This document shows, one piece after another, positions 1-33,962 of a stretch of DNA of 33,962 bases. Both the position numbers and the translations under genes were made by a program. Each line of letters starts with the position of its first letter. Position 1 is the first letter of the stretch. Under the pieces are notes generated by a model, which saw only the letters and a list, made by a program, of their open reading frames with translations, searched no databases and had not been told where the DNA came from. The stretch covers positions 1-33,962 of the forward strand of contig SHYW01000051.1 in the NCBI GenBank assembly GCA_009692615.1, in the 5' to 3' direction. Source of the stretch: Deltaproteobacteria bacterium (lineage in GTDB: Bacteria > Desulfobacterota > Binatia > UBA9968).

Positions 1-192
1 GCTTGCTCTGCTTTTTCTTTCTCGCCCACGCCAAACTCGCAAACGTTGTCTGCTCCCCCACGCTCTTTCCTCCCGCCTCACCTTGTCGGTCTTTCTGCTC
101 TTCGTTATTAGACGACTTGCTAGATGACTTGTTCAGAGATTCCTAAAATCGAAACGCGGGCGGATAAGGTGATCAAGTAGGAGAATAATAAT
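1..192. other. Upstream region with no recognisable gene
   Basis: No convincing coding region, RNA or operator was seen here. The longest in-frame stretch that could be read on the plus strand is an 18-codon ORF ending near 180, without a good ribosome binding site, so it is not called. The first part is pyrimidine-rich, with no obvious hairpin. Confidence 0.4.
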
Positions 193-219
193 GTAGGGGT
201 ACGGCGTGCCGTGCCCTTG
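193..219 (+). repeat. GTAGGGG-type palindromic repeat, copy 1
   Basis: The unit begins GTAGGGG and ends CCCTTG. It contains an 8-bp stem (197-204 with 209-216, one G.T pair) around a 4-base loop. It shares its start, end and layout with the repeat at 3194-3219 and its start with the one at 8588. It lies directly before the ribosome binding site of the bicupin gene at 234, so the hairpin would sit in that gene's 5' leader. Confidence 0.55.
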
Positions 220-233
220 TCGGAGGACAACAA

Positions 234-1103
234 ATGGACATTTCAAACTACATCGTCAAAGCCCGCCCCGGCGTGCTCGGCGGCAAGCATGAAGAGAAGC
301 GGCCGCTCAGGCAGTTGAGCGCGCTGCCGGTCAAGCGCTTTGTGTTTATCAATCGCGACTCGCACCCCGATGCCGACATTTACGTCGCGATTCACGAGGC
401 CAAAGATTTGCCGTCGCCGGTGCCGGATTATCAGGTGCCGCACTGTCACAACACCGACGAGTTTTATTATTTTATCGGCAACAACGCGGATCTATCCGGA
501 TTAGAGGGGCAAATTATTTTTGAGGGGCAAGTGCACAAGATCATTTCGCCGGCTTGCGTCTACATTCCCATCGGTGCGGTGCATGAGTATAAGGTTACCA
601 AAGGCGCCGGTACCGTGACGGTTTTGTTTCGCAATCGCGGCTACACGCACGAAGACCGGGCCTTCGATCTCGCTAAAGGCGAGCGCGATTTCGCCAAGTA
701 CGCCGGCTACATTTTTCATCCGGAGGCGCGGCCGACGACTGAAATAAAATACCACACCGACGCCGCGCCGGGCGTGCGCTACGTGTTTGTCGACGGTAAA
801 CTGAAACCGGACGCCGAATTCTACACCGTCGTGCGCAGCGTCCAGAACGTTCAGCCGTCGCAGGCGAATTACGTCGACATGCACACGCACAATTGCGACA
901 CGCAGCATATCGCCATCGGCACCGGTCCCGAACTGACGGGCTTAAAGATCGAGTTTCAGATTCGCGACGAGAAAGTTGTCGTCGAAAGTCCCATGGGCGT
1001 GAATATTCCCGCCGGCACGCCGCAGACCCAGCGCATCGTCGACGGATCGGGCCACTTTTTCAATTTTGTGCCCAAGAGTAATTACAACGACGGACTAGCT
1101 TGA
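234..1103 (+). CDS. Two-domain cupin protein
   Basis: This 289-residue protein is a bicupin. The first domain carries an HCHNTDE motif (His70, His72, Glu76) and a later His117 in IPIGAVHEYK. The second repeats the pattern as HTHNCDTQH (His217, His219, His225). These are the usual ligands for one divalent metal per barrel, so both halves look metal-competent. No signal peptide is visible, so it should be cytoplasmic. The start is set by GGAGG at 222-226, seven bases before the ATG. The next gene, a small secreted protein, starts 25 bases after the stop and is probably co-transcribed. Bicupins include dioxygenases, isomerases and decarboxylases; nothing here picks one. It is not an obvious close paralogue of the two 377-379-residue bicupins near 20 and 24 kb. 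Confidence 0.8.
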   Translation: MDISNYIVKARPGVLGGKHEEKRPLRQLSALPVKRFVFINRDSHPDADIYVAIHEAKDLPSPVPDYQVPHCHNTDEFYYFIGNNADLSGLEGQIIFEGQVHKIISPACVYIPIGAVHEYKVTKGAGTVTVLFRNRGYTHEDRAFDLAKGERDFAKYAGYIFHPEARPTTEIKYHTDAAPGVRYVFVDGKLKPDAEFYTVVRSVQNVQPSQANYVDMHTHNCDTQHIAIGTGPELTGLKIEFQIRDEKVVVESPMGVNIPAGTPQTQRIVDGSGHFFNFVPKSNYNDGLA

Positions 1104-1128
1104 CGCTTACCAACAGGAGGAGTCGCCG

Positions 1129-1587
1129 ATGAAAATGAAGTGCGTTCTAGCTGGAGTCGCGTTTGCTATCGTCACGACACTTGCCGCAGCGCTGGCGTTT
1201 GCCCAAAGCAATCCGCGCTACATCCGCTTTGCCGGTGTGCGCAGTTTGAATCCAGCGATCACCGACGAAAGCCGGCCGGATTTGCTCAATCCCGAAGTCG
1301 ATCTTTACAATCCCAAGAACGGCTACAATCCCAAGGGGCCGTCGAATTATTCCGACGACTTCAAGAAAAAATATTTCCGCGCTCAAGCCGAGCGGATGAA
1401 TCGCTTGATCGACAAAGCGCTGGCGATGGAGCGGGCGATGAAAGACGGCAAATACTTTTATCCCGTCGAAGGCGCCGAGCATGGCCAGACACCCTGTGTT
1501 CCCTGCGAAGCGACGCCGGGGCAATATTCCAATACGGTGAGAAATTTTTACGATTACGTCGGCGCCTGGATCGATAAACGTTTCTAA
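1129..1587 (+). CDS. Small secreted protein with a CxxC motif, unknown function
   Basis: This 152-residue protein starts with a typical signal peptide: basic MKMK, a hydrophobic stretch, then ALAFA before a likely cleavage at about residue 25. The mature part is rich in Asn, Pro and Tyr (LLNPEVDLYNPKNGYNP) and contains a helical, charged middle. Cys123 and Cys126 form a CVPC pair, which in an exported protein could be a disulfide, a metal site or half of a heme site; no His follows, so it is not a CxxCH heme motif. An AGGAGG box at 1113-1118 supports the ATG. It follows the bicupin closely and is probably in the same transcript. I do not recognise the family. Confidence 0.7.
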   Translation: MKMKCVLAGVAFAIVTTLAAALAFAQSNPRYIRFAGVRSLNPAITDESRPDLLNPEVDLYNPKNGYNPKGPSNYSDDFKKKYFRAQAERMNRLIDKALAMERAMKDGKYFYPVEGAEHGQTPCVPCEATPGQYSNTVRNFYDYVGAWIDKRF

Positions 1588-1695
1588 AGCACACTTGGAC
1601 GAATCGAGTCGCTGTGAATGCAACTTTTCCCCCTGCCAGCATCTCTAAGCGCTGATAGGCTTGAACTTCGGCGGGCCGCAAGCGAAGATTGGCGC

Positions 1696-2658
1696 ATGGC
1701 GAAACTTGGCGTTTCACTGCTTGCGCTTATCGCTTTATTGTTGCCGCGGCTGACTTCGGCGCAGCAGCCGCCGCAAAGGGTGGTGGTTACCTATTCGAGC
1801 CGCAGCATTGCGTCGATTGATCTGTTCGTCGCCCAAGAGCGCGGTTTTTTTCGCGAGGAGGGGCTCGATCCGCAATTGGTGCAAGTTCGCGCCACGGCGG
1901 CGATCGCCGCTTTAGTTTCTGGCGAGGTTCATGCGCTCGGTTCAGTGGGCAGCGTGATCCGGGCGATTCCGCGCGGCGCGCCAGTGAAGGTGCTGGCGAT
2001 TAGTTTGCGCCGGCCGGTGTTTTGGCTGGTGAGCCGGCCGGAGCTGAAGACCTTCGCCGACTTGAAAGGCAAAGTGATGGGGACAACCACCATGGGCGGC
2101 AGCCAGCACACCGCCGGCATTCGCATGTTGCGGCGCGCGGGATTGAATCCCGATAAGGATCTCACCGTGGTGCTCGGTGGCGATGTGCCGACGCAGTTGC
2201 AAGGCCTGGTCAATGGCGCGATTCAGGTCGGCATTTTGTCGCCGCCCTTCGTCATCATCGCGCGCGACAAGTACAAGATGAACCTCTTGGCCAATGCTAT
2301 CGATGAATTTAGCAGTCTGCAAAACGGACTAGCGGTATTGGATAAAAACGTCCGCGATCCGTTGGTCAAAAAAATTCTCCGGGCGCGCGCCAAGGCGAAC
2401 CGTTACTTCCACCAGAACGAGAAGGGCAGCGCGGACGTGTTGGCGAAGTTTTTGAACGTGGACATGAACACCGCTTTGGAAACCTATCGGCTGTCGCGCG
2501 GGGCGTTTACCACCAATGGCATTCCCACCGACGGTGAGATCGTCGAACATCTTAAAGGCGACGCTGAGATTCTCGGGTTAACGGCGCCGATTGCGCCGGC
2601 AAAAATTTTCGACTTCACTTTGCAACGTGAGGTCAATCAAGAACTGGGGGCAAAATGA
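1696..2658 (+). CDS. ABC transporter substrate-binding protein, SsuA/TauA/NMT1 type
   Basis: The 320-residue product fits the periplasmic binding proteins of the nitrate/sulfonate/taurine/thiamine-precursor type. The ATG at 1696 is preferred to the upstream in-frame one at 1618 because it starts directly with a signal peptide (MAKLGVSLL...LTSA, cleavage after about residue 22). Family hallmarks follow: [36 protein letters not shown], and [18 protein letters not shown]. No permease or ATPase gene is nearby, so the partner or ligand is unknown. The stop overlaps the start of msrA by ATGA, which suggests coupled translation. The ligand cannot be told from sequence. Confidence 0.85.
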
Positions 2659-3197
2659 GCGATCAAGTAGCAGTGTTTGGCGGCGGCTGTTTCTGGTGCA
2701 CTGAGGCGGTGTTCGACGAGCTGCGCGGGGTTCACTCCGTGGTCTCCGGTTACGCCGGCGGCAAGAACAAGAATCCGACCTACGAGCAAGTGTGCATGGG
2801 CAACACCGGACATGCCGAAGTAATTAAAATCGAGTTCAATCCGGCCGAGGTTTTGTTCCGCGACTTGATGACGGTTTTTTTTGCCACCCACGATCCGACG
2901 ACGTTGAACCGCCAGGGCAACGACAGCGGCACGCAATATCGCTCGGCGATTTTCTACGCCGATGAGGAACAAAAAGCGGCGGCGGCGGCTTTTATAAAAG
3001 AGCTCGACGAAGCCAAGACCTTCAAAGATTCCATCGTAACGACTTTGGAACCGCTGACGGAGTTCTATCCGGCGGAAGATTATCACCAGAAATTTTACGC
3101 CAACAATCCGTTTCAAGGTTACTGCCAGTACATGATCCCGCCGAAGCTGAGCAAGCTGCACAAGCAGTTCAAAGAGCTGTTAAAGTCGCAGACGTAG
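2655..3197 (+). CDS. msrA: Peptide-methionine (S)-S-oxide reductase MsrA
   Basis: MsrA reduces methionine-S-sulfoxide in oxidised proteins, using a catalytic cysteine recycled by thioredoxin. The 180-residue protein carries the diagnostic GCFWC motif at residues 11-15 (catalytic Cys12) after FGG, then the family blocks GYAGG, GHAEV and [17 protein letters not shown], and ends with the expected [10 protein letters not shown] region. The length is normal for a single-domain MsrA. No signal peptide is present, so it acts in the cytoplasm. The start codon overlaps the stop of the upstream binding-protein gene (ATGA). No msrB gene is in the window. Confidence 0.95.
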
Positions 3198-3219
3198 GGG
3201 CGACCGGCGGTCGCCCTTG
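3194..3219 (+). repeat. GTAGGGG-type palindromic repeat, copy 2
   Basis: The unit starts at the msrA stop codon with GTAGGGG and runs to CCCTTG. It holds a perfect 8-bp stem, GGGCGACC (3198-3205) with GGTCGCCC (3209-3216), around a 3-base loop. It matches copy 1 (193-219) in both ends and spacing. Confidence 0.6.
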
Positions 3220-3246
3220 CCCTCATACCGGAAGCCCTCACCTCTA

Positions 3247-3267
3247 TCCTCTCCCAGAGGGAGAGGA
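3247..3267. terminator. Hairpin between convergent genes
   Basis: A perfect 9-bp stem, TCCTCTCCC with GGGAGAGGA, encloses a 3-base loop. It lies between the convergent stops of msrA and the DUF1646 gene. There is no T run, so it may be a factor-dependent terminator or simply a dispersed palindrome of the CTCTCCC-AGA-GGGAGAG type common in many proteobacterial genomes. Confidence 0.35.
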
Positions 3268-3281
3268 GGTAAGAAATTCGC

Positions 3282-4337
3282 TCACACCCAGCCGAGCCAC
3301 AGCAGCACAGCGGTTCCGGTCATAATCACCAGCCCCAACGGCACACCGAGCTTGGCCCACTCGGTGCTTTTAATATGCAGTGAGTGGGCGGCGATGATGT
3401 TGGGAATATTTCCCGGAATCAACATGCCGCCGGCGATGAGCAAACCAAGCAGCGCACTTTTAATTTGCGCTTCATTCAACGTCGGGCCGATTTCCGCGGC
3501 GGCCAGCGTGGCGTTGTCGAGAATCGCCGAGACCATGTTCACCCAAAAGAGAATTTGCGATGGCAAGGTAATGATGTAAGCGTCGATGAGCGGCTTAAAG
3601 CCGGCGCCGAGAAAGATCAGCGCCATGACGAAAATATAAACTTTACCGCCGCGGATGAAAACTTCGCTGAGGGGTTCTTCATCGTCCTGTGCCGCTAACG
3701 ACTCTTCGGTATCCTCCGGCTTTTCGTGGACTAGAAAGATCGCCGCGACGCCGAGCAGAATCACCGCGGGCACGACATAGGCCGCGAGCAGTTTCGCCAA
3801 ATAGAAAAAGCCGGCTTGATAAGGCGCGCCGCTCAGTTTGGAAATGACAATCGTCGACAGCGGCTCGCCTAACGGCGTGAGCGCGGCGCCCAGGCCGATG
3901 GCGAAGCAGGCGATGATGGTGAGATTGATCTCGGCGTGGCGATGAAGCGGCAAGATGGTGATGAGTTCCACCAATAATAGCGCCGCGATGATCGCCGAGA
4001 TCACGCTGGAGAAAAGTCCCAGAAAGATGATTCCGACGCAGACGATCACCGCCAGCGGCACGGTGACCAGCACTCGGCGCATCAGGTGATCGAGATAGTG
4101 GCGTAGGTAATGAAAGAGCACACCGGCGCCGAGCACGGCGAGCGTAATGCTGATCGGCGCGACCAAGCCTTCGTAAATCACTTCCATGCTCCACGCGTTC
4201 GACATGGTCGCGCTGACGATGCCCATGGTAAATAAGAAAGCTTCGAGATTGGCCTCGATCTTTTTGTTCAAGAACGGGCCGACCAAAACGATGACGAAGA
4301 TAAGCGACAGGCCGATCATTAACATGGAGTTTTCCAT
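3282..4337 (-). CDS. Integral membrane cation transporter, DUF1646 type
   Basis: The product (351 residues from the chosen start) is almost wholly hydrophobic, with about ten membrane segments and one acidic cytoplasmic loop (EKPEDTEESL...DDEEPLSEV) in the middle. The phrases NKKIEANLEAFLFTMG, LTPLGEPLSTIV and GNIPNIIAA resemble DUF1646 proteins, annotated as putative cation transporters and distantly like ArsB/NhaD permeases. The GNIPN and TPLGEP segments could be the two re-entrant signatures of that superfamily. The frame is open to 4442, but the N-terminal 35 residues of that version are not membrane-like, so the start at 4337 is preferred. It is divergent from the binding-protein gene at 4460. 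The transported ion is unknown. Confidence 0.65.
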   Translation of the reverse strand: MENSMLMIGLSLIFVIVLVGPFLNKKIEANLEAFLFTMGIVSATMSNAWSMEVIYEGLVAPISITLAVLGAGVLFHYLRHYLDHLMRRVLVTVPLAVIVCVGIIFLGLFSSVISAIIAALLLVELITILPLHRHAEINLTIIACFAIGLGAALTPLGEPLSTIVISKLSGAPYQAGFFYLAKLLAAYVVPAVILLGVAAIFLVHEKPEDTEESLAAQDDEEPLSEVFIRGGKVYIFVMALIFLGAGFKPLIDAYIITLPSQILFWVNMVSAILDNATLAAAEIGPTLNEAQIKSALLGLLIAGGMLIPGNIPNIIAAHSLHIKSTEWAKLGVPLGLVIMTGTAVLLWLGWV

Positions 4338-4459
4338 TACTTCGGTTTTATGACATCGCGATGACAACAAGCAATGACGATGCCGGGGGAAATATACAAG
4401 TGGAAATTGCCGGGCGCCGTTGCTAAGCTGGGCGAAATTCATTCCCCAGGAGTGTGACG

Positions 4460-5450
4460 ATGAATTGCAAACGACCTTTTTATCGAATCGGCGCGCTAAC
4501 GATATTGGCGCTCATGCTCATTTCACGGGCGGCGGCTGCCCAAGAATTAAACTTGCGCGCGGTGTACAACGCGCTCGGCGGCATTATGGCGCCGATCTGG
4601 GTGGCGGCGGACGCTGGGCTGTACGCCAAGCATGGTGTCAATGTCGACTTGAAATATTTGGCCGCAACATCCGCCGTGCAGGCGATGGTTGGCGGCGGCG
4701 AAGAAGTCGGCTTGGTGGGCAACCAAGGTATCGACGCGAAATTGGAAGGCGCGGAATTGGTCTACGTGGCCGGCGGCGTGCCGACATTTGTTTTTCAGCT
4801 CTACGCGCGCCCGGAGATCAAGACCATCGCCGATCTCAAAGGCAAAGTTGTTGCGGTGACCCAGCCGGCCGCGTCGACCGACTACGCCACCCGCATCGTG
4901 CTCAGACGAAACGGTTTGGATCCGGAAAAGGACGTAAAGATTCTCTACGCCCAAGACAGCATCAATGTCATCAACACCGTGATCAGCGGCAATGCCGCCG
5001 CGGGCATCAATTCTCATCCTAACGCGTTGAAGCTAAAGGCCGCGGGGATGAAAACGCTGGTCGACATCACCGAGTTGAAGATTCCATTCTTATTCACCGG
5101 CATGCTCTCTTCGCCCAAGGTCGTGCGCGAGAAGAACGAAGCGCTGACGCGCTTTCTGCGCGCGTATCGAAGCGATGGCGCTGATCCGGCGCGACCGCGA
5201 AACGACGATCAAGTCCATCGGTAAATTTCTCAAGAGCACGGACCGCGATGCGCTGGAATCGACCTACGATGAATACAAGAACGTATTTCCGACCACACCG
5301 CTCATGACTGCGGCGGAGGTGCAGGCGGTGCTTGATGTCGCCAAAAGTCCCAAGGCGAAGTCGATGAAGCCGCAGGAATTGTTCGACAATTCCATCGTGC
5401 AAAAAATTCAGGGTTCCGGTTTCATCGAACAGGTCAATAAGCGTCAGTGA
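4460..5450 (+). pseudogene. Frameshifted ABC substrate-binding protein, SsuA/TauA/NMT1 type
   Basis: The gene begins at ATG 4460 after an AGGAG box (4448-4452) and encodes a signal peptide ending RAAAA and typical blocks (VAADAGLYAKHGVNVDLKYL, IADLKGKVVAVTQPA). At about 5166-5173, after RFLRAY, the frame leaves the family consensus and stops at 5224. The expected continuation MALIRRDRETTIKSIGKFL is present in the next frame from 5175 and runs to the proper end at 5450 (FIEQVNKRQ). Moving from one frame to the other needs one base fewer or two more. This may be a real inactivating mutation or an assembly error. All the rest of the protein is intact, which argues that the change is recent. The gene after it also shows a frame break. 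Confidence 0.8.
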
Positions 5451-5464
5451 CGTGAGGCTCTGTC

Positions 5465-5513
5465 ATGATCGCGAAACTGATTTTATTGCTGATACTATTT
5501 CTGCGCGCCGGCG
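5465..5513 (+). other. Out-of-frame start of a signal peptide for the next gene
   Basis: ATG 5465 opens a hydrophobic stretch (MIAKLILLLILF) that would be an ordinary signal peptide start. In the frame of the downstream gene the codons from 5499 read FCAPAMAWAQS, which looks like the end of a signal peptide with an AxA cleavage site. The two halves are in different frames, and a stop at 5490 closes the downstream frame. One base fewer or two more between 5492 and 5499 would join them. Confidence 0.6.
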
Positions 5514-6470
5514 ATGGCATGGGCGCAGTCCGCGGAGTTGCTGAATCAGGCGAAGAAGGAAGGCGGCGAGGTCATTCTCTACACGACGGTGACCGTCGGC
5601 GACTTCGAGTTTCTGAACAAAGCTTTCAAAGAGAAGTATCCTGGCCTCAATCTCCGCCATGTTTATCTTAGTTCCTCGCGGCAAACCGCGCGGGTGATGC
5701 AAGAGTTTCGCGCCGGCCGGGTCCAGGGCGACGTTTTGGGTAACAGTCCCGAGCCCCTGCTTTATCTCAAGTCGCAAGGCGTGCTCGGCCAGTATCGTTC
5801 GGCGGAAACCAAGAATCTCTTGCCGGGCGCGTGGGACAATGACGGTTTCTGGTCCGGCATTACCACCGATTTACTGGTGACGGGTTTCAATCCGCGGCTA
5901 CTTGCGAAATCCGCCGTGCCGAAAACCTATGACGATTATTTGCGTCCGCAGTTTAAAAGCCAAATCGCCATCAACCGCGGCGTGCCCTATCCGTTAACCG
6001 GTATGATCTCGCTGCGCGGCGACGAACAAGGCGTGGCCTATTTCAAAAAACTTAGCCAGCAGGATGTAAAATTGGTGGAAGGTTTCAGCCACACGATCAA
6101 TATGATGGCGGCGGGCGAATATCCGCTCACCGGGTTCATGCAGGTGTCTAAACTGGAAGCGATGAAACGTAAAGCCGCGCCGGTGGATTGGTTGTCCACG
6201 ACGCAACCATTGGCCACCATCTCGACCATTGCCATGGTGAAAAATCCATTGCATCCCGCGGGGGCGCAGATTCTCATCGATTTCTATCTCTCGCCGGAAG
6301 GACAACGAGCGTTGTCAGCAGCGGGAAAAATTCCTATCAGAAAAGGCGTCAAAAGCCCGTCCAAAGATATCGATCAGTTGATGGAAAGCGGCAACCCCCA
6401 TGTGATCCGCGCCGAGGGCAGCTACGATAAATATATGAAGGTCTTCAACGAGTATCTGGGGATCCGCTAG
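5514..6470 (+). CDS. Extracellular solute-binding protein, iron/spermidine (family 1) type, start damaged
   Basis: The readable product is 318 residues. It has the two-lobe pattern of PotD/Fe(III)-type binding proteins: AKKEGGEVILYTTVT near the N-terminus, GDVLGNSPEPLLYLKSQGVLGQY, then a C-terminal block HPAGAQILIDFYLSPEGQRAL. The open frame begins inside the last residues of what looks like a signal peptide, and the rest of that peptide is one frame away (see 5465-5513). As read, the protein would lack an export signal and be non-functional in the periplasm. If the shift is an assembly error, the true gene is 5465-6470. It lies 63 bases after the frameshifted binding-protein gene. The ligand is not predictable. 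Confidence 0.75.
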   Translation: MAWAQSAELLNQAKKEGGEVILYTTVTVGDFEFLNKAFKEKYPGLNLRHVYLSSSRQTARVMQEFRAGRVQGDVLGNSPEPLLYLKSQGVLGQYRSAETKNLLPGAWDNDGFWSGITTDLLVTGFNPRLLAKSAVPKTYDDYLRPQFKSQIAINRGVPYPLTGMISLRGDEQGVAYFKKLSQQDVKLVEGFSHTINMMAAGEYPLTGFMQVSKLEAMKRKAAPVDWLSTTQPLATISTIAMVKNPLHPAGAQILIDFYLSPEGQRALSAAGKIPIRKGVKSPSKDIDQLMESGNPHVIRAEGSYDKYMKVFNEYLGIR

Positions 6471-6491
6471 ACTCGTAGTTGTCGCGGTGCG

Positions 6492-7514
6492 CTACTTTTT
6501 CGTAGCGGCCAGCAAATCTCGGTAAAACGCACTCTTCTCTAAACGTTGCCACGGCGCTTCGTCGACGACATCTTCGCTTTTCACGGTTTTTACTTTGGGA
6601 TTTGATAGGGCGAGGAAGCGCGCCATGTTTTGGATCCCTGGAATCGTCGGTTTGATGTCGAGGTTGTATAGCCATTGCAGCGCCGTGTAGCCGATTTCGG
6701 CATCTTGAGCGTTTTTCAGGCGGAGATTTTTTACCAGCGATTTGACGACGTATTCTTTGTTTCCCGGTTTGTGAATGAATGCCACTGTTTCGACGAAGCC
6801 GCGCATAAGTGCATCGACGATCAGGGGATTTTGCTTCAAATAGCCGCGCCGGGTCGCCGCAGCGAGTCCTTGGTACGGAATCGGCGCTTTGCCGAGATCG
6901 AGCAACACCGGAAAACTTTTTTCCTTGAGCGCACGGCTGTGGGTGTAGTTCAAGTAAGTCGCTTCGATGCTGCCTTGCTCCAACGATTGCGCCAGCACCG
7001 GCGAGTCGCCGATGACCATGATGGTCATCTTGTCGCGGTTCGGTTCCAGGCCTAAGTGTTCGATGGCGAGCATCGCCATGGACCAGACGCCGCCGCCGAT
7101 GCTTTGCACGCCGATTCGTTTGCCTCTCAAGTCTTCGGCGTTGCGAATAGCCGGTCCGGCGATGAAATCGCCATCGGCTTTGTTGACGATGCCGGCGAAG
7201 AACGCCACGTCCAAACCGCTGGTCGCGGCGCTAACCACCGATCCTGGAATCGTGTAGGCGACTTGGATGTCGCCGGAAACCAGCGCCGCCATGGTCTGCG
7301 GGCCGCTGCGAATATTGATCACTTCGATGTTGACGCCATGTTTGCGAAACAGACCTTGCTCGGCGCCGAGCCAAAGAGCAACGACTTTTTCGCTGAAGGC
7401 GCCGTGGGCGATGCGCACCAATGGCAATTCAGCGGCTTTGCAGTTTGCTGCCCAGGCAACGATTACCAAAGCGAGCGAAATAAAATTGCGGGACGGTAAA
7501 CGGATCGATTTCAT
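6492..7514 (-). CDS. ABC transporter substrate-binding protein, SsuA/TauA/NMT1 type
   Basis: This 340-residue protein starts with a signal peptide (MKSIRLPSRNFISLALVIVA, cleavage near residue 27). Typical lobe I blocks follow: LWLGAEQGLFRKHGVNIEVI, ALVSGDIQVAYTIPGS, and DLRGKRIGVQSIGGG. A purine-rich AGAGAGG box lies upstream of the ATG. Its start is 34 bases downstream of the stop of the next minus-strand binding-protein gene (7549-8550), so the two are likely an operon. Its stop converges with the plus-strand gene ending at 6470, with 21 bases between. No transport permease is nearby and the ligand is unknown. Confidence 0.85.
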   Translation of the reverse strand: MKSIRLPSRNFISLALVIVAWAANCKAAELPLVRIAHGAFSEKVVALWLGAEQGLFRKHGVNIEVINIRSGPQTMAALVSGDIQVAYTIPGSVVSAATSGLDVAFFAGIVNKADGDFIAGPAIRNAEDLRGKRIGVQSIGGGVWSMAMLAIEHLGLEPNRDKMTIMVIGDSPVLAQSLEQGSIEATYLNYTHSRALKEKSFPVLLDLGKAPIPYQGLAAATRRGYLKQNPLIVDALMRGFVETVAFIHKPGNKEYVVKSLVKNLRLKNAQDAEIGYTALQWLYNLDIKPTIPGIQNMARFLALSNPKVKTVKSEDVVDEAPWQRLEKSAFYRDLLAATKK

Positions 7515-7548
7515 CAGCGAATCCTCTCTACGCGTCGGTGGGGAAAAG

Positions 7549-8550
7549 TTACTGCGCTTTGTTTAACTCCGCGAAGAAACCGCTTTTGTCCAACTCCTGG
7601 ACGAAGCGGCTGTCGACGAAATCTTCCGGCTTGGCGTTCTTGGCTTTCGGATTGCGCGCCTCGGTGGCTTTGAGAATCGTCGACAAGCCGGTAAGCGCCG
7701 GATAGGGCGGCAAATTATAGTTCTGCTTGACGATCCAGTTGTAGCTTTCGTCGAGGACTTCTTTGTCGTCGTTGCGAAAGTATTTGGCCAAAACTTTTCT
7801 GGCGAAGTTGCCGTCGCGCTTCGCCAGCGCCACGCCTTCGGCTTGGGCCATTAAAAAGCGCCGGACTATTCCACCGTTATTTTTCAGAAACGAGCGCGTC
7901 GCGACCATTCCATTGAACGGAAAGTTCGCTTCCAACTTCGACACGTCGAGAATCTCGCGCAGGCCCAACTTGCGCGCGCGAATCGTCGCCGGCGCGGTGA
8001 GCGCCACGGCTTGAATGCGATTGGTATTCAACGCGGTCACGCTTTCCGCCGGACCGCCAGTTTGCAGAATCGCCAGATCTTTTTCCGGCTGTAAGCCGAA
8101 CTTCGTTGCGGCAAAGCGCGCGGCGAAGTCTGAGTTGGCGCCGAAGCGGGTGACGCCGATGGCTTTGCCTTTCAACTCGGCGAAGCTTTGGATCTCCGGC
8201 CGGCTGTAGATGTAGTAGACGAAATTTTTGATCAACGTGGTGATGATGACCAGATCGCCACCGGCGAGATTGGCGTCGATCACCGCCGCCGCGCCGATTT
8301 GGCTAAACGGCATTTCTCCCGCGAGCATGGTGCTGACCACCAGCGAGCTGCCGGATAAACGCAGCAGCTCTACCGATAAGCCGTGCTTTTCGTAAAGCCC
8401 GGCGTCCTTGGCAAACCAGAGGGCCGCTTCGGTGGCGGAGTCCGACGAGCGCGCGACGCGGATCTTGTCGAGCTGTTGGGCGTATAGCACGTTTGAGGAT
8501 AACAGCGTTGTGACGAGTAATTGGCAAAGTTGGATTGATTTAAATTTCAT
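7549..8550 (-). CDS. ABC transporter substrate-binding protein, SsuA/TauA/NMT1 type
   Basis: The 333-residue product starts at the ATG with MKFKSIQLCQLLVTTLLSS and a signal peptide ending VLYA before QQLDKIRV. A frame open to 8784 would add 78 residues that are not signal-like and cross a palindromic repeat, so the inner start, with AAGGAA just upstream, is preferred. Family blocks include LWFAKDAGLYEKHGLSVELL, MLAGEMPFSQIGAAAVIDA and FAELKGKAIGVTRFGANSD, with the C-terminal PEDFVDSRFVQELDKSGFF. The C-terminal pattern is close to that of the proteins at 4460 and 9836, so these three look like one subfamily. It is the first gene of a two-gene minus-strand unit. Confidence 0.85.
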   Translation of the reverse strand: MKFKSIQLCQLLVTTLLSSNVLYAQQLDKIRVARSSDSATEAALWFAKDAGLYEKHGLSVELLRLSGSSLVVSTMLAGEMPFSQIGAAAVIDANLAGGDLVIITTLIKNFVYYIYSRPEIQSFAELKGKAIGVTRFGANSDFAARFAATKFGLQPEKDLAILQTGGPAESVTALNTNRIQAVALTAPATIRARKLGLREILDVSKLEANFPFNGMVATRSFLKNNGGIVRRFLMAQAEGVALAKRDGNFARKVLAKYFRNDDKEVLDESYNWIVKQNYNLPPYPALTGLSTILKATEARNPKAKNAKPEDFVDSRFVQELDKSGFFAELNKAQ

Positions 8551-8587
8551 TGGAATTCCTTGGTAGTGGTTCGGCTTCGAAATCCGA

Positions 8588-8650
8588 CGTAGGGGCCACC
8601 CCCCGTGGTCGCCCGTCCCAGAGGGCAGGCACAGGGGCCTGTCCCCTACG
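8588..8650. repeat. GTAGGGG-type palindromic repeat, copy 3 (long form)
   Basis: The outer ends CGTAGGGG (8588-8595) and CCCCTACG (8643-8650) are exact inverted repeats. Inside are smaller stems, CCAC with GTGG and ACAGG with CCTGT. The first half resembles copies 1 and 2. It lies between the divergent genes at 8550 and 8750, where promoters should be. A dispersed, non-coding, cruciform-forming element is the simplest reading. Confidence 0.6.
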
Positions 8651-8749
8651 CTTGTCGGTAAGATAGGGAAAGCAGATTGGAGCGTCAAGTCGGTTGACAG
8701 ATGAACAAGATCGAAGTTAGTTGTGCGCATCACAGCTTCGGAGGTTTGC

Positions 8750-9823
8750 ATGGCAACCGACACCAGCGGCATGACCCGCATCAATCACGAAAAGTTGATT
8801 CGTTTCGTCACTCGTTCATTCGAAAAACTTGGCGTGCCGGCAAGTGACGCCGAGATCGCGGCCAATGTTCTCGTCGCGTCGGATCTGCGCGGCGTCGATA
8901 CTCACGGCGTGATTCGTTTCAATCCAAACGCCTGGTATGTGAAGTGGCTGCGCGATGGCGTGATGACGGCGCAGCCGAATATTCGCGTGATTGCGGAAAA
9001 TAGTTCGACGGCATTGCTCGACGCCGATAATGGCATGGGCTTCGTCGCAGGACATAGAGCAATGGAAATCGCGGTTAAGAAAGCTAAAGAGACCGGCGTC
9101 GGCATCGTCACCGTGCGCAACAGCCGCCATTACGGTATGTCAGCATATTACTCTATGCTCGCGTTGCCGCACGATATGATCGGCATCGCCATGACCAACG
9201 CCAGCCGCCAAGTGGTGCCGACCTTCGGCCGCGAAGCGCGCTTCGGCACCAATCCTATGTCTTTCGCCATACCGGCCCAGGATGAACAGCCCTTCGTGCT
9301 CGACATGGCGACGACCACGGCGGCGGCGGGCAAATTAGAATTGGCGATTCGCTTGGGCAAGCCGGTTCCCACGGGCTGGGCATTAAATGAAAAGGCCGAG
9401 CCGACGACGGATCCGAAAGTTGCCCAGCAAGCGCGCCGCTTGCTGCCCCTCGGCGGTTCGCGTGAGAGCGGCAGTCACAAAGGTTACGGTTTGGGCATTC
9501 TCGTGGAAATTCTCTGCGGCGTGCTCACCGGTACGCTCACGGCGTTGAACCCCAACCAAGAACCGCGCGGCCATTTCTTCGGCGCCATCGATCCGTCGTC
9601 CTTTCGTCCGGCGGCGGAATTCAAACGCGACATGGATCGCTTGATCCGCGAATTGAAATCGACGCCGCCGATTGAAGGCGAGAGCCGCGTCTACGTCGCC
9701 GGTGAAATCGAATTCGAAACTGCCGAAGAAAGATCGGAGCGCGGCATTCCGCTGCACAGCTCCGTGCTCAAAGGTTTGAGAGATGTCGGCACGCAGTTGA
9801 GCGTGCCGTATGATTTGGAATGA
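8750..9823 (+). CDS. Ldh2-family malate/L-lactate/ureidoglycolate dehydrogenase
   Basis: The 357-residue protein belongs to the NAD(P)-dependent 2-hydroxyacid dehydrogenases of the Ldh2/MDH2 family, which are unrelated to classical lactate dehydrogenase. Visible signatures are DLRGVDTHGVIRF (His52), NSRHYGMSAYYS (His127, the likely catalytic histidine), RFGTNPMSFAIPA, VLDMATT and SHKGYGLGILVE. Length is normal for the family. ATG 8750 is chosen because GGAGG lies at 8740-8744; the in-frame start at 8723 has no such box. It is divergent from the binding-protein gene at 8550 and converges with the one ending at 9836. It probably oxidises or reduces a 2-hydroxy/2-oxo acid in the cytoplasm; the exact substrate (malate, lactate, sulfolactate, ureidoglycolate) is open. 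Confidence 0.85.
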   Translation: MATDTSGMTRINHEKLIRFVTRSFEKLGVPASDAEIAANVLVASDLRGVDTHGVIRFNPNAWYVKWLRDGVMTAQPNIRVIAENSSTALLDADNGMGFVAGHRAMEIAVKKAKETGVGIVTVRNSRHYGMSAYYSMLALPHDMIGIAMTNASRQVVPTFGREARFGTNPMSFAIPAQDEQPFVLDMATTTAAAGKLELAIRLGKPVPTGWALNEKAEPTTDPKVAQQARRLLPLGGSRESGSHKGYGLGILVEILCGVLTGTLTALNPNQEPRGHFFGAIDPSSFRPAAEFKRDMDRLIRELKSTPPIEGESRVYVAGEIEFETAEERSERGIPLHSSVLKGLRDVGTQLSVPYDLE

Positions 9824-9835
9824 GTTCGAAACAAT

Positions 9836-10819
9836 TTATTTGAACATCCCCGCTGCGACTAACTCTTTAACAAAGCGATCGTCGACGAACTGATCCCATT
9901 TGGCGCTCTTGGCTTTGGGATTTTCCGACGCCGCCAGCACGGCTTCGATGGCTTGCTGGTTCGGCGCGGGAATGCGTTCCCAGGCCGGCTCGTTGCTGGC
10001 GAGGGATTCTTGCAGCTGCGCGGTGTCGGTGATCTTGGTGTACTTGGAGAATATCGTCAGCGAGTCGGCGCGGTTCTTGTGCAAGTAGTCCATCGCCTCA
10101 ACGGCGCTACGCACGAAGCGGCGCACCAGATCGGTGTTGGCATTGATATAAGATCGACTTGCGCCAATCGCATGCTGCACGAAAGGAATTTTCAGCGCGG
10201 TGACGTTGAGCAGTTCTCTTAGACCAAAGTTACGCGCCGTCAGTGTGCTTGGCGCCGAGAGGATCGCCGCATCGACGATGCCTTGTTGCAACGCCGCGAC
10301 CAACGCGGAGATTTCTTTGAGATAAACGAATTTAACGTCGACGTCGGGCTTCAAACCGGCTTGCGCGACGATCATGTGGCCGGCGATGTCGGTGGGTGTT
10401 CCTTTATTGGTCGCGCCGATGGTCTTTCCTACCAGGCTCTTAATGTTGGTAATTTCCGGTTTGCTATAAACGGAAAAGACGAAAGTGTTGACCGGGTTCA
10501 AAATATAAACCGTGTCGGCGCCGGCGAGATTGGCTTCGATGATTTGCGGTCCGGCGGTGGTGAATTGAATCTTGCCGCCGACCAGCGCCTGCACGGCTTG
10601 GTTGGTCGGAATATGGGTGAGATCGATGTTGAGACCGTTCTTTTTAAAGATGCCCCGGTCCTGGGCGATCCACAAATAAATCGGATCGGTTGCGATGACG
10701 CCGTAAACCGCGGTGGCTTGGGGCAGAGCGGTTTCGGCGCCGAAGCTCACTCTAAATTGGGCTAATAAGATGAATAGGACCAATACGCCGATGCGACGCG
10801 ATCTTGAGAGATTTTTCAT
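9836..10819 (-). CDS. ABC transporter substrate-binding protein, SsuA/TauA/NMT1 type
   Basis: This 327-residue protein has a signal peptide (MKNLSRSRRIGVLVLFILLA, ending SFGA). Characteristic blocks follow: LWIAQDRGIFKKNGLNIDLT, ALVGGKIQFTTAGPQIIEA and SLVGKTIGATNKGTPTD. The C-terminus DQFVDDRFVKELVAAGMFK matches the subfamily of the genes at 4460 and 7549. AAGGAGA lies eight bases before the ATG. It is the last gene of a minus-strand row: binding protein (12439), cyclophilin (11448), then this gene, with gaps of 16 and 32 bases. Confidence 0.85.
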   Translation of the reverse strand: MKNLSRSRRIGVLVLFILLAQFRVSFGAETALPQATAVYGVIATDPIYLWIAQDRGIFKKNGLNIDLTHIPTNQAVQALVGGKIQFTTAGPQIIEANLAGADTVYILNPVNTFVFSVYSKPEITNIKSLVGKTIGATNKGTPTDIAGHMIVAQAGLKPDVDVKFVYLKEISALVAALQQGIVDAAILSAPSTLTARNFGLRELLNVTALKIPFVQHAIGASRSYINANTDLVRRFVRSAVEAMDYLHKNRADSLTIFSKYTKITDTAQLQESLASNEPAWERIPAPNQQAIEAVLAASENPKAKSAKWDQFVDDRFVKELVAAGMFK

Positions 10820-10851
10820 CGCTTTCTCCTTGGACCGGCAGTGCGAACGCG

Positions 10852-11448
10852 TCAGTAGCTGCCGCGGCTGATCACTACTTCTTTCAGCACAACATCTTTA
10901 ATCGGCCGGTCGCCGCCGCTGCGCGGGGTGGTGCCGATGGTGACGACGACTTCTTGGCCTTTGACCAATTCGCCGAAGACGCTGTGGCGTCCGTCGAGGT
11001 GTAACGTTGGTGCCAGGGTGATGAAGAACTGGCTGCCGTTGGTGTTCGGTCCGGAATTGGCCATGGACAAGATGCCGCCTTTGGTGTGGCGCAGGTCGGG
11101 ATGAAATTCATCTTCGAAGCGATAACCGGGGCCGCCCATGCCGCTGCCCAAGGGATCGCCGCCTTGGATCATGAAGCCGGGAATCACCCGGTGAAAAATT
11201 GTCCCGTTGTAAAGCGGTCGCTTCACCTTTTCACCGGTCTTGGGATCGTTCCACTCTTTGGTGCCACTCGCCAGACCGACGAAGTTGGCGACGGTCTTGG
11301 GTGCTTTGTCTTCGAAGAGCTGAATCACGATATCGCCCATGCTGGTTTTAAACGTCGCGTAAAGCGGGCCTTTTTTTTCTTGGCTGTTGCCATTGGCACT
11401 TAAGCCAAACAGCGCGCACAACATTGCCACGATCAATAATTTTTTCAC
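10852..11448 (-). CDS. Exported peptidyl-prolyl cis-trans isomerase, cyclophilin type
   Basis: Cyclophilins speed cis-trans isomerisation at proline bonds during protein folding. The 198-residue protein has the core motifs [14 protein letters not shown] (catalytic Arg in FHRV), [12 protein letters not shown] and the late [19 protein letters not shown] signal peptide ([20 protein letters not shown]) places it in the periplasm. The start is GTG, supported by GGGAGGA a few bases upstream. An insertion [13 protein letters not shown] lies between LASG and the active site, as in many bacterial cyclophilins. It sits between two binding-protein genes on the same strand, so it may help fold these or other exported proteins. 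Confidence 0.93.
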
Positions 11449-11464
11449 TTCTTCCTCCCGAGAT

Positions 11465-12439
11465 TTATTTCTGAGTTAATTCGGCCATGACTTCATTGAC
11501 GAAGCGCAGGTCCATATATTCACGTGCCGCACGTTTGGGTTTGGTATTGAGCGCCACGGCTTGCCACTGGGCCATTAATTCAACGCCCTTTTCCGTCGGC
11601 ACCGGCAGCAACGCTTCGCGCACTAAATTGTAAGCGTCTACGGACACGTCGCGCTCCATGCGCCAATGTTTCATCATGGTTTGAATCGCGTCCTCGGGAT
11701 AGTCGCGGGTGTGAATCACGCCGCGCACCATGGCGCGCACCATGCGTTTAACCAACTGGGGATTTTCTTTGATGGTTTTTCCCGTGGCGGCGAGACCGCT
11801 AAAAGATGTGTCTTTAAATAGATCGGCCAAGTTCACCAGCCGCTTGAAGCCGGCTTTGATGGCGACGTAATCGGCCGGCGGCGCCAGCAAGGCGGCTTGG
11901 ATGATGCCCTGCTGCAAGGCGGCGATTTTTGGCTGGCTGCCGGGAATACTGACGTATTGGACATCCTTCTCTGGGTTCATTTTGTAAAGTTCCAGGAGCG
12001 CTTTGGTGCCGGCGAAAGTTGAGCCGCCGAAGCTGACGCCGATTTTTTTGCCTTTAAGGTCGGTGACGCTTTTTATATCCGGCGTGACGATCATGGAAAA
12101 GGTCGGCCGGCCGACTTGCTGGGCGAGCAAAATAATGTCGCTGCCTTCCCAGATCGACGGCATCTGCGGCCCGACGGAAAAGATGAAATGAATTTGATTG
12201 CCAATCAGCGCTTGTACTGCGGTGACCGCGTTGCGCACCGAGATTAATTCTGCGTCCAAACCCTCGCGTTTGTAAAAACCTTTTTCCAGGGCGACGAAGG
12301 CGGGCAGGAACTGCACGTTGGCCGAAGGATAGGCGGCGCGCACAGGTTCCGCGTTGGCATTGGCAACGGCGGTCGAGATCAGCGCGATGAGCGCGAGCAA
12401 GCCGATAATCGCAAAATAGATCAAGCAATGACGCCGCAT
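11465..12439 (-). CDS. ABC transporter substrate-binding protein, SsuA/TauA/NMT1 type
   Basis: The product (324 residues) starts with a signal peptide, [20 protein letters not shown], ending near AVANANA. Family blocks are [36 protein letters not shown] and [19 protein letters not shown], and the C-terminus ends [17 protein letters not shown]. The frame is open to 12775, but the 112 added residues overlap the promoter and coding region of the divergent bactofilin gene, so the start at 12439 is preferred; its ribosome binding site is weak. It heads the minus-strand row followed by the cyclophilin gene 16 bases downstream. Confidence 0.85.
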
Positions 12440-12581
12440 GGGATTGGCGTTTAAGCTAAACAAACTAATCCAGGCGGTCAAGCAGGCTTTCAAGAAAATG
12501 TCAGGTTGAAGCGGCTTGGCCAATCGTTCGGTATCGGAAGATTGCCGCGCCGGTCGGCACGGCACTTTTCGATCTAGCGTT

Positions 12582-12610
12582 TTGACAATGAGATTCTCGG
12601 ATGGTATAGG
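12582..12610 (+). promoter_or_regulatory. Sigma-70-type promoter before the bactofilin gene
   Basis: A perfect TTGACA -35 box at 12582-12587 is followed, after 17 bases, by TATAGG (12605-12610), four of six matches to the -10 consensus. Transcription would begin near 12617, about 25 bases before the bactofilin ATG. Confidence 0.55.
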
Positions 12611-12641
12611 AAATTCTGCCCAAACATGGGGGGCTAAATTT

Positions 12642-13202
12642 ATGGCTTGGTTTGAAAAAATCGCTGGAGACAAGAAGAGCCCGGAAGTCGTACCGGATAA
12701 AAGTGCTGAAGCGCTGAAACCAGCGGCTTCGTCCATTGCATCGGCGTCAGCGGTCGAGCCCAAGGCTGCCGCCAAAGTCGAAGCGCCGCCGGTGTCGACC
12801 GCCGGCTTGATCGGTTACCTATACAAAGGTAGTCGGGTCAGCGGCCAACTGGTTTTTCAAGGCTCGGTGCGCATCGACGGTTCGGTTGACGGCGACATCC
12901 AATGCCAGGGCACGCTCACGATCGGTGAGAGCGCCGAAGTGAAAGCTAAGATCACGGCAAAAGTAGTAGTGATCCACGGTAAAGTTGAAGGCAACGTGAG
13001 CGCCAAGGAGCGCATCGAGCTGATTGCGCCGGCGCGCTTGATTGGCAATATCGATTGCCCCAAATTGATCATCACTGAGGGCGTGGTGTTTGACGGTGAC
13101 TGCTCCATGGGAGTGGCCAAGCAAAAGGGTGGAGTCGCGACTGCGCATAACGCGGTTGGCGATTTAGCTGCGGTGGCTCAAGGCGCCAAAGCTGCAAACT
13201 GA
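12642..13202 (+). CDS. Bactofilin-family cytoskeletal protein
   Basis: Bactofilins form filaments without nucleotides and act as scaffolds in cell shape, division or chromosome placement. The 186-residue protein has a disordered, Ala/Lys/Pro/Glu-rich N-terminal tail, a central beta-helix domain (about residues 50-150; TAGLIGYLYKGSRVSGQLVF, SVRIDGSVDGDIQCQGTLTI, AKVVVIHGKVEGNVSAKERI) with the repeated G-x-x-G pattern, and a short flexible C-terminus. ATG 12642 is chosen because it begins MAWFEKIAGDKK and sits correctly behind the promoter at 12582. A terminator follows at 13245, so it is probably transcribed separately from the ATP synthase genes. Confidence 0.85.
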   Translation: MAWFEKIAGDKKSPEVVPDKSAEALKPAASSIASASAVEPKAAAKVEAPPVSTAGLIGYLYKGSRVSGQLVFQGSVRIDGSVDGDIQCQGTLTIGESAEVKAKITAKVVVIHGKVEGNVSAKERIELIAPARLIGNIDCPKLIITEGVVFDGDCSMGVAKQKGGVATAHNAVGDLAAVAQGAKAAN

Positions 13203-13244
13203 TTCTAGTTCGACTTCGGTTCGCCGTTCATTCCATCTCGGCAT

Positions 13245-13274
13245 CCTACGTTCATCATCGAAGGTAGGTTTTTT
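13245..13274 (+). terminator. Intrinsic terminator after the bactofilin gene
   Basis: CCTACGTTC (13245-13253) pairs with GAAGGTAGG (13260-13268) with one mismatch around a 6-base loop, followed by six T (13269-13274). It separates the bactofilin from the atp genes; the atp promoter should lie between 13275 and 13353, but no clear -35/-10 pair was found there. Confidence 0.6.
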
Positions 13275-13353
13275 ATTATATGGGCCTTGGGTTGCGCATT
13301 GCCCAGGCGAGTGCAACGGCAGCGATAGTGTAAGTAAAGTCGGAAACTGACGA

Positions 13354-13782
13354 ATGATTCAACTAGACATAAGCATCCTTTATCAGGTCATTCTTTTTGT
13401 CGTCCTGTGGCTGATTCTCAACAAGCTGTTATTCCAGCCCTATCTCCATTTACTCAGTGAACGGGAACGCAAAACCAGCGGCGCCCAGCATGATTCGAGC
13501 GACTTGGAACATCAAGGCGCGCGCTTGAAAGCGCAGTACGAAGAGAAGCTCGCCGAAGCCCAAGCCGCCGGTTACGCGGCTAAGGATGACATCGTTCAAG
13601 AGGGCCGCCAACAACGGGAAAAAATTCTCAGCCAGACGCGCGCCGAAGCGACGGGTTCGCTGGAACGGGTGCGCGCCGAAGTGGCGACGGCTCTCGAGCA
13701 AGAGCGGCGTCTCGCTGCCGCCGAAGTGACCAATGTTGCCGGCGCCATGGTCGCCAAAGTGTTGGGGAGGACGGTCGGGTGA
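13354..13782 (+). CDS. atpF': ATP synthase F0 subunit b' (b-type stator)
   Basis: The 142-residue protein has one N-terminal membrane helix (about residues 8-25, ILYQVILFVVLWLILNKLLF) and a long charged coiled-coil (ERERKTSGAQ to the C-terminus). This is the layout of the peripheral-stalk b subunit, in the short divergent form called b'. It lies directly before a second b-type gene, and the two would make a heterodimeric stalk. The downstream gene overlaps its stop by 4 bases (GTGA). The b' assignment rests on gene order and on its being the more N-terminally compact of the two. Confidence 0.88.
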   Translation: MIQLDISILYQVILFVVLWLILNKLLFQPYLHLLSERERKTSGAQHDSSDLEHQGARLKAQYEEKLAEAQAAGYAAKDDIVQEGRQQREKILSQTRAEATGSLERVRAEVATALEQERRLAAAEVTNVAGAMVAKVLGRTVG

Positions 13783-14345
13783 GCGGTTTTAATATTCTCG
13801 ACCTTTTTACCACGGCGCAAGTGTGGGCTTCGGAAGCGGCCAGCCATGGCGCCGAGCATCACGCGCCGTCGATCAACGATATTTGGTTTCCCCTCGGCAA
13901 CTTTCTCATTTATGCCGCCATTATCTACTGGTTTGCCCTACCGCTGGTGCGCGATTTCCTAAAAAGCCGGCGCGAAGAAATCGTGGCAACCATCGCTCAA
14001 GCTTCGGCAAAGAAGCAAGCTGCGGAAGCCTTCGTCAGCGATTATCAAGCCAAGATCGCCGGCTTGGACCAACAGATCAAAACCTTGCAAGCGACGCTGC
14101 GCGATGAAGGTGAGCGCGAGAAATCTCGGCTGGTCGCCGAAGCCCAGTCGCTGTCGCAAAAAATCACCGCAGACGCGCAGTTTCTCGCCGACCAAGAAGT
14201 AAAAATCGCCCGCCAGCAGGTGCGCCAAGAGATGGCCGATCAGGCGGAAGCGGCGGCGCGAGAATTGGTCCAGCGCAATCTTTCGGCGGCGGATCAAAGT
14301 CGCTTGGCGGATCAATTCATTCAAAGTATTGGACAGACGCGATGA
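13779..14345 (+). CDS. atpF: ATP synthase F0 subunit b
   Basis: This 188-residue stator subunit has an N-terminal extension of about 30 residues with several His (SHGAEHHAPS), a membrane helix (FPLGNFLIYAAIIYWFALPL) and a long Ala/Gln/Glu/Lys-rich coiled-coil. It starts with GTG overlapping the b' stop by 4 bases, and its own stop overlaps the start of atpH (ATGA). These overlaps indicate tightly coupled translation of the stalk subunits. Confidence 0.9.
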   Translation: MSGFNILDLFTTAQVWASEAASHGAEHHAPSINDIWFPLGNFLIYAAIIYWFALPLVRDFLKSRREEIVATIAQASAKKQAAEAFVSDYQAKIAGLDQQIKTLQATLRDEGEREKSRLVAEAQSLSQKITADAQFLADQEVKIARQQVRQEMADQAEAAARELVQRNLSAADQSRLADQFIQSIGQTR

Positions 14346-14884
14346 TCGAAGGCAGCTTAGCACGCAGATACACCAAGGCGCTGTTTCAATTGGCCCGCGA
14401 GGCGAGCCAGGAAGAAGCGGTGGGCCGGCAAATCGAAGAGTTCGTCCGCGCCTACGACGGCTCGGATTTGCGCATGGTGCTGACCAACCCAGCCTTCGAC
14501 GTGCCGACTCGCAAGCGGGTGCTGATTCAAGTCGCCAACAGCCAGCAGCTATCGGTGCTGACGATTCATTTTTTGTCGCTCTTGCTCGAACGGGATCGGC
14601 TCGGCCATTTATCCGGCATCGCCAGTTGCTATCGCCGTTTGCTAAACGAAGCCAAGGGACGGGTCGAAGCGAAAGTGATCAGTGCCAGCGCGCTGGAACC
14701 GGCGCTGGTCGATCGGGTGCGCGAACAGCTGCGCGGCTTGTCGGGCAAGGACGTGGTTTTGGAGCAGGAAGTCGACCCGAGTCTGCTCGGCGGCATGACC
14801 GTCGAATTGGCCGGCAAAGTTTACGACGGCAGCATTCGCACTCAACTTGAGAAGATGAAACAGCGCATGGCGCGCGGTTATTAA
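14342..14884 (+). CDS. atpH: ATP synthase F1 subunit delta
   Basis: The delta subunit connects the peripheral stalk to the top of the F1 head. The 180-residue protein shows the family start SLARRYTKALFQLARE, the middle LTNPAFDVPTRKRVLIQVAN and the C-terminal block EVDPSLLGGMTVELAGKVYD followed by RTQLEKMKQRM. Length is normal. Its ATG overlaps the atpF stop. The next gene, atpA, begins after a 126-base gap filled with inverted repeats. Confidence 0.95.
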   Translation: MIEGSLARRYTKALFQLAREASQEEAVGRQIEEFVRAYDGSDLRMVLTNPAFDVPTRKRVLIQVANSQQLSVLTIHFLSLLLERDRLGHLSGIASCYRRLLNEAKGRVEAKVISASALEPALVDRVREQLRGLSGKDVVLEQEVDPSLLGGMTVELAGKVYDGSIRTQLEKMKQRMARGY

Positions 14885-14898
14885 ATTGTCATTTCGCG

Positions 14899-14987
14899 TA
14901 CGGGGTATTAACCCGGTACACGACCAAAGGGGATGCTCGCCCCTTTGGATTCCCCAATAAGAGGGTCCTCGCAGCAAGCTGCGGGGA
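14899..14987. repeat. Cluster of three palindromes between atpH and atpA
   Basis: Three hairpins follow each other: GTACGGGG with CCCGGTAC (imperfect, about 14898-14918), CCAAAGGGG (14924-14932) with CCCCTTTGG (14940-14948), and TCCTCGCAGC (14966-14975) with GCTGCGGGGA (14978-14987, one G.T pair). There is no T run after any of them. They look like REP-type extragenic repeats inserted in an operon; they might affect mRNA processing or relative expression. Confidence 0.55.
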
Positions 14988-15010
14988 GTTATTAGATTTA
15001 GGAGAGAACG

Positions 15011-16519
<1,509 letters not shown>

Positions 16520-16523
16520 GTTT

Positions 16524-16570
16524 CGAGTTTCGGGTATAGAGTTTCGCGTTAACCCGAAACCCTAAACTCG
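16524..16570. repeat. Inverted repeat between atpA and atpG
   Basis: CGAGTTT (16524-16530) pairs with AAACTCG (16564-16570), and GTTTCGGGT (16527-16535) pairs with ACCCGAAAC (16552-16560); the two stems are alternatives that overlap. The whole 72-base gap is made of such variants of a GTTTCGGGT-like phrase. No T run follows, so it is not a classical terminator. Confidence 0.5.
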
Positions 16571-16591
16571 TAACCCGGAACAGTAACAACC

Positions 16592-17458
16592 ATGGCAACA
16601 CTGAAAGTCATACGTAAGCGGATCGGCTCGGTTAAGAATACCCAGCAGATCACCAAGGCCATGAAAATGGTCTCGGCTGCCAAGCTGCGCCGGGCCCAGG
16701 AATCGGCGGTGCAGGCGCGCCCCTATGCCGAGAAGATGACCGAGCTGTTGAAGAACGTCTCGGCGCGGGTTTCTAGCGAGGCCCATGTGTTGCTCACCGC
16801 CCGCGAAGAAAAAAAGATCGATCTGGTGCTGTTTACTTCAGACCGCGGTTTGTGCGGCGGTTACAACACCAACATGATCCGCGCCGCGGAAAGCTTCATG
16901 CGTGAGCATTCCGGCGCCAAGGAAATCTCCTTGACATTGGTCGGCCGCAAGGGGGCGGATTATTATCGCCGGCGCGGCGCCAAGATCGCCGATCGTTACA
17001 TCGATATTCTCTACAAACCGGCCGATGAGTTGGCGGCGCAGATCGCCGAGAAACTGATTGCCCGCTTCATCGGCGGCGAGACCGACGCGGTTTATATTCT
17101 CTACAGCCGCTTTCGTTCGGCGCTGTCGCAGATCCCGACATTGCAAAAATTATTGCCCGTGGCGTTGGCGGAAACTAGCGACGTGGAAGCGCAGCAACAG
17201 ACCGAATATTTATACGAGCCGGGCGTCGAGCAACTGCTGGCGAGCCTGCTGCCGCGGATTACCGACGTGGCGGTGCAGCGGGCGTTACTTGAAGCCACCG
17301 CCAGCGAACATGGCGCGCGCATGACCGCCATGGAATCGGCCACCGGCAACGCGGCGAAGATGATCGGCGCACTGACTTTGCAGATGAACCGGGCGCGCCA
17401 AGCGTCGATCACCCGCGAGCTGTTGGAAATCGTCGGTACGGCGGAAGCATTGAAATAG
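16592..17458 (+). CDS. atpG: ATP synthase F1 subunit gamma
   Basis: Gamma is the rotating central shaft. The 288-residue protein starts LKVIRKRIGSVKNTQQITKA and KMVSAAKLRRAQ, holds the Rossmann-like middle FTSDRGLCGGYNTN, and ends with the conserved MESATGNAAKMI and NRARQASITRELLEIVGTAE helix that inserts into the alpha/beta ring. Length is normal. The ATG lies 72 bases after atpA, without a strong ribosome binding site. Confidence 0.97.
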   Translation: MATLKVIRKRIGSVKNTQQITKAMKMVSAAKLRRAQESAVQARPYAEKMTELLKNVSARVSSEAHVLLTAREEKKIDLVLFTSDRGLCGGYNTNMIRAAESFMREHSGAKEISLTLVGRKGADYYRRRGAKIADRYIDILYKPADELAAQIAEKLIARFIGGETDAVYILYSRFRSALSQIPTLQKLLPVALAETSDVEAQQQTEYLYEPGVEQLLASLLPRITDVAVQRALLEATASEHGARMTAMESATGNAAKMIGALTLQMNRARQASITRELLEIVGTAEALK

Positions 17459-18961
<1,503 letters not shown>

Positions 18962-18971
18962 ATTCGGCATG

Positions 18972-19034
18972 AGGCTTGAGGCGCGAGGCATGAGTCGATT
19001 CGGACTCGCGCCTCGTGCCTTCCGCCTCAAGCCT
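18972..19034. repeat. Long inverted repeat between atpD and atpC
   Basis: AGGCTTGAGGC (18972-18982) pairs exactly with GCCTCAAGCCT (19024-19034). Inside, GCGCGAGGCATGAGTC can pair with GACTCGCGCCTCGTGC at 13 of 16 positions, with a short loop near 18997-19002. The result is a stem of about 27 pairs ending just before the atpC start. It ends without a T run and is probably a repeat insertion or mRNA stabiliser/processing site rather than a terminator. Confidence 0.6.
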
Positions 19035-19045
19035 TGGTATTTTCC

Positions 19046-19462
19046 ATGGCAGATAAGATCAAACTTAGAGTAGTGACCCCGAGCCGGTTGATGTTCGATG
19101 AGGACGTCGACGAGGTTTCGGCGACGGGCGAACTCGGCGAGTTCGGCGTGTTGCCCAATCATATTTCGTTTCTCTCGACGCTGGTGCCGGGTGAGATGAC
19201 TTTCAAGCAGGGTGCCAACAAGCGCATGCTGGCGGTGAGCGGCGGCTATGCCGAGGTGCTGGACAACGTCATGACCGTGTTGGCGCCGGCGGCCGAATTC
19301 GGCGCCGAGATCGACAGCGCGCGCGCCCAGCGGGCCAAGGAGCTGGCCGAGAAGCAGCTGGTGAAGTTCAGCCGCGAAGAGAAAGATTTCCAACTAGCGG
19401 AGATTGCCTTGCAACGGGCGCTGGTTCGGCTCCAGGTTGCTAGTAAAGAAACAAGAAGATAA
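19046..19462 (+). CDS. atpC: ATP synthase F1 subunit epsilon
   Basis: The epsilon subunit sits on gamma and regulates the enzyme. The 138-residue protein has the N-terminal beta-sandwich (LRVVTPSRLMFDEDVDEVSA, GELGEFGVLPNHISFLSTLV, LAVSGGYAEVLDNVMTVLA) and the C-terminal helical hairpin (SARAQRAKELAEKQLVKF...ALQRALVRLQVA). The frame is open from TTG 19034, inside a long palindrome, but ATG 19046 starts the expected MADKIKLRV. It is the last atp gene; subunits a and c are not in this window. Confidence 0.95.
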   Translation: MADKIKLRVVTPSRLMFDEDVDEVSATGELGEFGVLPNHISFLSTLVPGEMTFKQGANKRMLAVSGGYAEVLDNVMTVLAPAAEFGAEIDSARAQRAKELAEKQLVKFSREEKDFQLAEIALQRALVRLQVASKETRR

Positions 19463-19499
19463 GTAAATAGGAATGCGATCGCAGTAAGGAGGAAGCATT

Positions 19500-20633
19500 A
19501 TGGCCGAAGCAGAAAAACAAGAACCCATCATTACCATGTGGAGCAAGGAATTCACCTACGACCGGTGGATGAAGTCGAAAGGTATTCCGATCCACAAGGG
19601 CTATTTTATCCCTGATCTTCGCACCGTCGAGTTGGAGTGGTGGGAAGAACGAGGCTGCAAGGCCGCCTTCATTCAGCTCTGGGGCCAAGAAGGCGTCAGC
19701 GCCGCGCGCGTCACTGAAGTTCCTCCCGGCAAATCGTTGCCGCCGGTTAAGTTCGCCTTGGATGAAGTCGTCTACGTATGCTCCGGCCGCGGTTTGACCA
19801 CCGTCTGGTCTGGCGAAGGCAAGCCGAAGAAGAACTTCGAATGGCAAGAGCACTCGATGTTTCTCATACCGCGTAACCACTGGCATGTGTTTAGCAACAT
19901 GACCGGCGACAAGCCGGTTAAGCTGTTTCACTACAGCTATATGCCGATGGCGATGTCGGCGTTGCCCGAACCCGACATGTATTTCAACAATCCTTACGAA
20001 TCGAAAATCACCGCCGATCAGGGCGATTTTTATTCCGAAGCGAAGATGGTTCAGGCGAAAGACGCTGATGAAGGTTTGGGTATGCGCGCCTTCTGGTACG
20101 GCAATTTTTTTCCCGACATGCGCGCTTGGAACAAGCTCGATGCCAACGAACGGCGCGGCGCCGGCGGCAAGAGCGTGTTCATGCAGTTCCCCAATTCCGA
20201 ATTGACCGCCCATATGTCGGTGTTCGCCCCTAAGACCTACAAGAAGGCGCATCGTCATGGCCCTGGACGGGCGATCATCATTCCCGCCGGCGAAGGCTAC
20301 TCGATCATGTGGGAAGAGGGCAAAGAGAAAGTCGTTTGCCCGTGGCATGAATGCAGCATGATCACGCCGCCGAACAAATGGTTTCACCAGCATTTCAACG
20401 CCGGCGGTGACATGGCGCGTTATTTGGCGCTCCATCCGCCCATGCAGTTCCATGGCCACGCGGAAAAGATCGAAGACCGCGCCAAAGATCAGATCGAGTA
20501 TCCTAACGAGGATCCGTTCATTCGTCAGAAATTCGCGGAAGAGTTGGGCAAGCGCGGCATCGAGAGCATCATGCCCGCCGAAGCCTACACCAACCCCGAC
20601 TACGACTGGTCCAAGACGATGGGCAAGCAATAA
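19500..20633 (+). CDS. Bicupin protein (paralogue A), ethanolamine-lyase-associated type
   Basis: The 377-residue protein is a two-barrel cupin. The C-terminal barrel has HRHGPG (His251, His253) and later NKWFHQHFN (His296, His298), enough for a metal site. The N-terminal barrel keeps a Glu in ALDEVVYV and RNHWHV but has no HxH in its first motif, so that half is probably non-metal or altered. No signal peptide is seen. AAGGAGG at 19487-19493 supports the ATG. A perfect hairpin follows the stop, and an EutA-type gene is next. Proteins of this kind have been labelled 'ethanolamine ammonia-lyase-activating protein', a label I recall from annotation only; the actual activity is not shown. The paralogue at 24136 is about the same length and clearly related. 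Confidence 0.8.
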   Translation: MAEAEKQEPIITMWSKEFTYDRWMKSKGIPIHKGYFIPDLRTVELEWWEERGCKAAFIQLWGQEGVSAARVTEVPPGKSLPPVKFALDEVVYVCSGRGLTTVWSGEGKPKKNFEWQEHSMFLIPRNHWHVFSNMTGDKPVKLFHYSYMPMAMSALPEPDMYFNNPYESKITADQGDFYSEAKMVQAKDADEGLGMRAFWYGNFFPDMRAWNKLDANERRGAGGKSVFMQFPNSELTAHMSVFAPKTYKKAHRHGPGRAIIIPAGEGYSIMWEEGKEKVVCPWHECSMITPPNKWFHQHFNAGGDMARYLALHPPMQFHGHAEKIEDRAKDQIEYPNEDPFIRQKFAEELGKRGIESIMPAEAYTNPDYDWSKTMGKQ

Positions 20634-20660
20634 GTCATCATAAACTAAAAATTCGATTAC

Positions 20661-20697
20661 GGAATCCCCGCTCCAGTGAGCGGGGATTCCTGTTATT
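20661..20697 (+). terminator. Strong hairpin terminator after bicupin A
   Basis: GGAATCCCCGCTC (20661-20673) and GAGCGGGGATTCC (20678-20690) form a perfect 13-bp stem with a 4-base loop, followed by TGTTATT. The T tail is weak but the stem is very stable. It ends 20 bases before the next ATG, so the EutA-type gene would be read through only partly or has its own start within a small gap. Confidence 0.65.
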
Positions 20698-20710
20698 GGG
20701 GTAGAACAAT

Positions 20711-22255
20711 ATGGCGGACGCTATACAGAGGCTACAGATGCACGACGATATCTACGATCACGACCATCCGGATAATTTCATCATTAAAGAGGATGAGATC
20801 GTCACCGACATCGAAGGGTTGGAGATGTTCTCGCTGAAAAGCGTCGGCATCGACATCGGCTCGTCGACATCGCATTTAATTTTCTCGCATATCACGCTGC
20901 GGCGCGAAGGCGCGTCGTTGTCTGGCAAGTTTCGGGTCACCGGTCGCGAGGTGCTCTATCGCTCGCCGATCATGCTGACGCCCTACACTTCGGCGACCAA
21001 GATCGATACCGATAAGGTCAATGAGTTCATCCACAACGCTTATAAAGAAGCGGGCTTGACGCCGGAGGATGTCGACACCGGCGCGGTGATCATCACCGGC
21101 GAAGCTCTGAAAAAAGAAAACGCCCAACCGATCGTTGAGAACTTCGCCAAATACTCCGGCAAGTTCATCTGTGCCGCGGCGGGCCATAATCATGAGGCGC
21201 TACTGGCCGCTTACGGCTGTGGCGCGGTGGATCTTTCCAAGGGCGAGCACAAGACTGTGCTCAACGTCGACATGGGCGGCGGCACGACCAAATTTTCTCT
21301 TGTCGAAGAAGGCGTCGTGACGCAGACCGCATCGATCAGCATCGGCGCGCGGCTGATCGCCTTCGACGAGAAAGACCAAATCACGCGCATCGAAGATCCC
21401 GGTCGAATCATGATGACCGAGCTTGGCCACAAAGTTGAGCTGGGCCAGAAGATCAGCGAGAAAATGAAAGAGGACTTCGGCGCCTATATGGCGAAGATTC
21501 TCTTCGAGGTCATTGAAACTGGGCCCAAGTCGCCGATGGCGAGTTCGCTCATGGTGACGCCGCCGTTCGTCAATTATACCGGCTTCAAACAAGTGCAGCA
21601 CTTGGTTTTTTCCGGCGGCGTTTCCGAGCATGTTTACGACCGCGACCCGAAGTCCTATGGCGATATCGGCCCGGTGCTTGGCAAGAACATGCGCGATTAT
21701 TTAAAAAAACTGCCCAAGGGTGTGCTACGCGAGCCCATCGAAGGCATCCGTGCCACGGTCATCGGCGCCGGCGAGTACACGATTCAAGCGAGCGGCAACA
21801 CCAGCTATGTTTCCAACGAGAAGGCGCTGCCGGTGCATGGTCTCAAGGTCATTCAAGCGCCGGTGCGCGAGGGCGAGTCGGTGAGCGCTGGGCTCAAACA
21901 GGCGCTAAGAAAGTTTGACCTGAAAAGCTTCACTTCCGGCTTGGCTCTGTCCTTGACGGTCAGCGGCGTGCCCACCTATCAATCGGTGCGGCGCATTGCT
22001 GAGGGCGTCGCCGAGATTCTCAAGGAGGCCGACGATGCCACGTGCCCGCTCTATTTAACCCTGGACTTGGATATCGCCAAGTCGCTGGGCGCGATTCTGC
22101 GCGACGAACTCAACGTTTCCCGCGACATTATCGCCATCGACGGCATCGAAGTCGGCGACTTGGATTACATCGATATCGGCGAATGCTTGGGGATCACGGA
22201 AGTGATCCCCGTGACCGTCAAGTCGCTGATGTTTCCGACGACGATGAGCGATTAG
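20711..22255 (+). CDS. eutA: EutA-type ethanolamine ammonia-lyase reactivase (ASKHA ATPase), orphan
   Basis: EutA removes damaged cobalamin from ethanolamine ammonia-lyase in an ATP-driven cycle. The 514-residue protein has the ASKHA phosphate motifs GIDIGSSTSHL (46-56) and DMGGGTTKF (187-195), plus the EutA-type blocks VFSGGVSEHVY, RATVIGAGEYTIQASGN and the C-terminal YIDIGECLGITEVIPVTVKS. These strongly resemble enterobacterial EutA. It is longer than the usual length because of a roughly 40-residue N-terminal extension rich in His and Asp (HDDIYDHDHPD at 11-21). No eutB or eutC is in the window, so the target enzyme is elsewhere or different. A strong terminator follows. Assignment to the EutA family is firm; the substrate is not. 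Confidence 0.87.
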   Translation: MADAIQRLQMHDDIYDHDHPDNFIIKEDEIVTDIEGLEMFSLKSVGIDIGSSTSHLIFSHITLRREGASLSGKFRVTGREVLYRSPIMLTPYTSATKIDTDKVNEFIHNAYKEAGLTPEDVDTGAVIITGEALKKENAQPIVENFAKYSGKFICAAAGHNHEALLAAYGCGAVDLSKGEHKTVLNVDMGGGTTKFSLVEEGVVTQTASISIGARLIAFDEKDQITRIEDPGRIMMTELGHKVELGQKISEKMKEDFGAYMAKILFEVIETGPKSPMASSLMVTPPFVNYTGFKQVQHLVFSGGVSEHVYDRDPKSYGDIGPVLGKNMRDYLKKLPKGVLREPIEGIRATVIGAGEYTIQASGNTSYVSNEKALPVHGLKVIQAPVREGESVSAGLKQALRKFDLKSFTSGLALSLTVSGVPTYQSVRRIAEGVAEILKEADDATCPLYLTLDLDIAKSLGAILRDELNVSRDIIAIDGIEVGDLDYIDIGECLGITEVIPVTVKSLMFPTTMSD

Positions 22256-22282
22256 CGCGTTCGAATTGGTTATAAGTTGCAC

Positions 22283-22315
22283 AAAGGCCTCGCCCACCAG
22301 CGGGGCCTTTTTTTT
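22283..22315 (+). terminator. Intrinsic terminator after the EutA-type gene
   Basis: AAAGGCCTCG (22283-22292) pairs with CGGGGCCTTT (22301-22310), one G.T pair, around an 8-base loop. T residues from 22308 to 22315 give an eight-base T run. This is a textbook rho-independent terminator. Confidence 0.85.
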
Positions 22316-22339
22316 GGGGCAATACTCACAGGATCATCA

Positions 22340-23203
22340 ATGGCTGAATACTTCGCCTTCCAAGCCGCGCTGTGCTTTTCTATCGCCCATGTGCTCATCC
22401 GGCGCGGTTTAGTCGGCTCCAACGCATTGACCTGTTCGCTGATTTCCCTGGCGACCACGGCGACGATTTTTTGGCTGCTGGTTCTAGTCTTGATTCCATT
22501 ATCCGCCCTGTGGACGCCGGCCATCGGTTACTTTATCGCCGCCGGGATTTTCGCGCCGGCCATCGGCCAGACCCTGGGTTACATCGGCATCGAGCGGATC
22601 GGCGTGGCGCGCTCGACGCCGATCGTCAACTCGGCGCCGATCTTTTCGTCGAGCTTCGCGGTGCTGTTTTTGGGCGAAGTGTGGACCGGGCAAAATATTC
22701 TCGGCACTCTGTCGGTCATCACCGGTGTGATCATCTTATCTTCAGGTAAAAATTCCGCGGGTGATGAGTGGCGCAAGATCGACATTCTTTATCCGCTCGT
22801 CGCCGCGGTGGCTTTCGGTATCTCGACGACGCTGAGAAAATCTGGATTGTCGCAATTACCTATTCCGCTGTTGGGCGCGGCGGTGACGGTGGGCACGGCG
22901 TTTATGATATTGCTGTTGCTGGTTCAATGGCGTGGCGGCCGCCAGGCGCTGAAATTCAATTCAATCAGCACGCGCTGGTTGTTCGGCGCCGCGGTGGTCA
23001 ACACCGGCGCGATTCTCTCGGTGTTCTCGGCGCTCAACGTCGGTAAAATCGTTCGGGTCGAGCCGTTGATCGCCTGTAATCCTTTGTTAACGATTGTTTG
23101 GGTGGGAATTTTTCTGCGCCAAATCGAGCGCATCTCGGCGCGCATCGTGGTCGGCGCGCTGTTCACGGTGTTGGGAACCACGTTGGTGGTGACGGCGCGA
23201 TAA
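22340..23203 (+). CDS. EamA/DMT-superfamily transporter, paralogue 1
   Basis: The 288-codon frame (287 residues) has about ten membrane segments arranged as two repeated halves of five, the hallmark of the drug/metabolite transporter family. Each half holds an EamA-like core (IRRGLVGSNAL..., IGIERIGVARSTPIVNSAPI; then STTLRKSGL..., VEPLIACNPLLTIVWVGIFL). The frame is open from 22277, but that start lies inside the terminator, so ATG 22340 (MAEYFAFQAALCFSIAH), with AGGA upstream, is chosen. The next gene is a paralogue beginning ten bases after this stop. The two might work as a heterodimer or as separate exporters; the substrate is unknown. Confidence 0.85.
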   Translation: MAEYFAFQAALCFSIAHVLIRRGLVGSNALTCSLISLATTATIFWLLVLVLIPLSALWTPAIGYFIAAGIFAPAIGQTLGYIGIERIGVARSTPIVNSAPIFSSSFAVLFLGEVWTGQNILGTLSVITGVIILSSGKNSAGDEWRKIDILYPLVAAVAFGISTTLRKSGLSQLPIPLLGAAVTVGTAFMILLLLVQWRGGRQALKFNSISTRWLFGAAVVNTGAILSVFSALNVGKIVRVEPLIACNPLLTIVWVGIFLRQIERISARIVVGALFTVLGTTLVVTAR

Positions 23204-23212
23204 TTTTTTGCC

Positions 23213-24073
23213 ATGGCGATCTACTTTTCCTTTCAAGCGGCGCTGTGTTTTTCCATAGCCCATATTTTCATCCGGCGCGGTTTGGTCGATTCCAACGCCA
23301 TGACCGGTTCGTTTATTTCCTTGTCCATGAGCGCGGTGGTGCTCTGGCTCGCCGTGCCATTTTTCGCGCCGTTTGACGCACTGTGGAATCCGGCGGCCCT
23401 GTTGTTTGTCGTCGCCGGTATTTTCGCGCCCGGCATCGGCCGGACTTTGAGTTACGTCGGTATCGAAAAAATCGGCGTGTCCCGCTCGGTGCCGATCGCC
23501 AACTCGTCGCCGATCTTCGCCTCGGTATTCGCGGTGACCTTTCTCGCCGAGACTTGGGTCTTGCAGAACGTCATCGGCACGCTGCTGGTCATCGGCGGTA
23601 TCGTTGTGCTGTCGATGGCGAAACCTGCGCGGGGCGAGTGGCGCAAAATCGATGTGATCTATCCATTGATCGGCGCGGTTGCCTTCGGCGCGTCAACGAC
23701 GCTGCGAAAATTTGGTTTAGGTTTCATCAACATTCCGCTGCTCGCTGCCGCAGTGACCGCGGGCTCGGCGGCGCTGTTCTCGTTTGCCCTGCTACAAATT
23801 CAGGGCGGCAGGCGGGCGTTTAAGCTCAACCGCCGTAGCGCCGCTTGGCTTTTTCCCGCCGGTTTGTTCAATACCGCGGCGATGCTCTCGGTGTTCTTCG
23901 CTTTGAGTCACGGCAAGGTGGTCATCGTCGAACCGCTGGTGAGTTCAAATCCAGTGACGACCTTGCTTTTAACGTCGATCTTTTTGCGCGATGTCGAGTC
24001 GCTTACGCTGCGGGTGATTCTCGGCGCGGCGTTGACCGTCACCGGGACGGTTCTCGTGGTGCTGGTGAAATGA
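23213..24073 (+). CDS. EamA/DMT-superfamily transporter, paralogue 2
   Basis: This 286-residue protein is plainly a duplicate of its upstream neighbour: both start with a nearly identical FQAALCFSIAH, share IRRGLV, GIFAP, WRKID and STTLRK, and have equal length. About ten membrane helices are visible in two halves. Only nine bases separate it from the first stop, so the two are co-transcribed. Differences cluster in the loops and membrane segments, so substrate or partner choice may differ. It is followed after 62 bases by the second bicupin. The ribosome binding site is weak, which suggests coupling to the upstream gene. Confidence 0.85.
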   Translation: MAIYFSFQAALCFSIAHIFIRRGLVDSNAMTGSFISLSMSAVVLWLAVPFFAPFDALWNPAALLFVVAGIFAPGIGRTLSYVGIEKIGVSRSVPIANSSPIFASVFAVTFLAETWVLQNVIGTLLVIGGIVVLSMAKPARGEWRKIDVIYPLIGAVAFGASTTLRKFGLGFINIPLLAAAVTAGSAALFSFALLQIQGGRRAFKLNRRSAAWLFPAGLFNTAAMLSVFFALSHGKVVIVEPLVSSNPVTTLLLTSIFLRDVESLTLRVILGAALTVTGTVLVVLVK

Positions 24074-24135
24074 GTTGTTTCACCCTTTGCAGGTGATAAT
24101 AATAATCACAATCAAAGTTCGGAGGGTTAGCGAAG

Positions 24136-25275
24136 ATGTCCAAGGCGATGCAAGCGGAACGCAAAATGTGGAGCAAGTTCTACAGCTACGATGAGTGGAT
24201 GGAAGGCCAAGGGATTCCCATCTACCGCGGCTACTACATCGAGGATCTGCGGACATTGGAATTGAAATGGTGGGACGCTCGCGAGTGCAACTCGGCGTTC
24301 ATTCAACTGGTCGGCCAGGAGGGGGTTACTTCCGCGCGAGTTACGGAAATCCCTCCGGGCAAGACTTTGCCGCCGCTGAAATTCGCCCTTGATGAAATTG
24401 TCTACGTCGTTGAAGGGCGCGGGCTGACGACCATTTGGTCCGGCGAGAAGCGGCCGAAGAAATCTTTCGAGTGGCAAAAACACAGTATGTTCTTGCTGCC
24501 GCACAACTATACACACCAGTTCACCAACATGCAGGGCGACAAGCCGGTGCGCTTGCTGCATTACAATTACTTGCCGCTGACTTTGTCCGGCCTGCGCGAT
24601 GTCAATTTCATCTTCGGCAACAATTACGAAGGCGCCGACATTCACAACGAGATGGATTTTTATTCCGAAGCGAAAATGGTTTCGCAAAATAATCTCGACG
24701 AGACCTGGGGCCGGCGCGCCTACTGGTACGGTAATTTTTTCCCCGACATGAAAGCCTGGGACAAGCTCGATAGCAACGCCCGGCGCGGCGCCGGCGGCCG
24801 TAGTGTGTACATTCAATTCCCCGACTCGGAAATGTCCTGCCACATGTCGGTGTTCGACGCGCGCTTATACAAGAAGGCCCACCGCCATGGCCCCGGCCGT
24901 GTGATCGTCATCCCAGTCGGCGAAGGCTACTCGATCATGTGGGAAGAGGGCAAAGACAAAGTCGTCGTGCCGTGGCATGAAGCGAGCTTGTTCGTGCCGC
25001 CCAACAAATGGTTCCACCAACATTTCAACGCCGGCGGCGATCCGGCGCGCTATTTGGCGCTCCATCCGCCCATGCAGTTCCACGGCCACGCGGAAAAAGT
25101 CGAAGACCGCGCCAAAGACCAGATCGAATATTGCAACGAAGATAAATGGGTGCGCGAAAAATTCGAAGGCGAGATGAGCAAACGCGGAATCAAATCGCTG
25201 ATGCCGCCGGAAGCCTACAGCGATCCGAACTTCGAATGGAATTGGAAACCGTTTGTCGAGCAAAAGCTGAAGTAA
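24136..25275 (+). CDS. Bicupin protein (paralogue B), ethanolamine-lyase-associated type
   Basis: This 379-residue bicupin is clearly a paralogue of the one at 19500: both start with MWSK followed by a YDxWM phrase, share RRGAGG and YKKAHRHGPGR, GEGYSIMWEEGK, NKWFHQHFNAGGD and RYLALHPPMQFHGHAEK. The C-terminal barrel keeps the HRHGPG and HQH ligands; the N-terminal barrel lacks HxH but keeps ALDEIVYV and LPHNYTHQF, the latter with two His. GGAGG lies 13-17 bases before the ATG. A strong bidirectional hairpin ends the gene. The two bicupins bracket the EutA-type gene and the two transporters, which suggests a shared pathway rather than random duplication. Confidence 0.8.
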   Translation: MSKAMQAERKMWSKFYSYDEWMEGQGIPIYRGYYIEDLRTLELKWWDARECNSAFIQLVGQEGVTSARVTEIPPGKTLPPLKFALDEIVYVVEGRGLTTIWSGEKRPKKSFEWQKHSMFLLPHNYTHQFTNMQGDKPVRLLHYNYLPLTLSGLRDVNFIFGNNYEGADIHNEMDFYSEAKMVSQNNLDETWGRRAYWYGNFFPDMKAWDKLDSNARRGAGGRSVYIQFPDSEMSCHMSVFDARLYKKAHRHGPGRVIVIPVGEGYSIMWEEGKDKVVVPWHEASLFVPPNKWFHQHFNAGGDPARYLALHPPMQFHGHAEKVEDRAKDQIEYCNEDKWVREKFEGEMSKRGIKSLMPPEAYSDPNFEWNWKPFVEQKLK

Positions 25276-25299
25276 GCTGCTGCAGTTTTCACCGCCATA

Positions 25300-25335
25300 A
25301 ACAAAAAAGCCCCACCGATGTGGGGCTTTTTTGTT
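25300..25335. terminator. Bidirectional terminator between bicupin B and the M61 peptidase
   Basis: AACAAAAAAGCCCCAC (25300-25315) and GTGGGGCTTTTTTGTT (25320-25335) form a perfect 16-bp stem with a 4-base loop. The T-rich end on one side and A-rich end on the other serve transcripts from both directions; the flanking genes are convergent. Confidence 0.85.
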
Positions 25336-25360
25336 TGCGGGCAGCCAAGATTCCATCGGT

Positions 25361-27265
25361 TTAGGTGCGCGGCTTTAAAATCGCCGTGAGCTGATCGTCC
25401 GCGCCGTCGATGCGCTCGAGAGTGGGATAGCGCAATCCTTCGAAGTACGGCAGACGAACGGTTCGATAGCGATCGAAGGTTTTTACCAATAGCTCAATCG
25501 GCTGATTCGCGCCTTTGGCAGCGCGAATGGCGTCGAGCAGCAGTTCCGGTGTAAACTCTTGGCCGTTGACGGCGATCAGCGTGGCAGCCGTGGTAAGGCC
25601 GGCTTTAAAAGCGGGACTATCCCAGAGGACTTCGGTCACTTTGCCTTTGTCGCGGGTCGACACTACCAGGCCGAGCGAGAAGCCCAGGTTGATGGACCTG
25701 CTCCGCTCGTCCGCGGACTTCAGATAAGCGGACTGTTCTTCTCGGTAGATCAGCTGCCAGCCACTGCGCTTGAGACCATCGAGGGGTGCCGCCGGTCCAT
25801 GGCCATCGAGTCGCTCTTTCAGGAAGGCTTTCCAGTCGTACGGAGAAACAGTGTTGAGTGCCGCCGAGACATCGTCGAACGTGTAAGTGACGACATCGTA
25901 GCTTTTGTCTTTGGTGCCGAAGAAGGCGCGGGCGAAATCATCGAGCGAGCGCTGGTCCCGAGTAAGCTCGCGAAGCTTGGTATCCACGTCGAGCCACAGC
26001 AGAACGCCCTCGTTGTAGTAATCCACGGTGCGCTGCCAGCTCGGAAAGGGCAGCGATCTGCCGCCGAGGATTGGCTGATTAGTCGTGTCCTGCAGATTGC
26101 GCCACACGCGGCCGGGCCGGTTGCGATCGTGGACAGCCGCGATGTTCGCCAGCACATCCTTTGCGACTTGCGGTGACCAAAGTCCGGATCGCGCGCTCAG
26201 GACAATTCCCCAGAACTGCGTCTGGCCTTCATATACCCAAAGCAATGAGTCTTGCATCGGCACATTGAAGTTCGCCGTCCAAAGATCGGCCGGCCGGCGC
26301 TGCTTGCCGTTCCAAGAATGTGTCAACTCGTGCGCGAGCAGATCGCGCCCCGGAGCGTTTTTTTCCCACTCAGTGAAGTGGCCCGGGCGGTGCACGTTCT
26401 CGCTGGAACGGTGGTGCTCGAGACCGATGCCGCTGAAATTCTCGGTGAGCGCCAGTAAAAAATCATAACGATCGAACGCGCGCGTGCCGTAGAGCGCGTA
26501 GGCTTCTTTCATCAGTTTTCTGTAGGCCGCGAGCTGTTCAGGTTTGATTTCAAGTCTCGACGGATTGTCCGCGACCATATTGAGATGCACCGGCACATCG
26601 GCGCCAGGATCGAGATCGACGCGCTGGTAATGGCGGCCGGCAAACAACGGCGAGTCGACCAACATGTCGAGTGCAGTCGGCGCGAACTCAACGCGCTCGG
26701 CCCTGCGCGAGGCTACGTCCAATGCCGTGGCGAATTGCCAGCCCGCGGGTAACTTTACGTCGGCCTTTACCGCTATCCGGCTGGCGTAGTACCCAGCCGG
26801 ATAAAGCACCACGGTGTTCCATTGCAGGCCGAGGATTTCCGGTGTCGCGACGATGCGTCCTTGCTCGCTGGTCTGCGGCGAGGCGAACTGAAATTCGAGG
26901 TCGATGCGATCGGCATCGGCGGGCACTTCGATATGAAACGCATACATGTTGATTGGATCGCGCAGCCACGGTAAGCGCCGGCCGCGGGTCGTGACGATCA
27001 AACCTGTCAGCAGGTTAACCGGGCCGCTGGGTCCATGGGTGCCTGGTAACCACTGCGGATAGAGGAGCGTCAACGGACCCGGTTTCACCGGCACCGACTC
27101 GCGCACCGTGAACAGCCGGCGCTCCAGATCGGTTAGATCGACGCTTAAGCTCAGCGTGCCGGGATAAGCAATATCTTGCGGCGCGGGAATTTCGCCGGCA
27201 TTGACGGGCGTTACGCAGCAAAGGCAAAGCAGCGCGATGGTGAAAAAATTTTTTAAGTGAAACAT
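25361..27265 (-). CDS. Secreted M61-family peptidase with PDZ domain
   Basis: M61 enzymes (glycyl aminopeptidase type) are zinc metallopeptidases. The 634-residue protein has a signal peptide (MFHLKNFFTIALLCLCCVTP, ending VNA), a beta-rich N-terminal domain, the family phrase GIGLEHHRS (about 279-287), the zinc motif HELTHSWNGK (312-321, ligands His313 and His317 of HExxH after Ala) and EGQTQ (about 346-350) with the likely third ligand. A PDZ domain follows near 530-600 (VTEVLWDSPAFKAGLTTAAT and IAVNGQEFT). The usual HEYFH is here HELTH, a conservative change. It is the only gene on this unit, with a 296-base region upstream that holds a palindromic repeat. Confidence 0.9.
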   Translation of the reverse strand: MFHLKNFFTIALLCLCCVTPVNAGEIPAPQDIAYPGTLSLSVDLTDLERRLFTVRESVPVKPGPLTLLYPQWLPGTHGPSGPVNLLTGLIVTTRGRRLPWLRDPINMYAFHIEVPADADRIDLEFQFASPQTSEQGRIVATPEILGLQWNTVVLYPAGYYASRIAVKADVKLPAGWQFATALDVASRRAERVEFAPTALDMLVDSPLFAGRHYQRVDLDPGADVPVHLNMVADNPSRLEIKPEQLAAYRKLMKEAYALYGTRAFDRYDFLLALTENFSGIGLEHHRSSENVHRPGHFTEWEKNAPGRDLLAHELTHSWNGKQRRPADLWTANFNVPMQDSLLWVYEGQTQFWGIVLSARSGLWSPQVAKDVLANIAAVHDRNRPGRVWRNLQDTTNQPILGGRSLPFPSWQRTVDYYNEGVLLWLDVDTKLRELTRDQRSLDDFARAFFGTKDKSYDVVTYTFDDVSAALNTVSPYDWKAFLKERLDGHGPAAPLDGLKRSGWQLIYREEQSAYLKSADERSRSINLGFSLGLVVSTRDKGKVTEVLWDSPAFKAGLTTAATLIAVNGQEFTPELLLDAIRAAKGANQPIELLVKTFDRYRTVRLPYFEGLRYPTLERIDGADDQLTAILKPRT

Positions 27266-27452
27266 CTTGGAGCAACTCCCTGATCAGCGAACCAGCGCGT
27301 GTTGATCGGTATTCACTAGGTGCGAATGACGGACCAGCCTGCCGATGGCCATTGTCGGCGGAGCGTATCCGATAAGTTGGATTTACGTCAACGGCGAGCG
27401 GTGAAGAGAAAACTAAAGGTGGGTTCCAGGGGAAAAGTTGACTCTTCCTTCC

Positions 27453-27536
27453 GTCATTCCCACGCGGGCCAGCATCCAGGCAATCATTGGCTTGGCAGTG
27501 TGAGCAAAGATGGATGCCGGCCTGCGCCGGCATGAC
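27453..27536. repeat. 84-bp inverted-repeat element
   Basis: The ends are 26-bp inverted repeats (27453-27478 and 27511-27536) matching at 21 of 26 positions, around a 32-base centre. The ends begin GTCAT and contain GCATCCA, like the widely dispersed GTCATTCCCGC repeats. It lies in the 296-base gap upstream of the M61 gene, between two minus-strand genes. The rest of that gap, 27266-27452, shows no other feature. Confidence 0.55.
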
Positions 27537-27561
27537 AATACTTCACTTCAGGTGACTCCAA

Positions 27562-27906
27562 CTATTTGCCGTCGTCGATGCTGACGACAATGATGGCGTT
27601 GGCGATCAGCCAGCCGTCTTTGCCCGTCTCGTTGAGCACCTGCAAGCCACCTTGGACCACGTTGATATGGCTGCCTCCGTGGGGCAGCGAGTCGAGCACC
27701 GCTTGTTTGTCTACCGCTTCCGGCTTGGGCACGCCGATGGTGACATCCACCCGCATATCGTCGGCGGTCTTGCCCACTAGACGGGGAAATCCCAGGCTGC
27801 TGTGATGAATCGCATCGAACACCGCGCGCTTGGCGGCAGCAGTATAATCCAAGCCGTGCACATCCACGCCCATACCCATCTCTGTAACGCATCGTACCAA
27901 TGCCAT
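27562..27906 (-). CDS. Lin0512-family conserved protein
   Basis: The 114-residue protein matches the small conserved Lin0512 family by its signature EMGMGVDVHGLDYTAAAKRA near the N-terminus, followed by VFDAIHHSSL, VDVTIGVPKPEAVDKQAV, LPHGGS and the C-terminal IANAIIVVSIDDGK. The family has no established function. GGAGGT lies about eight bases upstream of the ATG. It starts 48 bases after the stop of the signal-less SBP-fold gene (27955) and is probably in the same transcript, which may link its role to that gene. Confidence 0.8.
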   Translation of the reverse strand: MALVRCVTEMGMGVDVHGLDYTAAAKRAVFDAIHHSSLGFPRLVGKTADDMRVDVTIGVPKPEAVDKQAVLDSLPHGGSHINVVQGGLQVLNETGKDGWLIANAIIVVSIDDGK

Positions 27907-27954
27907 GGCTAGTTACCTCCACCTGTTCGTTATCATCGAAGCGATACAGCGCTC

Positions 27955-28866
27955 CTACGCGTTGACGTTGAGATCGACCAAAGCGGTGGCGCAGGGCGCG
28001 GTTTCGAGGAAATCCCAGCTCTTCATCCAGTCATAGGTGCGTTGTAGTTCATCGGCCGGGATCGGCGCCGGATCGACCAGATAGAGGCGGCTCGCGCGCA
28101 GATCGTCGATGGTGAGCTGGCTGATCTGCGGATCTTTGTCGCGATAGTAGTCGATGAAATAGTGCAGATAGGCGCGCTTGTTCGCCATGATCCGCCGCAC
28201 GGCTTCGCGGATCGCGCGATTAAAAGCGGCGTAGGTTTCGCTGTCGACACGATCGGACGCGACGTCGGTGCCGTGATGAAATGCCGAGATGACGATGCGG
28301 CAGCCCATTTTTTCCGCCAAAGAAATATACGGTTCGGTGAGGGTCGTCGCTTCGATAGTTCCATCCATGAGCATCTTGAAGCGGAAGTTGGAGCCGTTCG
28401 GCACCCGGCCGAGCTTGATTAACTCGCGCGGCACGAAGCCTTCCAACATCTGCAAGCACAGATAATGTGTGCCGCTATAAAAGGGGATGCCGATCTGCAC
28501 GTCGGCGAATTGCTGTGGCACCTGCACCGGCGAATCGGCGCGAACGACGAGCGCGGCAAAATTCACCATGGACCGACGGCCGACCTGCCGGCTACCGACC
28601 TTGGTGGTTTCAACCCGCGAAAAATTGCCCCATTCGCAGGCGTTGTAGAGGTCGGCCTGGCCGGATTCCATCATGCGTCCGTGGCTGGTGTAGCGCTCGG
28701 CTTCCTTATGATCCGTGATGTGCAGCTGCGGGCTTTTGTCGAGGCCCTTCTCACGGTCCATCCACTCGATCTGGATGCCTTCCTTCTCGAACAGACCTTC
28801 GTCGTGGGCGACGAGCTCGGCTAAGCCTTGAAACGGCGCAGTGGTCTCCAATCGCAATGTTTTCAT
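27955..28866 (-). CDS. SBP-fold protein without signal peptide
   Basis: The 303-residue protein has the type-2 binding-protein layout: LVAHDEGLFEKEGIQIEWMD, QADLYNACEWGN, LVVRADSPVQVPQQFADVQIG and MLMDGTIEATTLTEPY. It begins MKTLRLETTAPFQG with no signal peptide or membrane segment, so it should be cytoplasmic. Known cytoplasmic members of this fold include enzymes such as the desulfinase DszB and NMT1/THI5, where the fold binds or converts a small molecule; I cannot tell which applies. His63 and Arg64 (SHGRMM) followed by an NACEW segment (about residues 76-80) could be active-site parts. GGGGAG precedes the ATG. It heads a minus-strand pair with the Lin0512 gene. Confidence 0.65.
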   Translation of the reverse strand: MKTLRLETTAPFQGLAELVAHDEGLFEKEGIQIEWMDREKGLDKSPQLHITDHKEAERYTSHGRMMESGQADLYNACEWGNFSRVETTKVGSRQVGRRSMVNFAALVVRADSPVQVPQQFADVQIGIPFYSGTHYLCLQMLEGFVPRELIKLGRVPNGSNFRFKMLMDGTIEATTLTEPYISLAEKMGCRIVISAFHHGTDVASDRVDSETYAAFNRAIREAVRRIMANKRAYLHYFIDYYRDKDPQISQLTIDDLRASRLYLVDPAPIPADELQRTYDWMKSWDFLETAPCATALVDLNVNA

Positions 28867-29058
28867 AGATTACTCCCCATGGGACTTTTGATCAGTGATT
28901 CCTTTGTACAGCGCCATTCTAACTTCTGTCAAACACCCGACCTAGAGAAAAGCTTTAGCGTACCAATCGCTGCTCAAAGAACCATTGGCCACGAAGATGT
29001 GAAAGGAAATTCGGCAATTTTCACACCTGCACTTCGGGTTTTCTCCGACCTGTGGGTT

Positions 29059-30051
29059 TCAAAAACCTTGCAGTTTCCCGTCGGCGGTTCTGACCACGTG
29101 CTTGAGGGGCGCACCTGAAAGATAGCGGCGCGTGTTGTCGCGGATAAGCTCGCTCATCCGGCGCCACAATTGCCAACCGCCCTGCCCGCCGACATGCGGC
29201 GTTATCAGCACATTGGGGAGATCCCACAGTGGGCTCGCGGCGGGCAACGGTTCTTCGGCGAAGGCATCGAGTCCGGCCCCCATGATGCGGCCCTCGGTGA
29301 GGGCGCGGGCCAGTGCCGCTTCGTCCACAACTTTACCGCGGGAAATATTTACAAGGATCGCGGTTTCTTTCATGAGCGCGATTCGTTCGGCGCTGAGAAA
29401 TCCCCTTGTGCTGTTGTCGAGCGGCATCGCCACCATGACCACATCGGCGCTGGGAAGAACTTCGTTGACTTTTTCCCTGGGTACGACGCGATCGATCTCC
29501 GGCACGGCGGGGACAGACGAGCGGGTGACGCAGATCACTTCCATATCGAACGCTTTGGCCTTGCGCGCGATGTCCTGACCGATATGGCCCATGCCGAGGA
29601 TCACCATGCGCGCGCCATCGGGGTCGAGTATGTGGGAAGACATAGTGAGCCGTGCCCACTCTCGCTTTGCGCGTAGTTGCTCGAAGCGGTGAAAGTTTCG
29701 CATGACGCCCAGCATCAGGGCCATGGCGTGGCTGGCGAGCACCCGCTGGCTGACGTCGCCGCCATTGGTGACCCAGACACCATCCGGTAGGCCCGCCCTC
29801 AGTCCGATTTCGACGCCGACGGTGGTGAATTGGATCCACTTGAGCGCCCGGCCTTTGTCACGCACCAGGCGCGCGAAGTCCGCGCTGAAGGCGGAGTTGT
29901 AAGCATGGAGGATTTCCGCGCCGTCGAGTGCATTGGCGAGGGATTCGAGATTGTGAGCCTTGGCCGCCTCGACCTCGGGAAAGTCGCGCAGAAAAGCTTC
30001 GTCCACCACATCATTGGCGGCGTTCACGAACTGGGCAATACGAACTGTCAT
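29059..30051 (-). CDS. D-2-hydroxyacid dehydrogenase
   Basis: This NAD(P)-dependent enzyme reduces 2-oxoacids to D-2-hydroxyacids. The 330-residue product (from ATG 30051, behind TGAGGAGC) has the Rossmann fingerprint GMGHIG (153-158), the catalytic Arg in NISRGK (238), Glu267 in FAEEPL and the acid/base His286 in TPHVGG. The frame is open to 30093, but the box favours 30051. Length is normal for the phosphoglycerate/glyoxylate reductase branch. The next minus-strand gene starts 192 bases downstream, so it may be on a separate transcript. The exact oxoacid is not clear. Confidence 0.88.
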   Translation of the reverse strand: MTVRIAQFVNAANDVVDEAFLRDFPEVEAAKAHNLESLANALDGAEILHAYNSAFSADFARLVRDKGRALKWIQFTTVGVEIGLRAGLPDGVWVTNGGDVSQRVLASHAMALMLGVMRNFHRFEQLRAKREWARLTMSSHILDPDGARMVILGMGHIGQDIARKAKAFDMEVICVTRSSVPAVPEIDRVVPREKVNEVLPSADVVMVAMPLDNSTRGFLSAERIALMKETAILVNISRGKVVDEAALARALTEGRIMGAGLDAFAEEPLPAASPLWDLPNVLITPHVGGQGGWQLWRRMSELIRDNTRRYLSGAPLKHVVRTADGKLQGF

Positions 30052-30345
30052 GATGCTCCTCAGTGGCCGCGGCACACTGGCGTGCCCGGTCACGATTAGA
30101 AAACTTAGATACTTTTTATTTTATCTTTGACGGGAAGTATATCGCGAGCGATCGTTGCTGGAGCCCTGACCGATTGCTGGGGCCGGATTTTACAATCCTA
30201 CTTCAGTCAATGTCCTAACGTGAATTCTCAAGCTGTTTGAGCCCGCGGCTCACCGTCGTGTATGGTACTGTCGTAAGGGAGTGGTCAGTAAGCCCAAGAT
30301 GCGGGATCGTGTTGTGACGCCACAGCTTAAGGGAGGACGCTCGGT

Positions 30346-30996
30346 ATGTTCAAGAGACCTTACATTCTCGCGATTGTATCCTTCCTTTTGATCCCCACGG
30401 TCGCCGTGTTGGGTGGGATATTGGTTCTTTCCATCAATCCCGAAATCGCCGCGGGTCGTGCGAATTACGAGCGCAACTATTGGCTGTTGAGTCTGGCGCA
30501 GAGTATTTCCATGTGGGCAGTCTTGCTGGTGGTTGTAGGCTTGTGGTTTCTGACCTGTTTTTTTCTGCTCAAGTCCAAGAACCGATCCTATGGGTGGTTG
30601 TTGCCCTTGGCTGTCCTTGGCCCGTTTGGTTTGATGATCCTGACCATGCTGAACGACACCGCGCCAGCGCCTGGAGATTTGTACCAACAATTTGTCGGTA
30701 AACTAAAAAGCTATCTGCGTGTTGCCTATGAACTAGGTTTTTTCGTGGTCCTTTGGGTCGGTGCGTTTCTAGCCATGGTTTTGACGCGCGACCTCATGAT
30801 CATGTATGAAGCCGCCACCACCGGAATTTCGGCAGAGCAAATCATCAAACTACAAAACGACTCCAGCGGTATGTGGGCGTTGAGCGAGGGTTTGGAAGTC
30901 TTGTTTCTGGTGGTTCTCTTCTATTTGCTGTGGCCGATTTGTTTTAACGTCGTAGGACGCCTGCGCGGACTATGGACCTCCGCCAAGAAGGTTTAG
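30346..30996 (+). CDS. Integral membrane protein, unknown function
   Basis: The 216-residue protein has about five membrane helices (roughly 7-29, 47-75, 81-101, 125-147 and 178-204) and a basic C-terminus. No motif from a known transporter or enzyme was recognised. A GGGAGG box at 30330-30335 precedes ATG 30346. The 252-base region before it, down to the divergent D-hydroxyacid dehydrogenase, shows no clear promoter or repeat. The gene is followed by a RAYT-derived element, so its downstream region has been changed by insertion. Confidence 0.7.
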   Translation: MFKRPYILAIVSFLLIPTVAVLGGILVLSINPEIAAGRANYERNYWLLSLAQSISMWAVLLVVVGLWFLTCFFLLKSKNRSYGWLLPLAVLGPFGLMILTMLNDTAPAPGDLYQQFVGKLKSYLRVAYELGFFVVLWVGAFLAMVLTRDLMIMYEAATTGISAEQIIKLQNDSSGMWALSEGLEVLFLVVLFYLLWPICFNVVGRLRGLWTSAKKV

Positions 30997-31043
30997 AGAA
31001 GTGGTTGCGCGGTTTGGCCCAGTCGAGAATTGCGAAAGTTGAG

Positions 31044-31231
31044 TTAGTCAATACTCTGGCCTGACCCTAGGGGTGCTCTCAATATGACCCCGTAGCGCTG
31101 GCGATAGTGCTCGATGCGTTCAAGATAAGCGCTTCGGTCTTGGTCGTCGTAAAATGTTTTTTTCGTTGATTGCCGCGCACAATCACATGATACAACGCCC
31201 CGTCAAACTCGACTCTGGGCTTGCGTGCCAT
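31044..31231 (-). pseudogene. N-terminal remnant of a REP-associated (Y1/RAYT) transposase
   Basis: From ATG 31231 the minus strand reads MARKPRVEFDGALYHVIVRG followed by NQRKK, the standard start of RAYT/Transposase_17 proteins. The frame then breaks at an A-run and stops at 31079. In the neighbouring frame the family sequence continues as FYDDQDRSAYLERIEHYRQR and YGVIL, then runs into the flanking repeat. In complete members the YGVIL block leads into the region ending in the HUH motif, which is absent here. So there are two lesions: a single-base frameshift and the loss of everything after the first 50 residues. Confidence 0.75.
31046..31068 (+). repeat. Left flanking repeat of the RAYT element
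   Basis: This 23-base unit begins AGTCAATACTC and ends CCTGACCCT. It matches the unit at 31262 at 21 of 23 positions. Flanks of the form CCTGACCC are typical of RAYT elements. Confidence 0.65.
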
Positions 31232-31261
31232 GGACTGAAACTAGCAAGAGGGGAGAGAATA

Positions 31262-31284
31262 AGTCAATACTCAGGCCTGACCCC
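31262..31284 (+). repeat. Right flanking repeat of the RAYT element
   Basis: Direct repeat of the unit at 31046, ending CCTGACCCC. The open frame of the truncated gene downstream begins nine bases past its end (31293), which fits an insertion or deletion boundary here. Confidence 0.65.
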
Positions 31285-31325
31285 AATCATGACCCCTGAA
31301 TCAATGGCCTTACCGGCAAGCGCGG

Positions 31326-32177
31326 GTGAACTTGCGGGATCAAGCCGGACTTGAGTGGAAGATGTCTCTCTTCGGCAGCGACACCATCGAGGCCATTGAG
31401 GAAGTCGCTCGCGGCGACGTCCATCTCGCGACGATCAATCCCTCCAGCCCCCTGACTATGGCGTACCGCGGACGCGGTCCTTTCAAAGAAGCGATTCCAG
31501 TCCGGGCGATTGCCGTCATTCCCACCCAGGACCAGTTTGCTTTCGCCGTATCCGAGAAAACAGGATTAAAGTCTTTCATGGATTTGCTTGAGCGCCGCTA
31601 CCCGTTGCGCGTTTCGCTCCGCGGTCAGAAACGTCATTCGGTTCACCTCGTGGTCAAAGAAGTGCTGGCGCAGGTCGGATTTACTCTCGATGACCTGGTT
31701 TCGTGGGACGGTCAGGTACGCTACGACGAGGGCATGCAGGATGGTCCAAATCGTTTCGGCGCCGTGCAACGGGGCGAGGTGGATGCCATTTTTGATGAGG
31801 CGGTGAAGCGTTGGACGAATCAAGCTCTCGATGCCGGAATGCGGTTTCTTCCGCTGGAGGAGGAGCACATCACGCGATTAGAAGAAATCGGTTTCCGTCG
31901 CGCCATCCTGTCTAAGGATATCTACCCCAAGCTCCTGGCCGATGTGTCCACCGTCGATTTTAGCGGCTGGCCGATTTTTACCCACGCCGACGTATCCGAG
32001 GATATCGTAAGATCGTTTTGTCTCGCGCTGGACAATCGAAAGGATCGTATCCCGTGGCAGGGAGAGGGTCCCCTCCCCTTGGAACGGATGTGCGAAGACA
32101 ACCCGGAGGGACCATTGGATGTGCCGCTTCATCCCGCGGCAGAGATCTTTTGGCGCGAGCGAGGTTACTTGAAATGA
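31326..32177 (+). CDS. 5'-truncated solute-binding protein, probably TAXI type
   Basis: The 283-residue readable product lacks a signal peptide and starts in mid-domain: MSLFGSDTIEAIEEVARGDV, ATINPSSPLTMAY, RVSLRGQKRHSVHLVVKEVL and IFDEAVKRWT. These are typical of type-2 binding proteins, and the pattern is nearest to TAXI-family TRAP receptors. The frame can be followed upstream without stop to 31293 (PLNQWPYRQARVN), directly at the RAYT element's right repeat. The start is called at GTG 31326 for lack of a better one. About 25-40 N-terminal residues seem to be missing, probably cut off by the element, so it is likely non-functional. It is not paired with a TRAP permease gene here. Confidence 0.6.
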   Translation: MNLRDQAGLEWKMSLFGSDTIEAIEEVARGDVHLATINPSSPLTMAYRGRGPFKEAIPVRAIAVIPTQDQFAFAVSEKTGLKSFMDLLERRYPLRVSLRGQKRHSVHLVVKEVLAQVGFTLDDLVSWDGQVRYDEGMQDGPNRFGAVQRGEVDAIFDEAVKRWTNQALDAGMRFLPLEEEHITRLEEIGFRRAILSKDIYPKLLADVSTVDFSGWPIFTHADVSEDIVRSFCLALDNRKDRIPWQGEGPLPLERMCEDNPEGPLDVPLHPAAEIFWRERGYLK

Positions 32178-32224
32178 CGGGCAGAGATCAGGGACAGGGC
32201 AGGTTTCAGACTAAGCTAACCTCC

Positions 32225-32238
32225 GATAAGCACTTATC
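32225..32238. repeat. Short palindrome between two convergent binding-protein genes
   Basis: GATAAG (32225-32230) and CTTATC (32233-32238) pair around a 2-base loop in the 130-base gap between convergent stops. Too weak alone to be a firm terminator. Confidence 0.3.
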
Positions 32239-32307
32239 AGGAAAAGCAGAACTGGCTAACTTCATACGTCCCCTATTTTGCCCCCTTCGGTTGCGGCGTC
32301 GCCGCGT

Positions 32308-33336
32308 CTACTTCGAAAACGTTTCACGAAGCAGTTTCGCGTACTCGTCGATCTGATCGGCGAGATTCGGGTTTACGGGCACGATGCGCAGATCTTTCAT
32401 GAGCGCGGCTTGCTCCTGAGCGACGTCGGTGCGCGCCGACAGGCGGTGAAAGCCGCGCATGATCGCCTGCCCTTCTTTCGATAATACATAGTCGACATAG
32501 AGTCTCGCCGCGTTCGGGTGTAAGGGTTGGGCCGTGACGCCGACACCGATCATGATCGCCGGCACGGGACCGGGCGCAATCCAGTCGATCGGCGCGCCCG
32601 CGTCACGCAAGCGGTTGACCGAGGCCACCGGTATGTTGATATCGAATACCGCCTCGCCGGCAGCGACCAATTGCGCAATCAGACTGTGCCCGGTGCGTTG
32701 GAGAATTTCTTGTTTCGCCAGCTCGCGCATGAACCGCAAGCCGTTTTCCCTGCCCATAATTTGCAACATCCCGGCAAACCAATCGACCTTGGTGCCCTCC
32801 ATCATCATCTTGTTTTTCCATGCCGGATTCAGAAGATCCGCGTAGGTTTTCGGAACGTTCGCCTGGCGCAGGAGATTCTTGTTATAGGCGACGACGTAGG
32901 GGTGGTAATAGAAAGTCGTCCAGAAATCATCTTCTTTGAAATCCTTGGGGTAAACGCCGCCCTCCGTAGGGTTGTACCGTCCCAAAACACCTTTGGCCTT
33001 GAGCGTGTGCATGCTGAACTCGACGGTTTGAACGACGTCGGCAAAGCTTTTTTTCGCCCGCGCCTCGGTAAGCACCCGGGTCAATAGCCTTTCGCTGCCG
33101 GCGCGAGCGAACTGAACTTTAAGAAACGGATATTTCGCTTCGAACTTTGGCAAGATCACATTGGCTTCTTCAAGCGTCAGCGAAGCGTAAAGCACCAGCT
33201 CACGCTCGCGCTTGGCGCCTTCGATGAGCTCCTGCGGCGTAGCGCCATTCGCCACAGTGGCGCAGAGGAACCACATCCAGGCGAAGTACGCGATACCCCC
33301 TGCCCGGGTGAATATTTTCCAAAGCATCTTTGCCAA
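32308..33336 (-). CDS. Extracellular solute-binding protein, iron/spermidine (family 1) type
   Basis: The 342-residue protein has a signal peptide (MAKMLWKIFTRAGGIAYFAW, ending ATVANG), then AKRERELVLYASLTLEEANV, the lobe-hinge phrase YHPYVVAYNKNLLRQANVPK, WKNKMMMEGTKVDWF and the C-terminal HPNAARLYVDYVLSKEGQA. This is the layout of Fe(III)/spermidine-type ABC receptors, the same broad family as the gene at 5514. The cluster again has no permease or ATPase. Its stop converges with the truncated gene ending at 32177. The ligand is unknown. Confidence 0.85.
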   Translation of the reverse strand: MAKMLWKIFTRAGGIAYFAWMWFLCATVANGATPQELIEGAKRERELVLYASLTLEEANVILPKFEAKYPFLKVQFARAGSERLLTRVLTEARAKKSFADVVQTVEFSMHTLKAKGVLGRYNPTEGGVYPKDFKEDDFWTTFYYHPYVVAYNKNLLRQANVPKTYADLLNPAWKNKMMMEGTKVDWFAGMLQIMGRENGLRFMRELAKQEILQRTGHSLIAQLVAAGEAVFDINIPVASVNRLRDAGAPIDWIAPGPVPAIMIGVGVTAQPLHPNAARLYVDYVLSKEGQAIMRGFHRLSARTDVAQEQAALMKDLRIVPVNPNLADQIDEYAKLLRETFSK

Positions 33337-33397
33337 GTCGATTACACGAGCACGCGCTGCTTCAAGCGATGGGGTAAGAACTCAACTTTATCGATCT

Positions 33398-33962
33398 TCA
33401 CGCCGATACCTTCGTCATCAAACAGTCCAGCGCCACCGCTCCTTTGCCCTTTTCGAAAACCATCAGCGGATTGATATCGACCTCGGCAATTTCATCCGCC
33501 AAATCGATGGCCAGGCGCGAAAATCGGCAAAGGATCTCCGCCAGCGCGTCGATGTCACTCTCTGCTTGGCCGCGCACGCCCTTGAGCATGCGGTAACCCT
33601 TGAGCTCGCCGATCATGTCCAAGGCATCGGATTTTGTCAAAGGCGCAATGCGCATGGCGATGTCCTTGATCACTTCGACAAAGATGCCTCCTATGCCCAC
33701 GACGATCACCGGACCAAATTGCGGGTCGCGCGTCATACCGACGATCACTTCCCTGTCGCCCGTGACCATTTCCTGAACCAGAATCCCGTCGATCACCGCC
33801 GAGGCATCATGGGCTTGAACGTTGCGCAAGATTTCACCGTAGCAGCGGCGTAGCTCTGATTCATTCTGAATATTCATTCTAACCGCCCCGGCCTCGGTCT
33901 TGTGGGTAATTTCGGCCGACTCGACCTTGAGCACGACCGGATAGCGGATGGTCTTGGCCAAC
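33398..33962 (-). CDS. ATP-grasp acyl-CoA synthetase (ADP-forming) subunit, C-terminal part, runs off the window
   Basis: This is the 3' part of a longer gene on the minus strand; the start lies past the window. The 188 visible codons hold ATP-grasp_5 blocks: YPVVLKVESAEITHKTEAGA, GILVQEMVTGDREVIVGMTR, FGPVIVVGIGGIFVEVIKD and EVDINPLMVF near the C-terminus. They match the beta part of ADP-forming acetyl-CoA synthetases and related acetyltransferase-type fusions, which make an acyl-CoA from acid plus ATP. The C-terminus ends soon after the DINP motif, as usual. Whether the enzyme is a separate beta subunit or a fusion cannot be seen. Confidence 0.85.
   Translation of the reverse strand, partial: LAKTIRYPVVLKVESAEITHKTEAGAVRMNIQNESELRRCYGEILRNVQAHDASAVIDGILVQEMVTGDREVIVGMTRDPQFGPVIVVGIGGIFVEVIKDIAMRIAPLTKSDALDMIGELKGYRMLKGVRGQAESDIDALAEILCRFSRLAIDLADEIAEVDINPLMVFEKGKGAVALDCLMTKVSA

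Follow-up and report, generated by a model that had tools for sequence, protein, structure and literature searches.

A recurrent bicupin and EutA-family ATPase gene pair in bacteria, and its possible role at a cupin metal centre

Introduction

EutA is described as the reactivating factor of the cobalamin enzyme ethanolamine ammonia-lyase (PMC5821096). The window considered here, i.e., the whole analysed stretch of 33,962 nucleotides (contig SHYW01000051.1 of the assembly GCA_009692615.1), encodes a protein that resembles classical EutA in matching PF06277 over the full domain and in its ATPase loops, and both are likely to rid an enzyme of a dead centre. It differs from classical EutA, however, in the absence of EutB, in belonging to a separate clade, in three conserved residues, in carrying a longer, acidic and His-rich tail, and in having a bicupin as its partner. 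This bicupin shares its fold and a metal-type site, made of an HxH motif and a later histidine, with gentisate and salicylate 1,2-dioxygenases. Iron occupies the N-terminal cupin of E. coli GDO and SDO, their C-terminal cupin being vestigial, and it is reported in both cupins of the Silicibacter GDO (3bu7, the top structural match of our bicupin) (PMC10306065). In contrast, it is the C-terminal cupin that holds the invariant site here, and in the window's clade the N-terminal HxH is missing.

Three further systems invite comparison. The G3E GTPases (HypB, UreG, COG0523) are NTPases in which, within one family, a His-rich stretch may be present or absent (PMC2770081, PMC7055735), and the EutA-type family likewise carries such a stretch in part of its members. 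Differently from these metal-insertion enzymes, the EutA model belongs to the ASKHA fold and not to the P-loop GTPases. The archerases, activators of 2-hydroxyacyl-CoA dehydratases, do share the ASKHA fold and the role of activating a partner enzyme; their cysteine pair holds a bridging [4Fe-4S] cluster, whereas the EutA proteins lack a conserved cysteine pair, C154 being their only invariant or near-invariant cysteine. Finally, a XylT-type ferredoxin restores an extradiol dioxygenase after oxidation of its Fe2+ (PMC2590616). By analogy, the bicupin may also be an iron dioxygenase served by a dedicated protein once inactivated, which is our proposal, but XylT repairs reductively as a ferredoxin, and the protein considered here is an ATPase in which no cysteine-cluster site is conserved. 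Among the papers listed in searches of open-licence literature on the pairing or on EutA and cupin reactivation, none deals with a cupin-linked EutA. In the ectoine papers among them, the name eutA denotes a different gene.

Results and Discussion

Five Genes and a Two-Gene Unit

The genes for a bicupin, EutA, two EamA transporters and a second bicupin follow each other in this order, all five on the + strand, directly 3' of an ATP synthase operon whose atpC stop (19462) is 37 bp from bicupin 1. Within this gap the scan found no terminator-like site, and a Shine-Dalgarno-like AAGGAGG (19486..19492, +) precedes bicupin 1 (19500..20633, 377 aa; Pfam Cupin_2/Cupin_1). The EutA-family ASKHA ATPase (20711..22255, 514 aa) is followed by EamA transporters 1 (22340..23203, 287 aa) and 2 (23213..24073, 286 aa), which are 58% identical over 273 positions and match PF00892 at 4.2e-22 and 1.1e-25 (79.3 and 90.9 bits; cut-off 28.2). 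Bicupin 2 (24136..25275, 379 aa) is 65% identical to bicupin 1 over 375 columns and falls slightly below the Pfam cut-offs (26.9 vs 27.2 and 20.6 vs 22 bits). Pfam matches and coordinates thus agree with the five genes named in the initial annotation. EamA 1 probably starts at the ATG at 22340 rather than at the TTG at 22277, since the TTG frame would cross a hairpin (22283-22310) and the start of its paralogue matches 22340.

That hairpin (22283..22310, +), followed by a T run, resembles an intrinsic terminator and closes the bicupin 1-EutA unit. The terminator scan was permissive (16 sites vs 8.4 expected in shuffles), and therefore only this hairpin, with its long T run, is used as evidence; the promoter scan gave two sites vs 3.3 expected. 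Both further loci of the genus that were examined, L081 and L092, also have a terminator-like hairpin 3' of EutA. In the window's clade, a simple search detected a hairpin with a long T run at this place in five of 19 loci (the window, L075, L081, L092 and L113), a sixth case (L129) being weak. By the EamA profile, EamA genes accompany EutA only in loci of the host's order (19 loci, from two overlapping sets). The hairpin and this restriction led us to reject a single five-gene operon. The conserved unit is two genes, bicupin 1 and EutA, to which the EamA pair, itself lineage-specific, and bicupin 2 are accessory. It had been argued that the bracketing cupins imply joint function of all that lies between them; this is supported for bicupin 1 and EutA, which are conserved together, and not supported for the EamA pair and bicupin 2.

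Recurrence of the Bicupin-EutA Pair

The pair recurs across phyla, in many unrelated bacteria. Cultured examples are two rhizobia, which carry it on plasmids, and Marinobacter algicola DG893. In the host's order, 43 of 64 EutA genes have a bicupin within 1.5 kb on the same strand, counting cupin matches above 35 bits, of which L090 and L097 are weak (96 and 89 bits) and L127 is cut by its contig (150 bits); at the stricter >150 bits the count is 40 of 64. This order set consists of 60 loci hand-picked from the matches, with long contigs favoured, and of the four loci of the host genome. A bicupin at this distance and on this strand is present at 18 of the 19 EutA genes of the window's own clade (in which L123 has no upstream bicupin), at 21 of 26 EutA genes in the Alphaproteobacteria sample, and at all eight window-type EutA genes in the Pseudomonadales sample. 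Hence the expected recurrence of the neighbourhood beside other EutA genes holds for the bicupin, in several lineages, but the EamA genes recur only in the host's order. No bicupin-EutA fusion was seen among the ORFs examined.

Presence in whole genomes follows the same pattern. Among 385 genomes of the Alphaproteobacteria sample, 12 have bicupins, 11 have window-type EutA and 11 have both (Fisher 2e-20; 9e-16 without the three previously known to hold both, namely the sample centre G332, G337 and G339). In 244 Pseudomonadales genomes all three with bicupins have window-type EutA, one of them being the sample centre (G330, likewise known beforehand), as have both bicupin-containing genomes, one of them the host, among 297 of the host's phylum. 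Few candidates were scored per genome in these samples, and the Alphaproteobacteria and Pseudomonadales samples are labelled after their centre genomes. Gene calls came from a simple purpose-made caller, which sets part of the starts and genes wrongly. One genome (G808) has a bicupin, 250 bases from a contig end, and no EutA match. The bicupin and EutA trees correlate with r 0.76 over 51 dereplicated pairs, a value reached in none of 2000 permutations (maximum 0.17), which partly reflects simple co-inheritance of linked genes.

It could be objected that adjacency arises by chance or from annotation, as bicupins are numerous in the host: its 5.05 Mb genome gives 30 bicupin matches, part of them partial, and a certain amount of adjacency would follow from this alone. 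The number also means that most bicupins have no EutA nearby, as full EutA genes are only four (one more match is weak, 34 bits over 74 positions). However, adjacency and co-occurrence in sampled genomes from three lineages leave chance or artefact a negligible probability; the recurrence is above chance, and bicupin and EutA are very probably functional partners.

Absence of EutB

The EutB profile PF06751 has no match in the host assembly (5.05 Mb, 98.72% complete), the E. coli control being positive, nor in any of 35 genomes of the host's order, host included. The orphan state of EutA noted at first is thereby confirmed, and we rejected a eutB lying past the contig end, because the profile is absent from the whole assembly. 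That EutA might instead serve a distantly encoded cobalamin or radical enzyme, with the bicupins as bystanders, accords with the cobalamin enzyme reactivation that is described as its role (PMC5821096). Yet EutB, the sole cobalamin enzyme searched for, is found in 0/35 genomes of the order, and the pairing of EutA with bicupins spans phyla. Window-type EutA follows bicupins both in neighbourhood and in genome presence, so the adjacent bicupin is a more likely client than the distant one, which was one of two options in the initial annotation and which we regard as very improbable. The other option, reuse of the EutA fold for another purpose, appears to hold, and EutA does go with a cupin.

The EutA-Type ATPase and Its Other Partners

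The PF06277 match of EutA (9.1e-122; 407.8 bits, cut-off 27) covers residues 42-508 of the protein and positions 3-474 of 475 in the profile. Its score with the NCBI equivalog model is 352 bits vs a cut-off of 598; the EutB-linked EutA of locus L263 is also under all listed cut-offs (best NCBIfam score 569.7 vs 769), and these cut-offs were therefore dropped as a criterion. In sequence comparison the ATPase loops are conserved in bicupin-linked EutA, and 45 conserved positions are common to window-type and EutBC-linked EutA. Three conserved differences separate them, S51, A167 and K194 in the former vs T, G and N in the latter, and the two form separate clades in the tree. The EutBC-type Pseudomonadales loci number seven, of which three (L261, L263, L266) have an adjacent EutB or EutH confirmed by Pfam and four were assigned by motif and by eye. 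In an alignment of 50 EutA sequences, C154 is the sole cysteine among the invariant or near-invariant columns, which contain neither a cysteine pair nor a cysteine-cluster site.

Some relatives have other neighbours. A UbiD gene takes the place of the bicupin directly upstream of four of 26 alphaproteobacterial EutA genes, and at six of the 89 EutA genes in the named loci (the best 80 of at least 538 loci; 24 of the 89 genes are shared with the order set). The EutA of L335 adjoins neither, L084 and L087 are without a bicupin, and so is the C106-type clade (0/11), whose neighbours include a protein with weak similarity to ferredoxins and another with a carboxylase domain. In L214, a C-terminal fragment of an aldehyde:ferredoxin oxidoreductase (AOR) and a ferredoxin lie ahead of a related EutA. 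Such partners, UbiD foremost, would suit a general conformational ATPase activating oxygen-labile or cofactor enzymes (UbiD, AOR-type, bicupin), with the bicupin as merely the commonest client. We consider this broad role improbable: the UbiD-linked and C106 types are nested within the bicupin-linked clade, and therefore look like later partner changes, the L212-L215 types lying outside; moreover, genome presence of EutA closely tracks that of bicupins.

A PDB sequence search gave no notable solved relative of EutA. Foldseek ranks a 2-hydroxyacyl-CoA dehydratase activator first for the predicted model (Z 14.6 in a second structural comparison), and exopolyphosphatase-type chains (Z 18.1 downward), AnmK (13.8) and ManNAc kinase (13.4) match as well. 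The ASKHA fold includes many kinases. With phosphatases and kinases matched besides activators, a UbiD able to replace the bicupin as partner, and a catabolic setting with many transport binding proteins, the protein might be a small-molecule kinase or other ATP-dependent enzyme sharing the bicupin's substrate or product in one catabolic pathway. This alternative is the most serious one, although still unlikely in our judgement, as by sequence it is closest to EutA proteins (45 common conserved positions against three differences) and an enzymatic step leaves the His-rich tail unexplained.

This tail, rich in His, Asp and Glu, comprises residues 1-43 (20711..20839, +), and residues 1-32 have pLDDT <50 in the predicted model. 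At least three His occur in 85 of 113 distinct EutA tails, compared with 87 of 1288 N-termini among the remaining genes of the same loci, and HxH in 68/113 vs 23/1288; three of 140 EutA sequences, without the marking motif, were left out of these counts. All 19 tails of the window's clade have both features. The tails of EutBC-linked EutA, readable in seven of nine sequences (25 of 28 for bicupin-linked EutA), comprise 7-20 residues with at most one His each. The C30-type clade is paired with a bicupin, yet has the His tail in 0/14. Most window-type EutA proteins thus carry a tail that resembles the His-rich stretches of some metal-inserting NTPases.

The Bicupins

H251, H253, H296 and H298, all in the C-terminal cupin, are invariant in 117 of 117 distinct bicupins, and the sequence listing of the window's clade has no N-terminal-cupin HxH...H motif. 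The predicted model of bicupin 1 (pLDDT 88.5) supports the bicupin fold, with 3bu7 at Z 20.8 (275 residues, rmsd 7.0) and 4fag at Z 20.4 (254 residues, rmsd 3.2). Foldseek alone places MncA, vicilins and oxalate decarboxylase on top; in the second structural comparison gentisate and salicylate dioxygenases take ranks 1-9 (Z 20.8 to 19.8), ahead of MncA and oxalate decarboxylase (Z 18.8), and a decarboxylase reading is therefore weaker. The sole match in a PDB sequence search is a gentisate dioxygenase, weakly (E 0.006). In a scan of 80 of 86 neighbour proteins of the host-genome bicupins (two from ATP synthase and four of short length were left out), genes for UbiD, an amidohydrolase and a LigXa-type Rieske protein were among those identified, which is compatible with aromatic-acid catabolism; binding proteins for transport are numerous in this catabolic setting. 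The bicupin is probably a ring-cleaving dioxygenase with mononuclear non-heme Fe(II), Mn being less likely.

A Possible Metal-Centre ATPase

We propose that the EutA-type ATPase would bind the bicupin and, by binding and hydrolysing ATP, open it, so that a dead centre (an oxidised or a wrong metal) could be released; fresh metal gathered on the His/Asp/Glu-rich tail would then be loaded into the bicupin. This exchange would be analogous to EutA swapping damaged cobalamin on ethanolamine ammonia-lyase. Whether the role of EutA concerns the bicupin metal at all is, in our estimation, an evenly balanced matter, and we give the same even chance to its being an ATP-driven metal insertase or reactivase dedicated to the bicupin. 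To our knowledge, no ATPase requirement has been reported for gentisate and salicylate dioxygenases, which counts against this explanation. So do the clade members that adjoin UbiD or neither partner, the bicupin-paired C30 type devoid of a His tail, the many host bicupins with no EutA close by, the bicupin-bearing genome G808 with no EutA match, and the lack of a fusion among the ORFs examined. More tentatively, and with somewhat less confidence, the pairs could represent a widespread undescribed class of the EutA family, whose metal-binding tails would serve for insertion or exchange of the metal in non-heme bicupin dioxygenases and which later took on UbiD decarboxylases as well.

Should this hold, an ATP-driven system would exist that is dedicated to the repair or loading of mononuclear iron cupins, of which we know no other case, and a large uncharacterised bicupin family (30 matches, part of them partial, in a single genome of 5 Mb) would gain a handle. 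The clade member on the Phyllobacterium zundukense plasmid bears the annotation ethanolamine ammonia-lyase reactivating factor. Where EutB is absent this label misleads; the real client is probably encoded beside the gene. Since the pair is present in cultured rhizobia and Marinobacter algicola, the proposal can be tested now.

As lineage-specific additions, the EamA pair and bicupin 2 perhaps serve the transport of a substrate or product. Note also that the gap between bicupin 1 and EutA contains a perfect 13-bp hairpin (20661..20690, +), scored terminator-like but with the tail TGTTATTGGG, which may therefore set the relative expression of the two genes.

Gene Layout in the Window

Judged by eye on their translations, the genes at 13354-19462 encode ATP synthase, and 37 bases separate atpC from bicupin 1 (19500-20633, Pfam), followed on the same (+) strand by the EutA-family gene (20711-22255, Pfam), two EamA genes (Pfam) and bicupin 2 (24136-25275), which has 65% identity to bicupin 1 and a Pfam score slightly under the cut-offs. 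The initial annotation had taken all five genes for one possible module; a hairpin and T run resembling an intrinsic terminator lies behind EutA (22283-22310), and therefore bicupin 1 and EutA are one unit and EamA-EamA-bicupin 2 is probably another. Because the TTG listed as the start of the first EamA gene precedes this site, ATG 22340 is probably the start instead. Terminator-like sites are also located 3' of EutA in both further loci of the same genus that were examined (L081, L092), as well as in L113 and L075; most other loci scanned yielded none. Note also a perfect 13-bp hairpin, without a good T run, separating bicupin 1 and EutA (20661-20690), perhaps a processing or attenuation site. 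Further along the window, 27562-27906 (-) encodes a Lin0512_fam protein of unassigned function (PF09585, 111 bits), and the adjoining gene (27955-28866) is solute-binding protein-like by eye, with no Pfam or NCBIfam match.

Recurrence of the Bicupin-EutA Pair

Among 64 EutA genes of the window's order (60 chosen loci and four genes from the window's own genome), 43 have a cupin match scoring above 35 bits on their own strand and at most 1.5 kb away, upstream of EutA in 42 of these 43; 40/64 are paired at a stricter score of 150 bits. A bicupin stands beside 18 of the 19 EutA genes of the window-type clade (the exception is L123), 0/11 of the C106 clade and 25/34 of the remainder (22/34 at 150 bits), which includes the likewise unpaired L084 and L087. 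Within this remainder, at L020 (window's genome), L083, L115 and L122, two haem-oxygenase-like genes come first and the bicupin is found three genes downstream, beyond 1.5 kb, and in L103 it lies 2.4 kb upstream of EutA. Weak bicupin relatives (86-96 bits), perhaps another EutA-paired cupin subfamily, were seen directly 5' of C93-type EutA in L090 (9502-10572, -), L097 (9560-10633, -) and L128 (526-1809, +).

A scan of named genomes gave at least 538 relatives. In the best 80 loci kept, holding 89 EutA genes (24 of them also in the order set), a bicupin lies within 1.5 kb of 61/89 (60/89 at 150 bits), UbiD is beside 6/89 and neither partner is beside 22/89. Among the matches listed, bicupin and EutA stand together in records whose titles name Binatia, Chloroflexi, Marinobacter algicola DG893, Acidocella, Rhizobiales, Phytohabitans, Acidobacteria and Tectomicrobia. 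Strain DG893 has two pairs side by side, flanking an MFS transporter gene; in the M. algicola locus L150, the EutA copy at 3235-4743 is interrupted by TAG, with its own bicupin adjacent and a second, intact pair downstream. On plasmids of the cultured Phyllobacterium zundukense and Sinorhizobium terangae, a family bicupin (368 bits each) is directly 5' of EutA, annotated as a hypothetical protein in the former, while the latter record lists no genes there. Two haloarchaeal plasmid EutA genes are preceded by eutB and eutC instead.

Co-occurrence Across Genomes

In a sample of 385 Alphaproteobacteria genomes, bicupins occur in 12, orphan-type EutA in 11 and both together in 11 (Fisher 2e-20), three of the latter (the sample centre G332, G337 and G339) being known beforehand to have both; without these three, both occur in 8/9 (Fisher 9e-16). 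The exception, G808, has a bicupin without orphan-type EutA, located 250 bases from a contig end. A bicupin lies within 1.5 kb of 21 of the 26 EutA genes in this sample, UbiD is directly upstream of 4, and 1 has neither. Bicupins are present in only 3 of 244 Pseudomonadales genomes (the centre G330 and two others); all three contain orphan-type EutA, and 8/8 of these EutA genes adjoin a bicupin. The EutA of seven other Pseudomonadales genomes carries a loop of the GTTTTQ or GTSTTQ type, and the three scanned (L261, L263, L266) have EutH and/or EutB as neighbours.

The window's genome (5.05 Mb, 186 contigs) contains four full EutA genes, and a profile search of the assembly found no EutB. The search covered 35 genomes of the order: each gave a strong EutA match, its best E being 1.6e-98 or lower, and none gave EutB. 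Among 297 genomes of the phylum, bicupins occur only in the 2 of this order, and full EutA in 5 others, one adjoining EutB (L216); the 1.5 kb flanks of the other four (L212-L215) contain no EutB. The EutA of L214 is preceded by a ferredoxin gene (Pfam) and an aldehyde:ferredoxin oxidoreductase fragment, and that of L215, by eye, by a ferredoxin gene.

The Orphan EutA Clade

The window EutA is modelled (pLDDT 84.2) as an ASKHA-type ATPase fold, closest to Ppx/GppA, FtsA and archerase, and the ATPase loop motifs are invariant in the family alignment. A single FastTree run on 50-odd members (support values not shown) groups the bicupin-linked, UbiD-linked and C106 types in a clade from which EutBC-linked EutA and L212-L215 are separate. 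UbiD and C106 types are nested inside the bicupin-linked ones, and therefore the bicupin looks like the older partner. This clade has S51, A167 and K194 where EutBC-linked EutA has T, G and N (28 vs 9 sequences).

Its N-terminal tail is rich in His, Asp and Glu: at least three His occur in the up to 60 residues preceding the ATPase motif in 85/113 distinct sequences, and HxH in 68/113, against 87 and 23, respectively, for the first 43 residues of 1288 distinct other genes from the same loci. Three or more His were counted in 19/19 window-type, 9/9 C93, 11/11 C106, 0/14 C30 and 6/9 remaining sequences; C30-type EutA is paired with a bicupin and has no such tail. Such mixed presence resembles COG0523, UreG and HypB, whose forms with and without His stretches coexist according to PMC2770081.

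Other neighbours were also seen. A second orphan clade without an adjoining cupin comprises L018 (12217-15507), L072, L076, L080, L091, L094, L101, L105, L108, L112 and L117; at several of these loci, the genes behind EutA encode small and TPR proteins, a protein weakly resembling ferredoxin, and a PYC_OADA/HMGL protein, and the other side of EutA carries divergent DUF4175, TPR/peptidase-MA and MoxR-type AAA genes. In Alphaproteobacteria-type genomes (L199, L206, L208, L317-L320), a UbiD decarboxylase gene is directly 5' of bicupin-clade EutA; small genes come next in L199 and L206, one in L199 being a single cupin (Pfam).

The Bicupin and a Proposed Mechanism

H251, H253, H296 and H298 are kept in 137/137 aligned bicupins (117/117 distinct) and Y247 in 135/137, all located in the C-terminal cupin. 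PMC10306065 places the iron of E. coli GDO and SDO in the N-terminal cupin and reports two iron centres for Silicibacter GDO, and PMC4019311 places the homogentisate dioxygenase site, carboxylate ligand included, in the C-terminal cupin. In the bicupin tree, the EutA-linked members fall on several branches, intermixed with unlinked ones.

EutA frees ethanolamine ammonia-lyase of damaged cobalamin, a step that requires ATP (PMC5821096), and extradiol dioxygenases are inactivated by Fe2+ oxidation and have dedicated reactivating ferredoxins (PMC2590616). The orphan clade may act on the cupin metal site as EutA acts on cobalamin, with the acidic, His-rich tail as a putative metal collector. Beside the observed pairing, conserved histidines, ATPase motifs and tail, we infer bicupin-EutA contact, the metal concerned and the direction of action. 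The main weakness of this proposal is that part of the clade is found with different partners or with none that is obvious. Listings of the open-licence literature returned no paper on the pairing. On the proposed reading, the ATPase would be a reactivase of the EutA type whose client has changed.

Likely Metabolic Setting

The window's genome, only 5 Mb in size, yields 30 bicupin matches, some of them partial, a large uncharacterised family expansion. Neighbours within two places include solute-binding proteins, UbiD (6/80), Amidohydro_2 (6/80), Rieske (4/80) and LigXa_C (3/80), which suggests aromatic-acid catabolism. The rhizobial plasmid setting differs, with tricarboxylate-type transporters and sugar-acid genes; therefore the substrate may differ, or the aromatic-acid reading may fail. 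In the fetched loci of the window's genome, a UbiD gene directly adjoins 4 of the 28 bicupins recognised.
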